Shown: positions 1-64,000 of the stretch, piece by piece | Numbering within the stretch: the stretch's first letter is position 1 | Layout of the letters: every line of letters begins with the position of its first letter | From: Sphingobacteriia bacterium RIFOXYC2_FULL_35_18 | GTDB taxonomy: Bacteria > Bacteroidota > Bacteroidia > Chitinophagales > Chitinophagaceae | Assembly (NCBI GenBank): GCA_001829005.1 | Contig: MIAG01000001.1 | Location: 248,001-312,000, forward strand | Reading direction: 5' to 3' | DNA: 64,000 bases | Translations under genes and position numbers: made by a program | Notes under the pieces: generated by a model | Databases searched by the model: none | What the model saw: the letters and a program-made list of their open reading frames with translations, nothing else | Told to the model about the DNA's origin: nothing

Positions 1-2961
1 ACCGTTACAAATATTAGCTCTCAAATATCCATAGAAAAGAAATTGCGTTTTCAAACTAAGCTACAAAGCTTAATGATGAAAACAGCTAAAACATATTTAA
101 GTGGTTTACGCAATGAGCCGGAGGTTGCAGTACAAGAATCATTAGCAGAACTGGGACTTTTTTTGGAAGCAGATCGTGTATATATTTTTGATTATGATTT
201 TGAACATTCGCTAAGCAACAATACTTATGAATGGTGCAGCAAGGGAATAAAACCACATATAGATGATTTGCAAATGGTACCGTTTTCTATTATGGAAGAT
301 TGGCTAGACCAACATACAAAGGGATTAAGTATTCATATCCCAGATGTTAATGCACTTCCAATTGAAAGTTCACTCAGGAATGCATTAGAAGCTCAGTCTA
401 TTTTAAGCTTACTGACTGTTCCAATTATGAATGAAGCCAAGTGTGTTGGATTTGTTGGATTGGATATGGTAAAAAAGAAGCATTTTTTTACGGAACAGGA
501 ACAGAATCTATTGAAGATTTTTGCGGAAATGCTTTCTAATATGCAAATTAGAATTGACTACAATAAAAAAATTCAAGAAAGCGAAAGAAAGTATAGAGAA
601 ATAACAGAAAATATTGCCGACTTAATTTGGACCACAGATAAGGATTTTAAAATGAACTACTGTAGTCCATCGATTGAAACAATTTTTGGTTACACTCCTG
701 ATGAATTTCTTTCCGGTTCATTAAGAGAAAAATATACTCCTGAAACAGTAGATAAATATTTTGAAATCGTCCAATCCTTTAAAGAAAAATTAAAGAATGG
801 AACATTGTCCAATAAAGATATTTGGCAACTTGAAGGGCAAGCAATAAAAAAAAATGGAGAAACATTTTGGTTTCTTACAGTAATAAAGCCAAGTTGGAAT
901 ACCGAAAATCAAGTAACCGGTATTTTAGGAATTACTAGAGATATAACCAGTGAAAAAAGAGCATTAATAGAGTTACAAGAAAGTGAAGAGCGATTACAAA
1001 AAATTGTAAACAGTGAAACAAATTATGTTTTGCGAACAGACCTATTAGGAAAACATACTTACTGGAATAAAACATTTGAAAGAGACTTTGGTTCCATGTA
1101 TGAGAAAGAAGGTATTGCATATGGAGATTCTTTAAAATCAATTTGTGATTACCATCACCAAAGAACAAAAGAAGCAGTGATGGCTTGTATGATGAACCCA
1201 GGATCTGTTCACCAGGTTGAATTAGACAAGCCTTCAAAGGATAGAGGAACAAGAACAACTCTTTGGGATTTTGTATGTTTAACAGATTCTAATGGGAATC
1301 CCACTGAAATGCAATGCATGGGAATTGATATTACAGATAAAAGAATTGCTGAAGAAAAAGTGAGGAAGTTGTCAAGAGCGGTGGAACAGATCCCCCTAAC
1401 TGTTGTTATAACCAACTTAGAGGGTAATATAGAATATGCAAATCCTTACACATTTCATACGACTGGTTACACTCAGGAAGAACTATTAGGAAAAAATCCA
1501 AAAGTATTAAAGTCGGGAGAAACAACTTTAGAGGAATACCAGCATTTATGGGGAAATATTACGCATGGAAAAGAATGGAAAGGGATTTTTCATAACAGAA
1601 AAAAAGATGGTACGTATTATTGGGAACAGGCAACTATTGGACCAATTATGAACGATGATGGAGTAATTACCCACTATATTGCTATTAAAGAAGACATTAC
1701 AGAAAGAAAGCGTATACAGGATGAATTAAAAGATTTGAATCTACATTTGGAAGAAAAAATTAAAGAAAGAACATTGGATTTAGAAAATGCAAATGTCTCT
1801 TTAATTAATGCAAACAAAGAAGCTCAAGAGGCCAATAAAGCAAAGATTGATTTCTTATCTAAGATGAGTCATGAATTAAGAACACCCATGAATTCTATAT
1901 TAGGATTTGGTCAGTTATTACAAATGGGTGAATTGACTCCTGTTCAAGAAAAAGGAGTGCAACATATTTTAGACAGTGGGAAACACTTACTCAACTTAAT
2001 TAATGAAGTGTTAGATATATCTAGAATTGAATCTGGAAGAATTAGCATATCGGTAGAACCTATTGAGGTTTATGAAGTCATCAATGAAATAAAAGACAGT
2101 TTATTATTTTCTGCCAATCAAAAAAATATTAGTTTAAATACTCAATTAAATAATACTGTACCAACCTATATTAGAGCAGATAGACAAAGGTTAAAACAGG
2201 TACTAATTAACTTAACAAATAATGCCATTAAATATAATAATGAAGGTGGTGAGGTAACTATTTCTGTTGATATTAAGCAAACTTCAGAGGATGGTTATAC
2301 GCCAATTAGAATTTCTGTTACCGATACAGGATGGGGAATTGATGAAAAAGATATAGAAAAGATATTTATTCCATTTGAACGAATTGGTGCAGAAAAATCA
2401 AATGTAGAAGGTACAGGATTAGGATTAGCTGTTGTAAAACAGTTGGTAGACTTAATGGGTGGTAAAGTAGGCGTTAAAAGTGCTCCTGGAAAAGGCAGTA
2501 CTTTTTGGATAGAATTACAACAATGTCAAAGTCATTTAGATACCATTCAAAAAGAAGCAACTTTAAGCCAACACACTGCAATTCATAATCAAGAAGGAGT
2601 TGTGTTGTATATTGAAGACAATATGCCAAATATTGAATTGGTTCAGGAAATTATTGATACAAAAAGAAAAGGAATCAAACTGGTGATTCATATGAGAGGA
2701 AATGGAGCACTTGAAAAAGCCATTGAGGTAAAGCCATCCTTAATTCTCTTAGATTTAAATTTACCAGATAAGCATGGAAAAGACATTTTATTAGAGTTAA
2801 AAGCAAATGAAGTAACAAAGCAAATTCCGGTTATTGTAATAAGTGCAGATGCGATGCCCAATCAAGTAAGCATATTAAAAGCATCAGGCGCTACTAACTA
2901 TTTAACAAAACCAATAGAAATAAAATCCTTTTTAGCTGCGGTTGATGAAATTATAAAATAA
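1..2961 (+). CDS. Hybrid sensor histidine kinase, GAF-PAS3-HisKA-HATPase-REC (5' end outside window)
   Basis: Membrane-free sensor kinase that should autophosphorylate and pass the phosphate to its own receiver. The frame is open to base 1, and the residues before the first possible start (TTG at 43) resemble the end of a PAS domain in the kinase at 4454-8941, so the true start lies upstream. Counting from 43: GAF about 20-175, PAS about 180-305, 310-440 and 440-565, a coiled coil, HisKA with H-box SHELRTP (His 610), HATPase with G boxes DTGWGID and GTGLGL, and a receiver with phospho-acceptor Asp 904 in LLDLNLPD. No transmembrane segment is seen. The next gene starts 4 bases downstream, implying coupled expression. 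The signal sensed cannot be told. Confidence 0.93.
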   Translation, partial: TVTNISSQISIEKKLRFQTKLQSLMMKTAKTYLSGLRNEPEVAVQESLAELGLFLEADRVYIFDYDFEHSLSNNTYEWCSKGIKPHIDDLQMVPFSIMEDWLDQHTKGLSIHIPDVNALPIESSLRNALEAQSILSLLTVPIMNEAKCVGFVGLDMVKKKHFFTEQEQNLLKIFAEMLSNMQIRIDYNKKIQESERKYREITENIADLIWTTDKDFKMNYCSPSIETIFGYTPDEFLSGSLREKYTPETVDKYFEIVQSFKEKLKNGTLSNKDIWQLEGQAIKKNGETFWFLTVIKPSWNTENQVTGILGITRDITSEKRALIELQESEERLQKIVNSETNYVLRTDLLGKHTYWNKTFERDFGSMYEKEGIAYGDSLKSICDYHHQRTKEAVMACMMNPGSVHQVELDKPSKDRGTRTTLWDFVCLTDSNGNPTEMQCMGIDITDKRIAEEKVRKLSRAVEQIPLTVVITNLEGNIEYANPYTFHTTGYTQEELLGKNPKVLKSGETTLEEYQHLWGNITHGKEWKGIFHNRKKDGTYYWEQATIGPIMNDDGVITHYIAIKEDITERKRIQDELKDLNLHLEEKIKERTLDLENANVSLINANKEAQEANKAKIDFLSKMSHELRTPMNSILGFGQLLQMGELTPVQEKGVQHILDSGKHLLNLINEVLDISRIESGRISISVEPIEVYEVINEIKDSLLFSANQKNISLNTQLNNTVPTYIRADRQRLKQVLINLTNNAIKYNNEGGEVTISVDIKQTSEDGYTPIRISVTDTGWGIDEKDIEKIFIPFERIGAEKSNVEGTGLGLAVVKQLVDLMGGKVGVKSAPGKGSTFWIELQQCQSHLDTIQKEATLSQHTAIHNQEGVVLYIEDNMPNIELVQEIIDTKRKGIKLVIHMRGNGALEKAIEVKPSLILLDLNLPDKHGKDILLELKANEVTKQIPVIVISADAMPNQVSILKASGATNYLTKPIEIKSFLAAVDEIIK

Positions 2962-2965
2962 AAAC

Positions 2966-3667
2966 ATGAAAGAAGATTTAAAAGACGCTAGAATTTTAAT
3001 CATAGACGATACATTGGCTAATATTGAAGTATTAGAGAACTTACTCATGATGAAGGGGTATACAAATGTAAAGTCGTTAAGCGACTCAACACTAGCCCTC
3101 ACAACAATTAAAGAGTATGAACCAGAATTGATTTTATTAGACTTGATGATGCCGCAAGTTTCTGGATTTGATATTATGGAGGAATTAAAAAAAGTTCCTT
3201 CAGGATTTCCTTTGATGCGTATACTTGTTTTAACAGCAGATATCACACCTGAATCTAAAAAGAAAGCATTATCTGGAGGTGCCAGTGATTTTCTCACCAA
3301 ACCATTTGATCTTACCGAAGTTGATTTAAGAATTAGGAATCTGCTTTACACCGTATTTCTGCTATCTCAACTAACCAATCAAAATATTATATTAGAAGAA
3401 AAAGTAAAAGAAAGAACGCTAGAGTTGGAGAAGAATCTTGCAGCCATTGAATTACAAAACAAAGCTTTACGAGAGATCTCTTGGATTCAATCACATGTTG
3501 TAAGAGCTCCATTAGCAAGAATGATGGGGGCTATTTCTTTATTAGAAATAAAAGATGACGCTGGGGTTACTCAAGAGGAAATCATGGATATAGTGATTAC
3601 TTCAGCAAATGAAATTGATAAAACAGTCCGGGAAATTTCTGCCAAAAGTGCTCAGGCTAATATATAA
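2966..3667 (+). CDS. Response regulator with C-terminal orphan phosphoacceptor-like (DHp) helix
   Basis: An N-terminal receiver domain (about 1-125, Asp 59 in LLDLMMPQ) is followed by a coiled coil (about 135-170) and a short segment QSHVVRAPLARMMG that looks like a histidine-kinase H-box (candidate His 177, conserved R and P). The protein ends 57 residues later, so there is no HATPase domain. It starts 4 bases after the hybrid kinase stop and is probably co-translated with it. Inference: the kinase phosphorylates this receiver, and the helix either acts as a phosphotransfer/dimerisation module or borrows an ATPase domain in trans. A related ending is found in the PAS/GAF protein at 9020-10945. 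No output domain such as a DNA-binding helix is present. Confidence 0.88.
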   Translation: MKEDLKDARILIIDDTLANIEVLENLLMMKGYTNVKSLSDSTLALTTIKEYEPELILLDLMMPQVSGFDIMEELKKVPSGFPLMRILVLTADITPESKKKALSGGASDFLTKPFDLTEVDLRIRNLLYTVFLLSQLTNQNIILEEKVKERTLELEKNLAAIELQNKALREISWIQSHVVRAPLARMMGAISLLEIKDDAGVTQEEIMDIVITSANEIDKTVREISAKSAQANI

Positions 3668-3692
3668 GTAGCCATTTTAACAGTTTTAAGGT

Positions 3693-3721
3693 TTGGATTA
3701 AGCCAGTATTGGCTAATTTTG
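3693..3721 (+). promoter_or_regulatory. Bacteroidota-type promoter for the L,D-transpeptidase
   Basis: TTG at 3693-3695, an 18-base spacer, then TAATTTTG at 3714-3721, a perfect TAnnTTTG -7 element. The ATG follows 50 bases downstream. It separates the transpeptidase from the upstream signalling operon. Confidence 0.65.
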
Positions 3722-3771
3722 CAACCCGGCATCCATTATGCTGCTACAATATTCATTAGTACCCCCTAACT

Positions 3772-4443
3772 ATGAAAAAGCATATCCTATTATTTCTATT
3801 TTTAATCAGTTTAACTACTCAGGCATATAATAAAAAGTTGGAACTTAAGACCAGCTCTTTTATATCCAATATTGAGATTCTTTCCGATAAGTTTAATATT
3901 AATAAATTAGCCGTTCAACATGCCATTAGAGGGTATGAGAAATTAAAAGAAGCTGGTCAATTAATTAATCAACGGTATCTAACTATTGCAGACTTTAGTA
4001 AACCAAGTTCCGCAAAAAGACTTTTTATCATTGATATGCAAAAAATGGAAATAGTAGTCAATACCTTGGTTGCACATGGCCGTAATTCAGGTGTTCTTTT
4101 TGCCAAGAATTTTTCAAACAAAAATAATTCCTACCAATCTAGTTTAGGGTTTTATATTACCGGTGAAATATATAAAGGTAAACATGGTATGTCGTTGCAA
4201 TTAACTGGCATAGAAACAGGTATTAATGATAAAGCCAAACAAAGAGCAATTGTAATGCATGGTGCAGATTATGTAAATGATCAGCTAATACAAAAGCAGG
4301 GCTATATAGGTAGAAGTCTAGGATGTCCGGCAGTTCCTCAAAACCAAGTTCGAGATATCATACAAACTATTAAGGGTGCATCATTACTCTTTATTTATGC
4401 ACCTAATAATAATTACACTAAACAGTCTAGCTACATTAGTTAA
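3772..4443 (+). CDS. Secreted murein L,D-transpeptidase catalytic-domain protein (YkuD_2 type)
   Basis: Predicted envelope enzyme of the YkuD_2 family, which is related to L,D-transpeptidases that remodel peptidoglycan cross-links. Residues 1-20 form a signal peptide (MKKHILLFLFLISLTTQAYN). The catalytic region shows VMHGADYVN and GRSLGCPAVP, the His and Cys motifs of the family; the Cys in SLGCP is the expected nucleophile. At 223 residues it matches the usual compact single-domain form with no peptidoglycan-binding domain. It has its own promoter and ends 10 bases from the convergent kinase gene. Family assignment is firm; the actual substrate (cross-linking versus lipoprotein attachment) is unknown. 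Confidence 0.88.
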   Translation: MKKHILLFLFLISLTTQAYNKKLELKTSSFISNIEILSDKFNINKLAVQHAIRGYEKLKEAGQLINQRYLTIADFSKPSSAKRLFIIDMQKMEIVVNTLVAHGRNSGVLFAKNFSNKNNSYQSSLGFYITGEIYKGKHGMSLQLTGIETGINDKAKQRAIVMHGADYVNDQLIQKQGYIGRSLGCPAVPQNQVRDIIQTIKGASLLFIYAPNNNYTKQSSYIS

Positions 4444-4453
4444 TCAATTTATT

Positions 4454-7400
4454 TTAATGGTTAGTATATTGATCAATTATTTGTAGAAAAGCAGGGACAT
4501 CAAAAGGCTTGGTTAAGTATTGCTTAACGCCAGCTTCCAATAATTTATTTACCTGAGCAGGCATAGCATCTGCACTTACTACTATCACAGGAATTTGCCT
4601 AGCTATTTCATTTAGCTTCAATATTTCAAATACTTCAGATCCATGTATATCGGGAAGGTTTAAATCTAATAAAATAACATTAGGCTTATGTTCGAGTGCA
4701 AGCTCTAAAGTTTGTTTACCATACACTGTAGTTACTAATTTTATCTTTGGGCGCTTTGCTAATAAAATTTGGGTCACTAATTCAATATTTGAACTGTTGT
4801 CTTCAATATATAATACTACTGCCTCTTCGATGGTCTTTTCTTTAAGCGCTACTTGCTCTAATTGAGCATGAACATTCAGGGCTTCAACAATAGAGTTTGT
4901 TCTAGGAAGTTCTACCCAGAATGTGCTTCCTTCATTTAACTTACTCTCTACACCACAAGTACCTCCCATTAAAGTAGCATATTGCTGAACTACCGATAAC
5001 CCCAATCCTGTTCCCTCAACTGCACTATTTTCTGCTCCTAATCTTTCAAATGGGGTAAATAGTTTTTTAACATTATTGGCATCAATTCCCGGACCATTGT
5101 CTGATACACAAATACGAATAATGGTTTTATTATCTCTTAAAACTTCGGTTGCGAATAATTTTACCCAACCCCTTTTATCGTGGTATTTTATAGCATTATT
5201 TAATAAATTAAGTAAGACTTGTTTAATCCTTTGTTTATCTGCCGAAATAAAAATTTCTGCTTTATCTTCAAGTTCATTAATCAATTTTACCCCATATGCA
5301 TCAGCCGTTGGAGTTAAAGTTTCGAATACATCTCTAAATACATTATTTAGTTTTACCGCTTCTACAGATATAGAAATTTTACCTGCTTCAATTCTAGATA
5401 TTTCAAGCACTTCATTAATTAGGTTCAATAAGTGTTTTCCACTGTTTAAAATATGATGTACTGCTTTTTCTTGCTTGGCATCTAAAGTTCCCATCTCTAA
5501 CAATTGAGCAAATCCTAGAATTGCATTCATAGGAGTTCTAAGTTCATGACTCATTCTAGATAAGAACTCACTTTTGGCATGATTGGCTTCTTCTGCTTCA
5601 ATTTTTGCTTTTGTTAAGTCTGCATTACTGTTTTGCAATTCGATGGTCCTTTCTACAATTTTCTTTTCTAGATTGGTGTTGAGTTGCTTAATCTCATGTT
5701 CAATTTTAATTCGCTCTGTAATATCTTCCTTAATAGCAATGAAACTAGTAATTGTACCAACTTCGTTAATTATGGGTGTAATTGTAGTGGATTCCCAATA
5801 CAATGAACCATTTTTTCTTCTATTATTTAACACCCCCCTCCATACTTTACCATTAGTGATTGTACTCCAAAGCTCGTCATACACTTTAGGATTGGTAAAG
5901 CCCGATTTCAAAATTCTTGGATTCTGTCCAATCAACTCCTCTTGTTGATAGCCTGTTGTAGTTATCGTAAATGGATTTACGTATTCAATATTTCCATCTA
6001 GATCAGTAATGAAAATACTGATTGGACTCTGTTCAACCGCACTACTCAATTTACTAATCAGCTCCTTTGCTTCCCTTTGTGCAGTAATATCTCTCCAAGT
6101 AGTAAGAAGAAACTTTTCATCTAGTGTGTCAATTGCAGAGAGTTTAATATCTATGTAAACAGGAGTTCCATCTGGCTTTAAATGAACCCACTCAAACTGT
6201 GTCGTTTTATTAGCAAAAGCTGCAGCTACTACTTCTTGTACCAACTCATCGGATTTGCGACCATTTGGTTGGTATTCAGGAGAAATATCTTTCGGTTCTT
6301 TACCAATAATATAGTCTCTAGTAGTTCCTAGAATAAATTCGCTTGCTTTATTGCAATCAACAAAAATTCCATCTTTTACAATTAAATACCCATCAGGGGA
6401 ATCTGCAAAAAGAGTTCTATATTTTAATTCACTTTGTAATACCCGTTCTTCTGCTAATTTTTGCTCAGTGATATTCGTTGCATTAACAAATACAGCATAA
6501 ACTTTACCTTCTGAATCTTTAACAGGTTGTATACTACTTCTGAACCAAACCTGGTGCCCATTAATTAATCTAGTGGATTCTTTAATGATACCATTCCTAC
6601 TAAAAAATACTTGTTCTACATCAGCCATATTTTGGCTAGCAATCTCAGGAGTTGCTAAATCATAAATAGTGAAATCTTCTTCTAAAAACTCAGCAGGTGT
6701 TTTCCCGTATATTTTAGCTGCAATTTCATTTACAAATAAAAACTTCCCATTTACATCTAACATAATTATAGCAGCATCAGAGCTTTCTATCAAACTACGG
6801 TAAATCTCTTTGCTTTCAAATAATGCTTCTTCTGCTAACTTACGTTCAGTAATATCTAAATTAGTTCCCCTAGTTCCTAAAAAAACACCTTGCTCATTGA
6901 ATATGGGTTGGCATACATGTTCAATAATTCTAGTTTCATTATTTCGATTGATAATTCTGAAACTAACTTTTTCTGATTTCTTTTCTTCAACAACATTATT
7001 TCTATGCTCAATATATTTAGTAAGGTCGTCTGGGTGAATTAGTTTTTGGGTAATTGCTGAATCAGTTAGAAGTTCATCTGCCGAATACCCAGTTATACGT
7101 TCACAAGATGGAGAGTGATAAATAAAATACCCATCCGGTGCTTCCCAAAATTCCCAGTTATAGGTATTATTAGCAATAATTCTAAATTTTTCTTCAGAGG
7201 CTATAATATCCCGCTTTGTTATTTTGATTTGTTTGTACTTTTCTATTATACCAACAATGGTATTAATCATTACCATTTCCTCATTAAGAAAATCTAAAGA
7301 TCCTGGTATATATATTTTAATGCACCCTTGATTTTGGGTAGAAACATGAATATTAAATTCTCGAAAATTTTCTGTGACTTTAAATTGATTTGAAAAATAA

Positions 7401-8941
7401 TCAATTCCATTATATACTATATGAACATATGTTTGAACAGTATCCTGAAAACCAGCTACAATAATATTAGCTATCTCTTTAAAATATTCTTCTGGTGTTA
7501 ATTCTTCATTTTGACTTAAAGTAGATACTGCATAAACTGCTTTTTGTTCTTTCAATCGCTCACCTAAATCATATCGTGATTTTCTTAATTCGTCATCTGC
7601 TTTTTTTCGAGTAGTTGCATCACGAGTTGTAGCAATATACCCTTTCAAAATTCCATCTTCTGAAAAATGAGGTTTTATATCGGTAATAAACCAAGCTTTG
7701 CTTCCATCTTTTTTAAAGGAATCACCCTCAATCGTCCATGTTTTATTTGCACTAATTAATCCATCAAGTCTATTTTGGTTTATCTCGGCTAAAAGGCTTT
7801 CAATTTTTTGAATTGTTTCTCTTGGATAAATTTTATCATAACTAAGTTCAAGATATTCTACTGATGAGTAGCCAAATATTTTTATAATGGATGCGCTACA
7901 AAAAGTAATATTAAAGTCTAAGTCCATGGTCCATACCATATCAGACATATTCTCTGTAATTTCTTTATATTTTATCTCACTCTCTTTTATTCTCAGCTCA
8001 TTTGAAATTCGGTTTTTTACATTCACCAATAACTCAGCAAAAATTCCTAAGAGGTCTTGTTCAACAGTAGTAAAATAGTGTGGCTGATTAACAGACTCTA
8101 ATCCTATTACACCAATGCAATCGTTACCATCCATTAATGGTATTGCCAATAAGCTGATTACTTTTCCAGCATCTAATAAATTACGAATTGGGCTATTAAT
8201 TTCTAATTGATCTGAATTGGGGATGTTAATTGGATTTCCTTTTTGTAAGATTTCAATCCAAGATGCAAATTCATTCAATGGAATTTTTGCCAATTCCTCT
8301 TTTTTTGATTCAATTCCATGGGCACACCATTCATGTGTGTAATAAGCAAAACCATTTTCATAATCATACTCGAAAATGGCCAATCTATCGGCTTTGGCAA
8401 ATTCACCCAACTCTTTAATGGCAATATTAATTTCACTATTTAAATGATCTAATGGAATATTAATAAAGCGCTGAGAAATAGTTGATATTAAATGCAGCAG
8501 CTTATTGCGCTGTCTTAGCTTTGATTCTAATTCAATTTGATCTGTAATATCTGTAAATGTTGTAAATACTCGATAAGGCTCTGTTTCTCCTTCTTTAAAT
8601 TCAGGAACTGCATTTATTAAAATCCATACATATTTATTTTTAACAGCCTGTTTCACACCCATTACAACATTAAAAACCGGCTTTCCCGTTCTTAATGCAA
8701 CTATAGCTGGGTGCTCATCACCCGGAAAAATTGAAAAATCAGGCTTTATGGTAGCCCACTGTTCATCACCCGATGCTACTCCAATAATTTGATCTTGTGA
8801 TAATCCTAAAAGATCTATAGCAGCTGGATTTGCTTCCTCAATTTTACCTTCTTTGTTCAGATAAATAACACCTTGAGCAACATTCTCGAAAAGCAAGATG
8901 AAATCCTGTTCAATATCTGTTCTATTGTCACTTTTACTCAT
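4454..8941 (-). CDS. Large hybrid sensor histidine kinase with six PAS and two GAF(-like) domains
   Basis: A 1495-residue cytosolic-type hybrid kinase. Visible order: PAS about 12-135, GAF about 150-315, PAS about 325-450, a degenerate GAF-like region about 460-580, four PAS domains to about 1085, coiled coil, HisKA with H-box SHELRTP (His 1132), HATPase (DNGPGID, GTGLGLS), receiver with Asp 1426 in LLDLNLPD. No membrane segment. The GAF domain and last PAS closely resemble those of the kinase at 1-2961, and the first PAS resembles that of 9020-10945, so the three genes look like shuffled paralogues. It lies 78 bases downstream of 9020-10945 on the same strand; a hairpin covers its start codon. 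Signal unknown. Confidence 0.93.
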   Translation of the reverse strand: MSKSDNRTDIEQDFILLFENVAQGVIYLNKEGKIEEANPAAIDLLGLSQDQIIGVASGDEQWATIKPDFSIFPGDEHPAIVALRTGKPVFNVVMGVKQAVKNKYVWILINAVPEFKEGETEPYRVFTTFTDITDQIELESKLRQRNKLLHLISTISQRFINIPLDHLNSEINIAIKELGEFAKADRLAIFEYDYENGFAYYTHEWCAHGIESKKEELAKIPLNEFASWIEILQKGNPINIPNSDQLEINSPIRNLLDAGKVISLLAIPLMDGNDCIGVIGLESVNQPHYFTTVEQDLLGIFAELLVNVKNRISNELRIKESEIKYKEITENMSDMVWTMDLDFNITFCSASIIKIFGYSSVEYLELSYDKIYPRETIQKIESLLAEINQNRLDGLISANKTWTIEGDSFKKDGSKAWFITDIKPHFSEDGILKGYIATTRDATTRKKADDELRKSRYDLGERLKEQKAVYAVSTLSQNEELTPEEYFKEIANIIVAGFQDTVQTYVHIVYNGIDYFSNQFKVTENFREFNIHVSTQNQGCIKIYIPGSLDFLNEEMVMINTIVGIIEKYKQIKITKRDIIASEEKFRIIANNTYNWEFWEAPDGYFIYHSPSCERITGYSADELLTDSAITQKLIHPDDLTKYIEHRNNVVEEKKSEKVSFRIINRNNETRIIEHVCQPIFNEQGVFLGTRGTNLDITERKLAEEALFESKEIYRSLIESSDAAIIMLDVNGKFLFVNEIAAKIYGKTPAEFLEEDFTIYDLATPEIASQNMADVEQVFFSRNGIIKESTRLINGHQVWFRSSIQPVKDSEGKVYAVFVNATNITEQKLAEERVLQSELKYRTLFADSPDGYLIVKDGIFVDCNKASEFILGTTRDYIIGKEPKDISPEYQPNGRKSDELVQEVVAAAFANKTTQFEWVHLKPDGTPVYIDIKLSAIDTLDEKFLLTTWRDITAQREAKELISKLSSAVEQSPISIFITDLDGNIEYVNPFTITTTGYQQEELIGQNPRILKSGFTNPKVYDELWSTITNGKVWRGVLNNRRKNGSLYWESTTITPIINEVGTITSFIAIKEDITERIKIEHEIKQLNTNLEKKIVERTIELQNSNADLTKAKIEAEEANHAKSEFLSRMSHELRTPMNAILGFAQLLEMGTLDAKQEKAVHHILNSGKHLLNLINEVLEISRIEAGKISISVEAVKLNNVFRDVFETLTPTADAYGVKLINELEDKAEIFISADKQRIKQVLLNLLNNAIKYHDKRGWVKLFATEVLRDNKTIIRICVSDNGPGIDANNVKKLFTPFERLGAENSAVEGTGLGLSVVQQYATLMGGTCGVESKLNEGSTFWVELPRTNSIVEALNVHAQLEQVALKEKTIEEAVVLYIEDNSSNIELVTQILLAKRPKIKLVTTVYGKQTLELALEHKPNVILLDLNLPDIHGSEVFEILKLNEIARQIPVIVVSADAMPAQVNKLLEAGVKQYLTKPFDVPAFLQIIDQYTNH

Positions 8942-8967
8942 CCTAACTTATTTATCTAAAGTTAGGA
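8941..8967 (-). promoter_or_regulatory. Inverted repeat abutting the start codon of the large hybrid kinase
   Basis: On the coding strand TCCTAACTT and AAGTTAGGA form a perfect 9-base inverted repeat with a 9-base loop. The last paired base is the A of the ATG. In RNA it would form a hairpin touching the start codon and including an AGGA. No T-run follows, so it does not look like a terminator of the upstream gene. It could be a translational control hairpin or a protein operator. Confidence 0.45.
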
Positions 8968-9019
8968 ATTTAAAAAACCAATAAATTATAATAAATCGTC
9001 ATTTACAAACCAAGCTGAA

Positions 9020-10945
9020 TTAGTCGTTTGTTTTGATAGCTATCGCTTTAATTACAGCATCCAGTTCTTCTGCAGAAACTTTTAAATAATTTAAATAAGT
9101 GGATTTTTCTTCCGTAGAAATAAAATCGTTTTGAAAAAGGTTGATCATTCCCAATATTCGGGCCAAAGGAGCCCTTACCAAATGAGATTGTTCCCACGCA
9201 ATTTCAGCTAGTCGTTTATTTTTATTCTCTAGAGTAGAAAGTGTTTCTTTTTGCAATGTTATATCTTCCTCTACTCCTATAAAATTAGTGATAACACCCT
9301 CACTATTTTCAACTGGGCTTATATATGCTTTTACCCAATATAGGCTTCCATCTTTTCTCCTATTACAAAATTCCCCAGACCAAGATTCTTTATTTAAAAT
9401 CTTTTCCCAAATATTTTGGTATTCTGATTCTGTAGTAAATCCAGATTTTAAAATATTGGTTTTAACTCCTCTTAGTTCATTTAAATTATATCCTGATGAT
9501 AAACAAAATGCAGGATTTACATACTCAAAGAAACCATTAACATCTGTTATCATTATGGCAGTTGTACTTTGTTCAATTGCTTGGGATAATGTTACTAGTT
9601 TATTTTGAGCAGTTTGATGTTTTTCTGCAATTGCAAAATTATTCATTGCATAGTTGATATTCTCATTAATGCGAGTCATTAATTCTAGCTCTTCATTAGT
9701 GAAAAAGTTTTCTTTGTTCGCATAAATGGCAATCTGTGCTATGGTATAATTATCTACTCGAACAGGCATGGTGAGTGAAGATTTGAAACCTCTCTTCAAA
9801 GCCTCATCACGCCAGATTATCATAGCCGGATCAGTAGAAATATCATTACAATAATAGAGTTTACCATCCCTAATTGTTCTTCCAGATGGTCCATTACCTT
9901 CTGGTATATTTTTAATTGAAATATGCTCTTTAAAAAAATCTAAATAGCCTGCTTCTTTGCCGGCATATTTATAGGGTACAATTTTCTCATTTATATCATC
10001 TCGTAAACCTACAAAAGCAAATTCAAAACCGCCTATATTAACAGCTATATCACAGATACCATTATATAAATCCAATGGTTCTTTTGCATTTAATATTAAA
10101 TCATTCACTTCTGTAGAAAATCTAAAGAGCCTTCTAGATTTTAAAAGTTCTTCGTGATACTTTTTTTGATTGGTAATATTTTTACCAATTAGATAAATAT
10201 ATTTTAAATCCTCATCCCATTTTCCCGACCAAGAAAAATTGAGTACTTCGCCATTAACTGTCTTTAATCTATTTTCGAAATACTTGATGGTACCTTTAAT
10301 TTTTAACTCTTCTATTGCAGCTTCTGTTCGCTTTGCGTCCTCTTCGATAACTGAAGAAAAAGGAGGTAAAGTATAAAGCGTATCTATAGAATGACCAAGA
10401 ATTTCTGCAACAGAATTGCTTAAAAATAGTTTTTCCCCTTTTTCATTGTACACAATAATCATATCGTAAGAGGAATCAAGTATTCCTTTAACCATACGAT
10501 TATTCTCGTTGAGTAAAATCTCTTTTCGTTTTAATTCACTGACCTCACTAAAAGTTACAATTACCTGTTTTATATTTTCGAATTGATCTAATTCAGGAAC
10601 AGCAGAAGTCAAAATCCAAACTCGATCTTTTGTTAAAGGCCTATAAACACCCATTATTACATTTCTTACTGGTGTTTTTGTTAAAAGTGCAATTGCGGCA
10701 GGGTGTGATTGTCCTGGCATTTCTTCCCCTTGTTCATTAATAATATGCCAAGATGGATCAAAAGGAGTTTTTCCAATAAGCTGATCCTTAGTTAGGCCTA
10801 ATAACTCAAGTGCTTTTTTATTTGCGAGTGAAATACTTGCATCAGGGAGGTGCTTTATAACGCCAACAGCTAATTGTTCTACTAGATGTATAAACTCTTC
10901 TTCAGTAGAGATACCTTTATAAGCTATATCTGACGGTTTGTTCAT
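9020..10945 (-). CDS. PAS/GAF sensor protein ending in a DHp-like helix without ATPase domain
   Basis: 641 residues: PAS about 12-140, PAS about 145-265, GAF about 275-440 (GNGPSGRTIRDG region), PAS about 450-575, then a DHp-like end with EQSHLVRAPLARILG (candidate His 588) and a second helix. There is no HATPase and no receiver. The first PAS shares the pattern HPAxxAL...NVxMGV with the large kinase downstream, and the last PAS matches the final PAS of both hybrid kinases. Inference: it may dimerise with, or be phosphorylated by, one of those kinases. It is the upstream gene of the pair and is followed after 78 bases by the large kinase. No frameshift or stop explains the missing ATPase: the ORF ends cleanly at TGA-free coding sequence and a hairpin region follows. 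Confidence 0.85.
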   Translation of the reverse strand: MNKPSDIAYKGISTEEEFIHLVEQLAVGVIKHLPDASISLANKKALELLGLTKDQLIGKTPFDPSWHIINEQGEEMPGQSHPAAIALLTKTPVRNVIMGVYRPLTKDRVWILTSAVPELDQFENIKQVIVTFSEVSELKRKEILLNENNRMVKGILDSSYDMIIVYNEKGEKLFLSNSVAEILGHSIDTLYTLPPFSSVIEEDAKRTEAAIEELKIKGTIKYFENRLKTVNGEVLNFSWSGKWDEDLKYIYLIGKNITNQKKYHEELLKSRRLFRFSTEVNDLILNAKEPLDLYNGICDIAVNIGGFEFAFVGLRDDINEKIVPYKYAGKEAGYLDFFKEHISIKNIPEGNGPSGRTIRDGKLYYCNDISTDPAMIIWRDEALKRGFKSSLTMPVRVDNYTIAQIAIYANKENFFTNEELELMTRINENINYAMNNFAIAEKHQTAQNKLVTLSQAIEQSTTAIMITDVNGFFEYVNPAFCLSSGYNLNELRGVKTNILKSGFTTESEYQNIWEKILNKESWSGEFCNRRKDGSLYWVKAYISPVENSEGVITNFIGVEEDITLQKETLSTLENKNKRLAEIAWEQSHLVRAPLARILGMINLFQNDFISTEEKSTYLNYLKVSAEELDAVIKAIAIKTND

Positions 10946-11020
10946 TTAAAACATTCAGCAAATGGAAAATGAAGATACGAAGTTCCGTAGTATTAGCATT
11001 TAGTTAGATAACCGCATTAT

Positions 11021-12097
11021 TTAAGAAATAACTTGAATAAATCGTGCCAATGGATCATTTAAATAACTCTTATATTTAGTGTCGCTGAATTTTAAATTCC
11101 CAAAAGTCAATACTGAATGTATATATTCTTTAAATGAAACCTGAATAGCAGATTTTAGCCTTGGAATTTCAAATTTTTCTCCTAGTGATAGCTTGAGTAG
11201 AACCATTGGAAAATTAACACCTGCTTTCACAAAAGAAGGAAGAACTGAAGCCCAAAATCTTCCATTAATCTCAAGGATAAAAACTTTCCGAGTTTTTTCG
11301 TCCCTCCGCATGTCTACACAAGCAACACCATTCCAGTTTAATTCTTTCATCATTCTACCAACTAAATTAATTACCTCAGCATCATCATGATATTCAAGCG
11401 AATCGTTGCTGCAAAAGTTTGAACCTTTCTTTATTGGAGATTCTTGAATAGTATAACATACAATTTCTCCTTACTTACAAATAACATTGCAGGTTACATC
11501 AGAACCAATAATAAATGGTTGTAAAAGGAAATTAGAAAGGTTATCCCGATTTTCCTCAATAATATTATTCAAAGATTGCTGATCATACACTTTCTGAATC
11601 ATTCTTCCACTGGCCATTCTTACTGGCTTCAATAACAGTGGAAATCCTACATTTTTAATTAATAACTCCTGTTGTTCAATATTGTCTAAAGTTGCAAAAG
11701 GCGGGCACGGAATACCCTTTTCAGTTAAAAATTTAGCTAAATTTAATTTATGAATTCCAATATCAAAATAAGCAGGATCAGTTCCCAAAACACAAGGAGC
11801 ATGTTTTATTAATTCTTCCTTATGTAATGTTACTTCTCTTATTTCCAATTCATCATATGGCATAATAAAATCAATATCGTATTGATTGACTACTGAAATT
11901 ATTTTCTCTTTTAATGAATCATTGGCAGCATGATAATAAAATGTCTTTTGAATATAACGAGAATATTTAACTGCGTTTTTAGTGTTGTGGGTTAACAGAT
12001 AAAACTCAAATCCCTGATTTCGAAGACATGCAAGTACTCCTAATCCAATATTAGAATCATAGCCTACAAGCAGTATATTTTTTTTCTTAGAACGCAT
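11021..12097 (-). pseudogene. ATP-grasp ligase-like gene interrupted by one in-frame TAA
   Basis: Two ORFs, 12097-11471 (208 residues) and 11353-11021 (from an internal ATG), lie in the same frame. The only stop between them is TAA at 11473-11471, after VTCNVICK and before GEIVCYTIQESP. Read through, the product would be about 357 residues, the normal size of a CarB/D-Ala-ligase-like ATP-grasp protein: preATP-grasp Rossmann region (NILLVGYDSNIGLG), ATP-binding loop (PLLLKPVRMASGRM), and the metal-binding end FILEINGRFWAS. Such enzymes join a carboxylate to an amine or thiol; the substrate is unknown. GAA to TAA is one possible single change (inference). Either a recent pseudogene, a base-call error, or two fragments still made separately. 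Confidence 0.8.
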
Positions 12098-12271
12098 ATA
12101 CGAAAATTAAATTAAGCTTAAAATACAAAATTTTACATGATTAAAAGCTATAATTTAGTGTGAATTATTGAAAAAATATAGATATATAGAATAATCATTA
12201 ATATCTATAAATTTTGAAGCGAAATAGAAAATTTAATTTTTTATCAATTAGATTATATCAAACTATTCGTT

Positions 12272-12979
12272 ATGCCTCCATTTGAAATAGATAAGTTCTT
12301 AACAGGGCTACTCAATAAATTAGCCTACTTATATCCCAAGTTTGACCATTTTGTTTATTTAATAGCAGAAAATAATTTATTGAAGGGTGGAATTATATTA
12401 ACCCTATTCTATTTTATATGGTTTGATAATACAAACAATAAAATGATATTAAATAGGGGCAAGTTAATTATTACAATGATGGCAGCATTTGTAGCTGAAG
12501 TAACCACTATTCTACTTTCGCTTACTTTACCATATAGAGCAAGGCCTTACACTCAACAAGATATAAACTTTAATATACCAGTTGAAATTGATCATTGGTG
12601 GAACAAAGACATTAGTTCATTTCCAAGCGATCATGCAACATTATTTATTGTTTTTGGATATGGGATTTTAAAGTGCAATCAAAAACTAGGCTGGTTGAGT
12701 TTATCGTATATTATTTTATTCATTTTACTTCCAAGAATATATTTGGGATTACATTATACCTCAGATATTATGGGCGGTTTATTCGTTGGTGTAATCGTTT
12801 TATTTTTTGCTTTCAAGTTAGAATTTATTCAAAAAATATCCAATATGGTTCTAGCTTTTTCAGAAAAGAGACCCTATTTATTTTATCCAATCATGTTTTT
12901 AATTGCATATCAACTAGTAGATTTATTTACAGAATCTAGAGAAATCATTGGATACATAAGACATCCACTGGGAAAATAA
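12272..12979 (+). CDS. PAP2-family membrane phosphatase (undecaprenyl-diphosphatase-like)
   Basis: Integral membrane phosphatase with the three PAP2 motifs: RARPYT (motif 1 end), SFPSDHAT (motif 2, catalytic His), and RIYLGLHYTSDIMGG (motif 3, His and Asp). About six transmembrane segments fit the family; the active site would face the periplasm. The PSDH form of motif 2 is common in BcrC-type undecaprenyl pyrophosphate phosphatases, so lipid-carrier recycling for cell-wall synthesis is the likely role, but other lipid phosphates are possible. The C-terminus has one extra hydrophobic segment (about residues 200-220). It diverges from the broken ATP-grasp gene across 174 bases of AT-rich DNA in which no perfect -7 element was found. 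Confidence 0.85.
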   Translation: MPPFEIDKFLTGLLNKLAYLYPKFDHFVYLIAENNLLKGGIILTLFYFIWFDNTNNKMILNRGKLIITMMAAFVAEVTTILLSLTLPYRARPYTQQDINFNIPVEIDHWWNKDISSFPSDHATLFIVFGYGILKCNQKLGWLSLSYIILFILLPRIYLGLHYTSDIMGGLFVGVIVLFFAFKLEFIQKISNMVLAFSEKRPYLFYPIMFLIAYQLVDLFTESREIIGYIRHPLGK

Positions 12980-13010
12980 TAATGGGATAATTCTAAGTCA
13001 TTTAAGAAAT

Positions 13011-13046
13011 AAAAAAGCAGCTATCAACTTTCGTTCATAACTGCTT
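13011..13046 (-). terminator. Rho-independent terminator of the CAT tRNA
   Basis: On the minus strand AAGCAG pairs with CTGCTT around a long loop, extended by TTAT/ATAG pairing, followed directly by a T-rich run. It lies 11 bases beyond the tRNA 3' end. Confidence 0.6.
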
Positions 13047-13056
13047 GATTTTCAAG

Positions 13057-13130
13057 TGGGCCCACCAGGGCATGATCCTGGGACCCCCTGATTATGAGTC
13101 AGGTGCTCTAACCAACTGAGCTATAGGCCC
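13057..13130 (-). tRNA. tRNA with CAT anticodon, probably tRNA-Ile2 (lysidine type)
   Basis: A 74-base cloverleaf: acceptor GGGCCTA/TGGGCCC, D-arm GCTC/GAGC, anticodon stem CCTGA/TCAGG with loop CTCATAA (anticodon CAT), variable loop GGGTC, T-stem CCAGG/CCTGG, discriminator A. CCA is not encoded. C4-G69 and C5-G68 pairs are as in E. coli tRNA-Ile2 and differ from elongator tRNA-Met, so decoding of AUA after lysidine modification is favoured; elongator Met remains possible. The T-loop reads ATCATGC instead of the usual TTCRANN (see findings). Confidence 0.88.
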
Positions 13131-13229
13131 GAAGAACATTGCTGTTCTTTAAGGGCAGCAAAAATAATGATTTGAGGTTAATTTTTACCAGGTTAATTTT
13201 CTTTTTTGTCCAATTAGTTGAATTGATGG

Positions 13230-13817
13230 TCATATATGACCAAAAACCCATTCCTGTTCAAGCGATTTGAAAATTACCCAACTACCGTCAATTGCCATTA
13301 TTGCTGTGTCCTCCTGGTCAGGCATGATATCATTTGACGCTATTAATGCCAAATCAAACAAGTCCATTTTAATTACGGGGCTCATTCTTACAAAAAACAA
13401 ATAAATGGGTTGACTACACAGGTTTAGTTTAGCAATAATTTCCTTAAGCGTTGCGCCATTATCAGAACAATTGGTTGGCCATTTTTCCAACTTTGGTAAA
13501 TACCTTAAAGGTAGCGAACTTGGATAGTTTGAATAAAACAGTTCATGCACCCAATAGATATTTCCCTGTTGAATAACAGAATCAGGAAAAGAAAAGTTGG
13601 CCCAAGGCTCCCGCTTTAGCTGCTCTATCCAAAAATCATATTGATTTTGGTTGACTACTTCTAAATATTCAAGGTTCCAATTAACTCCCGCTTCTTTAAT
13701 TAGATTAGCGATTTCAATCCACCAAGTTGCCAAAAATGAACTTTGTTGATCAACAGCTAATTTATTAATAAGTCGTTCCTTTTTTAATAAACTACTATTG
13801 CGCTCTTGTTCATTCAT
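13230..13817 (-). CDS. Hypothetical protein, 195 residues
   Basis: Not recognised. The protein is soluble-looking, with no signal peptide or membrane segment, and is rich in Trp (TWWIEIANL, EPWANFSF, IYWVHELFY, GSWVIF). A charged N-terminus is followed by a mixed alpha/beta pattern. It starts 37 bases after the DUF2892 gene on the same strand and may be the last gene of the efflux operon, or be transcribed alone. The tRNA lies 99 bases downstream. The start ATG has no competing upstream start nearby. No function can be given. Confidence 0.7.
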   Translation of the reverse strand: MNEQERNSSLLKKERLINKLAVDQQSSFLATWWIEIANLIKEAGVNWNLEYLEVVNQNQYDFWIEQLKREPWANFSFPDSVIQQGNIYWVHELFYSNYPSSLPLRYLPKLEKWPTNCSDNGATLKEIIAKLNLCSQPIYLFFVRMSPVIKMDLFDLALIASNDIMPDQEDTAIMAIDGSWVIFKSLEQEWVFGHI

Positions 13818-13854
13818 TCAAGTAAAATTTACCTGAAAGTAACCAATTAATTGC

Positions 13855-14073
13855 TTAAGAAGCCGTATTACAACAACCAGCATTTGTTTCTTTTCCTACA
13901 CCCGCTTTATTCAACATACAGTCTAGCGGACAAAATTTAGTAAATGAAGACTGCAATAGATTTAGTCCTACAAAAGCAGCCAGCAATAACCAATTGATAT
14001 GTACAAAATAAGCGAGTGATATACTCGTTAAAACAAATGTTCCAGCTACCGCTCTTATTATTCTTTCTTTCAT
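13855..14073 (-). CDS. Small DUF2892 (YgaP-type) membrane protein
   Basis: 72 residues. It begins KERIIRAVAGTFVLTSISLA and has two hydrophobic helices (about 8-25 and 28-45) followed by FTKFCPLDCMLNKAG and a Cys-rich tail (GCCNTAS). This is the DUF2892 two-helix unit found as the membrane part of YgaP and next to sulfur or metal genes in Bacteroidota. Four cysteines near the C-terminus could bind metal or thiol (inference). It lies 6 bases after the PII-like gene and so belongs to the efflux operon. Family assignment is good; the function is not established. Confidence 0.82.
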   Translation of the reverse strand: MKERIIRAVAGTFVLTSISLAYFVHINWLLLAAFVGLNLLQSSFTKFCPLDCMLNKAGVGKETNAGCCNTAS

Positions 14074-14079
14074 ATTATT

Positions 14080-14394
14080 TTATTTAGTTGATTTATCTAC
14101 TGGTACAATAAATGCCCGAATGGGGAATTGATTGTCGTTTGACTGAGCATTATATAATTCAATTAAATCAAATACTTTATCTGCTGCTGAAGTGGTACAA
14201 AAACTAAAAATAAAAACAGAATCATATTTATTGCCATCATCAGAACCGAACCAATCGTCTAACAAATAATCATCTGGACTATTCTTTACACCGATGGTAT
14301 CGGTAACGCTAAAAACGGAGACCGCTGCGTCTTTCAAAATTTTTTCAACAGACTTACTGTATTCTTTTACTGCAGTTATAATAAGTAATTTCAT
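14080..14394 (-). CDS. PII-like small protein linked to the RND pump
   Basis: 104 residues with a ferredoxin-like pattern. It begins MKLLIITAVKEYSKSVEKIL like PII proteins and ends with a strand IRAFIVPVDK. The T-loop region holds DDYLLDDWFGSDDG, an acidic stretch rather than the classical PII uridylylation site. Small PII-like or DUF3240 proteins occur in other bacteria beside heavy-metal RND pumps and are thought to sense small ligands or metal. Here it sits 5 bases after the RND pump stop, so a pump-sensing or pump-gating role is plausible (inference). The assignment rests on pattern only. Confidence 0.6.
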   Translation of the reverse strand: MKLLIITAVKEYSKSVEKILKDAAVSVFSVTDTIGVKNSPDDYLLDDWFGSDDGNKYDSVFIFSFCTTSAADKVFDLIELYNAQSNDNQFPIRAFIVPVDKSTK

Positions 14395-14399
14395 AAGTT

Positions 14400-17300
14400 T
14401 TATTTTACTTTATTGCGCATCATTTTATAATAAAGCAATGGCACAACCAATAAGGTTAAAAATGTAGAAGTAATGGTTCCTCCCATTAGAGATATAGCTA
14501 AGCCTTGGAATATTGGATCGAATAGAATAATAACCGCTCCTAATACTACCGCACCAGCTGTTAATAGAATAGGGGTTGTTCTTACTGCACCTGCTTCAAT
14601 TATTGCTTGCTTTAATGGAATTCCTTCTCCTAATCTGATATTGATAAAGTCGATCAGTAATATAGAGTTTCTGACCATTACACCAGCCAGTGCGATAAAT
14701 CCAATCATAGAAGTAGCAGTAAAATAAGCGTCCATTAACCAATGCCCTAATATAATTCCTACTAAACTCAATGGTATTGCCGCTAACATAACCAATGGAA
14801 CAGTAAAGTTTTGGAACCAACCTACAATCAGCATATAAATAATCAAGATAACAGCAGCAAATGCAATTCCTAAATCTCGGAAAACTTCATAAGTGATTTG
14901 CCATTCTCCATCCCATTTTAATGAATAGTTATCTTGAGTTTCTGGTTGTTGTGTATATTCTTCTTTTAAAGTATACCCTGCAGGAATTTTTAATTGCGGA
15001 ATACTATCAGACATTCTTGAAATAGCATAGAATGGACTTTCCAAATCTCCTGCCATATCTGCCATTACATAAACAACTTCCTTTTGATTCTTTCTGTAAA
15101 TACTCTTCTCTTTGAGTTGTCTATTTACAATTACAATATCTCTTAATGGAACAACATTCCCTTGCATTCCAGTTACAGTTAATGCCAACACTTCATTTAC
15201 GCCAGACTTATCTTCCTCTTTTAGCTGTAATTTGATGGGGACTTGATTATAGCTATTAGGTGCACTAATAACGCCTACTGGCATTCCTGAAATTCCTCCT
15301 GATACAATTGCATTTACTTGAGCAGTAGCAACACCATAGCGCATCGCCTTCTCTTTATCTACAGTAAACTTATACTCATATTGATCATCTTCTACCATCC
15401 AATCTGCATCTACTACATCGGTAGTATTTCTAAATATTTGTTCAATTTGAGCTGCAATTTTAATTTGTTCTTGATAGTCTGGACCATAGATTTCAGCAAC
15501 CAAAGTTGATAACACTGGAGGTCCTGGTGGTACTTCTACTAGTTTTACATTCGCATGATATTTTGCAGCTATTTTTTGTATTGGCGCACGCATTTGCTTA
15601 GCAATATCATGGCTTTGAATAGACCTCTCTGATTTATCTACCAGGTTCACTTGTATGTCTGCTACATGATCGCCTCTTCGTAAATCATAATGTCTTACTA
15701 ATCCATTAAAACTGATTGGTCCTGCTGTTCCAATATATCCCTGATAATTTTTTACCATGGGCTGCTTGGCAATATATGCGGCAATTTCTCCTGCAACCGT
15801 ATTTGTTTTTTCCAATGTAGTTCCTTCAGGCATATCAATTACTACCTGAAATTCATTCTTATTATCAAACGGCAACATTTTAACAGCAACAGATTTGGTA
15901 TAAAACAGTACCATGCTAGCTAATAAAACCACCACCGTTCCTGAAATAAAAGCCCAACGTTTCCATCTAACTTCTAACATGGGTTGTATAAAGGAATTAT
16001 AAATTTTATAAATTCCAGATGCTTCTAAGCTAGTATGTGCATGATGATTGTTGGTACCATCTTTCTTTTCTTTCTCTCTTAAAAATATATAGCCTAAATA
16101 AGGAGTTAAAGTAAGGGCAACTATTAATGATAACAACATTGCTATAGAAGCTCCTATTGGCATAGGACTCATATAAGGTCCCATTAATCCAGAAACAAAT
16201 GCCATTGGAAGCACCGCAGCAACTACTGTGAATGTGGCTAAAATGGTAGGATTACCCACTTCATTGATTGCATAAATAGCCGCTTGCAATGGTGGCAATT
16301 TTCGCATTTTAAAATGCCTATGCATGTTCTCTGCAATAATGATGGAATCGTCTACAACTATCCCTGTTATAAAGACTAATGCAAAAAGTGTAATTCTATT
16401 TAGTGTATAGTCCATTGCATAATAACTAAATAACGTTAATGCAAATGTTACTGGCACAGAAAGAAAAACCACTAATCCACCTCTCCATCCCATTGCGAGC
16501 ATTACAAATAAAGTAACTACTACTATTGAAATAAATAAATGAAATAATAATTCTGATACTTTATGTGAAGCAGATTCGCCATAATTTCTGGTAGCGGTTA
16601 CTTGAAGGTCTGATGGAATTAGGTCTTTTTTTAAGTGTTCAATTTTTGATAATACATTCTCAGATAATTTCATTGCATCTGCGCCTCTTTTCTTAGCAAT
16701 TGCTAAGGTTACTGCAGGATAAGCAGACTTGAATTTTTTTATTCCGATGGTATCGGCATTACCGTATCCATAAAACACATACTGATTGGCAGTTATAGGA
16801 GACTCTGTAACGGTTGCAACTTGCTTTAAATAAACAGGTGAGCCTCCATTCATCCCTATCACCAATGAAGCAACATCTTCAGCAGAACTTAAAAAATTTC
16901 CTGTTAATACCGAAAAGGCTGAATCATTTTTATAAAAAGATCCGCTTTCACTTTGGGTATTGGCTCCACCGATTGCTTTAGATATCGTTAAAAAATCAAC
17001 CCTATTAGCAGCCATTAATGATTTACTGAGTTCAACCTTAATTTCTTTTGATCTACCTCCAATGATATTAATATCAGCTACATCGTTTGATTTTTTTAAT
17101 TCATTAGAAAGTTCTTGTGAAATTAGTTTTAAACGATGATCGTCGTATTGCTCGCCCCATAAGGTTAATCCTAAAACAGGAACATCATCAATTGCCCTTG
17201 TTTTTACTAATGGCATACTAACACCCTGCGGCATCTTATCCATATTCTTCATAATCTCACTGTAGAGCTTTACCAGTGATCTTTCTACATCTTCGCCTAC

Positions 17301-17603
17301 TAAAAATTGCACAATCAACATGGATTGCCCACTCATTGAAGTAGAATAAACATATTCAACACCCTTTATATTAGAAATTACTTTTTCTAATGGAGCAGAA
17401 ACTTTGGTTTCTACTTCTTTAGGGCTAGCACCAGGATAGGCAATGAAGATATCCGCCATTGGTACTTGAATTTGAGGCTCTTCCTCTCTTGGCATCAGCA
17501 TGGTGCTATATCCACCAATCAATAAAAATGCAACCATTAATAAAATGGTGAGCTTAGATTGCAGAAAGGCTTTTGCTATATTACCTGATAATCCTTTTTC
17601 CAT
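14400..17603 (-). CDS. RND efflux permease
   Basis: Inner-membrane proton-driven pump subunit, 1067 residues, full RND length. The N-terminal helix is followed by a porter domain (YPGASPKEVETKVSAPLEK) and transmembrane helix 4 with GIVVDDSIIIAEN, whose two Asp residues form the proton relay. The second half repeats the fold (GIILGHWLMD, GVMVRNSILLID). It forms a tripartite pump with the adaptor and TolC-like genes just upstream (23-base gap to the adaptor). Sequence style is closer to multidrug or uncharacterised RND pumps than to CusA: no methionine metal-relay motif was recognised. Substrate unknown. Five bases separate it from the PII-like gene. Confidence 0.92.
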   Translation of the reverse strand: MEKGLSGNIAKAFLQSKLTILLMVAFLLIGGYSTMLMPREEEPQIQVPMADIFIAYPGASPKEVETKVSAPLEKVISNIKGVEYVYSTSMSGQSMLIVQFLVGEDVERSLVKLYSEIMKNMDKMPQGVSMPLVKTRAIDDVPVLGLTLWGEQYDDHRLKLISQELSNELKKSNDVADINIIGGRSKEIKVELSKSLMAANRVDFLTISKAIGGANTQSESGSFYKNDSAFSVLTGNFLSSAEDVASLVIGMNGGSPVYLKQVATVTESPITANQYVFYGYGNADTIGIKKFKSAYPAVTLAIAKKRGADAMKLSENVLSKIEHLKKDLIPSDLQVTATRNYGESASHKVSELLFHLFISIVVVTLFVMLAMGWRGGLVVFLSVPVTFALTLFSYYAMDYTLNRITLFALVFITGIVVDDSIIIAENMHRHFKMRKLPPLQAAIYAINEVGNPTILATFTVVAAVLPMAFVSGLMGPYMSPMPIGASIAMLLSLIVALTLTPYLGYIFLREKEKKDGTNNHHAHTSLEASGIYKIYNSFIQPMLEVRWKRWAFISGTVVVLLASMVLFYTKSVAVKMLPFDNKNEFQVVIDMPEGTTLEKTNTVAGEIAAYIAKQPMVKNYQGYIGTAGPISFNGLVRHYDLRRGDHVADIQVNLVDKSERSIQSHDIAKQMRAPIQKIAAKYHANVKLVEVPPGPPVLSTLVAEIYGPDYQEQIKIAAQIEQIFRNTTDVVDADWMVEDDQYEYKFTVDKEKAMRYGVATAQVNAIVSGGISGMPVGVISAPNSYNQVPIKLQLKEEDKSGVNEVLALTVTGMQGNVVPLRDIVIVNRQLKEKSIYRKNQKEVVYVMADMAGDLESPFYAISRMSDSIPQLKIPAGYTLKEEYTQQPETQDNYSLKWDGEWQITYEVFRDLGIAFAAVILIIYMLIVGWFQNFTVPLVMLAAIPLSLVGIILGHWLMDAYFTATSMIGFIALAGVMVRNSILLIDFINIRLGEGIPLKQAIIEAGAVRTTPILLTAGAVVLGAVIILFDPIFQGLAISLMGGTITSTFLTLLVVPLLYYKMMRNKVK

Positions 17604-17626
17604 TGTCTAGTATTTTTTGCCTTTGT

Positions 17627-18730
17627 TTATTTTACTAATTTGATAGGGGCGCCGTTGTATAATTTACCATCAGCACTCAAAATAAATTGTTCACCAGCTG
17701 AAAGTCCTGAAAGTACTTCAACTTGACCAGCTTGTTTTTTACCTAATCTTACCCATCTTAGTAGAGCAGTATTTTCCGCTGTTGCAGTATATAATCCAGT
17801 TAACTGGTCTTTGTATACAATGCTATTTTCTGGAACAGTCACAGCATTATTTTGAACCGTATGAATAGATGATTCCTTAATAGGTATTTCTATATTTACA
17901 TACATACCTGAATACAGTTTTTTCGATTCAGCTGTAGGTAAACTGATCTTAACAACATATTGACCACCGGTAAATTGAGATGAGGTATTAATTTGAACAA
18001 TTTCACCAGTTAGCTTTTTTTCAGCAGCATTAATATTCATATCTACTACATTACCTACAGCAATAGAAGAAATCATATTCTCAGGTACTAATGCACTTAC
18101 TTGAAGATTTCCAGTTTGTTCTAATGTTAAAATAGGCATGCCTGGGCTGGCAATACTTCCTGTTTCAGCTAATTTTTGTGAAATGACTCCTGCAAATGGA
18201 GCAGTAACTGTAGTGTAAGATAAATTGGCATTTACTTCATTTTTCATCTGCTTCATTACCTCTAAATTGGCTTGTGCCGATTTATATTGAAGCGTAATTT
18301 GTTCCAATTCTTTTGCAGTTGCACTCTGCTGTTTATATAATGCAGTATATCGCTCATAATCTTTTTTTGCAGATTGCATTGCAGCATCTGCTTGAGCAAT
18401 CATAGCTCCGGTTTGCGCTGTTTTAGCTTTAATATCTGCAGCATTAATAGTGAATAATACTTGACCTGCTTTAACTTGATCACCTGCTTTTACACGCATA
18501 CTTGTAATGGTTCCCATTACTCTTGTTGATATATTAGCAGACTGTACTCCTTCCACTTGGCCTGTTACTTCAATTTTTCCATTTGCAGACTTTACTCCAG
18601 CACTTGAAACCTTCACTTCAATAGGCTTATCAATTACAGTGGCAGTTTTTTGTTCCTTTTGACTACAAGAACTTACTGTAATGGTTGCAATGAATGCAAT
18701 AACAGATAGTGTTTTTAGTTTGAAATTCAT
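17627..18730 (-). CDS. RND efflux periplasmic adaptor (membrane fusion lipoprotein)
   Basis: 367 residues. The signal peptide carries a lipobox ending at Cys 22 (TVSSCS), so it is a lipoprotein. The biotinyl-lipoyl-like half motif GTITSMRVKAGDQVKAGQVL, a coiled-coil hairpin about 105-175 (AMQSAKKDYERYTALYKQQS region), and beta-barrel and C-terminal domains follow the HlyD/AcrA pattern. It bridges the pump at 14400-17603 and the TolC-like channel 18 bases upstream. Operon order is channel, adaptor, pump. Confidence 0.92.
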   Translation of the reverse strand: MNFKLKTLSVIAFIATITVSSCSQKEQKTATVIDKPIEVKVSSAGVKSANGKIEVTGQVEGVQSANISTRVMGTITSMRVKAGDQVKAGQVLFTINAADIKAKTAQTGAMIAQADAAMQSAKKDYERYTALYKQQSATAKELEQITLQYKSAQANLEVMKQMKNEVNANLSYTTVTAPFAGVISQKLAETGSIASPGMPILTLEQTGNLQVSALVPENMISSIAVGNVVDMNINAAEKKLTGEIVQINTSSQFTGGQYVVKISLPTAESKKLYSGMYVNIEIPIKESSIHTVQNNAVTVPENSIVYKDQLTGLYTATAENTALLRWVRLGKKQAGQVEVLSGLSAGEQFILSADGKLYNGAPIKLVK

Positions 18731-18748
18731 TTTAATACTATTTTGAAA

Positions 18749-20056
18749 TTATTGTACTGTAGTTAAAAAATCATAATAATTAATTGCAGAATATTCTGCC
18801 AACTTTGCTTCAGCTTGCATCAATTTTTGTTGCGCCAATTGAGTTTGTGCCAATAAAATATCGTTGGTGCTTACCAACCCTTGTTGATATCTATTTTGTA
18901 GAATGCGCAATGCTTCTTCTGCTTGCTCAATAGATTTTTGCAACTGTCCATATTTATATTGAGCATCTTTTAGATTACGTAATGCACTTTGTAATGCTAC
19001 TTGCTCTTGGTCTAGTCTTGAATTGTATTGCTCTTTCAGTTTACTCTTTTCAATTATTTGAGTAGCTGCTTTGTTTTTAGTTTGATTTCCTTTTAAAATA
19101 TCCCAAGACAATTGTACACCAGCAAAATAAGAACCAGCTTTAAAACCCAAAGCTTTCTTATCATTTAATTGGTAATTGGCAAAAGCATTCAACCTTGGTA
19201 ACCAACTCATTTTAGTTCCTTTAATTGCAATATCATAAATACCTAATCCGGTTTCCATTGCTTTAATATCTGATCTGTTGGTAGGTATAGTCTTCACTAT
19301 TGAAGTAGGCAATGCTAAAACCACTGTGTTTGTTGTATAAATAATGCCTTTAGGCTGATTCATTAATAAACCAAGTTGATCTGAAGCTGAAGCAATTTTA
19401 GATTGAATATCATTCAGCTGAGTTTCTGCATTTTTAACTTGTACTTCCACATTCAACAAGTCCGATTTTTGCATCAATCCCTGATCAAATCTGTTTTTTG
19501 TAAAGCTGTAAATAGATTGTACTGTTGTAAGTGCGGTTTTTGTAACTGCTTCTGCAGCATATAAAAATTGAAGATTCAAATACACTTGTGTAACCTGAAG
19601 TTTAACTGCTTCAACGGTTCTTTTTGTTTGCAGAGATAAAACTTCTGTTTGCTTTTCTGCTGCTTTTCGCATGTACAACATATCCATATTAACAATGGGT
19701 TGTTGAAGACTAAGCTGCGTTAAATAGTTAGGGGTTGCGCCAGGGTTATTGAGTAAAGCAGGATTAAAATCGGCTGCTGTTACATTAGCTTGCTGCAACT
19801 TAAAACCAAAGGCATTCAATGGATTATTGGTATTCATTGCAGTGTAAGAAAGATTTAATTGGGGTAACCAAATAGCTTCGGTTTGCTTAAGATTAGCTCC
19901 AGCAATCTGCTCATCTATTTTTGCCAACCGTATTTGTTGATTGGCTTTCTGAGCCAATTCAAGGGCTTCACTTAGCTGTATAGGAGTTGGAGATACCTGT
20001 GCCTGAGTTGAAAAAAATGATGCACTAATTAGTAAAATAACTGCTATTACCTTCAT
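18749..20056 (-). CDS. TolC-family outer-membrane efflux channel
   Basis: 435 residues with signal peptide (MKVIAVILLISASFFSTQAQ). Two OEP repeats are visible: LSEALELAQKANQQIRLAK at the start and the repeated long helices (ANLKQTEAIWLPQLNLSYTA; matching MSWLPRLNAFANYQLND in the second half). This is the outer-membrane duct of the tripartite pump. First gene of the operon; a TAnnTTTG element lies 18 bases upstream of the ATG. The C-terminus ends YDFLTTVQ with no extra domain. Confidence 0.92.
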   Translation of the reverse strand: MKVIAVILLISASFFSTQAQVSPTPIQLSEALELAQKANQQIRLAKIDEQIAGANLKQTEAIWLPQLNLSYTAMNTNNPLNAFGFKLQQANVTAADFNPALLNNPGATPNYLTQLSLQQPIVNMDMLYMRKAAEKQTEVLSLQTKRTVEAVKLQVTQVYLNLQFLYAAEAVTKTALTTVQSIYSFTKNRFDQGLMQKSDLLNVEVQVKNAETQLNDIQSKIASASDQLGLLMNQPKGIIYTTNTVVLALPTSIVKTIPTNRSDIKAMETGLGIYDIAIKGTKMSWLPRLNAFANYQLNDKKALGFKAGSYFAGVQLSWDILKGNQTKNKAATQIIEKSKLKEQYNSRLDQEQVALQSALRNLKDAQYKYGQLQKSIEQAEEALRILQNRYQQGLVSTNDILLAQTQLAQQKLMQAEAKLAEYSAINYYDFLTTVQ

Positions 20057-20074
20057 AATTCTTTTTTAAGAACA

Positions 20075-20082
20075 CAAAAGTA
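20075..20082 (-). promoter_or_regulatory. -7 element for the RND operon
   Basis: TACTTTTG on the minus strand, a perfect TAnnTTTG, 18 bases before the TolC-like ATG. No TTG at the expected -33 spacing was found, which would fit dependence on an activator. Confidence 0.6.
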
Positions 20083-20104
20083 GAACAGCAAAAATGGGCC
20101 ATGA

Positions 20105-20118
20105 GTAACATATGTAAC
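20105..20118. promoter_or_regulatory. Candidate operator, near-palindrome GTAACATATGTAAC
   Basis: Six of seven base pairs are symmetric around ACATATGT, and GTAACAT is also directly repeated. Its centre lies about 43 bases before the predicted RND transcript start, the place where a Crp/Fnr-type activator would sit. It also lies between the divergent lactonase and RND genes. Confidence 0.35.
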
Positions 20119-20177
20119 ATTGATGTCGGCTACAGTTAGCAATAAAGCATTTATATTTATACCCAAGAAGCTAGCAT

Positions 20178-21305
20178 ATGAAAAATAGAATGTTCCATAC
20201 ATTAATCTTATCAGTTTGTGCGTATTTTTCCTTTGCACAAAAAAACCAACTGAACTATAATTTATTAATTGGCACTTATACCAATGCCGGTAATAGTGAA
20301 GGAATTTATTATTACCAGTTTAGTGCAGATGGTTCTTCAAAAGCAATAAGTAAGCAAAAAGCAGAAGAGCCTTCCTTCTTAATCACATCAACTAATCATC
20401 AATTTGTCTATGCGGTAAATGAATTAGGAAAAGGAAATGGAGCTGTTTCTGCTTATGCATTTAATAAAACAACAGGAGAATTTAAATTGCTTAATACGGT
20501 GTTATCAGGAGGCGACCATCCTTGTCATATTAGTACTGATCGCAGCAATCGTTTTGTTTTTGTTTCTAATTATTCTGGCGGAAATTTAAGCGCCATTGCT
20601 ATTAATTCAGATGGAAGTTTAAGCAATGAAAAACAAACCATTCAACATTTAGGTAGCAGCACAAATAAATCAAGGCAAGAAAAAGCGCATGTACATTCAG
20701 CAGTTTTATCTCCTGATGAAAAGTTTTTAGTGGTTCAAGATTTAGGCACAGATAAAATTTCTGTTTATGCGGTTGATTTAAATAATCCAATCAAACCTTT
20801 ATCAGAAAATCCTTTATCGGTGTTTAATAGTAACCCGGGAGATGGACCAAGACATATTAGTTTTCATCCCACCAAACCCTTAGTATATGCTGTTCAAGAG
20901 CTGACTGGATCAGTAACTGTATTGGCGTTTAAAAAGGGAGAACTAAAAAAACTACAGCAAATCAATATGTTTGATAAAGTGACCGATAAAAAATCAGGCG
21001 CTGCTGATATTCATTTATCGCCCGATGGCCAATTTTTATACGCTTCCAATAGAGTTGATTACAATGATCTAGCTATTTATAAAGTTACTTCTAATGGTAC
21101 ACTTACTTGGGTTGGATCGCAGCCTACACTTGGATTAGCACCCCGAAATTTTGCGATAGACCCCACAGGAAATTTTTTATTGGCAGCCAATCAAAACAGC
21201 AATGAAATTGTGGTGTTCAAAAGAAACAAAACAACAGGATTACTCAATGATACTGGCAATAGAATATCAGTTGGAAGACCAGTTTGCATTCAATTTGTGC
21301 GCTAG
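20178..21305 (+). CDS. Secreted lactonase-family beta-propeller protein
   Basis: 375 residues with a signal peptide (FHTLILSVCAYFSFAQK). Repeated propeller strands of the YbhE/Pgl lactonase family are clear: LIGTYTNAGNSEGIYYYQF, GGDHPCHISTD, FVFVSNYSGGNLSAI, DGPRHISFHPTKPLVYAVQE, GLAPRNFAIDPTGNFLLAANQ, VGRPVCIQF. Members hydrolyse 6-phosphogluconolactone or related lactones; a periplasmic copy probably acts on other sugar lactones (inference). An alternative start four codons in is possible. The stop overlaps the stop of the convergent helicase by 4 bases. Confidence 0.88.
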   Translation: MKNRMFHTLILSVCAYFSFAQKNQLNYNLLIGTYTNAGNSEGIYYYQFSADGSSKAISKQKAEEPSFLITSTNHQFVYAVNELGKGNGAVSAYAFNKTTGEFKLLNTVLSGGDHPCHISTDRSNRFVFVSNYSGGNLSAIAINSDGSLSNEKQTIQHLGSSTNKSRQEKAHVHSAVLSPDEKFLVVQDLGTDKISVYAVDLNNPIKPLSENPLSVFNSNPGDGPRHISFHPTKPLVYAVQELTGSVTVLAFKKGELKKLQQINMFDKVTDKKSGAADIHLSPDGQFLYASNRVDYNDLAIYKVTSNGTLTWVGSQPTLGLAPRNFAIDPTGNFLLAANQNSNEIVVFKRNKTTGLLNDTGNRISVGRPVCIQFVR

Positions 21306-22588
21306 GGGTTTGTCTGATTGTTCTGCCCTTGATTGCTTGGCCTTGAATTGTTTGGCCTAGGTTTATTGGGTCGCGATGAAAGTCTATTGCCACCGCCCTG
21401 ATTAGGTCTTCTATTACCCATTGGCTTTTGACTGCGTGGGGCGTATTCTGGTGCTGCACCAAATTGTTCTGGAACAATCAGCTTATCTACTTGCTTGCCC
21501 AATAACGTTTCAATTTGTGCAAATTTTCTTTGCTCTGCTTCGCTAATAAAAGTAATAGCAGTTCCAGATGTAGCTGCACGAGCGGTTCTGCCAATGCGGT
21601 GGATATAATCCTCCCCATCATTGGGCACATCATAGTTAATGACTAATTCAATTTCTTCTATATCAATTCCCCTGCTTAAAATATCTGTTGCAACTAAAAT
21701 TTTCAATTTTCTATTTCGAAAATCTTGCATCACTTGCTCTCGCTTGTCTTGCAATAAATCGGAATGAATTTCCTCTACAGAAAATTTAGCCCGCTTTAAT
21801 TCTGAAGCTAGCTGCTTAACATTTTGTTTCTTAGAACAGAAAATAATGACCCTTGTATAGTCACTGTTATTCAACACATATTTAATCAATGGAATTTTTT
21901 GAGGTTCATAAACCACAAATGCTTGTTGGATTATTTGTTCTGGTGGTTTTGAAACTGCAATATTAATTTCAGCAGGATTCTGTAAAAGCTTTCTAGCTAA
22001 ATCACGCATTTTAGACGGCATGGTTGCAGAAAACAATAAATTTTGTCTTTGCTTTGGCAGAAAAGAAATAATCTTCATGATATCATCATTGAAGCCCATG
22101 TCTAACATTCTATCTGCTTCATCTAATACTAAATATTTTACCTCTTGCATTTTTACATAGCCCATATTTAAATGAGCAATCATCCTGCCTGGTGTACATA
22201 CCACCATATCTACTCCGCTACTTAATGCTTTTTTTTCAGCTGTAAATGAATTCCCATCACCTCCACCATAAACAGCAATACAACTGATATCTGTGAAATA
22301 ACTTAAGCCCTCCATGGTTTCAGCTATCTGTATAGCCAATTCTCTGGTAGGCACAATTATGAGTGCATTAATATGATGCGAAGAATGTTGCTGTGTAAGC
22401 ATTTTATGAACAATCGGCAATAAAAAAGCTGCTGTTTTTCCCGTGCCGGTTTGCGCTGAAGCAATAATATCTCTTCCTTCTAAAATGGGTTGTATCACTT
22501 GTGCCTGAACAGGAGTGGCCGTTTCATAGCCCATGGCATCAATCCCCTCTAATAATCTTTCCTCTAAACCGAGATCTCTAAAATTCAA
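21302..22588 (-). CDS. DEAD-box RNA helicase (RhlE-like)
   Basis: ATP-dependent RNA helicase, 428 residues. Motifs in order: Q motif TPVQAQVIQP, Walker A AQTGTGKTA, PTRELA, TPGRM, DEAD in VLDEADRMLDMG, SAT in LFSATMPSKM, ILVATDILSRGID, and HRIGRTARA. The last about 60 residues are a disordered basic tail rich in Arg, Pro, Asn, Gly and Gln (RRPNQGGGNR), common in RhlE-type proteins of Bacteroidota and used for RNA binding. It is followed upstream by the receiver-Hpt gene, 24 bases away on the same strand. Probably acts in ribosome assembly or cold adaptation (family knowledge). Confidence 0.95.
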   Translation of the reverse strand: MNFRDLGLEERLLEGIDAMGYETATPVQAQVIQPILEGRDIIASAQTGTGKTAAFLLPIVHKMLTQQHSSHHINALIIVPTRELAIQIAETMEGLSYFTDISCIAVYGGGDGNSFTAEKKALSSGVDMVVCTPGRMIAHLNMGYVKMQEVKYLVLDEADRMLDMGFNDDIMKIISFLPKQRQNLLFSATMPSKMRDLARKLLQNPAEINIAVSKPPEQIIQQAFVVYEPQKIPLIKYVLNNSDYTRVIIFCSKKQNVKQLASELKRAKFSVEEIHSDLLQDKREQVMQDFRNRKLKILVATDILSRGIDIEEIELVINYDVPNDGEDYIHRIGRTARAATSGTAITFISEAEQRKFAQIETLLGKQVDKLIVPEQFGAAPEYAPRSQKPMGNRRPNQGGGNRLSSRPNKPRPNNSRPSNQGQNNQTNP

Positions 22589-22612
22589 AATAGTGTTGGA
22601 TTAATGTAATGA

Positions 22613-23407
22613 TCAGGTACTTAGCTTTTGAATTTCTTCATGCAATACTCCTTTTGCTAATTCAAAATATTTTTTGAATAATTCAAGTGAAGGTGCAATT
22701 GTTTCTAGTTTTTCCTGCTTTTTGGCATTTACCTCAATGGTATTCGCCAATGTATGCATATCGGGAACACGAACTACTGAAAGCGATGATTTTGCATAGT
22801 GGGCGGATTTAAATAAATTATCCCAATCCTCTGCTGCTAAATCATCTTGCATTTTCTGTATGCTTTCTGGCATACTTTCTAAAAACATATTAATAATAGT
22901 AGTCTTGTATTCGTTATCGCCCTCTGCCAATTCATTTAACATTTCTAAATCGACCGCTACAGTTGAAACAGCTTCTGGCATTTTTACACCAAAATTATCA
23001 GTGCTTGGCTTTGTTGGAGGAGGGGCATTAAAAATTTCATCTAATGTTTTGTATAGAGCTTCTAATCCAAAAGGCTTTGCCAAACAGGCGTTCATGCCCA
23101 TACGAGTAAATTTATCGCCTTCGGCTCTGCTACTCCAACCAGTCATGGCAATAATAGGGATGGTCTTATTGATTTCGGCTCTAATAATCTGCGTAGCTTC
23201 AAACCCATCCATTTCAGGCATATTGATATCCATCAGAATAAGGTCGTAAGGCTGTTGCTTAAGCATTTCAATAGCCTCTAAGCCATTGCCAGCAATATCA
23301 AAAGTTGCTCCAGTTACATTTAATGAATGTGTAATCAGCTTTTGATTTACAAAATCATCTTCTGCTATTAAAATTCGCTTACCCTTTAAGAAATCCGTGT
23401 TCATCAA
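22613..23407 (-). CDS. Receiver plus Hpt phosphotransfer protein
   Basis: 264 residues: receiver 1-125 with Asp 60 (LILMDINMPEMDG) and Lys in LAKPFG, a Pro-rich linker (APPPTKPSTDN), then an Hpt four-helix domain about 155-255 with AHYAKSSLSVV (His 203). Such proteins shuttle phosphate between hybrid kinases and final regulators, so it is a natural partner for the hybrid kinases in this window (inference). No DNA-binding domain. It lies upstream of the helicase gene on the same strand. The Hpt motif has S-S where many have K-G, but the active His is present. Confidence 0.9.
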   Translation of the reverse strand: MMNTDFLKGKRILIAEDDFVNQKLITHSLNVTGATFDIAGNGLEAIEMLKQQPYDLILMDINMPEMDGFEATQIIRAEINKTIPIIAMTGWSSRAEGDKFTRMGMNACLAKPFGLEALYKTLDEIFNAPPPTKPSTDNFGVKMPEAVSTVAVDLEMLNELAEGDNEYKTTIINMFLESMPESIQKMQDDLAAEDWDNLFKSAHYAKSSLSVVRVPDMHTLANTIEVNAKKQEKLETIAPSLELFKKYFELAKGVLHEEIQKLST

Positions 23408-23537
23408 GTGCTTTTTTGCTTACTACGAGGCATAAATATAAAATTTATATATCGTTCTACCTTGAATTTTGTAAAAATGAAGCCCTTATTCTGGTTTATT
23501 GACTAATTTTTAACCAATCAGTTGGATTCATTTTGAC

Positions 23538-23545
23538 TATTTTTG
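23538..23545 (+). promoter_or_regulatory. -7 element for the outer-membrane barrel gene
   Basis: TATTTTTG matches TAnnTTTG and lies 37 bases before the ATG at 23583. No well-spaced -33 TTG was found. Confidence 0.5.
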
Positions 23546-23582
23546 CTCCCTTGCAAGGGGAATAATCTTGCAATCAACCAAA

Positions 23583-24317
23583 ATGAAAAAGATATTTTTA
23601 TTATTTACGGTGCTGGTTGGTCTGGGTGCCGCAGCTCAAACTACCGAAACCAAGAAAAAAGATTGGAGCAAAATTGACTTAAGTGGGCGCTCAAAAGATC
23701 ATTTTATGATTCAATATGGAGCAGATACTTGGACAGGAAGACCTGATAGTGTTAGAACTGGTAATGGGTTTAGCCGTCATTTCAATTTTTATGTAATGTT
23801 TGATAAGCCATTCAAAAATAACAAAAGAATGAGTTTGGCTTATGGAGCAGGTATAGGATCGAGCAATATCTTCTTTGATAATGTTAATGTAGACATTAAA
23901 TCAAATGCTGGCCGTTTACCTTTTACAATAGCCGATAGCCTAAATCACTTTGATAAATTTAAAGTGACCAATATTTTCTTAGAAATTCCAGTTGAATTAA
24001 GGTACTATTCTAATCCTGAGAATCCTGCCAAATCATGGAAGTTTGCCATAGGTGCTAAAATTGGTACGCTATTAAGAACTCATACAAAGGGGAAAAATTT
24101 GGTAGATAAAAACGGTCAAACTGTTTATGGTAACAGTTTTGTACAAAAGGAAGTAACAAAGAAATATTTTAATGGAACGCCCATTGCATTAACCGGAAGA
24201 ATTGGTTATGGCATCATAGGTTTACAAGGAAGCTACCAAATTACTTCTGTGTTAAAAGAAGGCGTTGGCCCTTCTATGAACAGATTTACGATTGGTATTT
24301 CCATTAGTGGACTATAA
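23583..24317 (+). CDS. Outer-membrane beta-barrel (PorT-type) protein
   Basis: 244 residues from the ATG at 23583, chosen because it opens a clean signal peptide (MKKIFLLFTVLVGLGAAAQ); a TTG five codons earlier is less likely. The mature part alternates polar and hydrophobic residues as amphipathic strands (HFMIQYGADTW, KRMSLAYGAGIGSSNIFF, LEIPVELRYYS, FAIGAKIGTLLRT, IALTGRIGYGIIGLQGSYQ), ending FTIGISISGL. This matches the outer-membrane beta-barrel family common in Bacteroidota. Function unknown. hflX starts 9 bases after its stop, so they may share a transcript. Confidence 0.82.
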   Translation: MKKIFLLFTVLVGLGAAAQTTETKKKDWSKIDLSGRSKDHFMIQYGADTWTGRPDSVRTGNGFSRHFNFYVMFDKPFKNNKRMSLAYGAGIGSSNIFFDNVNVDIKSNAGRLPFTIADSLNHFDKFKVTNIFLEIPVELRYYSNPENPAKSWKFAIGAKIGTLLRTHTKGKNLVDKNGQTVYGNSFVQKEVTKKYFNGTPIALTGRIGYGIIGLQGSYQITSVLKEGVGPSMNRFTIGISISGL

Positions 24318-24326
24318 ACAGATCAT

Positions 24327-25514
24327 TTGATAGAGAAAAAACAACTCATCTCCATTGAGGAGAAAGCAGTACTGGTTGGCGTAATCCTAAAGGACCAGAC
24401 CAATGAGCAGGCAGAAGAATACCTAGACGAATTGGCCTTTTTAGCAGAAACAGCAGGTGCAACTACCGTAAAGCGATTTACACAAAAGTTAGCGCACCCT
24501 GATAGCAGAACCTTTGTAGGTAAGGGAAAACTAGAAGAAATTAAACAGTATGTAAATGGCAAGAATATTACCCTTGTCATTTTTGATGATGAATTAACAG
24601 GCTCTCAGATATCCAATATTGAAAAAGAGCTGAATGTAAAAACCATTGATCGAAGCGATTTAATCTTAGACATATTTGCACGAAGAGCTAGAACAGCGCA
24701 AGCTAAAGTGCAAGTGGAGTTGGCGCAATATCAATATTTGTTGCCTCGCTTAAAAGGTATGTGGAAGCACTTAGAAAGACAAGGTGGAGGTATTGGTACA
24801 AGGGGGCCCGGTGAAACAGAAATTGAAACGGATAGACGTATTGTAAAAGATAAGATTTCTTTGTTGCGTAAACGTTTAAGCGAAATAGATAAACAGTCTT
24901 TTACCCAACGCAAAGAACGCGGCGAATTTATTCGGGTTGCTTTTGTAGGCTATACGAATGTGGGCAAGAGTACCCTAATGACCATATTAAGTAAGAGTGA
25001 AGTGTTTGCAGAAAACAAATTATTTGCAACATTAGATACTACCACACGTAAAGTCGTTTTTGAAAACACCCCTTTCTTATTAAGCGATACCGTAGGATTT
25101 ATTAGGAAATTACCGCACCACTTAGTGGAGAGCTTTAAAAGTACATTAGATGAAGTAAGAGAAGCAGATATACTGTTACATGTGGTAGACGTTTCTCATC
25201 CACAATACGAAGAACAAATTGGCGTGGTGAATAAAACCTTACAAGAGTTAAAAGCTTTTGAAAAGCCTATGTTGACCATTTTTAATAAAATGGATTTGTA
25301 TGTGCAAAAGAACTTTGATGAGTGGTTAGAGGATTCTGTTAAAGAAGAAATATTGAGAGATCTTAAAGACAAATGGGATTTAGCTACTAACGGCAACTGT
25401 GTATTTGTTTCAGCTACTGAAAAACAAAATTTAGATGCCCTTAGAGATATTATATTAGAGAAAGTTAGAGAAATGTATGCGATTCGTTATCCCTACAAAA
25501 CAATGCTTTATTAA
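24327..25514 (+). CDS. hflX: GTPase HflX
   Basis: Ribosome-associated GTPase that splits stalled or heat-damaged ribosomes. 395 residues: N-terminal HflX domain (AGATTVKRFTQKLAHPDSRT, VGKGKLEEIK), the glycine-rich GGGIGTRGPGETEIETDRR signature, then the G domain with G1 GYTNVGKSTL, G3 DTVGFIRKLPHHLVESF and G4 NKMD. The start is TTG at 24327 because no ATG or GTG lies in frame before the conserved region. Followed without a gap by the Rieske gene. Complete and ordinary. Confidence 0.95.
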   Translation: MIEKKQLISIEEKAVLVGVILKDQTNEQAEEYLDELAFLAETAGATTVKRFTQKLAHPDSRTFVGKGKLEEIKQYVNGKNITLVIFDDELTGSQISNIEKELNVKTIDRSDLILDIFARRARTAQAKVQVELAQYQYLLPRLKGMWKHLERQGGGIGTRGPGETEIETDRRIVKDKISLLRKRLSEIDKQSFTQRKERGEFIRVAFVGYTNVGKSTLMTILSKSEVFAENKLFATLDTTTRKVVFENTPFLLSDTVGFIRKLPHHLVESFKSTLDEVREADILLHVVDVSHPQYEEQIGVVNKTLQELKAFEKPMLTIFNKMDLYVQKNFDEWLEDSVKEEILRDLKDKWDLATNGNCVFVSATEKQNLDALRDIILEKVREMYAIRYPYKTMLY

Positions 25515-25868
25515 TTGGAAGAAGCAGCATTCAGTTGGATTAAAGTTGCCGATTACGCAAGCGAACTACAATGGCAAGAGAACCATATGTGCGTGGTAGA
25601 AGCAGATGGTAAAAAAATCACTATGGCTTTGAAAGAGCAGCAAATTTTTGCTTTTGCTCACAAATGTCCGCACGCCAGTGGAGTTATGGCTAATGGATTT
25701 ATAGATGGGTTGGGGAATGTGGTTTGCCCCTTACACCGGTATCGTTTTTCTATTCAAAACGGCCGCAATACCAGCGGGGAAGGGTATTTTTTAAAAACTT
25801 ACCCTGTGAAGGAAAATGAAAACGGAGTTTTTGTGGGATTTAAAAAAAGCTTTTTTGGTAATTTTTAG
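25515..25868 (+). CDS. Rieske [2Fe-2S] ferredoxin-like protein
   Basis: 117 residues with the two Rieske cluster motifs CPHASG and CPLHRYRF (Cys-x-His and Cys-x-x-His), so it binds a 2Fe-2S cluster. No signal peptide or membrane anchor, hence a cytosolic ferredoxin of the NirD/dioxygenase-ferredoxin type. The TTG start directly follows the hflX TAA with no spacer, which suggests translational coupling by reinitiation. Partner oxidoreductase unknown. Short C-terminal extension FKKSFFGNF. Confidence 0.88.
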   Translation: MEEAAFSWIKVADYASELQWQENHMCVVEADGKKITMALKEQQIFAFAHKCPHASGVMANGFIDGLGNVVCPLHRYRFSIQNGRNTSGEGYFLKTYPVKENENGVFVGFKKSFFGNF

Positions 25869-25878
25869 GGTATTTTTT

Positions 25879-25907
25879 TTGAAAGTATAGAGAAACCCCT
25901 ATTTTTG
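25879..25907 (+). promoter_or_regulatory. Promoter of tRNA-Asn
   Basis: TTG at 25879-25881, an 18-base spacer, and TATTTTTG at 25900-25907 (perfect TAnnTTTG), 19 bases before the tRNA. The same 18-base spacing is seen at the promoter at 3693-3721. Confidence 0.72.
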
Positions 25908-25926
25908 CAACCCCGAAAGGGGAAAT

Positions 25927-26000
25927 TCCTCCTTAGCTCAGTTGGTTAGAGCATCTGACTGTTAATCAGAGGGTCTCAGGTTCAAGTCCTGAAGGGGGAG
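25927..26000 (+). tRNA. tRNA-Asn (GTT)
   Basis: 74-base cloverleaf: acceptor TCCTCCT/AGGGGGA, D-arm GCTC/GAGC, anticodon stem-loop CTGACTGTTAATCAG giving anticodon GTT, T-arm CTCAGGTTCAAGTCCTGA with normal T-loop TTCAAGT, discriminator G. CCA is not encoded in full (CA follows). Confidence 0.96.
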
Positions 26001-26011
26001 CATAAGAAAAC

Positions 26012-26039
26012 AAAAGCCGTCAGCAATGATGGCTTTTTT
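26012..26039 (+). terminator. Rho-independent terminator after tRNA-Asn
   Basis: AAAAGCCGTC pairs with GATGGCTTTT around the loop AGCAAT (one G-T pair), followed by a run of T. It begins 12 bases after the tRNA. Confidence 0.8.
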
Positions 26040-26075
26040 GCTTTTAGGGTTATTTAAAATGTTGTAAATTGTATT

Positions 26076-26351
26076 ATGAAAGTTAAAGAGGTTAAATATT
26101 TATCTGATTACACTATCAGGGTGAGCTTTGATGATGGAGTAACAGGTATTGTTAATCTAAAAGATTTCATTTCCAAGGGTATTTTTGCAATATTGAAGGA
26201 TAAAGCAAAATTTGAAAATGTATATACTACAGGATATTCTATTGCATGGTCTGATGAACTTGAAATTGACGCCATATCTATATATCTAGATATTACTGGA
26301 AAAGATTTTGGAGATATTTCCCATCCAAAATTTTCTTATGCCACAGATTAG
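26076..26351 (+). CDS. DUF2442 domain protein
   Basis: 91 residues covering the whole DUF2442 fold: KVKEVKYLSDYTIRVSFDDG, then VNLKDFISKGIF and the acidic segment IAWSDELEIDAISIYLDI. DUF2442 proteins are small cytosolic proteins, usually encoded with DUF4160; the pair is often suspected to be a toxin-antitoxin-like unit, which is not proven here. The stop lies 14 bases inside the following gene. It is 37 bases after the tRNA-Asn terminator. Confidence 0.85.
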   Translation: MKVKEVKYLSDYTIRVSFDDGVTGIVNLKDFISKGIFAILKDKAKFENVYTTGYSIAWSDELEIDAISIYLDITGKDFGDISHPKFSYATD

Positions 26352-26598
26352 TTATTTCCTTGGAGTAATCATTAGAATGTTTTACCGAGATCATAATCCA
26401 CCACATTTCCATGCGGTGTATGGAGACTATGAGGCTATTATTGATATTGAACACAATGAAATTATCGGAGGTTATTTACCACCTCGTGTTTTAGGTATTG
26501 TTGCAGAATGGACAGCCCTTCATCAAATTGAATTATTGGATAATTGGGAAAGAGCAAGAAATCAAGATCAATTAAAAAATATTGATCCTTTGGTGTAA
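26338..26598 (+). CDS. DUF4160 domain protein
   Basis: 86 residues starting at ATG 26338 (MPQISYFLGVIIRMFYRDHN), with the family core YRDHNPPHFHAVYGDYEA and WTALHQIELLDNWERA. An upstream in-frame start at 26308 exists, but the MP-I-S-x-F-x-G-I-x-I-x-M start is the family norm. It overlaps the DUF2442 gene by 14 bases in another frame, so the two are translated together. The conserved HNPPHFH cluster could bind metal (inference). Role unknown; a toxin-antitoxin-like partner is the leading idea. Confidence 0.87.
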   Translation: MPQISYFLGVIIRMFYRDHNPPHFHAVYGDYEAIIDIEHNEIIGGYLPPRVLGIVAEWTALHQIELLDNWERARNQDQLKNIDPLV

Positions 26599-26664
26599 TA
26601 AGTTTTATTATATCATACACCAGCACATATTAAATTTAAAATTAAGAGACTAAGTTTAGGAATC

Positions 26665-26976
26665 ATGGATAATGTAACTAACAAGAAAATATTATTATTT
26701 TTCTTAAAGAATTTATTGCTTTCTTTTGTTTACTTATACGGAATGGTGGCAATACATTTTTCAAGTATAAAAATTGAACCTTTATTAATTGGATTTTACC
26801 AAATGGCTTTTACAATCATTCACATAACTGTATTGTTGTTATTAATGATCATTTACGCTCCAAAATCAAAAGAATATAATAAAGCATTGCTATATTATGT
26901 AGCAGGAGTTTTAGCTGTAATTATTGGTGGTTGGTCTTATGTCAAAATAAGCATCCTATTAAACTGGCATATTTAA
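26665..26976 (+). CDS. Small hypothetical membrane protein
   Basis: 103 residues, not recognised. Three hydrophobic helices are visible: about 9-30 (LLFFLKNLLLSFVYLYGM), 38-62 (LLIGFYQMAFTIIHITVLLL) and 75-95 (LLYYVAGVLAVIIGGWSYV). No signal peptide cleavage site or known motif. It stands alone between the DUF4160 gene and a bidirectional terminator, in the short segment bounded by tRNA-Asn and a partial copy of its 3' end. Confidence 0.65.
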   Translation: MDNVTNKKILLFFLKNLLLSFVYLYGMVAIHFSSIKIEPLLIGFYQMAFTIIHITVLLLLMIIYAPKSKEYNKALLYYVAGVLAVIIGGWSYVKISILLNWHI

Positions 26977-27070
26977 TTATTGCTCCTATAATATTAAATG
27001 AACTAACAACATGTTTTATAATCAAATAATAGCCTTTAGATAAGAGAAAAGCTGCATCTTTCGTCTGTAA

Positions 27071-27080
27071 GGGGAGCATA
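27071..27080 (+). repeat. Copy of the tRNA-Asn 3' end
   Basis: GGGGAGCATA is identical to bases 25995-26004, which span the tRNA-Asn acceptor end and the first bases after it. With one or two gaps the match extends left over CTGTAA versus CTGAAG. The two copies bracket about 1.07 kb holding the DUF2442/DUF4160 pair and a small membrane protein. It may be an old attachment-site duplication. Confidence 0.4.
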
Positions 27081-27089
27081 TATAAAGTT

Positions 27090-27124
27090 AAAAGGGTTAT
27101 ACTTTGATAGTATGACCCTTTTTT
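27090..27124. terminator. Bidirectional terminator
   Basis: AAAAGGGTTATACT pairs with AGTATGACCCTTTT (14 pairs, one G-T) around loop TTGAT, with a T-run on the plus side and an A-run on the other. It separates the small membrane protein gene from the convergent YdeI-like gene and overlaps the latter's stop. Confidence 0.75.
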
Positions 27125-27638
27125 ATTTATTCAGCTGTTCAATGTATTTCAATATCATTTTTACTTGCTTCTCATCCGATTTTTGAGCCGTGATTTTTTC
27201 AATAATGGCACTCTGCTCGTCCTCAGTTAGTTTTTTAAACGCTTTTAGTACCCCTGATTCCTTGAAAGTATCTAAAATCTCTTTTTTAGTAATTTGCTCC
27301 TTTGAAGTCAATAAATAAAGCGTAACTGTTACAATGTCGCCGCCAGTTTTATTAATTGCTTTTCTGATTTCGCTATTAATTGAAATTAGTTTGTCTTGGT
27401 CACCAAGTTTGGCTAGGTTAATACTTTCTATTTTATAGTTATCAATAGTGCCTGCAACTTTCATAAAACCCCATTTACCAACTATATGTTTCGTGTTGGG
27501 AACTTGAATATGATAGGTCCAAGCGCCTTTACCTGGTTGATATTTTAATTCAAGTTTTTTGTCTTTTACTAAGTATTCCATTTTAGTGTTATCGTTTAGT
27601 TTTGAGTGGCTTTTTATTTTCAGTAATTTTAGAATCAT
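27123..27638 (-). CDS. YdeI/OmpD-associated family protein with DUF1905 domain
   Basis: 171 residues as the longest form. The core is a DUF1905 barrel (WTYHIQVP, GKWGFMKVAGTID, ALGDQ-like KLGDQDKLISINSEIRKA, VTVTLYLL) followed by the YdeI C-terminal helices (AFKKLTEDEQSAIIEKI, KQVKMILKYIEQLNK). The family is called bacteriocin-protection or OmpD-associated from enteric homologues; molecular function is unclear. An internal ATG at 27581 (MEYLVKDKKLELKYQPG) gives a more typical N-terminus and may be the true start. Single gene; convergent with the small membrane protein. Confidence 0.8.
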   Translation of the reverse strand: MILKLLKIKSHSKLNDNTKMEYLVKDKKLELKYQPGKGAWTYHIQVPNTKHIVGKWGFMKVAGTIDNYKIESINLAKLGDQDKLISINSEIRKAINKTGGDIVTVTLYLLTSKEQITKKEILDTFKESGVLKAFKKLTEDEQSAIIEKITAQKSDEKQVKMILKYIEQLNK

Positions 27639-27712
27639 GAGAATAATCTAAAATATATGGAGAAGTATGGTAATAGAAAAGACAACACGTATAAATTTTA
27701 AAAGTTAATGTT

Positions 27713-28609
27713 ATGTATAATTTATCAAAACTATTTTTAACCGTTTTTTTATTTTCCGGATTAATTATAAATGCTCAATCAAATACTGATAGTTTAATCA
27801 AAGCTAAAAAGTATCAGGCTAAAGCGCCTAAGACGCAACCATTTGGAAAAGAAGCATTCCAAAAATCAAAAAATACGACCATAAGATGGTTGGGAATGGC
27901 TGGGTTTCTTATTAATAGTAGAGGAACTACTATTATGGTTGACCCACTACTAGAGGGATTTGACATGCCACTTCTCATTAATTTCCCAATAAAAACCAAT
28001 GCGGTTCCTTATTTAGACGCTGTTTTTATTACGCATGCAGATAACGATCATTTTAGTGTTCCTACAAATGTTGGGATGGCTAAAGTTGTTAAATCATATC
28101 ACTCGACCCAATATGTAGATTCATTAATGAAAAATTTGAATCTGCAGTCATTTGGCCATAATATTGGTGATACAGTTAAAGTGAAAAATATAACCGCAAG
28201 ATTAACACCGGCAGATCATGCATACCAAAATGCATACCCTGGCATGAGTCCTCGTTGGTTTAAAAATGAAGATGCTTGCGGCTTTTGGATTGACACTCCT
28301 GATGGAACAATTTGGCATCCTGGCGACACAAGATTATTACCTGAGCATTTGACTATGAAATCACCAGATGCTATTTTATTTGACTTCTCGGATAGTGAAT
28401 GGCATTTTACGTTTAATGGAGCGGTAAAATTAGCCAATGCTTATCCTAATGCTCAACTTGTACTATGTCATTGGGGTTCTGTTGATTCTCCAGATTTTTC
28501 GCCTTTCAATGGAGATCCCAAAAAGCTTTATGAAGTAATAGTAAATCCCGAACGCATAAAAGTTGTAGCGCCAGGAGAACCCTTTATCTTGAAAAAGATT
28601 ATGAAATGA
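27713..28609 (+). CDS. Secreted metallo-beta-lactamase-fold hydrolase (UlaG-like)
   Basis: 298 residues with signal peptide (FLTVFLFSGLIINAQS). The MBL fold is seen as RWLGMAGFLINSRGTTIMVD, the metal motif THADNDHFS (form HxDxDH), DHAYQNAYPGMSPR, DGTIWHPGDTR and LCHWGS. This resembles the UlaG/UPF0173 branch (lactonase, NAPE-PLD-like). Periplasmic or exported location is likely. Substrate unknown. The next gene overlaps by ATGA, so the two are co-translated. Confidence 0.87.
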   Translation: MYNLSKLFLTVFLFSGLIINAQSNTDSLIKAKKYQAKAPKTQPFGKEAFQKSKNTTIRWLGMAGFLINSRGTTIMVDPLLEGFDMPLLINFPIKTNAVPYLDAVFITHADNDHFSVPTNVGMAKVVKSYHSTQYVDSLMKNLNLQSFGHNIGDTVKVKNITARLTPADHAYQNAYPGMSPRWFKNEDACGFWIDTPDGTIWHPGDTRLLPEHLTMKSPDAILFDFSDSEWHFTFNGAVKLANAYPNAQLVLCHWGSVDSPDFSPFNGDPKKLYEVIVNPERIKVVAPGEPFILKKIMK

Positions 28610-28944
28610 TTAACTACAATAACAAAGTATTTAGATCTATCCAAAATACTAACAATGGAGAAACCTCTTCAGAAACATTGTTTTATTACAAACAAGATGG
28701 AAATATCATTTTTTCTGAATATAAAGGAGGTAAAATAATTTATGGCCATTTAATTGGATTGGTTAATGAGAACGGATGTATTGAATTGTGTTATCATCAA
28801 GTTAATAATAAGAATGAAATGATGACAGGAAAGTGTTTTTCAAAACCTGAACTATTAAATGATGGAAAAATTCGTTTGCACGAAACCTGGGAATGGACTT
28901 CTGGTGATTTTTCATCTGGCACGTCAATAGTTGAAGAAATTTAA
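28606..28944 (+). CDS. Conserved small beta-rich protein of unknown function
   Basis: 112 residues with a repeated beta pattern: YNNKVFRSIQNTNNGETSSE, GGKIIYGHLIGLVNENG, CIELCYHQVNNKNEMMTGKC, LHETWEWTSGDFSSGTSIVE. Homologues of this type are widespread in Bacteroidota and often carry the label N-acetylglutamate synthase, which nothing in this sequence supports: there is no GNAT or kinase fold motif. It shares ATGA with the upstream hydrolase gene. The following acetyltransferase starts 19 bases downstream. Confidence 0.75.
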   Translation: MINYNNKVFRSIQNTNNGETSSETLFYYKQDGNIIFSEYKGGKIIYGHLIGLVNENGCIELCYHQVNNKNEMMTGKCFSKPELLNDGKIRLHETWEWTSGDFSSGTSIVEEI

Positions 28945-28963
28945 CCCTTTAATTTACTTGGAT

Positions 28964-29536
28964 ATGAATACTACACTGATTGATGTGACAAGGGTTTCAA
29001 ACCAAAGTGAAATAATTGGCATTAGGGATTTACAAGCATTGAATTTAAAGCAGTACATAACTTCCGAAGAGGCCATTGATCAAGGTTTCCTAACTGCTGC
29101 CTTTACGCTAGAATATTTACAGGCGATGAATTCAGCATCTCCTGCCATCATTGCAAAGGATGGTGATAAAGTTGTGGGCTATGCGTTGGTTGCAACAAAA
29201 GATATTAGAAATGGGCACGACCTTGTTGAAGGTCTTTTTGATGCCATTGATAAATGTGAATACAACGGAAAATTATTAAGGGATGTTAACTATGTAGTAG
29301 TTGGGCAATTATGTGTTGCAAAAGAATATCGCGGACAAGACCTTGTGCAAAAGCTATACGGACATTTCAGGGATTGTCTTTCAAAAGAATATACTTACCT
29401 CATTACGGATATTGCTCAAGCAAATGCTCGTTCTCTTAAAGCGCATCAAAAAAGAGGATTTCAAGTCATCAATGAATTGATGTATGGTGGTTTTGCATGG
29501 GATATTGTTTTGTGGGATTGGAATGCAGCAGATTAG
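28964..29536 (+). CDS. GNAT-family N-acetyltransferase
   Basis: 190 residues from ATG 28964 (MNTTLIDVTRVSNQSEI); an in-frame TTG at 28931 lies inside the previous gene and is less likely. The GNAT core is VGQLCVAKEYRGQDLVQKLY (strand 4, acetyl-CoA loop) followed by ITDIAQANARSLKAHQKRGF. The loop reads RGQDL, so the second Gly of the usual RGxGxG is Asp. Acceptor substrate unknown. Third gene of a likely three-gene unit with the hydrolase and the unknown protein upstream. Confidence 0.85.
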   Translation: MNTTLIDVTRVSNQSEIIGIRDLQALNLKQYITSEEAIDQGFLTAAFTLEYLQAMNSASPAIIAKDGDKVVGYALVATKDIRNGHDLVEGLFDAIDKCEYNGKLLRDVNYVVVGQLCVAKEYRGQDLVQKLYGHFRDCLSKEYTYLITDIAQANARSLKAHQKRGFQVINELMYGGFAWDIVLWDWNAAD

Positions 29537-29592
29537 CATCAATATTAAGAGTACTTTAAATTCATATTCTAGCCAATCAATAATTCTTTCTT

Positions 29593-31587
29593 ATGAATTC
29601 CCTACGTATTTTTTTTCTTGTAGTTACGCAACTTTTTATTACTCTTCTAGCCTTCTCGCAAGACGATCGCCGCTGGCAAATGAATTCAGACGGTTCAATT
29701 GAGTGGTTCATTGGTAATCGTATTCCACACGACGATCATATTGAATTGAGCGGTAAGCAAATTTCTTGTGTACTTAGGTACGGTGTTGCTTCCGACAGTT
29801 CTTTCCATGCTAGTCGAAGTTTGGTCTGGCCTATGCTTAGAACCATTCCGAATAATACACACGCTAGTTTAACCCGCAGATTTGCACAGGACGCTTTTGA
29901 AATGGTAACGGTCAACTATCGACCCATTACCGCTGAAAAAGTAACCAGCATTAGCCTGAACGGTATACTAACCGTTAACTCTAGGGTATCCAATACGCTG
30001 GAATTAACACGACAATATTTTCCATCAACAGATCTACCTGTTTATTGTGAAGTTTATCGGATTAAAAATATTTCAGGAAAAAAATGTGTAGTAGAAATTC
30101 CTAAGTCAACTAGTATTTATCAAACTGACCCTAAAATGGGAACGGAAGGTGCTTTTGCTTTACAGGTTAACTGGTATCATGGAGGCTCTTATCAACTTCA
30201 ACCCAATGAGTCTGTTCATTTTTCACTGATATATTCAGGTGCAAAATTAAAAGAGCCAACTCTACAAATAGAAGCGGAATATGAAATGGCAAAGCGATTG
30301 TCTTTTGTGCAGCAGGTAAGGAATAATTTAGTTTTGGAAACTCCCGATACCGTTTTAAACAGAGCATTTGCCTTTGCAAAAATCAGGGCAGCTGAAAGTA
30401 TTTTTGAGACCAAGGGTGGTCCTATGCACGGACCAGGAGGAGAATCCTATTATGCTGCTATCTGGGCTAACGATCAGGCAGAATACATTGGGCCTTTCTT
30501 TCCTTTTCTGGGCTATGATTATGGTAACAAATCTTCGCTCAATGCCTATCAGCATTTTGGAAGATTCATGAATCTTACGTATCAACCTATACCAAGTTCT
30601 ATTATAGCTGAAGGAACTGATATTTGGAATGGTGCCGGAGATCGTGGTGATGGAGCAATGATAGCATATGGTGCGGCACGTTATGCACTTGCAAGTGGTG
30701 ATCAAAAACAAGCAGAACAGTTATGGTGTTTGATAGAATGGTGTCTTGAATATTGCAAACGAAAATTAAATGCAGCGGGCGTAGTAAATTCAGATTCGGA
30801 TGAGTTGGAAGGTAGACTTCCTGCAGGTAATGCCAACCTTTCTACATCTGCATTATACTACGATGCATTAATCTCTGCTGCTTATCTTGGAGAAAGTATC
30901 GGTAAAGAAAAAAGTCAATTGAAACTGTATCGGGCTGAAGCTGCAAAATTAAAAATAGCCATTGAAAAATATTTCGGCGCTAAAATTGATGGATTTGAAA
31001 CTTACAAATACTATAAAGAAAACGATACCTTAAGGGCATGGATCTGTGCTCCCCTTACCATGGGTATTTACGATCGTAGTACTGAAACCATTCGTGCATT
31101 GTTCTCTCCAAAATTATGGACCAAGGATGGACTTGCTAGTATTGCCGGAGATAAAATATTTTGGGATAGATCAACGCTGTATGCATTGCGAGGAGTATTT
31201 GCAGCAGGCGAAACCGATCAGGCACTGCGTTTTCTACACTATTATTCGAATCGCCGTTTACTTGGCAATCATGTGCCTTATCCAGTAGAAGCCTATCCCG
31301 AGGGAAACCAACGACATCTTTCGGCTGAGAGCGGTTTATATTGTAGAATATTTACTGAAGGGTTATTTGGTATTAGACCAACGGGGTTACAAAGTTTTAA
31401 TTGTACGCCGCGACTTCCTTCGACCTGGTCTAGTATGAATTTGAAACGTATCCATGCATTTGGACATGATTTTGATATTAGTGTAGAACGTATAGAAGGA
31501 AAAATAAAAGTAACGATTTCCGAGAATGGAAAACAGGTGATTGATCAACGCACTAACGATGGAGAAACGATAAGTGTTCGATTCTAG
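29593..31587 (+). CDS. Secreted six-hairpin (alpha/alpha)6 glycosidase-like protein
   Basis: 664 residues with signal peptide (FFLVVTQLFITLLAFSQ). An N-terminal beta-sandwich domain (about 25-240) precedes an (alpha/alpha)6 barrel with GGPMHGPGGESYYAAIWAND, IIAEGTDIWNGAGDRGDGA and AAGVVNSDSDELEGRLPAG; the acidic residues DRGDG and DSDELEGR are candidates for catalysis. A C-terminal beta region ends the protein. The pattern fits the six-hairpin glycosidase superfamily (GH63, GH78 and relatives); the exact family and sugar are not clear. Base composition is visibly richer in G+C than its neighbours, hinting at transfer. No operon partner: the next gene starts 53 bases later. Confidence 0.75.
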   Translation: MNSLRIFFLVVTQLFITLLAFSQDDRRWQMNSDGSIEWFIGNRIPHDDHIELSGKQISCVLRYGVASDSSFHASRSLVWPMLRTIPNNTHASLTRRFAQDAFEMVTVNYRPITAEKVTSISLNGILTVNSRVSNTLELTRQYFPSTDLPVYCEVYRIKNISGKKCVVEIPKSTSIYQTDPKMGTEGAFALQVNWYHGGSYQLQPNESVHFSLIYSGAKLKEPTLQIEAEYEMAKRLSFVQQVRNNLVLETPDTVLNRAFAFAKIRAAESIFETKGGPMHGPGGESYYAAIWANDQAEYIGPFFPFLGYDYGNKSSLNAYQHFGRFMNLTYQPIPSSIIAEGTDIWNGAGDRGDGAMIAYGAARYALASGDQKQAEQLWCLIEWCLEYCKRKLNAAGVVNSDSDELEGRLPAGNANLSTSALYYDALISAAYLGESIGKEKSQLKLYRAEAAKLKIAIEKYFGAKIDGFETYKYYKENDTLRAWICAPLTMGIYDRSTETIRALFSPKLWTKDGLASIAGDKIFWDRSTLYALRGVFAAGETDQALRFLHYYSNRRLLGNHVPYPVEAYPEGNQRHLSAESGLYCRIFTEGLFGIRPTGLQSFNCTPRLPSTWSSMNLKRIHAFGHDFDISVERIEGKIKVTISENGKQVIDQRTNDGETISVRF

Positions 31588-31640
31588 ATTAGCAAGAATT
31601 TTAGCTGAATTAATACATCATTTAATTTTGATTGATAAAA

Positions 31641-32678
31641 ATGGAGCAGATTGTTATAGTTGGAGGTGGATTATCAGGGCTTACGCTAGCTTATTTATTA
31701 GAGCAGAAGAATTATGAAATCACATTAATTGAAGCTTCCCCAAGATTAGGTGGTCGTATTCAAACAGTAAAAGGAAATTTAGGGACCCCAATGGAATTAG
31801 GGGCTACTTGGTTTTCAGAGGCTCACGTTCAACTTTTGTCTTTATTAGGTAAACTAGAACTTAACAAATACAATCAATACACAAAGGGGATATCAGTGTT
31901 TCAAACAAACTCATTTGAACCTCCTCAGCTTTTCTCTGTTCCAGAAGCTGAAAATCCATCATTTAGAATAGTGGGTGGAACCGAGCGTTTAATTGACCAA
32001 TTGAAAAAAGAACTCCTTCAAACAAAAGTTATACTCAATTCTAAAGCCGAAGATATTTCAATAGATCAGAATGACCTTATAATCAAAACAAGCAAATCAA
32101 CTTTTAGGTGTGCTAAAACCATTATTTGCATGCCGCCGCAATTAATAGGTTCCATCAAATTACCAGATGAAATTCCGCCTCATTTATTAAATCTTTTGCC
32201 AACCGTTCAGATTTGGATGGCCGGTTCAATAAAATTTACGGTGGAATATGTGCGCCCATTCTGGCGCGAAAAGGGATATTCAGGTATGCTTTATAGTCAT
32301 TCCGATATTATTTCTGAAATGTATGATCATACCAATTTTGAAGAAAACAAATTTGGATTCACAGGATTTTTAAATAGTGGTGCTTCCACACTTAACCAAG
32401 AAACTAGAAAAGCCAACGTATTAAGACAATTAAGTGAACTGCTTGGTAAAGAATCAGCGTATCCCACTGCTTATTTTGATAAAGTTTGGAATGATGAGTT
32501 TATCATACAGGGTAATCAAACAATAAAACTACCCCATCAGAACAATGGACACCCTTATCTTCAAGAGGGATACTTAGATGAAAGATTATTTATCTGCGGA
32601 ACAGAAACATCCAGTAAATTCGGAGGATATATGGAAGGGGCAATTCGATCTGCAATCAGGGTTGCTGAAAAGTTTTAG
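31641..32678 (+). CDS. FAD-dependent amine oxidase-like flavoprotein
   Basis: 345 residues from ATG 31641. The N-terminal FAD-binding Rossmann motif IVIVGGGLSGLTLAYLLE is followed by the GG-doublet RLGGRIQT and MELGATWFS. C-terminal FAD-contact region LFICGTETSSKFGGYMEGAI matches flavin monoamine oxidases. It is shorter than typical plant or animal enzymes but normal for bacterial members. Cytosolic. The next gene starts 2 bases after its stop. Substrate unknown (amines, carotenoid-like lipids or protoporphyrin are all possible within the superfamily). Confidence 0.87.
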   Translation: MEQIVIVGGGLSGLTLAYLLEQKNYEITLIEASPRLGGRIQTVKGNLGTPMELGATWFSEAHVQLLSLLGKLELNKYNQYTKGISVFQTNSFEPPQLFSVPEAENPSFRIVGGTERLIDQLKKELLQTKVILNSKAEDISIDQNDLIIKTSKSTFRCAKTIICMPPQLIGSIKLPDEIPPHLLNLLPTVQIWMAGSIKFTVEYVRPFWREKGYSGMLYSHSDIISEMYDHTNFEENKFGFTGFLNSGASTLNQETRKANVLRQLSELLGKESAYPTAYFDKVWNDEFIIQGNQTIKLPHQNNGHPYLQEGYLDERLFICGTETSSKFGGYMEGAIRSAIRVAEKF

Positions 32679-32680
32679 CT

Positions 32681-33154
32681 ATGAAAAATTTACTATTACT
32701 CATTTTTAGTGTTTCAACTTGTGTAAGTGTAACCGCACAAAACCAAGATGAAAAAGCCATTTCCAAAACCCAAATAAGCCTATACAATAAAATAGCACTA
32801 CTTGACAGTGCATTGTTTAAAGCTTACAATTCAAAGAATATAGAATTAATGAAATCCTATTTCACCAAAGACCTTGAATGGTACCAAGACAATGGTGGAT
32901 TAATTGGCTTTGATAAAGTGTTTTTTAATTTTCAATCAATATTTAATAGAGAGTACGATTTAAAACGAACATTAATAAAAGAGAGTTTAGAAGTACATCC
33001 AATCGAGGGCTATGGTGCAATTGAAGTTGGGAAACACCAATTCAGTCATATTGAAAATGGAAAATTAGAAGTGGGGACTTTCAAATTCTTAATGATTTGG
33101 AAGAATGAAAGCGGCAATTGGAAAATCTCCAGAGTAATCAGCTATGATCATTAA
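32681..33154 (+). CDS. Secreted NTF2-like (DUF4440/SnoaL-type) protein
   Basis: 157 residues with signal peptide (MKNLLLLIFSVSTCVSVTAQ). The rest fits the NTF2-like cone: LDSALFKAYNSKNIELMKSY, FTKDLEWYQDNGG, YGAIEVGKHQFSHIENGKLE, FLMIWKNESGNWKISRVISY. Such proteins bind or turn over small ligands; function here unknown. Two bases after the amine oxidase gene, so probably co-transcribed. The stop overlaps the HxlR stop by 4 bases. Confidence 0.82.
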   Translation: MKNLLLLIFSVSTCVSVTAQNQDEKAISKTQISLYNKIALLDSALFKAYNSKNIELMKSYFTKDLEWYQDNGGLIGFDKVFFNFQSIFNREYDLKRTLIKESLEVHPIEGYGAIEVGKHQFSHIENGKLEVGTFKFLMIWKNESGNWKISRVISYDH

Positions 33155-33513
33155 TTTAATTCTTTGATTATTTTTTTCGCAATAGTTGAATCTCCCCAAT
33201 TAGCCAATTCATGTAGTATTGGGATCAATGATTTACCCGCTTTGGTAAGTTCATATTCAACCCTAGGAGGCATTTCTGTATACTCCGTTCTTTTAATCAA
33301 ACCATAAAGTTCTAACTCTTTTAATTCACTAGCCAAGACTTTATTCGATATAGAAGGTATGATCTGATTTAACTTTCCAAAGCGAATTTTCTTTTCCCCT
33401 ATACAATTTAAAATAATCGGTTTCCATTTCCCACCAATAATACTCATGGCTCTTGTTACTGGACAATTCAAAGGATTATTAATAAACTTCGGTTCAAAAT
33501 TTGTGGTTACCAT
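33151..33513 (-). CDS. HxlR-family transcriptional regulator
   Basis: 120 residues, a full-length winged-helix HxlR protein: CPVTRAMSIIGGKWKPIIL, RFGKLNQIIPSISNKVLASE, LKELELYGLIKRTEYTEMPP, VEYELTKAGKSLIPIL. The Cys near the N-terminus (NCPVTR) is at the position used by some members as a redox sensor. HxlR proteins usually control a divergent neighbour; here the divergent gene is the ConA-like secreted protein at 33587. Both promoters lie in the 73-base gap. Confidence 0.92.
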   Translation of the reverse strand: MVTTNFEPKFINNPLNCPVTRAMSIIGGKWKPIILNCIGEKKIRFGKLNQIIPSISNKVLASELKELELYGLIKRTEYTEMPPRVEYELTKAGKSLIPILHELANWGDSTIAKKIIKELN

Positions 33514-33542
33514 TTGGTTACTAGTTTTTACTAATTCAGTTA

Positions 33543-33550
33543 CAAAAGTA
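33543..33550 (-). promoter_or_regulatory. -7 element for the HxlR gene
   Basis: TACTTTTG on the minus strand (TAnnTTTG), 29 bases before the HxlR ATG. It lies 12 bases from the oppositely directed element at 33563. Confidence 0.55.
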
Positions 33551-33562
33551 TACCAAACTACC

Positions 33563-33570
33563 TAGCTTTG
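33563..33570 (+). promoter_or_regulatory. -7 element for the ConA-like gene
   Basis: TAGCTTTG (TAnnTTTG), 16 bases before the ATG at 33587. The two back-to-back elements mean one bound regulator could control both genes. Confidence 0.55.
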
Positions 33571-33586
33571 TTGCAAATCATACAAT

Positions 33587-34396
33587 ATGCATCTTTTTAC
33601 ATTCACTTTAACGAAAAGAAAAATCAATTTCTTGGTTTACATACTTATTATGCTTTGCATATCAGTGCTTACAAATGCACAATCAAATAATAAGAATGTG
33701 GGTGCGTGGAAAAAAGTAAACTTGGGCAAACAGCAATTTGAATTACACAATGTGATTGGCGAGAGTACATTTTTTCAAAATCAACAAGTTATTAAAATAG
33801 AACGAGATTTAAATGCTATTCCATTTGACTCTACCAATATTGAAAAAACAGTAGACGAGCCTCATTATGCAAAACTAATTGGGCTTGATGATTTCGAAAA
33901 TGGAACAATTGAAATCAAAGTGTACAGCCAACTTCAAAATCCGGCACCGTATAGTGGAATAGCTGGTTTTATTGGGCTTTATTTTAGAATTAAAGAGGAC
34001 GACTCTGCTTTTGAAGGTATTTATTTAAGACCAAAAGTGGGCAGAGCAAGTAATCAGCTTTTTAGAAATCACACGGTTCAATATATGTCTTATCCACATG
34101 CAAAATTTGATACCCTTCGAAAGATTGCACCATTTAAATATGAGGGCGCTGCACCGGTTGCTTTGAATGAATGGATTACTATGAGAATTGAAGTAAATGG
34201 AGAGACTGCTGAACTTTTTATAAATGACTTAATATATTCTAGTTTTATTGTAGATAAAATGCTAGGTACAAATAAGATTGGTGCAATTGGTGTTTATGTT
34301 GATATTGGTACTATTGGATATTTCAAAGACTTAAAAGTTACTAAGCGTTTATTAAAGAAAGAATCTAAGTTAGTAGAACGAGTAATTGGTATATAA
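33587..34396 (+). CDS. Secreted protein with ConA-like (laminin-G-type) fold
   Basis: 269 residues. Signal peptide after a short basic start (INFLVYILIMLCISVLTNAQ). The body has the beta-sandwich pattern of LamG/DUF1080-like domains: DDFENGTIEIKVYSQLQNPA, YSGIAGFIGLYFRIKEDDSA, FEGIYLRPKVGRA, LNEWITMRIEVNGETAELFI, IGAIGVYVDIGTIGYFKDLK. Probably binds or processes carbohydrate in the periplasm or outside the cell (inference). It diverges from the HxlR regulator and is its likely target. Confidence 0.72.
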   Translation: MHLFTFTLTKRKINFLVYILIMLCISVLTNAQSNNKNVGAWKKVNLGKQQFELHNVIGESTFFQNQQVIKIERDLNAIPFDSTNIEKTVDEPHYAKLIGLDDFENGTIEIKVYSQLQNPAPYSGIAGFIGLYFRIKEDDSAFEGIYLRPKVGRASNQLFRNHTVQYMSYPHAKFDTLRKIAPFKYEGAAPVALNEWITMRIEVNGETAELFINDLIYSSFIVDKMLGTNKIGAIGVYVDIGTIGYFKDLKVTKRLLKKESKLVERVIGI

Positions 34397-34399
34397 CTT

Positions 34400-34882
34400 C
34401 TAATTTACCATAAACGTTATTGACTGTTTCTGTCTATAAATAACATTTCTTCCATTTTGAACAGCTGGTTTCCATTTTGGGCTTCTAGCCATTAAACGGA
34501 CAGCTTCCTCTTTTGAGCCATAGCCAGGATCTGATTCTGCTTTTATATCACGAATTGTTCCATCTTTTGCTACAATAAAAGATAACAAAACCGTATATCG
34601 CCCCGGAGGAGCTCCATTTTTGTAAGGCAAATCTCTATTAATATTTTTTTCTAAATATTTTATCCATCCGTTAATCCCACCAGGAAATTCTGGTTTAATT
34701 TGAACATCTATAAATACTCTTTCAGCATCTTCATTACTCAATATAGTATCCTTAGAAGTCTTATCAACTATAATTGTGGTATCATTTTTTTTGTAGTCAA
34801 AATTATTTTTTTGACAGTTAGCCAAATGATAAATAGGTAATATAAAAATAAACAGAGTTATTTTTTTTATATAAAATTGCAT
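34400..34882 (-). CDS. Secreted TonB C-terminal-like protein
   Basis: 160 residues. N-terminal hydrophobic segment (ITLFIFILPIYHLANCQ) acts as signal peptide or anchor. The rest is the Bacteroidota TonB C-terminal fold: VQIKPEFPGGINGWIKYLEK, RYTVLLSFIVAKDGTIRDIK, GYGSKEEAVRLMARSPKWKP, IYRQKQSITFMVN. It lacks the long Pro-rich periplasm-spanning region of a true energy transducer, so a structural or partial TonB-like role is more likely. Three bases separate its end from the convergent ConA-like gene. The PepSY-like gene lies 35 bases upstream. Confidence 0.8.
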   Translation of the reverse strand: MQFYIKKITLFIFILPIYHLANCQKNNFDYKKNDTTIIVDKTSKDTILSNEDAERVFIDVQIKPEFPGGINGWIKYLEKNINRDLPYKNGAPPGRYTVLLSFIVAKDGTIRDIKAESDPGYGSKEEAVRLMARSPKWKPAVQNGRNVIYRQKQSITFMVN

Positions 34883-34917
34883 AGATCAAACTTTCAAATA
34901 TGAATATATTTAAAAGT

Positions 34918-35424
34918 TTAGACAAATAAAAGTATTAACGTAAGTAAAACACCAGCAATCGTAAATAATATTCCCTTCTTAAATATTTGCGTACCAGGAG
35001 CAAACATCCAAAATGTAGAAATCACAAAAAACATCAACGAACACCCAAAGAAAATATTTAAATAAAATAGTGGATGAGACGTATTGGCTTTATGAAAATT
35101 ATTCATTTTACTAACGATATAAGGAAGCTCTTTAACTTTAAACTCAGCTAACCCTGTTGCACTATTATATAAGCCCTGCTCAAAAATCAACTGATCACCT
35201 TGTACTTTCTTTACTTTTAAATTCTTAATCTTAATAGCTTTTCCCAATGCTTCTTCATTAAGATTAGGCGCTATTTTTTCAATTTTATGTACTTCCTTTT
35301 TTAGGAAATCGGTGTTTCTAAATATTAAAATAATACCACTGATAGAATAAATAGCCATAATTCCAGCTAAAAAGAAGCCCAAATAACGATGATAAACACG
35401 CATATTTTTTGAAACAGCACCCAT
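34918..35424 (-). CDS. PepSY-associated membrane protein
   Basis: 168 residues. It starts MRVYHRYLGFFLAGIMAIYS (internal ATG at 35403 is equally possible), the Arg-x-x-His-Arg-x-x-G pattern of PepSY-TM proteins that bind haem or sit beside ferric reductases. Transmembrane segments lie at about 13-33, 117-140 and 147-166, with a periplasmic PepSY-like part between (KKVQGDQLIFEQGLYNSATG). Probably an inner-membrane protein tied to iron or haem handling (inference). Upstream 190 bases to the next gene hold an inverted repeat for that gene. Confidence 0.72.
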   Translation of the reverse strand: MGAVSKNMRVYHRYLGFFLAGIMAIYSISGIILIFRNTDFLKKEVHKIEKIAPNLNEEALGKAIKIKNLKVKKVQGDQLIFEQGLYNSATGLAEFKVKELPYIVSKMNNFHKANTSHPLFYLNIFFGCSLMFFVISTFWMFAPGTQIFKKGILFTIAGVLLTLILLFV

Positions 35425-35577
35425 AATTGATTTGTATATATTTCGACGAAACTATCAAAGTAGATGAATAGTCATTAACAGAATCGGGAAATCAATTTTA
35501 CGATTTCGGAAACTAGTTATTACTAGACCCTCTTGTTTTAACAATATATTATTTTGAATTTTTCAGAATTTATCTTT

Positions 35578-35596
35578 TACTTTGTAATTCAAAGTA
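35578..35596. promoter_or_regulatory. Perfect inverted repeat, likely operator
   Basis: TACTTTG-TAATT-CAAAGTA, arms of seven bases with no mismatch, 18 bases before the ATG at 35615. TACTTTG also resembles a shortened -7 element, so a bound protein would block the promoter. The winged-helix regulator in the same operon (36250-36549) is the obvious candidate. Confidence 0.6.
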
Positions 35597-35614
35597 CTTT
35601 TTAATAAATTTTAA

Positions 35615-36253
35615 ATGAATAATCAAAAAGAGCAATTAGATGCAATAAACGACATCAAAAAATTGATGGAGCGATCGTCCAAATTTTCTGCTTTAAGTGG
35701 GCTCTCGGGTATTATAGTGGGGAATATGGCACTTGTTTGTATTGGCATATCGTATACTATTCTTGGCATTACACCACTTGAACCAATTTCTTATTTAAGT
35801 ATTCTTAATCGAGATGGAGCAATTGATACCGAACTATTAAAATTACTAATCATCAACTTTAGTGTTGTATTATTGGCTTCATTCTTAACTGCTATTTGGT
35901 TATCGAATAAAAACGCTGTTAAAAAAGGGGAACAAATTTGGGACTTAACTGCAAAGAGAATGCTGATCAATTTTAGTATTCCAATGTTTGCAGGTGGGGC
36001 TTACTGTTTCATACTATTTACTCAAAACCATATTGAATTGATACTTCCAGCAACCTTACTTTTCTATGGTTTAGCATTACTAAATGCCAGTAAATACACT
36101 GTTGAAGATATAAAATATTTAGGTGTGTTATTGGTACTACTAGGTTTATTCGCTTCGATATACGTAGATGAAGCCTTACTATTATGGGGTATAGGCTTTG
36201 GAGCACTGCATATTGTTTATGGCTCATTCATGTACTTTAAATACGAAAAGTGA
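35615..36253 (+). CDS. Membrane protein of a regulator operon
   Basis: 212 residues. The N-terminal cytosolic helix (KEQLDAINDIKKLMERSSKF) is followed by about six transmembrane helices (LSGIIVGNMALVCIGISYTI; LLIINFSVVLLASFLTAIWL; MLINFSIPMFAGGAYCFIL; ELILPATLLFYGLALLNA; YLGVLLVLLGLFASIYV; ALLLWGIGFGALHIVYGSF). This type is regularly paired with the small winged-helix regulator in Bacteroidota. Function unknown. Its stop overlaps the GTG start of the regulator (GTGA). Confidence 0.75.
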   Translation: MNNQKEQLDAINDIKKLMERSSKFSALSGLSGIIVGNMALVCIGISYTILGITPLEPISYLSILNRDGAIDTELLKLLIINFSVVLLASFLTAIWLSNKNAVKKGEQIWDLTAKRMLINFSIPMFAGGAYCFILFTQNHIELILPATLLFYGLALLNASKYTVEDIKYLGVLLVLLGLFASIYVDEALLLWGIGFGALHIVYGSFMYFKYEK

Positions 36254-36549
36254 AAAACAGCATAGAAGCCTTAAATAAAGCATTTGAAAGTAGGGTTAGG
36301 TTGGGTATAATGTCTATTCTAATAGTTGCAGATTCAGTTGATTTTGGAACCCTAAAAGAGCAGCTAAAAATAACAGATGGAAATATAGCCAGTCATATCA
36401 CTGCACTAGAAAAGCTTGAATATGTTAGTATTAAAAAGCAATTCATTGGCAAGAAGCCCAATACAACCTATCTCATTACAGCTAAAGGAAGGAAGGCATT
36501 TACGATACATATTCATGCGTTAGAAAAATTAATTAAACAAACATTATAA
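36250..36549 (+). CDS. Winged-helix transcriptional regulator (HTH_34 type)
   Basis: 99 residues starting at GTG, overlapping the previous stop. The fold is MarR/ArsR-like: SRVRLGIMSILIVADSVDFG, LKEQLKITDGNIASHITALE (recognition helix), LEYVSIKKQFIGKKPNTTYL (wing), KGRKAFTIHIHALEKLI. No ligand domain. It probably represses its own operon through the inverted repeat at 35578-35596 (inference). The next gene's ATG overlaps its TAA by one base. Confidence 0.88.
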   Translation: MKNSIEALNKAFESRVRLGIMSILIVADSVDFGTLKEQLKITDGNIASHITALEKLEYVSIKKQFIGKKPNTTYLITAKGRKAFTIHIHALEKLIKQTL

Positions 36550-37649
36550 TGATTATACAAATGGAAGAAAATAATGTAGAAATAAATATAAAAGATATCT
36601 TGTTTCTGCTGTTCGGCTCGATACTTGCAGGATTAATTGCAAAAATTCCAAGTTTTTTTGGCTTGATCGAAGATGAATATTATGCAAAAAATATTTCATT
36701 TATTATAGCACCAATATTGGTGATGTTTTTTGCTTGGAAAAAGGAATTAAATTCAAAAAAATTAGTTTTTCCAGCAATTACTATAATTGCTTCGGTATTG
36801 TATATTAACCTTCTTCCTTCAGTTGAATCAAATAACTCAATCATTTTGGCTTGTATGCATTTACCCATTTTTTTATGGTCGGTGGTTGGGTATACTTTTA
36901 TTGGTGGAAACTTAAAAGATTCTACCCAAAGAATAAATTACTTAAAATTCAATGGAGATTTACTAGTCATGTGTTCATTGCTGATTTTAGCAGGTGGACT
37001 ATTTTCAGGAATTACTTTAGGATTATTTAATTTGATTGATGTTAAAATTGAGCAATTCTATTTTAACTATGTTGTCATCATGGGTTTGTCAACTGTTCCA
37101 TTAATAGCAACATACTTAGTATTTACCAATCCTAGCTTAGTAAACAAAATTTCTCCAATTATAGCTAAACTATTTACTCCATTTGTTTTCATCACCCTAT
37201 TAACATTTTTAATAACGTTATTATTTACTGGGAAAAATATTTACAGTGATAGAAATTTCTTACTGATTTTTAATGCCTTATTAATTGGTGTAATGGCAAT
37301 CATATTATTCTCTGTAACAGAAGCAACAAAAAATAAATTGAATAAAATTAGCCTTATTATTCTGCTAATGCTTTCAATATTAACAATAATAGTAAATGGA
37401 ATCGCACTTTCTGCTATTGTCTTTAGATTAACAGAATTTGGTGTAACACCCAATAGAGTAGCGGTGTTAGGATCAAATCTGCTTATTTTTATCAACCTTA
37501 TTTTAGTGTCCGTTAAATTATTTCAAGTTGTATCAAGAAAAGAACCTGTAGAAATGGTTGGAGTTGTTATTGCTAATTTTATTCCCTATTATTCCTTTTG
37601 GGCCTTTTTAGTGGCTTTCTTGTTTCCTATTTTGTTTCAATACAAATAA
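36549..37649 (+). CDS. DUF4153-like polytopic membrane protein
   Basis: 366 residues, about ten transmembrane helices and very hydrophobic. Features in common with DUF4153 proteins: PIFLWSVVGYTFIG, YLKFNGDLLVMCSLLILAGG, and GVTPNRVAVLGSNLLIFINL near the end. It is the third gene of the operon and overlaps the regulator stop by one base. Its 3' end overlaps the convergent methyltransferase gene by 42 bases. Function unknown; an envelope or transport role is likely. Confidence 0.8.
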   Translation: MIIQMEENNVEINIKDILFLLFGSILAGLIAKIPSFFGLIEDEYYAKNISFIIAPILVMFFAWKKELNSKKLVFPAITIIASVLYINLLPSVESNNSIILACMHLPIFLWSVVGYTFIGGNLKDSTQRINYLKFNGDLLVMCSLLILAGGLFSGITLGLFNLIDVKIEQFYFNYVVIMGLSTVPLIATYLVFTNPSLVNKISPIIAKLFTPFVFITLLTFLITLLFTGKNIYSDRNFLLIFNALLIGVMAIILFSVTEATKNKLNKISLIILLMLSILTIIVNGIALSAIVFRLTEFGVTPNRVAVLGSNLLIFINLILVSVKLFQVVSRKEPVEMVGVVIANFIPYYSFWAFLVAFLFPILFQYK

Positions 37650-38255
37650 ACCTATAAAAGTTTTTTCGTCATTATATATGATTTCAATTAAATCTTGTTG
37701 AGTGATATTCATTTTGAGTTGCTCAATAAAAGGACTTGCGGTAATTCGTTCAGGACTTGCTATAATTATCGTAGCCCCTTTATGAATAAAGTCATGAATC
37801 AATTTAATCAAGGATTCAAAATCGGAAGGTGCATAATTGGTATCACTCAATAATACTACTTCGGCATCAATAGAAATAGGAAATGAATTCCAATCAGCAA
37901 AAAGAGCCTTTATATTTTTACACCCAACGAACTCAATATTTTTTTGCATCAATTCAATTGCATCTTCTGCATAGTCAGTAATAGTTAAGTGGGCAGCATG
38001 TTTTGCAATTGAGAAAGAGGGCAAACCTATTCCAGCTCCAATTTCAAGTACGCTTTTGCTGTTGACTAAACCTAAATTTTGATGAAGAAATGAACTCAAG
38101 GCTATAGCGGATGGCCATGCTTTTGCCCAAAAAGGAAAAAGTGTTGCTGCATCGTTCAAACAAAGTCGTTCATAAGTGGGTTTAATGAATAAAGGGTCGG
38201 GTATATATAATTTTAAATCCGCTGAAAATGAATTAAGTATTAATGGATATTGCAT
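37608..38255 (-). CDS. Class I SAM-dependent methyltransferase (lysine/nicotinamide type)
   Basis: 215 residues. SAM motif I VLEIGAGIGLPSFSIAKHA, followed by ITDYAEDAIELMQKNIE and ALFADWNSF. The segment FPFWAKAWPSAIALSSFL before motif I is typical of the METTL21/nicotinamide N-methyltransferase-like family that modifies protein lysines or small amines. Cytosolic. The 3' end overlaps the DUF4153-like gene by 42 bases on the other strand. The serine hydrolase gene lies 18 bases upstream on the same strand. Confidence 0.87.
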   Translation of the reverse strand: MQYPLILNSFSADLKLYIPDPLFIKPTYERLCLNDAATLFPFWAKAWPSAIALSSFLHQNLGLVNSKSVLEIGAGIGLPSFSIAKHAAHLTITDYAEDAIELMQKNIEFVGCKNIKALFADWNSFPISIDAEVVLLSDTNYAPSDFESLIKLIHDFIHKGATIIIASPERITASPFIEQLKMNITQQDLIEIIYNDEKTFIGLFVLKQNRKQESH

Positions 38256-38273
38256 TATTCAAAAAGAAGGGGC

Positions 38274-39428
38274 TTATTTTAAAACAATATTTTCATATAA
38301 GCTATTTACCGTTTTTTTAAGTACTGCATTATATCCATCTATATATTTTTGTTCACTTCCATTGATGATTACAACAAATCCATATTGTTTATTGGGTTCA
38401 AAAAATAGAGCACTATTTAATCCATAAGCAGATCCGGTATGTCCTGTTAAAGTAACTCCGTTGATTAATTTATTCGATTTAGAAAGGGCTAAACCATATT
38501 GTTCTTTCTCGGAAATCATTGTTTGCATTTTCCTCGCACTTTTTTTAGAAATAATTCTTTTGCCATTGGCTTTACCCATTCTACTGTGCATAATCATATA
38601 TTTTGCCAGATCAGTAGCAGAAATTTTCATGCCGCCTGTAGGAGAAAAAATAGGTGTAGTATAACCCATGGTATAGTTGGCAATCTCTTCACTTCTTGGT
38701 GCATAAGCATTGGGAGATGCAATAAACTTGGCTGAATCTGCATGATACTCATAAATAGTAGCAAACCTATTTTTATCTAAAGAGTCTACACAATACCCTC
38801 CATATAAACCTAAGGGTTGCAGAATATGCTTACTTATATAGTTATCAAACCTTTCGCTAGAAATTTTCTCAATAATGGTGCCTACCATATTGTAATTTAA
38901 ATTACAATACATATAACCCGAATCTGGTGCATAATTATTATAGCAATTAGCCCAGTTTGGATTTTTAGAAGGATTAATAGCATCTAAGCTGAAATAGCCC
39001 TGACTATCATTTATAGAAGACCGATGCGATAAAACCATTTTAAGTGTGATGGGTGTCTCTGGAAATTTTGGGTTTCGAATGATGAAACCTACTAATTTAC
39101 TCATATCATCATCTAACGATATCAATCTTTTTTCAACCAACTGCATAATAGCAGTAGCAGAAAAAGATTTTGAAATAGATGCAATTCTAAAAATATCCAA
39201 ATTGCTTAATGATGTTTGCGTTTCTTGATTCTTTAAACCAAATGATTGTGCATACACAATTTGGTTTTTTTTTACTACCGCAACTGACATTCCAATCACT
39301 TTATGGCTATTCATGATTGCATTAAGCGAAGAGTCTGCCGATGAATACTGTCCTTTCAACATGAATGGAAGTATCAAAAGCAGACTCGCTATAAATAAAT
39401 TGTAATTGATTTTGTGCATTTTCCCCAT
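38274..39428 (-). CDS. Secreted class C beta-lactamase-like serine hydrolase
   Basis: 384 residues with signal peptide (YNLFIASLLLILPFMLKGQ). Penicillin-binding fold motifs: SxxK in IASISKSFSATAIMQ (nucleophile Ser), YxN in MYCNLNYNMVG, and HTG in TLTGHTGSAYG in place of KTG. This is the beta-lactamase/D-aminopeptidase/esterase group; HTG is common among esterase-like members, so true beta-lactam hydrolysis is not assured. Periplasmic. An ATG three codons in is an alternative start. Confidence 0.88.
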   Translation of the reverse strand: MGKMHKINYNLFIASLLLILPFMLKGQYSSADSSLNAIMNSHKVIGMSVAVVKKNQIVYAQSFGLKNQETQTSLSNLDIFRIASISKSFSATAIMQLVEKRLISLDDDMSKLVGFIIRNPKFPETPITLKMVLSHRSSINDSQGYFSLDAINPSKNPNWANCYNNYAPDSGYMYCNLNYNMVGTIIEKISSERFDNYISKHILQPLGLYGGYCVDSLDKNRFATIYEYHADSAKFIASPNAYAPRSEEIANYTMGYTTPIFSPTGGMKISATDLAKYMIMHSRMGKANGKRIISKKSARKMQTMISEKEQYGLALSKSNKLINGVTLTGHTGSAYGLNSALFFEPNKQYGFVVIINGSEQKYIDGYNAVLKKTVNSLYENIVLK

Positions 39429-39453
39429 TTTAATGGTGATTCAATGCATAAAT

Positions 39454-40170
39454 TTAAGGGTTGGTAGACCAAATAGAACTGTCTTTTACAAATACCCTTC
39501 TGTTTAATTTTAACTGTGCTATAATTAATTCTGCAAAATCTTCGGGATGCATCAATCGCTCTTCGTTATTATTGATCAGATTTGCTGATATTGCTAGGTC
39601 GGTCACTACAGTGCTTGGTACCATGGCCGTTACTCGGATATTGTATTTGCGCACTTCTTGCATTAAAGACTCTGTTAATCCCATTACCCCAAACTTAGAG
39701 GCACTGTATGCACTGGTTGTTGCCGCCCCTTTTAAACCTGCAGTAGAAGAAATGTTTACAATATCTCCAGTTAAGCGCTTCATCATATTTGGTAACACCG
39801 CTCTAGTGGTATAGTACACACCAAATAAATTTACTCTCACTTGCTGTTCCCAAACTTCAGGTGATAAATCTAAAAACTTACCAAAAGTACCTGTACCTGC
39901 ATTATTAATTAAAATATCTATGGGGCCTAATGTATTTTCTATTTTTTCCACCGCCCAGTTCACTGCGTTAATATTGCTAATATCAGCTGGTGCAATGATA
40001 GATAGAACACCCAGCGAATTAATTTCTGCCGCCACTTCAAGAAGATCTTTTTCAGTGCGAGCTATTAAGCCAATATTGACACCTTCTTTGGCTAATGCAA
40101 TAGCAATGGCCTTTCCTATTCCTTTTCCTGCTCCTGTTACCAGAGCTACTTTATCTTTTAATGATTCCAT
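39454..40170 (-). CDS. Short-chain dehydrogenase/reductase
   Basis: 238 residues from the ATG at 40170 ([20 protein letters not shown]); the longer ORF would run into the upstream OYE gene and adds a non-family leader. NAD(P) motif [12 protein letters not shown] in [10 protein letters not shown], catalytic Ser in NISSTAG and YSASK. Sequence style is FabG/3-oxoacyl reductase-like. It lies 10 bases after the Old Yellow Enzyme gene and belongs to its operon, suggesting successive C=C and C=O reduction of the same substrates (inference). Confidence 0.9.
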
Positions 40171-40180
40171 TGTATATAAA

Positions 40181-41278
40181 TTATTTTGCTGAATAAAACG
40201 GGTAATCAGTATATCCTTTTTCACCAGGCGTATAAAATGTTTGCTGATCCACATCATTTAATGATGCATCCAATTGATACCTATTCACTAAATCTGGATT
40301 AGCAATAAATGGAACGCCAAATGCTACTAAATCGGCTTCGCCGGCTTCAATTACCTTTGTAGCTGTTTCTTTATTAAAGCCTCTGTTGATGATTAATGTT
40401 CCCTTGTAAATAGGTCTATAATGCTTAGCGATTTCTTTAACTGCAAACGGTAAATGATCTACGGGAACAAAAGGTTCCGTTAAATGCAAGTAAGCCAAAC
40501 CATACTCGTTCAATTTATTTACGATGTAATCATGTGTAGGTATAGTGGTTTCGTCCATAGTGATTCCAAACAATCCATTCAAGCTTGGACTTAAGCGTAA
40601 ACCAACTTTACTGTAATCAATCACGCCATTGAAGGCATCTAAAATCTCAAATAATATTCTTGCACGATTTTCAATTGTTCCACCAAATTCATCGGTACGT
40701 TGGTTGGATGTAGCGTTAAAAAATTGTTGCAATAAATAACCATTAGCGCCATGAATTTCAACACCATCAAAACCAGCTTTGATTGCATTAGCTGCTGCAT
40801 TTTTAAAGTCTTGTACTGTTTGTTTAATATCCGCAATAGTCATTTCCTTAGGAGTTACTGTATCGGTAAAACCATTTTTAGTGTACGACTTTTCATTAGG
40901 ATTGATGGCAGATGGTGCAAGTGGTAAAGCGCCATTGTGGAAATCGGGATGAGACATTCTTCCCACATGCCATAATTGAATAAATATTTTTCCTCCCTTT
41001 TCGTGCACTGCCTGAGTGATTAATTTCCATCCTTCTACTTGTTCATCAGTATAAATTCCTGGCACATTAATGTACCCTACTCCAACACTACTTACTGGAG
41101 CACCTTCTGTAACAATTAAACCTGCTGTAGCTCTTTGAGCATAATAAGTAGCCATTAACTGATTGGGAACTCCACCTGCATTGTCGGCCCTACTTCTTGT
41201 CATAGGAGCCATCACCATTTTGTTTGTTAATTCCAAACCTGCCATTTGATATGGCGTAAATAATACTGAACTATTCAT
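40181..41278 (-). CDS. Old Yellow Enzyme-family alkene reductase (NemA-like)
   Basis: FMN-dependent ene-reductase, 365 residues, the standard length. Visible: [49 protein letters not shown] with the substrate-binding His and Asn pair (HGAN), NQRTDEFGG, and [15 protein letters not shown] near the end. Uses NAD(P)H to reduce activated alkenes, quinones or nitro compounds. Middle gene of a three-gene operon (Rossmann protein upstream by 9 bases, SDR downstream). The operon promoter carries an FNR-type palindrome. Confidence 0.94.
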
Positions 41279-41287
41279 ATTGATATT

Positions 41288-41773
41288 TTATATAAGTGAC
41301 TTTTTAAAAATGGGTTTTAGTCCACATAAATGAACAATCTCTCCAGTTATAGATAAGGATACTTCATCATTCCCCTCTACAATTGCTGCAGTATTTGCCC
41401 ACTCTACCGAAACAAATTTTGAATACGGTAATAATGGCTGAATAGAGACCGAGTCAGCTGATGCATACCTAATTTGAATCACGGTTTTACATGTAGTTAC
41501 TTCATTTATTTTTGAAGCTATGGAAGCCTGATCTGCCGAAGCTTCGGCTGCAATAATTATTGTATCTGCCTCCCAAGAGGCATCTTTACTACAGGCAATC
41601 AATTCCACCTGTGCAGAAGGGTGTGTTGTTAAAATATGTTGTTTTAGCAGGGTCAAATTTTCGGTGCTGCCATCCATTAACAGTAAAGGATAATTGCCAC
41701 CAATTTGATTGGCCAACATTTGACCAATTGCTGAATTGGCGCCCAATATAGCTACTGTGTTATTGTATTGCAT
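41288..41773 (-). CDS. Rossmann-fold NAD(P)-binding-like protein
   Basis: 161 residues from ATG 41773. A longer ORF begins at 41794 but would overlap the -7 element at 41792-41799, so the shorter start is chosen. The N-terminus TVAILGANSAIGQMLANQIG is a dinucleotide-binding motif; strands ELIACSKDASWEADTIIIAA and TVIQIRYASAD follow. Too short for a full dehydrogenase and without a recognisable catalytic domain. First gene of the OYE operon. Function unknown; a redox or scaffold partner is possible. Confidence 0.7.
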   Translation of the reverse strand: MQYNNTVAILGANSAIGQMLANQIGGNYPLLLMDGSTENLTLLKQHILTTHPSAQVELIACSKDASWEADTIIIAAEASADQASIASKINEVTTCKTVIQIRYASADSVSIQPLLPYSKFVSVEWANTAAIVEGNDEVSLSITGEIVHLCGLKPIFKKSLI

Positions 41774-41791
41774 TTGAGAAATATTGAAATG

Positions 41792-41799
41792 CAAAACTA
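41792..41799 (-). promoter_or_regulatory. -7 element of the OYE operon
   Basis: TAGTTTTG on the minus strand, a perfect TAnnTTTG, 18 bases before ATG 41773. No -33 TTG at usual spacing, which fits activation from the palindrome about 65 bases upstream of the start site. Confidence 0.6.
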
Positions 41800-41841
41800 A
41801 TTGAATAGGAAAGGCTAGGTCTTGAGAAAGGTTAAGAAATC

Positions 41842-41861
41842 AACTTGATTTAAATCAAGTT
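41842..41861. promoter_or_regulatory. Perfect FNR/CRP-type palindrome
   Basis: AACTTGATTTAAATCAAGTT, 20 bases, fully symmetric, containing TTGAT-N4-ATCAA. It overlaps the stop codon of the Crp/Fnr gene and lies upstream of the OYE operon promoter at about -65. A T-run does not follow on either strand, so a terminator is unlikely. Confidence 0.72.
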
Positions 41862-42445
41862 TTAGAACTGCCTTTTGCTAATTTTTTCTTTATTCTACTG
41901 AGTGTTTCTGGTGTAATACCTAAATAAGAAGCCACTAATTGCTGTGGTATTCTTTTTATCAATGCTGGATTTGTTGCGGATAAATGTAAAAATTTCTCCT
42001 CTGCTGAATTAGTAATTGAACTTATTAACCTTCTTTCTTTAGATATAATATTATTTTGAAAAAGTATTCTAAAATACCTTTCCATCACTGGCACTTTCAA
42101 TAACATTTTTTCAAAATCTGTTTGACTAATTAGCAATAATTCTGCTTCTTCAATAGCATCAATATGATAAGTAGAAGGTTCATCCGACAAAAAACTCAGC
42201 ATATCAGCCATCCACCAGCCTTCCCAGGCAAAATGAATCATATGTTCAACTCCCTTTTCATCAACATTATATGAGCGCAAGAGTCCTTTTTCTACAAATG
42301 CCAAATGCCTACAAATATTTCCTTCCTGAAGCAAGTACTGTTTCTTTCTGATTTTCTTGGGTGAAAAAAATGTTTTAACAAGCTTTTGCTCTGCTTCGGA
42401 AAGCAACACTTTATCTTTAACTTGAGAGAAGAATACTTCGAACAT
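41855..42445 (-). CDS. Crp/Fnr-family transcriptional regulator
   Basis: 196 residues. An N-terminal cyclic-nucleotide-binding-like barrel (YLLQEGNICRHLAFVEKGLL, WEGWWMADMLSFLSDEPS) and a C-terminal winged helix IPQQLVASYLGITPETLSRIKK. The recognition helix E-T-x-S-R is the same arrangement as in E. coli FNR (ETISR), which reads TTGAT, and a TTGAT-N4-ATCAA palindrome sits at the gene's own end. The N-terminal Cys cluster of FNR is missing, so it should not sense oxygen through an FeS cluster. Probable activator of the OYE/SDR operon (inference). Confidence 0.9.
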   Translation of the reverse strand: MFEVFFSQVKDKVLLSEAEQKLVKTFFSPKKIRKKQYLLQEGNICRHLAFVEKGLLRSYNVDEKGVEHMIHFAWEGWWMADMLSFLSDEPSTYHIDAIEEAELLLISQTDFEKMLLKVPVMERYFRILFQNNIISKERRLISSITNSAEEKFLHLSATNPALIKRIPQQLVASYLGITPETLSRIKKKLAKGSSKT

Positions 42446-42450
42446 TAATG

Positions 42451-42458
42451 CAAAATTA
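42451..42458 (-). promoter_or_regulatory. -7 element of the Crp/Fnr gene
   Basis: TAATTTTG on the minus strand, 5 bases before the ATG at 42445. Transcription would start almost at the start codon, giving a nearly leaderless message. Confidence 0.5.
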
Positions 42459-42499
42459 CATTAAAAGGCTATCATTTAATTTTAAACGAACAATCGAAT

Positions 42500-43159
42500 A
42501 TGAAAAAGAAATTATGGTGCATTTTGGCATTTTGGGGATTGGGAACATTTATAGTACAAGCACAGCAATGGACTCCTGAAGAACAATTGGAATTATTTGG
42601 CTATTGCGAAAAAGGGTTATTAATGAAAGAATTGGGTATTTCAGAAGAAACAGCCAATAAAATTGGTCAAATAAATTATTGGGCTACTTTACAAAAATTG
42701 AAAATTGAAGCCAACACCAACGACACTTTTGCTACTGCAAATGAAGTAAATCAGGAAGTACTCAAAAAATACAAAGCACTATCCATCACTGGTGATAGAG
42801 CAAAAGGACTAATTAGTAGAATGAATGCAGCAGGTTGTTCTATTACTCAACTCCGGTTTAATAAGAGCTACGACACCCTCTCTAAGGTTCAACTAGTTGC
42901 TGCATACAAGACCAAATTCAGAAAAAAAATCATTGATCAATTAGGAGTAAATGGTCGACAAGCCGATATGATAATTGACGCTGAAGCTTGGAAGCAAAAA
43001 GAGTCATCCGTTGTTGCTCAAATTGCTGATTCCGATTTCAATAAAATTAGAAAATCCGTTCAACTAAATAAAGAGCATGAAAAAAAACTTGCCCTAATTG
43101 ATTTGACTGAACAACAAAAAATTCAAGCAATTGAATTTTTTATTCAAAACCAATTATGA
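42500..43159 (+). CDS. Secreted hypothetical protein with an internal duplication
   Basis: 219 residues, not recognised. Signal peptide (LWCILAFWGLGTFIVQAQ). The mature part is helical and appears to be two similar halves: KELGISEETANKIGQINYW (about 45-63) and DQLGVNGRQADMIIDAEAW (about 147-165), each followed by a charged helix region. Helical secreted proteins of this kind in Bacteroidota sometimes resemble Spy/CpxP-like or DUF4168-like chaperones, but no motif proves it. Its stop overlaps the next start as ATGA. Confidence 0.65.
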   Translation: MKKKLWCILAFWGLGTFIVQAQQWTPEEQLELFGYCEKGLLMKELGISEETANKIGQINYWATLQKLKIEANTNDTFATANEVNQEVLKKYKALSITGDRAKGLISRMNAAGCSITQLRFNKSYDTLSKVQLVAAYKTKFRKKIIDQLGVNGRQADMIIDAEAWKQKESSVVAQIADSDFNKIRKSVQLNKEHEKKLALIDLTEQQKIQAIEFFIQNQL

Positions 43160-43680
43160 TAAATTATACTATTCGTAAAGTTAATGAGGAGGATGTAATT
43201 CAATTACAAGAAATCAGTCGAACCACTTTCAGTGAAACATTTGTTGAGCACAATACCGAAGAAGACTTAAATAATTATTTAGCTAATCAACTATCAATTG
43301 AAAAGTTATTAGAAGAGATAAATAATCTGCATTCTGCTTTTTACTTTGTTAGCGAAAGCGAAAAATTAGTCGGCTATTTAAAATTGAATTGGTCTATAGC
43401 ACAAACCGAACTAATTGATGAAGCTGCTTTTGAAATTGAGCGTATATATATTCGAAAAGAATATTTTGGAAAAGGACTTGGCCAAATATTATTGGATCAT
43501 GCAATTACAATTGGTAAAGCTCAACATCCAACTTATATATGGCTAGGGGTTTGGGAATTGAATACAAGAGCTATTCGTTTTTATGAGAAAAATGGATTTA
43601 AAGTTTTCAGCAGTCATTTATTCACTTTAGGAAACGATATTCAAACAGATTTATTAATGAAATTAGAAATCACCAGCTAA
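43156..43680 (+). CDS. GNAT-family N-acetyltransferase
   Basis: 174 residues. GNAT core: FEIERIYIRKEYFGKGLGQI contains the acetyl-CoA loop (Y-F-G-K-G-L-G), followed by YIWLGVWELNTRAIRFYEKN and GFKVFSSH. Complete fold with N-terminal helices (IQLQEISRTTFSETFVEHNT). Cytosolic. It shares ATGA with the secreted protein upstream, so the two are co-translated although their locations differ. Acceptor unknown (protein amine, polyamine or small molecule). Confidence 0.9.
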   Translation: MINYTIRKVNEEDVIQLQEISRTTFSETFVEHNTEEDLNNYLANQLSIEKLLEEINNLHSAFYFVSESEKLVGYLKLNWSIAQTELIDEAAFEIERIYIRKEYFGKGLGQILLDHAITIGKAQHPTYIWLGVWELNTRAIRFYEKNGFKVFSSHLFTLGNDIQTDLLMKLEITS

Positions 43681-43689
43681 CACAATTTT

Positions 43690-44340
43690 ATGAAAACGAT
43701 TTATTTAGTTATCGCCTTTTTATTTAGCATATCAGTATATGCACAACCAAGCTTAAAAGGAGCATTTAAATCTAAAAATGATAATGAAGTCATAATCTGT
43801 TTAATGGACGGCTATTTTGTTGAAACAAAGTACAATCTAAACAACAAAACCTTTCATTATACTTGGGGTGGCCCTTTCGTTAAAATTGGGAATAAGCTTA
43901 GAGTTACTACTCATTTCGATTCAAGAGATAAAGCAGAAGTAGGTAAAACTAAAGAGATTGCATTTGGAGAAAAGCACTTTGAAGTAATTGATAAAGGCGA
44001 AAATGCATTAGCTGGAAATTGGCGGATGAGTGGAAGAAAAAATGGTGACCAATTTACAGAGAACCCTCTAAGAGCCAGACGTACCTATAAACTATTAACT
44101 GGAACTCGTTTTCAATGGATGGCCATCAACATTGAAACCGGTGAGTTTTCTGGTACAGGTGGAGGCACTTATCAATTTATCAATGGAAAATATACCGAGA
44201 ATATAGCATTCTTTAGTCGAGATTCCTCTAGAGTGGGGGCCTCTCTTAACTTTTCTGGCAAAATTGAAAATGGACAATGGCACCATAGTGGTCTCAGCTC
44301 TAAGGGAGATCCTATCTATGAAATATGGTCGAAAAATTAG
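43690..44340 (+). CDS. Secreted hypothetical protein, membrane-or-secreted type
   Basis: 216 residues with signal peptide (MKTIYLVIAFLFSISVYAQ). The mature part is beta-rich: LKGAFKSKNDNEVIICLMDG, YTWGGPFVKIGNKLRVTTHF, GNWRMSGRKNGDQFTENPLR, GEFSGTGGGTYQFINGKYTE, IENGQWHHSGLSSKGDPIYE. It resembles proteins annotated only as membrane or secreted protein in Bacteroidota. Lipocalin-like folding is possible but unproven. Third gene of a likely unit (9 bases after the GNAT gene); the stop overlaps that of the desaturase by 4 bases. Confidence 0.72.
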   Translation: MKTIYLVIAFLFSISVYAQPSLKGAFKSKNDNEVIICLMDGYFVETKYNLNNKTFHYTWGGPFVKIGNKLRVTTHFDSRDKAEVGKTKEIAFGEKHFEVIDKGENALAGNWRMSGRKNGDQFTENPLRARRTYKLLTGTRFQWMAINIETGEFSGTGGGTYQFINGKYTENIAFFSRDSSRVGASLNFSGKIENGQWHHSGLSSKGDPIYEIWSKN

Positions 44341-45125
44341 TTCTTAGCTTTTATTGGAACTAGTTTAATGATTCCAATCCAATGAAAAATTTTAATGATT
44401 GGATAACAGGGATCTATTTCCCACCATTTGGCTGCAAAGTTGGGTCTAGCTCCTGCATGATGGTGATTGTTTTGAAATAATTCACCCAGCATTAAAAAAT
44501 CGATAATCAACGTGTTTTTAGAATGGTCTTTTTCTTGTGGGAAATTTCTGTATCCATATTTATGTCCAGCCCAATTAACTACTGCTCCTTGTATTGGCCC
44601 AATTAAAAAATGAATTGGTAAGAATAAAAACATCCACCATTCTGTTGCAAAGAAATAATAGAAGGTTACATACACTAGCGCAAAAAATATTCTTGTTATC
44701 CAACTATCTGCAATCTTATCTATGATTGGATAAACGGGGAAATTTTTATCAAACTTTGGTTCAACTGGCATGGTTCCTTTTAATACCCCATGGTATACTT
44801 TTTTTGTATGCCACATCATTGTAAATACTTCCTTAAAAAAATGTGGGGTATGGGGATCTTTCTCCGTATCACTATATGCATGATGCATTCTATGCAATAT
44901 GGCGTATGCTCTTGCATTTAAATAAGATGTGCCTTGTGTAACCCAGGTATAGATATACCAAAATTTTTCCCAGAATTTATTCATGGTAAACATTTTGTGT
45001 GCGGAGTATCTATGCAAATAAAATGTTTGTCCAAAAAGAGAAAGATACCAATGAAGTACTAAAAAAATAATAATGGCAGCCATAGAATCAAATGGATTTC
45101 GTTGAAAGAAATACAAAGATTGCAC
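44337..45125 (-). CDS. Acyl-CoA desaturase (fatty-acid delta-9-type)
   Basis: 262 residues. Membrane di-iron desaturase with the three His boxes HRYSAH, HRMHHAYSD and QNNHHHAG, and several membrane segments (AAIIIFLVLHWYLSLF; IFFALVYVTFYYFFA). Introduces a double bond into membrane acyl chains, adjusting fluidity. Slightly shorter than many delta-9 enzymes but with all His clusters. Oddity: the third box has three consecutive His after NN. No gene follows on the same strand (convergent with 43690-44340), and the upstream acyltransferase is 98 bases away. Confidence 0.92.
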   Translation of the reverse strand: MQSLYFFQRNPFDSMAAIIIFLVLHWYLSLFGQTFYLHRYSAHKMFTMNKFWEKFWYIYTWVTQGTSYLNARAYAILHRMHHAYSDTEKDPHTPHFFKEVFTMMWHTKKVYHGVLKGTMPVEPKFDKNFPVYPIIDKIADSWITRIFFALVYVTFYYFFATEWWMFLFLPIHFLIGPIQGAVVNWAGHKYGYRNFPQEKDHSKNTLIIDFLMLGELFQNNHHHAGARPNFAAKWWEIDPCYPIIKIFHWIGIIKLVPIKAKN

Positions 45126-45223
45126 ATTCTTTTATATAAAAATCTTTTGTTGATTAGTATCAATTTAATAATTGGCTGAAATTGCACAGCAGTGCATCAA
45201 ACAATAAAAAAAGATATATATAC

Positions 45224-45838
45224 CTAAGGTTTTTCCCAAATTTTTGTTAGAGGATTGTATTGTTTTAAAACCTTAGCAGGATTTCCACCTACCACTGTAT
45301 ATGGAGGAACATTTTTTGTAACCACTGATCCTCCTGCTACAATTGAATGCTTCCCAATGGTTACGCCCGCTACTACCACTGAGTTAGCTCCAATCCAACA
45401 ATCTTCTTCCACAACAATTGTTGCAGTAGTTTCTTTTTGATCTTTTATAGGAATATCTGGATCTGCATACCCATGATTTAGGCCCGATAAAACGATATTT
45501 TGGGCTAATATGGTATTGTTACCGATGCTAACAGGTCCAATAAGTGTATTACTTAAACCTAAATGCGCATTCTCACCAATAAATACATCGCCTACCATAT
45601 TATTTACACAACAAAAATCTTCTACTACTGCTTTTTTGCCCAATGAAAACTTATTCCAGGGTGCTAGATCCAGCCTTGCATAATTTCTAATAGTGGCTTT
45701 GCTGGAGATTTTATGAACAAAGGGATTAACGAATAAGCGAACCCATAACCTACATCCTGGAGCTGTTTTAGGAACTAATAGCCAATAAACAAATTTTTTT
45801 AGACCAGGGTTCGATTTTATCCTTTCCACTAAACTCAT
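45224..45838 (-). CDS. Hexapeptide-repeat acyltransferase
   Basis: 204 residues. Left-handed beta-helix repeats: VVEDFCCVNNMVGDVFIGEN, AHLGLSNTLIGPVSIGNNTI, IVVEEDCWIGANSVVVAGVT, IGKHSIVAGGSVVTKNVPPY. The His in LSGLNHGYADPD is the usual catalytic position of maltose/galactoside/colanic-acid type O-acetyltransferases. Acceptor is likely a surface sugar (inference). Cytosolic or membrane-associated. No glycosyltransferase neighbours here, so it is not part of a visible polysaccharide locus. Confidence 0.88.
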   Translation of the reverse strand: MSLVERIKSNPGLKKFVYWLLVPKTAPGCRLWVRLFVNPFVHKISSKATIRNYARLDLAPWNKFSLGKKAVVEDFCCVNNMVGDVFIGENAHLGLSNTLIGPVSIGNNTILAQNIVLSGLNHGYADPDIPIKDQKETTATIVVEEDCWIGANSVVVAGVTIGKHSIVAGGSVVTKNVPPYTVVGGNPAKVLKQYNPLTKIWEKP

Positions 45839-45944
45839 AGTATAAAAATATAATCAGTAAGTTGATGCACCAATTTTAATTTATTATAGCCTAATTGTTC
45901 AGCTTCACCGATTAAATAATAGAACAACCCCCATCTATAAAAGG

Positions 45945-45977
45945 AAACATTAAAAAAACATTAAAAACGTATATTTG
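45945..45977 (+). promoter_or_regulatory. Promoter of the HAE1 efflux operon with tandem 11-bp repeat
   Basis: AAACATTAAAA occurs twice in perfect tandem (45945-45966), then TATATTTG at 45970-45977 (TAnnTTTG), 25 bases before the ATG. No -33 TTG is present; the one-helical-turn repeat occupies that place and may bind a regulator. Confidence 0.5.
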
Positions 45978-46002
45978 CCGCTTATTTAACTGAAAATAAG
46001 CC

Positions 46003-47157
46003 ATGAACACTCGTATTTCAGCTCAAAATCATCGTTTTTTACCCTTTTTTATTTTTGCTATTCTTGCCTTTGTGGCCTGTAAGGACAATGAAAAAGCAGG
46101 TACTGCAGACTTGATTCCTTCCTTACCAGTTGTGGAAGTAGTGCAAAAAGACACCCTTTTACAAACTGACTATGTTGCAGACATACAAGCAGTACAAAAT
46201 GTAGAAGTAAGGGCAAGGGTTCAAGGCTTTTTAGAAAAAATTTTAGTAGACGAAGGAAAAGAAGTTAGAAAAGGGCAACCCCTCTTTCAAATAAATGATT
46301 TGGAATATAAAACAGAATTAGCCAAAGCTAAAGCAGCTGTTTCTAATGCTATGGCAGAAGCAAAAGCAGCAGAACTTGAATTGGGTAGAACAAAAATTTT
46401 GGTTGAGAAAAACGTAATTGCAAAAACAGAATATGAATTAGCAGTATCTAAAGTAAGTGCCGCTAAGGCAAAAATTGATGAAGCTTTATCTGCACAAACC
46501 AGTGCAGAAACGAAATTGTCTTATACTTTTATTCGGGCCCCATTTGATGGCATCATCGACAGAATTCCATTAAAGATGGGAAGCTTGATTGATCCAGGTG
46601 CTTTATTAACCACTATTTCAGATGTACACAATGTTTTTGCCTATTTTAATATTTCGGAAAATGAATACTTGCAATATAGAAAAGCAGTTTCAAAAGGCTT
46701 AAAAGAAGATCGTCCTGTAAACCTTGTATTAGCAGATGGCACACAATATGGATATACAGGAAAAATAGAAACCAGCGATGGAGAGTTTAATGAAAACACA
46801 GGAGCCATAGCATTTAGAGCTCGCTTCCCCAATCCAAATAAATTACTAAAGCATGGAGCATCTGGAAAAGCCAGACTTACTACTTCAGTAGAGAATGCAA
46901 TCATCATTCCACAGAAATCCACTTTTGAAATCCAAGACAAAACATTTGTTTTTATTGTAGACAAAGACAATATCATTCAAATGCGCGCATTTAAACCTGG
47001 TAGAAGAGTGGCTCAATATTATATAGTTGAAGCTGGATTAAAACCAGGGGAGAACATCGTTTATGAAGGTGTTCAAAGTATTCGTCAGGGTGCAAAAATA
47101 AAACCCGTAAAGATGAATTTAGACAGTCTTATGCAAACAGCACTAACCATCAACTAA
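46003..47157 (+). CDS. RND efflux adaptor (membrane fusion lipoprotein)
   Basis: 384 residues. Signal peptide with lipobox at Cys 26 (AFVACKD). Half-motifs VEVRARVQGFLEKILVDEGK and RKGQPLFQINDLEYK, a coiled-coil hairpin (AKAAVSNAMAEAKAAELELG, LAVSKVSAAKAKIDEALSA), TFIRAPFDGIIDRIPLKMGS and a beta-barrel follow the AcrA/MexA pattern. First gene of adaptor-pump-channel operon; 7 bases to the pump. Partners are encoded next to it. Confidence 0.93.
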   Translation: MNTRISAQNHRFLPFFIFAILAFVACKDNEKAGTADLIPSLPVVEVVQKDTLLQTDYVADIQAVQNVEVRARVQGFLEKILVDEGKEVRKGQPLFQINDLEYKTELAKAKAAVSNAMAEAKAAELELGRTKILVEKNVIAKTEYELAVSKVSAAKAKIDEALSAQTSAETKLSYTFIRAPFDGIIDRIPLKMGSLIDPGALLTTISDVHNVFAYFNISENEYLQYRKAVSKGLKEDRPVNLVLADGTQYGYTGKIETSDGEFNENTGAIAFRARFPNPNKLLKHGASGKARLTTSVENAIIIPQKSTFEIQDKTFVFIVDKDNIIQMRAFKPGRRVAQYYIVEAGLKPGENIVYEGVQSIRQGAKIKPVKMNLDSLMQTALTIN

Positions 47158-47164
47158 AGCAATC

Positions 47165-50100
47165 ATGCTAGAAACTTTTATAAAACGGCCAGTACTTTCA
47201 TTGGTAATATCTATTATCATCACTTTGTTGGGAGTACTTTCATTGTTCACATTACCCATTACGCAATTTCCTGATATTGTACCGCCCTCAGTAACAGTTA
47301 CTGCAAAATATACTGGTGCCAATGCGGAAGTTTGTGCAAAAGCAGTAGCAACACCTTTAGAAAGAGCAATCAACGGAGTACCTGGCATGACTTATATGTC
47401 ATCTGTATCTAGTAACAATGGAATTACGCTTATTACTGTTGCATTTAAAGTTGGGATTGATCCTGACGTTGCTGCAGTAAGTGTGCAAAACCGTGTAAGT
47501 ACTGTATTAGATGAGCTTCCTGAAGAAGTAATTAAGGCAGGTGTTACTACAGAGAAAGACGTGAACAGCATGTTGCTCTACTTAAATGTGATGAGTGAAG
47601 ACACTGCTGCCGACGAACAGTTTATTTACAATTTTGCCGACATTAATATTCTACAAGAACTAAAGCGTATTGACGGTGTAGGATTTGCTGAAATCATGGG
47701 ACAAAAAGAATACTCCATGCGTGTTTGGTTAAAGCCAGACAGAATGCTTGCTTATAATGTTTCCGCTCAGGATGTAATTAATGCTTTGCGAAATCAAAAC
47801 GTTGAAGCCGCCCCTGGAAAAACGGGCGAGAGTTCTGGTAAAACCCCTCAAAGCTTACAATATATTCTTCGCTACACTGGTAAATTCTTTGAACCCAATC
47901 AATATAAAAACGTAGTTGTAAAATCTGAAAACAACGGATCAATATTGTACTTAAAAGATATTGCCGATGTTGAGTTTGGTGCAATGACTTATAGCATGAT
48001 TTCAAAAACAGATGGTAAACCATCTGCATCTATCATGTTGAAACAACGTCCAGGTTCTAATGCAAAAGATGTTATTACCAAGGTAAAAGCAAGAATGGCA
48101 GAATTAAAAGAAACTTCATTCCCTCCAGGTATGAAGTACAATTTTGCTTATGATGTTTCCCGATTTTTAGACGCTTCTATTAAAGAAGTAGTAAAAACCT
48201 TGATTGAAGCGTTCGTATTGGTTTTTATTATCGTATTCCTATTCTTACAAGATTTTAGGTCTACATTAATTCCTGCATTAGCAGTACCAGTAGCCTTAAT
48301 TGGAACCCTTGCTTTTATGCAAGTAATGGGCTTCTCTATTAACTTATTAACACTGTTTGCATTGGTATTGGCCATTGGAATTGTGGTTGATAATGCCATT
48401 GTGGTAGTGGAAGCGGTACACGTTAAAATGGAAGAACAGCATCTCTCTGCTATGGACGCAACCCTTGCTGCAATTAAAGAAATTGCTAGTGCAGTGGTTG
48501 CAATCACTTTGGTAATGTCTGCTGTATTTATTCCTGTTGCATTTTTATCAGGACCTGCTGGTGTATTCTATAGACAGTTTTCACTTACCCTCGCTGTTTC
48601 TATTGTGATATCTGGTATTAATGCATTAACCTTAACACCTGCACTATGTGCCTTACTGATAAAGAATACACATGGGCAACCCAAAAGAAAAAATTTATTG
48701 GGAAGATTCTTTGCCTCTTTTAACAAAGGCTATTCAGCAACCGAAAACAAATACATGAATTTGGTTAGTTGGATAAGTGCTAGAAAAATAGTTACCATTT
48801 CATTATTGTTTGTATTTTTTGTTGGAACAGCTGGTATAAATAGTATTCTTCCCGGAGGCTTTATTCCTACTGAAGATCAGGGTATTATTTATGTAAATGT
48901 TTCTGCCCCTGCAGGTGCAACGGTAGAAAGAACAGAGAATGTTTTGGTTCAGTTAGAAAAAGTAATAAAAGATATTCCTGCAGTTGAAAACGTGACTACA
49001 TTAAGTGGTTACAGCTTAATTACTGAAGCAGCAGGTGCATCATATGGTATGATGATGATTAACTTAAAACCTTGGAAAGAGAGAGAACAAACTGTTGCTC
49101 AATTAATACCACTCTTAAGAGAAAAGACCAACAAAATAAAAGACGCTAATATAGAATTCATGCCTCCTCCAACGGTACCAGGATTTGGTAATACTAGTGG
49201 ATTTGAGTTAAGGGTGATTGATAAAACTGGTACAGGAGATTTACAACAAACTGCTAATGTAACCAACCAATTGATTGAAGATATTAAAGCTGCTGGTGTG
49301 GTAGGTGCTGCGTATACGGGATTTGATCCAAGCTTTCCACAGTATATGATTCATATTGATTACGATATGGCCGCCAAAAAAGGAGTATCAGTAGACAATG
49401 CCATGACCGATTTACAAACATTAATTGGTAGCTATTATGCAACGAACTTTATTCGATTTGGGCAAATGTATAAAGTGATGGTACAAGCATATCCTAATTA
49501 CAGAGCTAAGCCCAGCGACTTAATGAATATGTATGTAAAAAATGATCGAGGTGAAATGGTTTCTTATGGTACATTTATTAAACTAGAGAGGGTTTATGGA
49601 CCAGAGCAATTAACCCGATATAATATGTACACATCTGCCATGGTAAATGGAGATGCAGGTGCAGGGTTTAGTAGTGGTGAAGCCATTGAATCGGTTGAAA
49701 AAGTTGCCAAAGAAAAATTACCAAGAGGATATAGTTATGAATGGTCTGGTATAACCCGAGACCAGGTTGCATCAAGCGGTCAGGCTGCCTCTATATTTAT
49801 TGTTTGTTTGTTATTTGTTTACCTCATACTTGCTGCACAGTACGAAAGTTTTTTAATGCCTTTCGCGGTAATCCTTTCTTTACCTACTGGTATTTTTGGT
49901 GCATTCGTTGCACTGAAATTATTGGGATTAGAAAACAATATTTATGCCCAAGTTGCATTGGTTATGTTAATTGGATTATTGGGTAAGAATGCCATTTTAA
50001 TAGTAGAGTTTGCAATGCTTAGAAGAAGCCAAGGCTTCTCTATTTTAGAAGCAGCTAAAGAAGGAGCTGTTTCAAGATTAAGACCTATTTTAATGACTTC

Positions 50101-50341
50101 ATTTGCATTTATTGCTGGATTGATTCCTTTGGTAATAGCCACGGGAGCAGGTGCAATTGGTAACCGTTCAATTGGTACTGCATCTGCTGGTGGTATGTTA
50201 TTTGGAACCATCTTTGGTGTAATTATTATACCAGGGCTTTATGTAATTTTTGCTCAGTTATCTGAACAGTTTACTAAAAAGAAAAAAGTTCCTGTCCCTG
50301 TTTCAATTGTTGAACATCCTGAACAATTATCTGATCAATAG
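47165..50341 (+). CDS. HAE1-type RND multidrug efflux permease
   Basis: AcrB-like proton-driven pump, 1058 residues. Visible: TLPITQFPDIVPPSVTVTAK (porter domain), GVGFAEIMGQKEYSMRVWLK, TM4 with LAIGIVVDNAIVVVEAVHVK, GFIPTEDQGIIYVNVSAPAG, LLIGLLGKNAILIVEFAMLR in TM10 (Lys of the relay), and RLRPILMTSFAFIAGLIPLV. In TM4 the second proton-relay acid of AcrB (Asp 408 position) is Asn. Exports amphiphilic compounds through the adaptor and the OprM-like channel encoded beside it. No local TetR regulator, so control is likely elsewhere or by the response regulator convergent at 51786. Confidence 0.94.
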   Translation: MLETFIKRPVLSLVISIIITLLGVLSLFTLPITQFPDIVPPSVTVTAKYTGANAEVCAKAVATPLERAINGVPGMTYMSSVSSNNGITLITVAFKVGIDPDVAAVSVQNRVSTVLDELPEEVIKAGVTTEKDVNSMLLYLNVMSEDTAADEQFIYNFADINILQELKRIDGVGFAEIMGQKEYSMRVWLKPDRMLAYNVSAQDVINALRNQNVEAAPGKTGESSGKTPQSLQYILRYTGKFFEPNQYKNVVVKSENNGSILYLKDIADVEFGAMTYSMISKTDGKPSASIMLKQRPGSNAKDVITKVKARMAELKETSFPPGMKYNFAYDVSRFLDASIKEVVKTLIEAFVLVFIIVFLFLQDFRSTLIPALAVPVALIGTLAFMQVMGFSINLLTLFALVLAIGIVVDNAIVVVEAVHVKMEEQHLSAMDATLAAIKEIASAVVAITLVMSAVFIPVAFLSGPAGVFYRQFSLTLAVSIVISGINALTLTPALCALLIKNTHGQPKRKNLLGRFFASFNKGYSATENKYMNLVSWISARKIVTISLLFVFFVGTAGINSILPGGFIPTEDQGIIYVNVSAPAGATVERTENVLVQLEKVIKDIPAVENVTTLSGYSLITEAAGASYGMMMINLKPWKEREQTVAQLIPLLREKTNKIKDANIEFMPPPTVPGFGNTSGFELRVIDKTGTGDLQQTANVTNQLIEDIKAAGVVGAAYTGFDPSFPQYMIHIDYDMAAKKGVSVDNAMTDLQTLIGSYYATNFIRFGQMYKVMVQAYPNYRAKPSDLMNMYVKNDRGEMVSYGTFIKLERVYGPEQLTRYNMYTSAMVNGDAGAGFSSGEAIESVEKVAKEKLPRGYSYEWSGITRDQVASSGQAASIFIVCLLFVYLILAAQYESFLMPFAVILSLPTGIFGAFVALKLLGLENNIYAQVALVMLIGLLGKNAILIVEFAMLRRSQGFSILEAAKEGAVSRLRPILMTSFAFIAGLIPLVIATGAGAIGNRSIGTASAGGMLFGTIFGVIIIPGLYVIFAQLSEQFTKKKKVPVPVSIVEHPEQLSDQ

Positions 50342-50352
50342 AACCCAATTTT

Positions 50353-51789
50353 ATGAAAAATATTCGTGTCGTTTTTGGTTTTATTATTTGTGTTTCTATT
50401 GCATTCTCCTGTGCAATGCCTAAGGCAGTAAGTTTAAATAAAGCGGAAGTATTACCCCCGTCTTTTCAAAAATCTTTAGACAGCAATAGTATTGCTACGC
50501 TTTCAAAGAAACTTTTTTTTCCCGATCCTGCATTGCAAGAATTGATTGATACTGCTATTCAATTCAATGCCGATATTCAAATTGCCGTTCAACGAATAGC
50601 CGCAGCAAAAGCAGGATTTGGAATGGCACAGGGTATCACAAAACCAAGTTTAGATGCGATTGTATCAACTGGGGTAGATAAGTTTGGTGACTATACCATG
50701 AATGGATTGGGTAACTACGACATGAATTTATCTCCCAATATTAGAAAAGACCAGCAAATTCCATTGAATATGCCTGATTTATTTGTTGGATTTAGAAGTA
50801 GCTGGGAAGCGGATATCTGGGGTAAATTATCCAATCAAAAAAAAGCTGCGTATAGTAAATATTTAGCTACTGAACAAGCTAGAAGATGGGCAACAACACA
50901 AGTGGTTTCGCAAGTTGCTGGTTTATACTATGAATTATTGGCACTAGATAAAGAATTAGAAATTTTAGAAAATAATATCAAACTTCAAGAAAATGCAGTT
51001 GAAATTGTAAAAGTGCAAAAAGCAGGAGGTAGAGCAACAGAATTAGCAGTACAACAGTTTAACGCTCAGTTGTTGGGTACCAAAAGTATGCTGAATGTAA
51101 TGCAACAAAGAATTACAGCAACCCAAAATATGTTGGGCGCAATTTCAGGCAAATATGATTTTACTATTAAAAGAGGAAAACCCATTACAGAATTAGCTGT
51201 GCCGGAAGATATACAAATAGGGGTACCCGCTCAATTATTGGTGAACAGACCTGATATTAGAGAAGCGGAATTATTATTAGAAGCGGCAGGTGCAGAATTA
51301 GAAGCTAGTAGAAAAGCATTTTTACCTTCGTTGAATATTAGTGCATATACTGCATTGAATAGTTTTAAATCTTCTGTTTTATTTAGTCCACAATCACTCA
51401 CTTATGGGTTATTAGGTGGCTTGGTTACACCAGTACTGAGTAAAAATATGTTGAAGGGAAATTATCAATTGGCAAGCGCTAATCAACAACAAGCATTTGA
51501 AACATATAGAAAGCATATCATTTATGCATACCATGAAGTTCAAACGGAGTTAAGTGGTATTGAACAATACAAAAAAATATACCAACTCAAAGTTCAAGAG
51601 ACCAAAGGTTTGCAAGCAGCTGTGGCTGCATCCAATGATTTATATTTAGGTGGATTGGCCACCTACTTAGAAGTGGTTACGGCTCAGCGAGGCGTTTTAG
51701 AAGCTGAATTGGAACAAATCAATAGTAAAAAAACAGTGTTTCTTTACTTAATAGATTTATACCGATCCTTAGGTGGTGGTTGGAACTAA
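50353..51789 (+). CDS. NodT/OprM-type outer-membrane efflux lipoprotein
   Basis: 478 residues. Lipobox ends at Cys 20 (AFSCAMPK). Two OEP repeats are seen: DIQIAVQRIAAAKAGFGMAQ and LLEAAGAELEASRKAFLPSL; SSWEADIWGKLSNQKKAAYS and LYLGGLATYLEVVTAQRGVL are characteristic. Outer-membrane channel of the tripartite pump. Eleven bases after the pump gene. The stop overlaps by 4 bases that of the convergent response-regulator gene. Confidence 0.93.
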   Translation: MKNIRVVFGFIICVSIAFSCAMPKAVSLNKAEVLPPSFQKSLDSNSIATLSKKLFFPDPALQELIDTAIQFNADIQIAVQRIAAAKAGFGMAQGITKPSLDAIVSTGVDKFGDYTMNGLGNYDMNLSPNIRKDQQIPLNMPDLFVGFRSSWEADIWGKLSNQKKAAYSKYLATEQARRWATTQVVSQVAGLYYELLALDKELEILENNIKLQENAVEIVKVQKAGGRATELAVQQFNAQLLGTKSMLNVMQQRITATQNMLGAISGKYDFTIKRGKPITELAVPEDIQIGVPAQLLVNRPDIREAELLLEAAGAELEASRKAFLPSLNISAYTALNSFKSSVLFSPQSLTYGLLGGLVTPVLSKNMLKGNYQLASANQQQAFETYRKHIIYAYHEVQTELSGIEQYKKIYQLKVQETKGLQAAVAASNDLYLGGLATYLEVVTAQRGVLEAELEQINSKKTVFLYLIDLYRSLGGGWN

Positions 51790-52439
51790 GCATATTTTGT
51801 TCGTTGGTAAATGCCATTGGTTAAAGCATAAGTAACTATGCCTGCACTGCATTTTGCACCAACTTTTAACATGATTCTTGTTCTATGTCCTTCAACTGTT
51901 CTTTTGCTTAAATGCAATTCACTGGCAATTTCTTTACTCGTTCTTTCTTCACAAATTCTTTCAATAATTTGTAACTCTCGTTCTGTAAAGTTTGCCGTGA
52001 TTTTATGGGGGAGTTGATAATTTTTACAAACAATATTGGTTAAACATACCGAGCTGATTTTACAGAAATAAGGTTTCTGCAAATAAGAACTTTGTATGGC
52101 TTCTACAATTTCATCTGGATCCGCATGTTTAGATACAAAGCCCATTGCACCAACATCTAATAAATGAAGTATCATTTCATTGGTAATTGCATAAGACAAC
52201 AAAACAATGGCGGTTTGTGGGGCTATTTGCAAGACGGTTTTTGCAACAGATGCCGAATCAGATTCTAAATCTATCAATACTACATCAGGTTGATATTTCC
52301 CAATATCTGCTGCCCAGCTCTCTTTATACTGATCTTCTCCAACCAATGACAAAGAATCATAAGACCTTAGAATACTTTTCAATCCTAATTTATACATCAA
52401 TTGATTGTCTGCAATAAAAACCTTGATGGCCCTTTTCAT
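51786..52439 (-). CDS. LuxR/NarL-type response regulator
   Basis: 217 residues from ATG 52439 (MKRAIKVFIADNQ); the longer ORF adds an unlikely leader. Receiver domain with acidic pocket Asp-Asn and phospho-Asp in DVVLIDLES, Lys in FVSKHADPDE; C-terminal LuxR helix-turn-helix NFTERELQIIERICEERTSK and LHLSKRTVEGHRTRI. Acts as a transcription factor after phosphorylation. No cognate kinase beside it. The receiver lacks the usual MP after the Asp (LESDSAS), so phosphorylation may be atypical. Confidence 0.9.
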   Translation of the reverse strand: MKRAIKVFIADNQLMYKLGLKSILRSYDSLSLVGEDQYKESWAADIGKYQPDVVLIDLESDSASVAKTVLQIAPQTAIVLLSYAITNEMILHLLDVGAMGFVSKHADPDEIVEAIQSSYLQKPYFCKISSVCLTNIVCKNYQLPHKITANFTERELQIIERICEERTSKEIASELHLSKRTVEGHRTRIMLKVGAKCSAGIVTYALTNGIYQRTKYA

Positions 52440-52548
52440 ATTCATACATTTAATAGTGAAAAAATGAATACCTAAATTCTCTATTAACAATCATAAACAA
52501 TATCGTAGAAATACCAATTTTTTATGTTTTTTTCACGATATTCAGACT

Positions 52549-53331
52549 ATGAAACAATTGCTTTTAACCACCATCATCAGTGGCTGTGTTGCTACCAGCA
52601 GCTTTGCTCAACAGAAACCCAATATAGACAGCTTAGTAAAAGAATCTAAAAAAACTGAGGTATGGGAGCCTGTTCCAACCATGGTTACACCTGGGAAATT
52701 AGCCAGTGATGCTCCCTCCGATGCCATTGTACTTTTTAATGGTAAAAATACCAATGCCTTTCAAAAAGAAGGGGGCGGTGCAATAGGATGGAAAATGGAT
52801 GCCCAAGGTATTTTAAATGTGGTAAAGGGTTCCGGTAATATTGAAACCAAAGAAAAATTTGGGAGTTGCCAATTACATATAGAATGGAAATCGCCTGCAA
52901 TCATTGCTGGAGCGGGACAAAGTAGAGGGAATAGCGGTATTTTTTTAATGGGTAAATATGAATTACAAATATTGGATTCTTATAATAATCCTACTTATTC
53001 TAATGGTCAAGCAGGCAGTATTTACAAGCAACATATTCCCTTAGTAAATGCGTCAAAAAAACCAGGTGAATGGCAGAGCTACGATATTGTGTTTAATGCA
53101 CCTCGCTTTTTTTCGGATGGCACTTTACAACAACCCGCTACTATAACCGTATTTCATAATGGAGTTTTAGTGCAAAACAATATAACTATTCAAGGGGGTA
53201 CGGAGTGGATTGGAGCCGCCTCATACAAAAAGCATGCAGACAAAGAATCATTGGTTATTCAAGACCATGGAATGGATGGCGGAAACCCGGTAAGTTTTAG
53301 AAATATTTGGATCAGGCCACTCAACAATTAG
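52549..53331 (+). CDS. Secreted DUF1080 (3-keto-disaccharide hydrolase-like) protein
   Basis: 260 residues with signal peptide (LLLTTIISGCVATSSFAQ). The DUF1080 fold is clear: DAIVLFNGKNTNAFQKEGGG, FGSCQLHIEWKSPA, GNSGIFLMGKYELQILDSYN, GSIYKQHIPLVNASKKPGEW and VSFRNIWIRPL at the end. Family members bind or cleave 3-keto-sugars or other glycans; periplasmic. Single gene. The stop overlaps the convergent hydrolase stop by 4 bases. Confidence 0.9.
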   Translation: MKQLLLTTIISGCVATSSFAQQKPNIDSLVKESKKTEVWEPVPTMVTPGKLASDAPSDAIVLFNGKNTNAFQKEGGGAIGWKMDAQGILNVVKGSGNIETKEKFGSCQLHIEWKSPAIIAGAGQSRGNSGIFLMGKYELQILDSYNNPTYSNGQAGSIYKQHIPLVNASKKPGEWQSYDIVFNAPRFFSDGTLQQPATITVFHNGVLVQNNITIQGGTEWIGAASYKKHADKESLVIQDHGMDGGNPVSFRNIWIRPLNN

Positions 53332-54335
53332 CGAAATGATTGAGCAAATGCCAATGCTCTTTTTTCTGCCCAAGTATGCAATTCTCCTTTAACCATGAAA
53401 CCACAATGACCTCCCTTTTCAGTCATTTCTAAGAATAAAGTGGGGTGTTGTTCGGCAGTTTCAATGGGCATACAATTCGGTAATAAAAAAGGATCGTTTA
53501 CTGCTTGAACAATCAAAGAAGGTCTATTAATTTGGTGTAATAATGGTCCTACGCTGGCTTTTTCATAAAAGTCTAATGCATTATCATAACCATGCAATGG
53601 AGCGGTATAGCGGTTATCAAATTCAATAAATGTTTTTATTTGATCGTAATCGGTAGCATCAATTTGGCCTGGAAATAATTGTGCTTTTAATTTAATTTTC
53701 TCTCCAAGTTTGCGCAAAAATCTTTTTAAATAGATATTATTTCCCTTCGTAGATAGTGCGTCAACACTACCTTTTAAACTGCATGGTACAGAAAATCCAA
53801 TTGCACTCTTAACTTGAGTGGGTACCCATTCTGGATACTCTGCAATGGCACGAAAAGTTAAACTTCCCCCCATACTAAATCCAACTAATACAATTTCCTC
53901 ATACCCATATTGATTAATTGCAAAATCAATTACATACCGCAAATCATTTGCATCACCATGGTGATAAAATCGAACCAATCTGTTCATTTCACCACTGCAA
54001 CTTCTACAATTCCAACCTAGTGCATCGTATCCGTTTTCCGAAAATATTTTGGCCATCCCAGTAACATAATGTCTAGTAGAATCTCCTTCTAATCCATGTG
54101 TAACAATTACTAACTTATTCGATGACTTTTTAGCAACTGACCAGTCTAAGTCTACAAAATCACCATCAGGCAAATCTAAACGTTCCCTTCTAGCGTAAAC
54201 GAATGGGACTTTTCTAAAAATACTTGGATAAATACTTTGTAAATGACCATTAAACTGAAGAAGTGGTGGTTGATATGGTGAAGGGCTTAAAATAGGCATT
54301 GGATAAATTGTAGGCAAATGTATTAAATACCTCAT
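53328..54335 (-). CDS. YheT-family alpha/beta hydrolase
   Basis: 335 residues from ATG 54335, chosen because a longer frame (from 54368) would overlap the divergent CorA gene start. Alpha/beta hydrolase features: VIVTHGLEGDSTRHYVTGM (oxyanion region), nucleophile elbow VLVGFSMGGSLTFRA, acid region VQAVNDPFLLPN and His in EKGGHCGFM. The family is YheT (COG0429), related to lipid or ester hydrolases. Cytosolic. An internal ATG (MPILSPSPYQPPLLQF) at 54299 is also possible. Confidence 0.9.
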   Translation of the reverse strand: MRYLIHLPTIYPMPILSPSPYQPPLLQFNGHLQSIYPSIFRKVPFVYARRERLDLPDGDFVDLDWSVAKKSSNKLVIVTHGLEGDSTRHYVTGMAKIFSENGYDALGWNCRSCSGEMNRLVRFYHHGDANDLRYVIDFAINQYGYEEIVLVGFSMGGSLTFRAIAEYPEWVPTQVKSAIGFSVPCSLKGSVDALSTKGNNIYLKRFLRKLGEKIKLKAQLFPGQIDATDYDQIKTFIEFDNRYTAPLHGYDNALDFYEKASVGPLLHQINRPSLIVQAVNDPFLLPNCMPIETAEQHPTLFLEMTEKGGHCGFMVKGELHTWAEKRALAFAQSFR

Positions 54336-54353
54336 TTTATTTAACTTCAATAT

Positions 54354-55451
54354 ATGACTGGATCCCAATATTTGAAATTCCTGAATCCATTGGCATTGTT
54401 TAATACCAAGAGAACAAGGGATATTTTTAAAGTGAACCCAACTTTACCTCCAGAAAGAATAGAGGCTGATAAAATTGTAGTTAAAGTATTTGACTATACT
54501 CCCACCTCATTAAGTGAATTCACATTTGATGCCATTGAAACTTGTAATCAGTTCAATAATAATGGAAAAATTAGTTGGATTAATATTGATGGCATAAGAA
54601 AAAAGGAAGTAGAATCATTGTGTAATCATTTTGGAATTCATTATTTAATTGCAGAAGATATATTAAGTGTAGGGCAGAGACCCAAAATGGATGAAATTAA
54701 TCCAGTACTTTATTGCTTATTGAATATGCTGTATTTTAATGATCAAACAGGTACAGTAGAAACGGAGCAAATTAGTATTTTACTGGGCAAAGATTTTGTT
54801 ATTAGTTATCAGGAAGATGCCAGCAGAGATGTTTTTGACTCGGTAAGAGAAAAACTAAGAATGACCGATTCAAAACTAAGGCTTAGTGGTGCCGACTATT
54901 TATGTTATGCTATGATAGATATGATAGTTGATAACTACTATGTAGTAATGGACAAGATAGGTGACCGAATTGAAATGCTTGAGGAGCGGATTATTCGAAG
55001 TAGCAATAAACGTTCATTGGCAGAAATAAATGCGCTTAGAAAAGAATTAATTGTGCTAAAAAGAAATGTTGGACCTGTTAGAGATATTGTAAATGGATTT
55101 GTAAGAACAGATAGCGAGCTATTAGAAGAGAAAACCAGAAAATACTTCAAAGACATATATGATCATATAGTACAAGCCAACGACTTAGTAGAAAGTCATC
55201 GCGATATGATGATCAACTTACACGACTTATATGTTAGCAATGTCAATTTAAAATTGAATGAAGTAATGAAAGTAATGACCATTGTTACTTGCTTATTAGC
55301 GCCAGCCACGGTAATAGGAGGAATATTTGGAATGAACTTCGACGTGATTCCTTATGCTCATGAACGAAATGGATTTTTCATTGCAACAACACTAATGATT
55401 ATTGTACCAATCATTATGGTATTTATATTTAGAAAAAGGGGTTGGTTTTAA
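54354..55451 (+). CDS. corA: CorA-type magnesium/cobalt channel
   Basis: 365 residues. Large cytosolic funnel (ISWINIDGIRKKEVESLCNH, QISILLGKDFVISYQEDASR), the long willow helices (LDLV-type AEINALRKELIVLKRNV, RDIVNGFVRTDSELLEEKTR), and two C-terminal transmembrane helices with the selectivity motif GMNF in GGIFGMNFDVIPYAHERNG. Pentameric inner-membrane Mg2+ channel. Diverges from the YheT gene with 18 bases between start codons. Ends 4 bases into the convergent MATE gene. Confidence 0.95.
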   Translation: MTGSQYLKFLNPLALFNTKRTRDIFKVNPTLPPERIEADKIVVKVFDYTPTSLSEFTFDAIETCNQFNNNGKISWINIDGIRKKEVESLCNHFGIHYLIAEDILSVGQRPKMDEINPVLYCLLNMLYFNDQTGTVETEQISILLGKDFVISYQEDASRDVFDSVREKLRMTDSKLRLSGADYLCYAMIDMIVDNYYVVMDKIGDRIEMLEERIIRSSNKRSLAEINALRKELIVLKRNVGPVRDIVNGFVRTDSELLEEKTRKYFKDIYDHIVQANDLVESHRDMMINLHDLYVSNVNLKLNEVMKVMTIVTCLLAPATVIGGIFGMNFDVIPYAHERNGFFIATTLMIIVPIIMVFIFRKRGWF

Positions 55452-56845
55452 ATGGTAATTTTTTTCCATCTTCCTTTCTTAAATAAAATCATACTAGTGA
55501 TGGCTATACAAGTTTCGGTAATTACAATAGCCCAAAATACACCGCTCGTTCCCCATTTGGCACTCCCAGATAAAAAATAAGCAACGGGAATTTGAAATAC
55601 CCAGAACCAAAAAAAGTTTATGATGGTGGGTGTTCTACTATCTCCTGCTCCATTAAATGCATTCATCATTACCATACCTACTCCATAAAACAAATAACCA
55701 AAGCTAATTATTCTTAATGCCCTCGCTCCTGTTTCAATTACCACTGGTTGATTACTCATTAACCCTACAAAAAATGGTGCAGCAGTTATAAATAACAAGG
55801 AAACAATACCCATAAATATTCCATTGTATTTTGCTGTTTTCCATACAGATTCTTCTGCTCTTTCAATTTGTTTTGCTCCTAAGTTTTGTCCAACTAATGT
55901 TGCGGCTGCATTACTTAAGCCCCAGGCTGGCATTAAAAAAAAGATGATTAATCTGATTGCTATTGTATAGCCAGCTATTGCATCACTTCCATAACCTGCA
56001 ATAATTTTTGCCATAAAAATCCAACTAGCCGATGCAATTAAAAATTGTAAAGTACCCGTTGAAGCAATATTTAAGATGGACTTAATTACACCAAATACGG
56101 GTTTAAAATGAGAGAGGCCCAATTGAATCAGTCCCTTTCCCTTATATAAATGGTACAATTGATACAAAACTCCAATGCCTCTTCCTGTAGTAGTTGCCAT
56201 AGCTGCCCCTGTTAATCCATAAAAATGAATCAAAATTGGGCATAAGAAAATATTACATAAGTTAGCCAACCACAAGCTTTTCATAGCAATCGCTGCATCA
56301 CCTGCTCCTCTAAAAATTCCATTAATTAAGAAGAGCAACATGATTACAATATTCCCTGTAAGCATTATAGTAACATAGGTAGAGCCAATACTAATAATTT
56401 CTGTTGAAGCACCTACTAAACCTAAAATTTCTGGTGCATACAATAATCCAGTAATGCTAATCAATATACTTAAGCAAAGGCAGATGATTAATGCTTGTGC
56501 ACCTGCTTCTGCCGCAGCTTTGGTATCTTTCTCACCTACTCGTCTTGCAACCATAGCAGTTGCAGCCATACTTAAACCTATGGCTAAAGAATAAATGATT
56601 GTTAATACCGATTCAGTTAATCCAACTGTTGCAGCTGCCGCTGACCCTAACTTGCTTACAAAAAAAATATCCACTACAGCAAATACAGATTCCATGCACA
56701 TTTCAAGAATCATGGGTACCGCTAGCAAAAAAATGGCTTTACGCAAACTACCTTGTGTAAAGTCTTTGCCCTCACTATTCAATGATTCTTTAAACAATAA
56801 AAATAAAGCGCGCAAACGAGCGCCAAGTGATAAAGTAGCCATCAA
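55448..56845 (-). CDS. MATE-family efflux transporter
   Basis: 465 residues, about 12 transmembrane helices in two repeated halves: AIFLLAVPMILEMCMESVFA, FVSKLGSAAAATVGLTESVL, GLSMAATAMVARRVGEKDTK, NGIFRGAGDAAIAMKSLW; second half FLMPAWGLSNAAATLVGQNL, NAFNGAGDSRTPTIINFFWF. A sodium- or proton-coupled exporter of cationic or drug-like compounds. Initial MM gives two close start choices. It lies 19 bases after the hybrid kinase gene on the same strand, so it could be the last gene of the FIST-kinase unit. Confidence 0.92.
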   Translation of the reverse strand: MMATLSLGARLRALFLLFKESLNSEGKDFTQGSLRKAIFLLAVPMILEMCMESVFAVVDIFFVSKLGSAAAATVGLTESVLTIIYSLAIGLSMAATAMVARRVGEKDTKAAAEAGAQALIICLCLSILISITGLLYAPEILGLVGASTEIISIGSTYVTIMLTGNIVIMLLFLINGIFRGAGDAAIAMKSLWLANLCNIFLCPILIHFYGLTGAAMATTTGRGIGVLYQLYHLYKGKGLIQLGLSHFKPVFGVIKSILNIASTGTLQFLIASASWIFMAKIIAGYGSDAIAGYTIAIRLIIFFLMPAWGLSNAAATLVGQNLGAKQIERAEESVWKTAKYNGIFMGIVSLLFITAAPFFVGLMSNQPVVIETGARALRIISFGYLFYGVGMVMMNAFNGAGDSRTPTIINFFWFWVFQIPVAYFLSGSAKWGTSGVFWAIVITETCIAITSMILFKKGRWKKITI

Positions 56846-56863
56846 TAGTGTATTAAAGTTCTA

Positions 56864-58378
56864 TTATTGCTCTTTTATATTATTTGCTATAATGGCATAA
56901 AGTGTATTTGGATTAAATGGTTTAGATAAACAACCATTCATTCCAATTTGTACCGCTTTGGCTTCAATATCTGTTGTTATAACTGATGCAGTTAGCGCAA
57001 TAATAGGAATTTGTTTATTTATTTTTCGAATATTACTGGTTGCAGTATACCCATCCATTACTGGCATCTGAATATCCATTAAAATTAAATCGTAATGATT
57101 TTGTTTTACTTTTTCAACAGCAATTGCTCCATTTTCTGCTAAGTCTACTTCTGCGTTCCAATTGCGCAACATACGTTGTGCAACCATTACATTAAATTCA
57201 ACGTCTTCTACAAGTAGAATTGTTTTACCAGATAAATCAGGTTTATTTTCGGTGCCATTTTGCTTAGACTCTTCTCTTATTTCGCTTGTACTCTTTTTAA
57301 ATTTAAGCGTAAAGTAAAATTTCGATCCTACTCCTAAATCACTATCTATATATATTTCACTTCCTTGAAGTTGTAAAAGTCTTCTTATAATAGTTAAGCC
57401 CAAACCAGAACCTCCAAACTCTCTGGTAATATTATTATTGGCTTGAGTAAATCTCTCAAAAATTAAATGTTGTTTTTCTTTAGGTATCCCTATTCCAGTA
57501 TCTTCTATGGAGAATAATAAATCTACATCTTGTGTATTATTGGCTTTCAATTCTACCCTTATTGTAATTGTTCCATCTTTAGTAAACTTTACCGCATTAG
57601 AAATAAGGTTGTTTAGAATTTGTCCAAGTCGTACATCATCACAAACTAAAAACTCTGGTATATCGTCATCGTAAGTAATCTTTATTCTATTGCGCTTCTC
57701 CTCGGCTTTAACTTGATTAGCCATTTTAATGTTCTTGAGAAAGTGCAATATGTTGATATTTCTTTCGGCAAAAAGAATTTTTCCTTCTTCAAGTTTACTA
57801 AAGTCTAGTACATCATTAATTAGACTTAATAAATTCTCTGAAGAAATTTCCATTACATTCAACAATTCTCTTTGATCAGCTGCTAATTCTTGATATTGCA
57901 ATAACATAATGGTTCCAATTATTGCATTCAACGGCGTTCTAATTTCGTGGCTCATCACAGACAAAAATTCACTTTTTGCCATTGCCGCTTTTTCTGCTAC
58001 TTCCTTAGCATTTATTAGATCTTGTTCTAATTGCTTGGTTTTAAGAATTTGTTTTTCTAAAAATGAGATGATATCTATTAGGTCATCATTATCTTCTGCA
58101 AATTGCTGTGGTGCTGATGGATCAAGAGCTCGAATGGCTTCTTTAAGTTTTGATATCGACTGTTTTCTAATATCATTTTGTTCTTGTAAATCCTTTGTTG
58201 CCCTTTGGTATTCTTGCTCACTTACATCAAATGCATGTTCAGTAATTTTTCGATCTCTTTCAAATGAAGAATAACTATTGTTGATTGCAGTCAAGAGTTT
58301 TGCAATAGCTGGATTGGCCTCTTCTGCAGGTGATAAAAATTGTGAAATTTGTTTCTGAAGTAAACTATGATAAGACAT
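56864..58378 (-). CDS. Hybrid histidine kinase without a sensor domain
   Basis: 504 residues. N-terminal about 120 residues are coiled coil only (KITEHAFDVSEQEYQRATKD, SISKLKEAIRALDPS); no PAS, GAF, HAMP or membrane segment. HisKA with H-box SHEIRTP (His 144), HATPase (EDTGIGIPKEKQHLIFERF, GGSGLGLTI), and receiver with Asp 435 in LILMDIQMPVMDG. It starts 13 bases after the FIST-domain gene, so FIST is probably its input module in trans, a pairing known from other phyla. Complete enzyme. Confidence 0.92.
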   Translation of the reverse strand: MSYHSLLQKQISQFLSPAEEANPAIAKLLTAINNSYSSFERDRKITEHAFDVSEQEYQRATKDLQEQNDIRKQSISKLKEAIRALDPSAPQQFAEDNDDLIDIISFLEKQILKTKQLEQDLINAKEVAEKAAMAKSEFLSVMSHEIRTPLNAIIGTIMLLQYQELAADQRELLNVMEISSENLLSLINDVLDFSKLEEGKILFAERNINILHFLKNIKMANQVKAEEKRNRIKITYDDDIPEFLVCDDVRLGQILNNLISNAVKFTKDGTITIRVELKANNTQDVDLLFSIEDTGIGIPKEKQHLIFERFTQANNNITREFGGSGLGLTIIRRLLQLQGSEIYIDSDLGVGSKFYFTLKFKKSTSEIREESKQNGTENKPDLSGKTILLVEDVEFNVMVAQRMLRNWNAEVDLAENGAIAVEKVKQNHYDLILMDIQMPVMDGYTATSNIRKINKQIPIIALTASVITTDIEAKAVQIGMNGCLSKPFNPNTLYAIIANNIKEQ

Positions 58379-58391
58379 TAAGTGGCAATAA

Positions 58392-59534
58392 TTATAATTC
58401 GGTAAATGTAGTAATGGTCATGGTTTGATTGTGCAACTCACAATTAGAACCAGGATTAAAAGGTGAAAGCTCTCCATAAGAATAAAAACCAGTAATAGCA
58501 GTGTGGTTACCAAACACTTCCTGCGCAGCTTGTACTTCTTCTGAAGTTCGATCTTGCAAAATTAATTTTCTACCCACACAACTAATTAATATAGCTAAAT
58601 CTGCTTGTTGATCTTTATGCATCAGAGAAGTATTTGTAGCAGCAATGGAAGATCCATTTATCACTTTTTCAAAATTAACTTTCATTAATCTTAACTTGCT
58701 TCCTTCTGGCATATTACCAGCAAATATCATTGAACCATCCTGTTCATTTACATTTAAAATAGTTCTAACTAGATTTTTATCAACGTCATTGGTTCTTAGC
58801 GAAATGGGAAATAACAATGCAGATCCAGGAAGTTCGTCAACATAAGGACCTAGGTATTCTTTGTATAAATCCAATGCTTTTTTACCATCTATTTCATACA
58901 ATACATTCTTGGTAGATTTGGTAATAACCCGTTCTTTTCCAAACTCATCCCAACCACCAAAAGAACTATGTCCAATCACTAAATTGGTTCCGTAAAAACC
59001 AATGGCTACTACTGTTCCTTCTTTTGCCACTGTATTTAAACCAACCTGCGTTTTCGCAAAGCGAGCTGCATCTCCTGCTAATCCACCAGTAACAGGAATA
59101 TTATTAGTATTTAATTCATTGAATCCTGCAACAAGGTCAGAGCCATTCACAAAAGATCCTTCCGATATCACCAAAACAGATACTAAATCATCTTGATTAA
59201 GTAGGTTCATTAAAGACTTACCCGTTTCAAAACTGTTTACATTTTTATTTATTTCTACCGATACCGACTTTACCCATGCTTTTTCAAAGTAAATTGCGGT
59301 AACCACAGCTGAATCATCATACACTTCATTGTGTAATATTTCGCCAGCTGTTGAACAACTTACGATATCTGCTTGAGGAAATTTTGATTTTACATCATTA
59401 AATAATGATAGTTGGGTAACCAATTCACCAGAACCAAAAACAAGTACTAATTGTGCTTTTTCAGTTGGAAAATTATTGGGGATATTATCTACCATCCACT
59501 TACCTGAACCATATTGAAGCTGGGCCGTTTTCAT
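58392..59534 (-). CDS. FIST sensor-domain protein
   Basis: 380 residues: FIST N domain about 25-225 (AQLVLVFGSGELVTQ, SCSTAGEILHNEVYDDSA, LVSVLVISEGSFVNG, NNIPVTGGLAGDAARF, VAIGFYGTNLVIGHSSFGGW) and FIST C domain about 235-375 (KALDLYKEYLGPYVDELPGS, MIFAGNMPEGSKLRLMK, ITGFYSYGELSPFNPGSNCE). FIST domains are small-ligand sensors, amino acids being suspected. Cytosolic. Thirteen bases before the sensorless hybrid kinase, forming a two-protein sensory unit. Confidence 0.93.
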   Translation of the reverse strand: MKTAQLQYGSGKWMVDNIPNNFPTEKAQLVLVFGSGELVTQLSLFNDVKSKFPQADIVSCSTAGEILHNEVYDDSAVVTAIYFEKAWVKSVSVEINKNVNSFETGKSLMNLLNQDDLVSVLVISEGSFVNGSDLVAGFNELNTNNIPVTGGLAGDAARFAKTQVGLNTVAKEGTVVAIGFYGTNLVIGHSSFGGWDEFGKERVITKSTKNVLYEIDGKKALDLYKEYLGPYVDELPGSALLFPISLRTNDVDKNLVRTILNVNEQDGSMIFAGNMPEGSKLRLMKVNFEKVINGSSIAATNTSLMHKDQQADLAILISCVGRKLILQDRTSEEVQAAQEVFGNHTAITGFYSYGELSPFNPGSNCELHNQTMTITTFTEL

Positions 59535-59572
59535 TAAATATATTCTTTATACTTAAAGATAGCCCTTTTCAA

Positions 59573-59965
59573 TTAATGTGCACAATCATCCTTATGGGCA
59601 TGGTCATGAACTCGACAAAGCTTAAAATTAAGATAATGCGCAACTACAATCAATCCTACAGAAGGTATTAAGAGTATTAATTCTAAATCGTGGAAATTGA
59701 CTTTAACTATCAAAAACATAATGCCTAAAGAGAACAAGCTAATTGGCCACCAACTATGGTGATGTTTTTTAAAACCGTGATATAATGCATATATGCCTAC
59801 CACAAAAGCTAATGCAATCATAAAATATTCAAAACGAATATTCTCAATAATATTAACCCCAAATAAAGGCAAACTGCTTAAAAATAGCGGTAGTAGGGCA
59901 CAATGTATGGCACAAGCCACAGAAGTAGCAATTCCCAATGCGTCCCAATTCATCTTAAATTTCAT
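59573..59965 (-). CDS. MerC-family membrane protein
   Basis: 130 residues, four transmembrane helices. The MerC signature VACAIHCALLPLFLSSLPLF with two Cys in the first helix, and a C-terminal cytosolic tail RVHDHAHKDDCAH rich in His, Asp and Cys. MerC transports Hg2+ in mercury resistance, but copies beside Fur/Zur-type genes in Bacteroidota are more likely zinc- or general metal-related (inference). Its promoter spacer holds a palindrome shared with the divergent SCO-Fur genes. No merA or merR is present. Confidence 0.85.
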   Translation of the reverse strand: MKFKMNWDALGIATSVACAIHCALLPLFLSSLPLFGVNIIENIRFEYFMIALAFVVGIYALYHGFKKHHHSWWPISLFSLGIMFLIVKVNFHDLELILLIPSVGLIVVAHYLNFKLCRVHDHAHKDDCAH

Positions 59966-59971
59966 TCAGCA

Positions 59972-60001
59972 CAAAATTACAACAATGCAACTTTGTTGCA
60001 A
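59972..60001 (-). promoter_or_regulatory. Promoter of the MerC gene
   Basis: Minus strand: TTG at 60001-59999, a 19-base spacer, and TAATTTTG at 59979-59972. A perfect -33/-7 pair, 6 bases before the MerC ATG. Confidence 0.65.
59986..60000. promoter_or_regulatory. Candidate Fur/Zur-type operator
   Basis: TGCAAC-TTT-GTTGCA, a 15-base inverted repeat inside the MerC promoter and upstream of the SCO-Fur promoter. Wider ACAAC/GTTGT arms flank it (59980-59984 and 60008-60012). The size and symmetry fit Fur-family boxes; the Fur-like gene at 60713 is the likely binder. Confidence 0.6.
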
Positions 60002-60023
60002 AATATTTGTTGTAAATCTATCT

Positions 60024-60031
60024 TACCTTTG
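60024..60031 (+). promoter_or_regulatory. -7 element of the SCO-Fur operon
   Basis: TACCTTTG (TAnnTTTG), 16 bases before the SCO ATG. No well-spaced -33 TTG was found. Confidence 0.5.
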
Positions 60032-60047
60032 CCAAATAATTTAGACT

Positions 60048-60704
60048 ATGAGCAAGAGAGTACTGGTATATCTAGGTTTCTTTTTGGTTTTATTGGGTGC
60101 ATTTTATTTTTTCCTTTTTAGAGGAACCGATAAATGGAAAAGAAAGCTTTCCGTAATTAGCTACGTAAAGCCTTTTCAGTTCACCACTCAAGAAGGGCTG
60201 CCATTTAATGATAGGGATTTATTGGGCAAAGTAACGGTAGTAGAGTATTTTTTTACCAGCTGCAAAGGAATCTGCCCCAAAATGAACAATAATATGAAGG
60301 GGATTTATGAAACCTTCAAGTCAGAGCCCGATTTCATGATATTAGCACATACCTGTGATCCAGAAACAGATTCTGTTCCAAGATTAAAACATTACTCAGA
60401 CTCACTAAAGATAGACAGCAGAAAATGGGTGATGGTAACAGGTAGAAAAGACAGTCTTTATCAGATTGCACGTAGTGCCTATTTATTAGATGACCCCAAA
60501 AACAGTGTAGATAAAATTGAGGACCAATTTATTCATACCCAATTTTTTGCTTTGGTAGATCGGGATGGAAAAGTTCGCTCTCAAATTTATGATGGGCTTA
60601 AAAAAGACGAGATAGAAAAACTTAAATTAGACATTCAGGAATTGCTTAAAGAAAGATCGGCCAATAGCAATTTTGTAAATGGAATTTTTAATAACAATCC
60701 ATAG
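60048..60704 (+). CDS. SCO1/SenC-family copper chaperone-like protein
   Basis: 218 residues. One N-terminal anchor helix (VLVYLGFFLVLLGAFYFFLF), then a thioredoxin fold facing the periplasm: FTTQEGLPFNDRDLLGKVTV, VEYFFTSCKGICPKM with the CxxxC copper site, LAHTCDPETDSVPRLKHYSD, and the conserved His in FIHTQFFALVDRDG. SCO proteins deliver copper to cytochrome oxidase or act as thiol reductases. Eight bases separate it from the Fur-family gene, an unusual partner that suggests metal-controlled expression (inference). Confidence 0.92.
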   Translation: MSKRVLVYLGFFLVLLGAFYFFLFRGTDKWKRKLSVISYVKPFQFTTQEGLPFNDRDLLGKVTVVEYFFTSCKGICPKMNNNMKGIYETFKSEPDFMILAHTCDPETDSVPRLKHYSDSLKIDSRKWVMVTGRKDSLYQIARSAYLLDDPKNSVDKIEDQFIHTQFFALVDRDGKVRSQIYDGLKKDEIEKLKLDIQELLKERSANSNFVNGIFNNNP

Positions 60705-60712
60705 CATAATTA

Positions 60713-61132
60713 ATGGAGGCTAAAATAACAGCAATTTTAAGAAAACATCAGCTTAGCATTACCGAAGCAAGAAAAAAGATACTTTCTCTTTTCTGGGAAA
60801 CAGGTAATGCACTAGCACATGGTGATATTGAACAAAAAAGCAGTGAAGATTTTGATCGTGTAACCATATATAGAACACTGCAAACATTTGTAGAAAAAGG
60901 AATTATTCATACCATTCCCACATCGGATAATTCTGTTCGTTATGCACTTTGCAAAGACGAATGCGCAGCAGGACATCACCATGATGACCATGTACATTTT
61001 ATTTGTGACGACTGCGGAACTACTTATTGTATAGATGAAGTAAGTGTTCCAAAAGTGAAGCTGCCAAAGGGTTTCAGGGCAGTACAAACAGACTTGGTTA
61101 TTAGCGGAACCTGTAATAAATGCGAGCAATGA
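60713..61132 (+). CDS. Fur-family metal-responsive regulator
   Basis: 139 residues. Winged helix (LSITEARKKILSLFWETGNA, DFDRVTIYRTLQTFVEKGII), metal-binding AGHHHDDHVHFICDDCGTTY and the structural zinc pair CDDC...CNKC. The His-rich stretch and MerC/SCO context favour a Zur- or copper-type sensor over iron, but the metal cannot be read from sequence. Probably represses both merC and its own operon at 59986-60000 (inference). Its TGA overlaps the epimerase ATG (ATGA). Confidence 0.92.
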   Translation: MEAKITAILRKHQLSITEARKKILSLFWETGNALAHGDIEQKSSEDFDRVTIYRTLQTFVEKGIIHTIPTSDNSVRYALCKDECAAGHHHDDHVHFICDDCGTTYCIDEVSVPKVKLPKGFRAVQTDLVISGTCNKCEQ

Positions 61133-62103
61133 TATTAGTAACCGGTGCCTCAGGCTTAGTTGGTTCTCATTTACTGCAACAGCTTATTCAAGCAGGACAA
61201 TCAGTTAAAGCATTGTATAGAAACACCATTCCAGTAATAGCAAATACTACTGGTGTAGAATGGGTAAAAGGAGATATTTTAGATGTGGTGGCACTGGAAG
61301 AATCTTTAGACCAAGTAGACCAGGTATACCATTGTGCAGCGGTAGTGTCTTTCAATCCTGCAAAAAAAGGTGCCATGCAGCATACCAATATTGAAGGCAC
61401 CGCGAACGTAGTAAATGCATGTATAACTAAAGGAGTAAAACGTTTGCTATTTGTAAGTTCGGTTGCAGCATTAGGAAGAATTAGAGAAGACAAGCCAATT
61501 GATGAAACGATGAATTGGACGCCAGAAACTAGTAATAGTGAATATGGTAAGACCAAATACTTGTCAGAAATGGAAGTTTGGAGAGGCATGAGTGAAGGAC
61601 TTTCAGTGGTTGTAGTTAATCCAGTAATTATTTTAGGAAACGGAGATTGGGAAAGTGGATCATCGGGCATTTTTAAATCAGCCTATAATGAATTCCCTTG
61701 GTATACCGAAGGCATGAGTGGTTTTATAGATGTAAAAGACGTCGTTAAAGCAATGGTATTACTTATGAACAGCTCCATTAATGGTGAGCGATTTATTTTA
61801 AGTGGGCACAATGCATTTTATAAAGATATATTCGGGTTGATTGCAGCCGCCTTTCATAAAAAACCTCCGCATAAAAAAGTTACCCCAATACTCGCAGCGA
61901 TTGTTTGGCGATTAGAAGCAATTAAAGCATTTTTCAGTGGGAAAGACCCCTTATTAACCAAGGAAACAGCCAAAACAGCAAGGGCAAAAGTGAGCTTCAA
62001 TAACTCAAAATTATTGAAAGAATTTCCAGACTTTACATACACACCATTATCTGAATCAATTCATCGAATCTGTGGAGAATTGAAGCAGAAATACCAATTA
62101 TGA
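61129..62103 (+). CDS. NAD-dependent epimerase/dehydratase (extended SDR)
   Basis: 324 residues from ATG 61129, chosen for the ATGA overlap with the Fur stop (an ATG at 61120 is also in frame). NAD motif ILVTGASGLVGSHLLQQ, GVEWVKGDILD, FVSSVAALG, and the catalytic YxxxK in SEYGKTKYLSE. Resembles dihydroflavonol-4-reductase-like members that act on sugars, sterols or aldehydes; substrate unknown. Co-translated with the Fur gene but functionally distinct. It ends within 6 bases of the convergent LpxD stop. Confidence 0.9.
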   Translation: MILVTGASGLVGSHLLQQLIQAGQSVKALYRNTIPVIANTTGVEWVKGDILDVVALEESLDQVDQVYHCAAVVSFNPAKKGAMQHTNIEGTANVVNACITKGVKRLLFVSSVAALGRIREDKPIDETMNWTPETSNSEYGKTKYLSEMEVWRGMSEGLSVVVVNPVIILGNGDWESGSSGIFKSAYNEFPWYTEGMSGFIDVKDVVKAMVLLMNSSINGERFILSGHNAFYKDIFGLIAAAFHKKPPHKKVTPILAAIVWRLEAIKAFFSGKDPLLTKETAKTARAKVSFNNSKLLKEFPDFTYTPLSESIHRICGELKQKYQL

Positions 62104-63045
62104 TTCCATTACCTTCTTCCACAACTCAGGGATACGCTTGATCCAAACCAGTTCTCTTCTTTTTATTGAAGCATCTTCAGCAGGGTAGCCAAAATATGTT
62201 TTACCTCCAGCCAATGAAGAGGGCACCCCACTTTGTGCCAAGACTACTGCATTCGCTCCGATGGTTAATGTTTTACTTACACCTACCTGACCCCAAAGCG
62301 TTACACCATCTTCTATAATAGTTCCACCTGCAATACCAACCTGAGCAGCAAACAAACAATTTTTTCCAACAGTAACATCATGACCAATATGAACCATATT
62401 GTCAATTTTAGTTCCCTGACCAATTCTAGTTTCTGCTGTTACCCCCCGATCAATCATACAACCCGTTCCAATTTCTACATCATCATCAATCACCACATTA
62501 CCACAACTCAACATTTTTTTATACCAAACAGGTCTGTTCTTTTTGGTGTTATAATAAAATGCATCACCACCAATTACCGATCCTGATTGTATAATTACAT
62601 TGTTTCCAATTTTTGTATTTGCATGTATAGTAACATTGGGATGAATAATAGTATTATTTCCAATCACTACATTTTTTCCAATGAATACATTGGGCATGAT
62701 AATGGAATTTTCACCTAATTGTAAAGTAGCATCTATAGAATCAGATGCTGGAAGAAAAGGACTAAAATGTTGCACAATTTTTAAGTAGGCTTCAAAGGGA
62801 TCGGCCACAACAAAAATTGTTTTTCCATTTGGAATTTTTACTTCTGCAGTATTGATGATAATAAAATCAGCAGCACTATTTAAACAAGTATCATAATATT
62901 TTGGATGATCAACAAATACCAAATCACCTTGCTCCACTTTATGAATTTCATTGATTCCTAAAATGGAAGCACTGGTATTTCCTGCAGTAGTAGCATTAAT
63001 AAAAGTAGACATCCAAGAAACGGATACTGGAGATGGAAACTTCAT
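62098..63045 (-). CDS. LpxD-like UDP-3-O-acyl-glucosamine N-acyltransferase
   Basis: 315 residues from ATG 63045 (MKFPSPVSVSWMS); the ORF could start seven codons earlier. N-terminal LpxD nucleotide/lipid domain (SILGINEIHKVEQGDLVFVD), then hexapeptide beta-helix repeats (NSIIMPNVFIGKNVVIGNNT, IIHPNVTIHANTKIGNNVII) and the catalytic His region NMVHIGHDVTVGKNC. It adds an acyl chain in lipid A synthesis. Bacteroidota often carry more than one LpxD-like gene, so this may be a paralogue: it is not next to lpxC or lpxA. It ends 6 bases into the convergent epimerase. Confidence 0.85.
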   Translation of the reverse strand: MKFPSPVSVSWMSTFINATTAGNTSASILGINEIHKVEQGDLVFVDHPKYYDTCLNSAADFIIINTAEVKIPNGKTIFVVADPFEAYLKIVQHFSPFLPASDSIDATLQLGENSIIMPNVFIGKNVVIGNNTIIHPNVTIHANTKIGNNVIIQSGSVIGGDAFYYNTKKNRPVWYKKMLSCGNVVIDDDVEIGTGCMIDRGVTAETRIGQGTKIDNMVHIGHDVTVGKNCLFAAQVGIAGGTIIEDGVTLWGQVGVSKTLTIGANAVVLAQSGVPSSLAGGKTYFGYPAEDASIKRRELVWIKRIPELWKKVMES

Positions 63046-63066
63046 TTGGCTGGTTTTAATCAACAA

Positions 63067-63301
63067 TAAAGGTAATATGCTGTGCTTTCCCGAAATATTT
63101 TTTTTAGCAACTCAGGGAAAACAATCTTTAATAAAATCGAATTTTCTGTCATTCATTTGAACGTAAAAAATGAATGATTAAAAAAAATGCATATCAATGA
63201 AACGCTTTATTCATCTATGTTTCATCAAATTAAAAAAACGATTAAGCATTTTAATTGCACATATTTTTATTCTGAATTTTGCTTTTTTGAAGGAGTAAAA
63301 A
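63067..63301 (+). other. AT-rich intergenic stretch, no clear gene
   Basis: First part of a 418-base gap between LpxD and lysS. No perfect TAnnTTTG element was found. A 40-codon frame (63187-63309) has no family or ribosome-site support and overlaps the next ORF. Near its end lies AAGGAG (63290-63295), an unusually good Shine-Dalgarno for this phylum. Confidence 0.4.
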
Positions 63302-63364
63302 ATGGCTGAATTCACATTTGGAACTAAAATGTTAATAAAATTGTTTAAAAAAATTTTTGAATAA
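63302..63364 (+). CDS. Possible 20-codon leader or small-protein ORF
   Basis: ATG with AAGGAG six bases upstream encodes MAEFTFGTKMLIKLFKKIFE, 20 residues, then TAA. Four residues are Lys (all AAA codons) and the C-terminal half is a short basic, hydrophobic helix. It lies upstream of two hairpins and of lysS, so a Lys-rich leader peptide is conceivable, as is a free-standing small protein or chance. The SD is exceptional among the genes in this window, most of which have none. Confidence 0.4.
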   Translation: MAEFTFGTKMLIKLFKKIFE

Positions 63365-63386
63365 GTTAAAAGTCTTTTTAATATTG
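63357..63386 (+). promoter_or_regulatory. Candidate lysS promoter
   Basis: TTG at 63357-63359, a 19-base spacer and TAATATTG at 63379-63386 (one mismatch to TAnnTTTG). The RNA would begin close to the first hairpin. Confidence 0.4.
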
Positions 63387-63389
63387 TGT

Positions 63390-63407
63390 AGGGAAATGCG
63401 TTTCCCT
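63390..63407 (+). promoter_or_regulatory. Hairpin in the lysS leader
   Basis: AGGGAAA-TGCG-TTTCCCT, seven perfect pairs with a four-base loop, extendable by G-T and A-T pairs. No T-run follows, so it is a leader element rather than a terminator. Confidence 0.5.
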
Positions 63408-63434
63408 GTACTTACTAACCCATCCATATACAAG

Positions 63435-63461
63435 GTCTCGCTTCTGCGAGACTTTTGTTTT
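63435..63461 (+). terminator. Terminator-like hairpin before lysS
   Basis: GTCTCGC-TTCT-GCGAGAC, seven perfect pairs, followed by TTTTGTTTTG. It lies 23 bases before the lysS ATG, with no recognisable promoter between, so it may act as an attenuator or end a short upstream RNA. Confidence 0.6.
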
Positions 63462-63484
63462 GTACTAATTACAACATTGAATTT

Positions 63485-64000
63485 ATGAGCGAAGTACATT
63501 TTTCCGAACAGGAATTAATAAGAAGAGAGAAGCTTGCAAAATTGCAAGCAGCAGGTATTGATCCATTTCCCGCACCATTGTATCCGGTAAATAGTTTCTC
63601 TACAGAAATTAAAAATAATTACACCGAAGAAACCAAAGATCAGTTTACGAATCTATGTGTAGCAGGTAGAATTATGAGCATCAACGATAAAGGAAAAGTT
63701 TTCTTTATTAAGATTCAAGACAGCAAGGGAATCATTCAATTGTATGTGAAGCGAGATGATATTTGTCCAGAAGAAGACAAATCATTTTGGGACAACGTTG
63801 TTAAACACGGATTAGATTTAGGAGATATTATTGGATGCACTGGTTATGCATTCATAACTAAAACTGGTGAAACTTCTGTGCATGCACAAACCATCACCTT
63901 ACTCACCAAATCATTAAAGCCATTACCGGTTGTTAAGCGAGATGAAGAAGGAAATATTTTTGATGCAGTAACCGATCCTGAATTTCGTTACCGTCAACGC
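63485..64000 (+). CDS. lysS: Lysyl-tRNA synthetase, class II (3' end outside window)
   Basis: 172 codons are present, the frame being open at the window end. ATG then LSEQ-like MSEVHFSEQELIRREKLAKL, ALGIDPFP-type AGIDPFPAPLYPV, and the OB-fold anticodon-binding domain (VAGRIMSINDKGKVFFIKIQ, GIIQLYVKRDD, DIIGCTGYAFITKTGETSVH), ending PLPVVKRDEEGNIFDAVTDP and EFRYRQR, the junction to the class II catalytic core. Charges tRNA-Lys. The upstream leader holds two hairpins and a small ORF. Confidence 0.95.
   Translation, partial: MSEVHFSEQELIRREKLAKLQAAGIDPFPAPLYPVNSFSTEIKNNYTEETKDQFTNLCVAGRIMSINDKGKVFFIKIQDSKGIIQLYVKRDDICPEEDKSFWDNVVKHGLDLGDIIGCTGYAFITKTGETSVHAQTITLLTKSLKPLPVVKRDEEGNIFDAVTDPEFRYRQR

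Follow-up and report, generated by a model that had tools for sequence, protein, structure and literature searches.

The recognition helix of FNR is of the E-x-x-S-R type, and class II promoters for CRP and FNR in E. coli carry a regulator site centered at −41.5 in place of a proper −35 element. Quinone regulons of the Firmicutes are governed by the MarR/DUF24-type repressors MhqR and YodB, with targets that include an MhqO-type dioxygenase, DoxX, a phospholipase/carboxylesterase, and a nitroreductase. In E. coli, NemR is a TetR-family repressor and NemA an N-ethylmaleimide reductase of the old yellow enzyme (OYE) family. MhqR, NemR, and YodB are all repressors released by electrophiles, and most known quinone sensors are repressors. 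To our knowledge, the Crp/Fnr paralogs of Bacteroidota, several of which occur per genome, are mostly without known function. Crp/Fnr regulators described from this phylum include P. gingivalis PgRsp and HcpR, presented as stress-response regulators (PMC6955866; PMC1274295); PgRsp is reported to bind haem, and HcpR2 to have the motif GTAACnnnnGTTAC and hcp targets. For DNR, which is NO-responsive, a motif like the FNR box, TTGATnnnnATCAA, is reported (PMC1274295).

Here, we analyzed a Bacteroidota genome whose nearest named relatives are Sediminibacterium (Chitinophagaceae). In the window, by which we mean the whole 64-kb stretch of DNA analyzed, a gene for a Crp/Fnr-family protein, designated REG below, is followed downstream by an operon in the order Rossmann protein, OYE, and short-chain dehydrogenase/reductase (SDR), all on the minus strand. 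We propose, with a probability of about 0.75, that REG would be an FeS-free Crp/Fnr-type activator of quinone/electrophile detoxification in Bacteroidota. Common to REG, FNR, and DNR are the Crp/Fnr fold, an E-x-x-S-R-type helix, and a TTGAT-N4-ATCAA site (predicted in the case of REG; for DNR, a motif like the FNR box). REG stands apart in lacking FeS cysteines, in its tandem sites 23 bp apart, in its targets, and in its small size (190–196 aa). The predicted promoter geometry shares the −41.5 site with the class II promoters of E. coli, but adds the Bacteroidota −7 element TAnnTTTG, a second dimer site 23 bp upstream, and occasionally a third. As with NemR and NemA, an OYE-family reductase lies under a local regulator, though a Crp/Fnr protein rather than a TetR-family repressor. 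The content of the MhqR/YodB regulon (dioxygenase, DoxX, esterase, and nitroreductase) is matched in two relatives, L092 and L093, whereas the window operon has OYE and SDR; REG is unrelated to the MarR/DUF24 proteins and is most likely an activator. Like PgRsp and HcpR, REG is a Crp/Fnr protein of Bacteroidota with a putative stress role, but the available parts of those descriptions report no tandem FNR boxes for either.

Our literature search returned nothing on this regulator or motif; it partly missed the slash spelling "Crp/Fnr" and does not establish absence from print. The general kind of promoter is known, and we did not meet its specific tandem layout in descriptions, a point we do not press as a firm claim.

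The −7 element TAnnTTTG lies at −12 to −5 in a start-site map of Flavobacterium psychrophilum (PMC9723704), and the positions called predicted in the following list use that register. The features, in order of coordinates, are:

38274..39428, minus strand: beta-lactamase-fold (PF00144) protein, noted from synteny
39454..40170, minus strand: SDR oxidoreductase, 238 aa, start placed by ortholog comparison
40181..41278, minus strand: OYE/N-ethylmaleimide-reductase-like ene-reductase, from PF00724 and PDB ene-reductases
41288..41773, minus strand: stand-alone NAD(P)-binding Rossmann protein, 161 aa, first gene of the operon and a recurrent partner, from AlphaFold and structure comparison
41792..41799, minus strand: −7 element TAGTTTTG (TAnnTTTG), 22 nt after box 2, predicted +1 at about 41787
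41822..41835, minus strand: box 2, TTAACCTTTCTCAA, weaker, 23 bp center to center from box 1, predicted center at about −41.5
41845..41858, minus strand: box 1, TTGATTTAAATCAA (TTGAT-N4-ATCAA), predicted center at about −64.5, kept in relatives, within an extended palindrome at 41842–41861
41855..42445, minus strand: REG, Crp/Fnr-family regulator, 196 aa, with an ETLSR recognition helix and a single cysteine, Cys45
42451..42458, minus strand: TAATTTTG, candidate −7 element of REG's own promoter, ending five bases ahead of the REG start codon (42446–42458)

REG belongs to the Crp/Fnr superfamily, with a beta-roll and a Crp helix-turn-helix. It matches PF00027 with 50 bits (cut-off, 27.5) and HTH_Crp_2 with 22.6 bits, under the cut-off of 27; its AlphaFold model (pLDDT 92) has a complete predicted Crp/Fnr fold that aligns over its whole length with the FNR structure (Z 20.9, rmsd 1.9, 188 residues). 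By the tests made, it is neither FNR nor CRP, scoring 24.4 bits against the NCBIfam Fnr model (cut-off, 228) and 21.3 bits against the CRP equivalog model PRK11753 (cut-off, 266). The initial annotation had read an FNR-like recognition helix without FeS cysteines, and both readings hold. The helix is E180-T-L-S-R184, an E-x-x-S-R helix as in FNR, and when the window's sequence is aligned with those of 46 relatives (47 in all), E180, T181, S183, and R184 never vary. REG contains one cysteine, Cys45, where the [4Fe-4S] oxygen sensor of FNR has four, and an FNR-type four-cysteine cluster is therefore impossible; the missing cysteines suggest that REG would act independently of oxygen.

The closest solved relative is a cyclic-nucleotide-binding regulatory protein of Cytophaga hutchinsonii (PDB 3DN7; E 1e-43; Z 24, rmsd 1.3 over 146 aligned residues), which has the same cysteine at the position of Cys45 but an E-x-L-S-E helix in place of ETLSR. 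Cys45 is present in 43 of the 46 relatives. We considered it as the sole sensor and rejected this, since it also occurs in 3DN7 and in 16 of 53 paralogs without an ETxSR helix, and since three regulators that lack it (L095, L125, and L126) keep the promoter, which argues against Cys45 as the only sensor. Because TAATTTTG lies five bases from the start codon, REG mRNA should be leaderless or nearly so. A similarly close −7 element is seen in four orthologs (L049–L052), and no exact box occurs within the 160 nt viewed near this candidate element.

The first operon gene has no Pfam match. Its structural model is closest to a mitoribosome component (Z 19.8), followed by dehydrogenases and imine reductases (Z about 18); we ascribe no enzymatic activity to it. 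Cys62, Trp68, and Lys97 are invariant across this protein and its homologs (24 aligned sequences, alignment A2; residues are numbered as in that alignment, whose first row has one extra residue at the start). With transcription predicted to start at about 41787, the gene must begin at the ATG at 41773 and not at the upstream TTG. The second gene is a member of the OYE family by its Oxidored_FMN domain (PF00724, 281 bits); against NF007899, it scores 338 bits, under the cut-off of 403. Beyond the SDR gene, the PF00144 protein is possibly the distal operon gene in Sediminibacterium.

The promoter between regulator and operon has the order box 1, 9 bp, box 2, 22 or 23 bp, and TAnnTTTG. The initial annotation had pointed to a perfect 20-base palindrome. 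This is exact (AACTTGATTTAAATCAAGTT, 41842–41861), and it overlaps the stop codon of REG, but conservation is confined to the 14-bp core, and the orthologs L050 and L051 differ in the three outer base pairs. The 64-kb window has two perfect 20-mer palindromes, at 41842 and 38889, where 100 shuffles average 0.23. It also has two exact TTGAT-N4-ATCAA sites, at 41845 and 45150, with a shuffle mean of 0.3 and at least two in 4 of 100 shuffles. The palindrome by itself is therefore only mildly surprising, and the case rests on comparison and conservation. The second palindrome, ATTGTAATTTAAATTACAAT (38889–38908), lies inside the beta-lactamase-like ORF. The second exact site (45150–45163) lies upstream of a fatty-acid desaturase gene; L049 and L050 do not have it ahead of their copy of this gene, and it has no TAnnTTTG at class II distance, so it is probably a chance occurrence.

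In the register of the start-site map, box 2 would be centered at −41.5 or −42.5 and box 1 at −64.5 or −65.5. The earlier placement of a box at about −65 stands on that register, but a single box had been seen. What is conserved is a pair with a spacing of 23 bp, its second member at a predicted −41.5, which has the look of a class II-type activated promoter rather than of a lone upstream site. Box 2 ends at the place where a −33 element would begin. The claim that the promoter lacks −33 extends beyond the window: a TTG near −33 is absent there and in 38 of the 41 relatives that carry the whole arrangement, with a TTG starting at −36 to −32 in the remaining three (L072, L089, and L102). On geometry, so far as the mapped register applies, 41 of 46 relatives would have the −41.5/−42.5 site of a class II Crp/Fnr-dependent promoter, a kind marked by a weak or absent −33/−35 element.

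We found this arrangement, hereafter the grammar, by aligning the sequence behind REG in orthologs and paralogs: box 1 (TTGAT-N4-ATCAA), 9 bp, a weaker box 2 (TTR-N8-YAA), 22 or 23 bp, and TAnnTTTG. Eighty named loci made up the set, reduced to 46 non-redundant relatives at 85% identity, which should not be counted as independent samples. In 41 of the 46, the two boxes stand 23 bp apart and TAnnTTTG follows 22 nt (17 loci) or 23 nt (24 loci) further on. Dinucleotide shuffles gave the grammar in 0–1 of 46 across 20 trials, and shifting the allowed gap off 22/23 left 0–4 of 46, so the gap is sharp. Pairs of good boxes number 27 at a spacing of 23 bp, at most 2 at any other spacing from 14 to 59 bp, and 0.1 in shuffles; at the same spacing of 23, there are 2 pairs in upstream sequence and 5 in regulator coding sequence. 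A looser tandem score (15/20) also gave 41 of 46 at 23 bp, but 10–15 of 46 at spacings of 16, 17, 19, 20, 21, 27, and 29, since a perfect box is enough to pass there when its partner matches in part; under the loose threshold of the shuffle and gap test, other box spacings likewise score in as many as 21 of 46. The counts relied on here are the stricter ones for pair spacing and whole grammar.

The five relatives without the full grammar are L084, L087, L088, L115, and L122. L088 has both boxes, and its −7 element is one base off (TAATTTGG). L084 keeps REG and OYE but has neither boxes nor Rossmann gene, and its OYE gene comes directly after the regulator. This locus is also the one exception in the comparison that the initial annotation had set in advance as its own test, namely whether the palindrome is found at orthologous regulator and OYE loci. 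The promoter is kept at 20 of 21 such loci (10 of 11 when made non-redundant at 85%), which bears out the proposed link to an ene-reductase operon. In those 20, the arms of box 1 are TTGAT/ATCAA in 16 and TTGAT/GTCAA in 4, and the N4 spacer takes 12 forms. The boxes lie downstream of REG in most relatives; in Pedobacter (L089 and L090), they lie upstream of REG and face a divergent gene, with the gap to its −7 element still 22 nt. Judged from these alignments, the grammar is kept while the surrounding sequence has changed. At two loci, L095 and L102, a third, perfect box is seen 23 bp further out, downstream of the regulator.

We then searched whole genomes with the promoter pattern, blind to genes, using the reversed pattern as a control. 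The genome sets overlap one another, and they overlap the named loci (G003:C48 and L084, G021:C9 and L078, and G011:C8 and L068, for example, are apparently the same contigs), so these sets are not independent. There were 8 sites in 60 genomes of relatives, 8 in 296 genomes of the phylum, and 28 in 298 genomes of the order, and a variant pattern gave 4 sites in 395 genomes of the class; after removal of duplicates, 41 distinct sites remained. The reversed pattern gave 0 matches in these searches. With three mismatches allowed in six genomes of the genus, only known places were returned, some in several readings or on both strands, and again 0 for the control. The strict pattern is present in 20 of the 298 genomes of the order. 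Since REG loci supplied the pattern and the majority of the genomes sampled contain no strict match, these counts should be read as a minimum, not as a census.

Forty sites were examined; the 41st, L230, was left out, as its locus overlaps L215, and only a short ORF of about 35 codons lies behind it. REG adjoins 27 of the 40. Behind the 13 sites away from REG, there is a 4,5-DOPA-dioxygenase-like gene in five cases, a Rossmann gene in three, and DoxX, SDR, and YceI genes in one each. Sites before the same kinds of gene with no REG nearby indicate that the promoter marks a gene set, not merely the vicinity of the regulator. Two of the 40 are unexplained by this gene set (L224, isochorismatase-like by eye, and L225, with nothing recognized). 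Among REG-adjacent sites, L147 and L150 have DsbA-like genes behind them, and L233 and L234 are followed by a gene that was not recognized in annotation. The tandem-box promoter at L233 (G780:C36), which has a more distant REG-like gene (163 bits), precedes what looks by eye like an OmpP1/FadL-like outer-membrane transporter.

Across genomes, the target families are OYE, PRISE, DoxX, YceI, pirin, nitroreductase, DsbA, LigB, and Rossmann/SDR, assigned through one representative per cluster, mostly for clusters of more than one copy. The PRISE enone reductase matches plant progesterone 5-beta-reductase (E 2e-77) and is kin to iridoid synthase. The targets also include an MhqO-type ring-cleaving dioxygenase (E 4e-82), a 4,5-DOPA-extradiol dioxygenase above its cut-off, and a phospholipase/carboxylesterase. 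In Ilyomonas (L092), DoxX, the MhqO-type dioxygenase, the esterase, and pirin are consecutive. In different genera, this one promoter is found before OYE or before PRISE, enone-reducing families that are unrelated to each other.

From these observations, we propose a mechanism. REG would be a one-component activator, probably made from its own promoter. The trigger would be a quinone, an enone, or a related electrophile, sensed via Cys45 or by binding in the degenerate cNMP pocket. Two REG dimers would occupy adjacent sites at about −41.5 and −64.5 (in the register of the start-site map), the strong outer box loading the weak inner one, and the inner dimer would replace the missing −33 contact and recruit RNA polymerase in class II-type activation. 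The products, which in the window would be the Rossmann protein, the OYE ene-reductase, and the SDR, would reduce, ring-open, or otherwise remove the compound.

Electrophile detoxification, raised in the initial annotation, remains the likely theme in view of a coherent gene set (OYE, PRISE, MhqO-type dioxygenase, and nitroreductase). The enzyme families suggest the detoxification role, with the caveat that OYE and SDR enzymes also serve other pathways. If REG is the regulator, a quinone or enone signal would be the most economical reading of the gene set, and we lean toward it. The same regulator and promoter might instead answer to NO, haem, a cyclic nucleotide, or a catabolic aromatic ligand, with enzymes that are catabolic rather than protective. 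We consider this unlikely, though likelier than the other alternatives. In its favor, Crp/Fnr relatives use many ligands, among them the NO of DNR, with its FNR-box-like motif, and the haem of the Bacteroidota protein PgRsp (both as cited above), and ring-cleaving dioxygenases and OYE can be catabolic. However, no nitrogen-oxide gene was recognized among the annotated target clusters (mostly the multi-copy ones), REG scores far under the cut-offs of the CRP and FNR models, and a mixture of OYE, PRISE, nitroreductase, DoxX, MhqO-type dioxygenase, and DsbA points to stress more than to one catabolic route.

Activation by REG is suggested by the geometry of its sites. A REG that sat on both boxes as a repressor and was released by electrophiles would resemble the known quinone sensors, most of which are repressors, and box 2 does overlap a region that RNA polymerase needs. 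We nevertheless hold repression to be distinctly improbable, as the −41.5/−64.5 positions relative to TAnnTTTG (again by the mapped register) are of the activator type, 38 of 41 promoters without a TTG near −33 are expected to be weak without help, and the −7 element is not covered by a site.

Activation would very probably be through REG itself. In a tree of 119 Crp/Fnr proteins, 48 of 51 grammar rows fall in one supported clade (99/94), which has 54 regulators; the three outside it are L008, L011, and L161, the last of which is A/T-rich and looks like chance. The genome of the window encodes seven PF00027 proteins. All four with an ETLSR helix have a box at or just past the 3′ end of their gene (three perfect, one 9/10), and the three with other helices have no perfect box, one of them showing an 8/10 match. 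Among distant paralogs, a box of at least 9/10 lies just downstream in 8 of 10 with an ETxSR helix versus 6 of 61 with other or unparsed helices. As many as 13 REG matches were found in one genome among the 60 searched. A second copy of REG in the window's genome (G000:C9; 47% identical) has an identical box 1 and lies ahead of genes for a DsbA-like protein and a DOPA dioxygenase. With four ETLSR regulators in the cell, two of them with the identical box TTGATTTAAATCAA, cross-talk is likely, and some tandem-box promoters have no adjacent regulator. It is nonetheless very unlikely that the boxes are used by another ETxSR regulator and not by the adjacent REG, since 41 of 46 relatives have them next to REG, whichever side of the gene they lie on.

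We reject the idea that the palindrome terminates transcription or forms an mRNA hairpin where the regulator gene ends. Its overlap with the stop codon and its capacity to fold (−6.9 kcal/mol) speak for that reading, but no T-run follows it, the 14-bp DNA core is kept in orthologs while the outer stem is not, its distance to the stop codon varies from overlap to about 240 nt beyond, the boxes lie upstream of the regulator in Pedobacter, and boxes of the same kind occur at promoters with no adjoining regulator gene.

The grammar is strict, is searchable without knowledge of the genes, and would assign targets to a whole clade of Crp/Fnr paralogs. It predicts a quinone/enone response in several Bacteroidota orders, a response for which our literature search showed no regulator, and it offers an explanation of how a Bacteroidota promoter dispenses with the −33 element. 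We also put forward, tentatively and at slightly less than even odds, a broader idea in which Bacteroidota would have a system of their own: an FeS-free FNR-like activator that directly senses quinones or enones and is functional only when two dimers, or sometimes three, are stacked with a 23-bp pitch, the promoter thereby counting dimers, with a regulon that has swapped non-homologous ene-reductases (OYE and the plant-like PRISE) and kept the switch. If this were true, the three-box promoters of L095 and L102 would have the look of a growing helical array of regulators.

Single TTGAT-N4-ATCAA sites were also considered as a genome-wide regulon and rejected. There are 33 such sites against 7 for reversed controls, yet on contig C1, ORFs contain 13 of the 15, and only two fits to an exact box with TAnnTTTG 18–30 nt further on occur in the window's genome. 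We take most of the exact single boxes in this genome to be noise.

Finally, we note some paralogs elsewhere in the same genome. Locus L047 (G000:C2:872000-886000) encodes two further ETLSR Crp/Fnr paralogs (7145–7720 and 2372–2920), and a single box marks the 3′ end of each; that of the first lies 22 nt before TAATTTTG, a single-box version of the class II arrangement. At L235 (G000:C13, near 60102–60359), a Crp/Fnr protein of 245 aa that has several cysteines in its N-terminal part and the helix T-E-S-C-I-R is a candidate FeS-type regulator, and ATGATTTATATCAT is found just past its stop codon.
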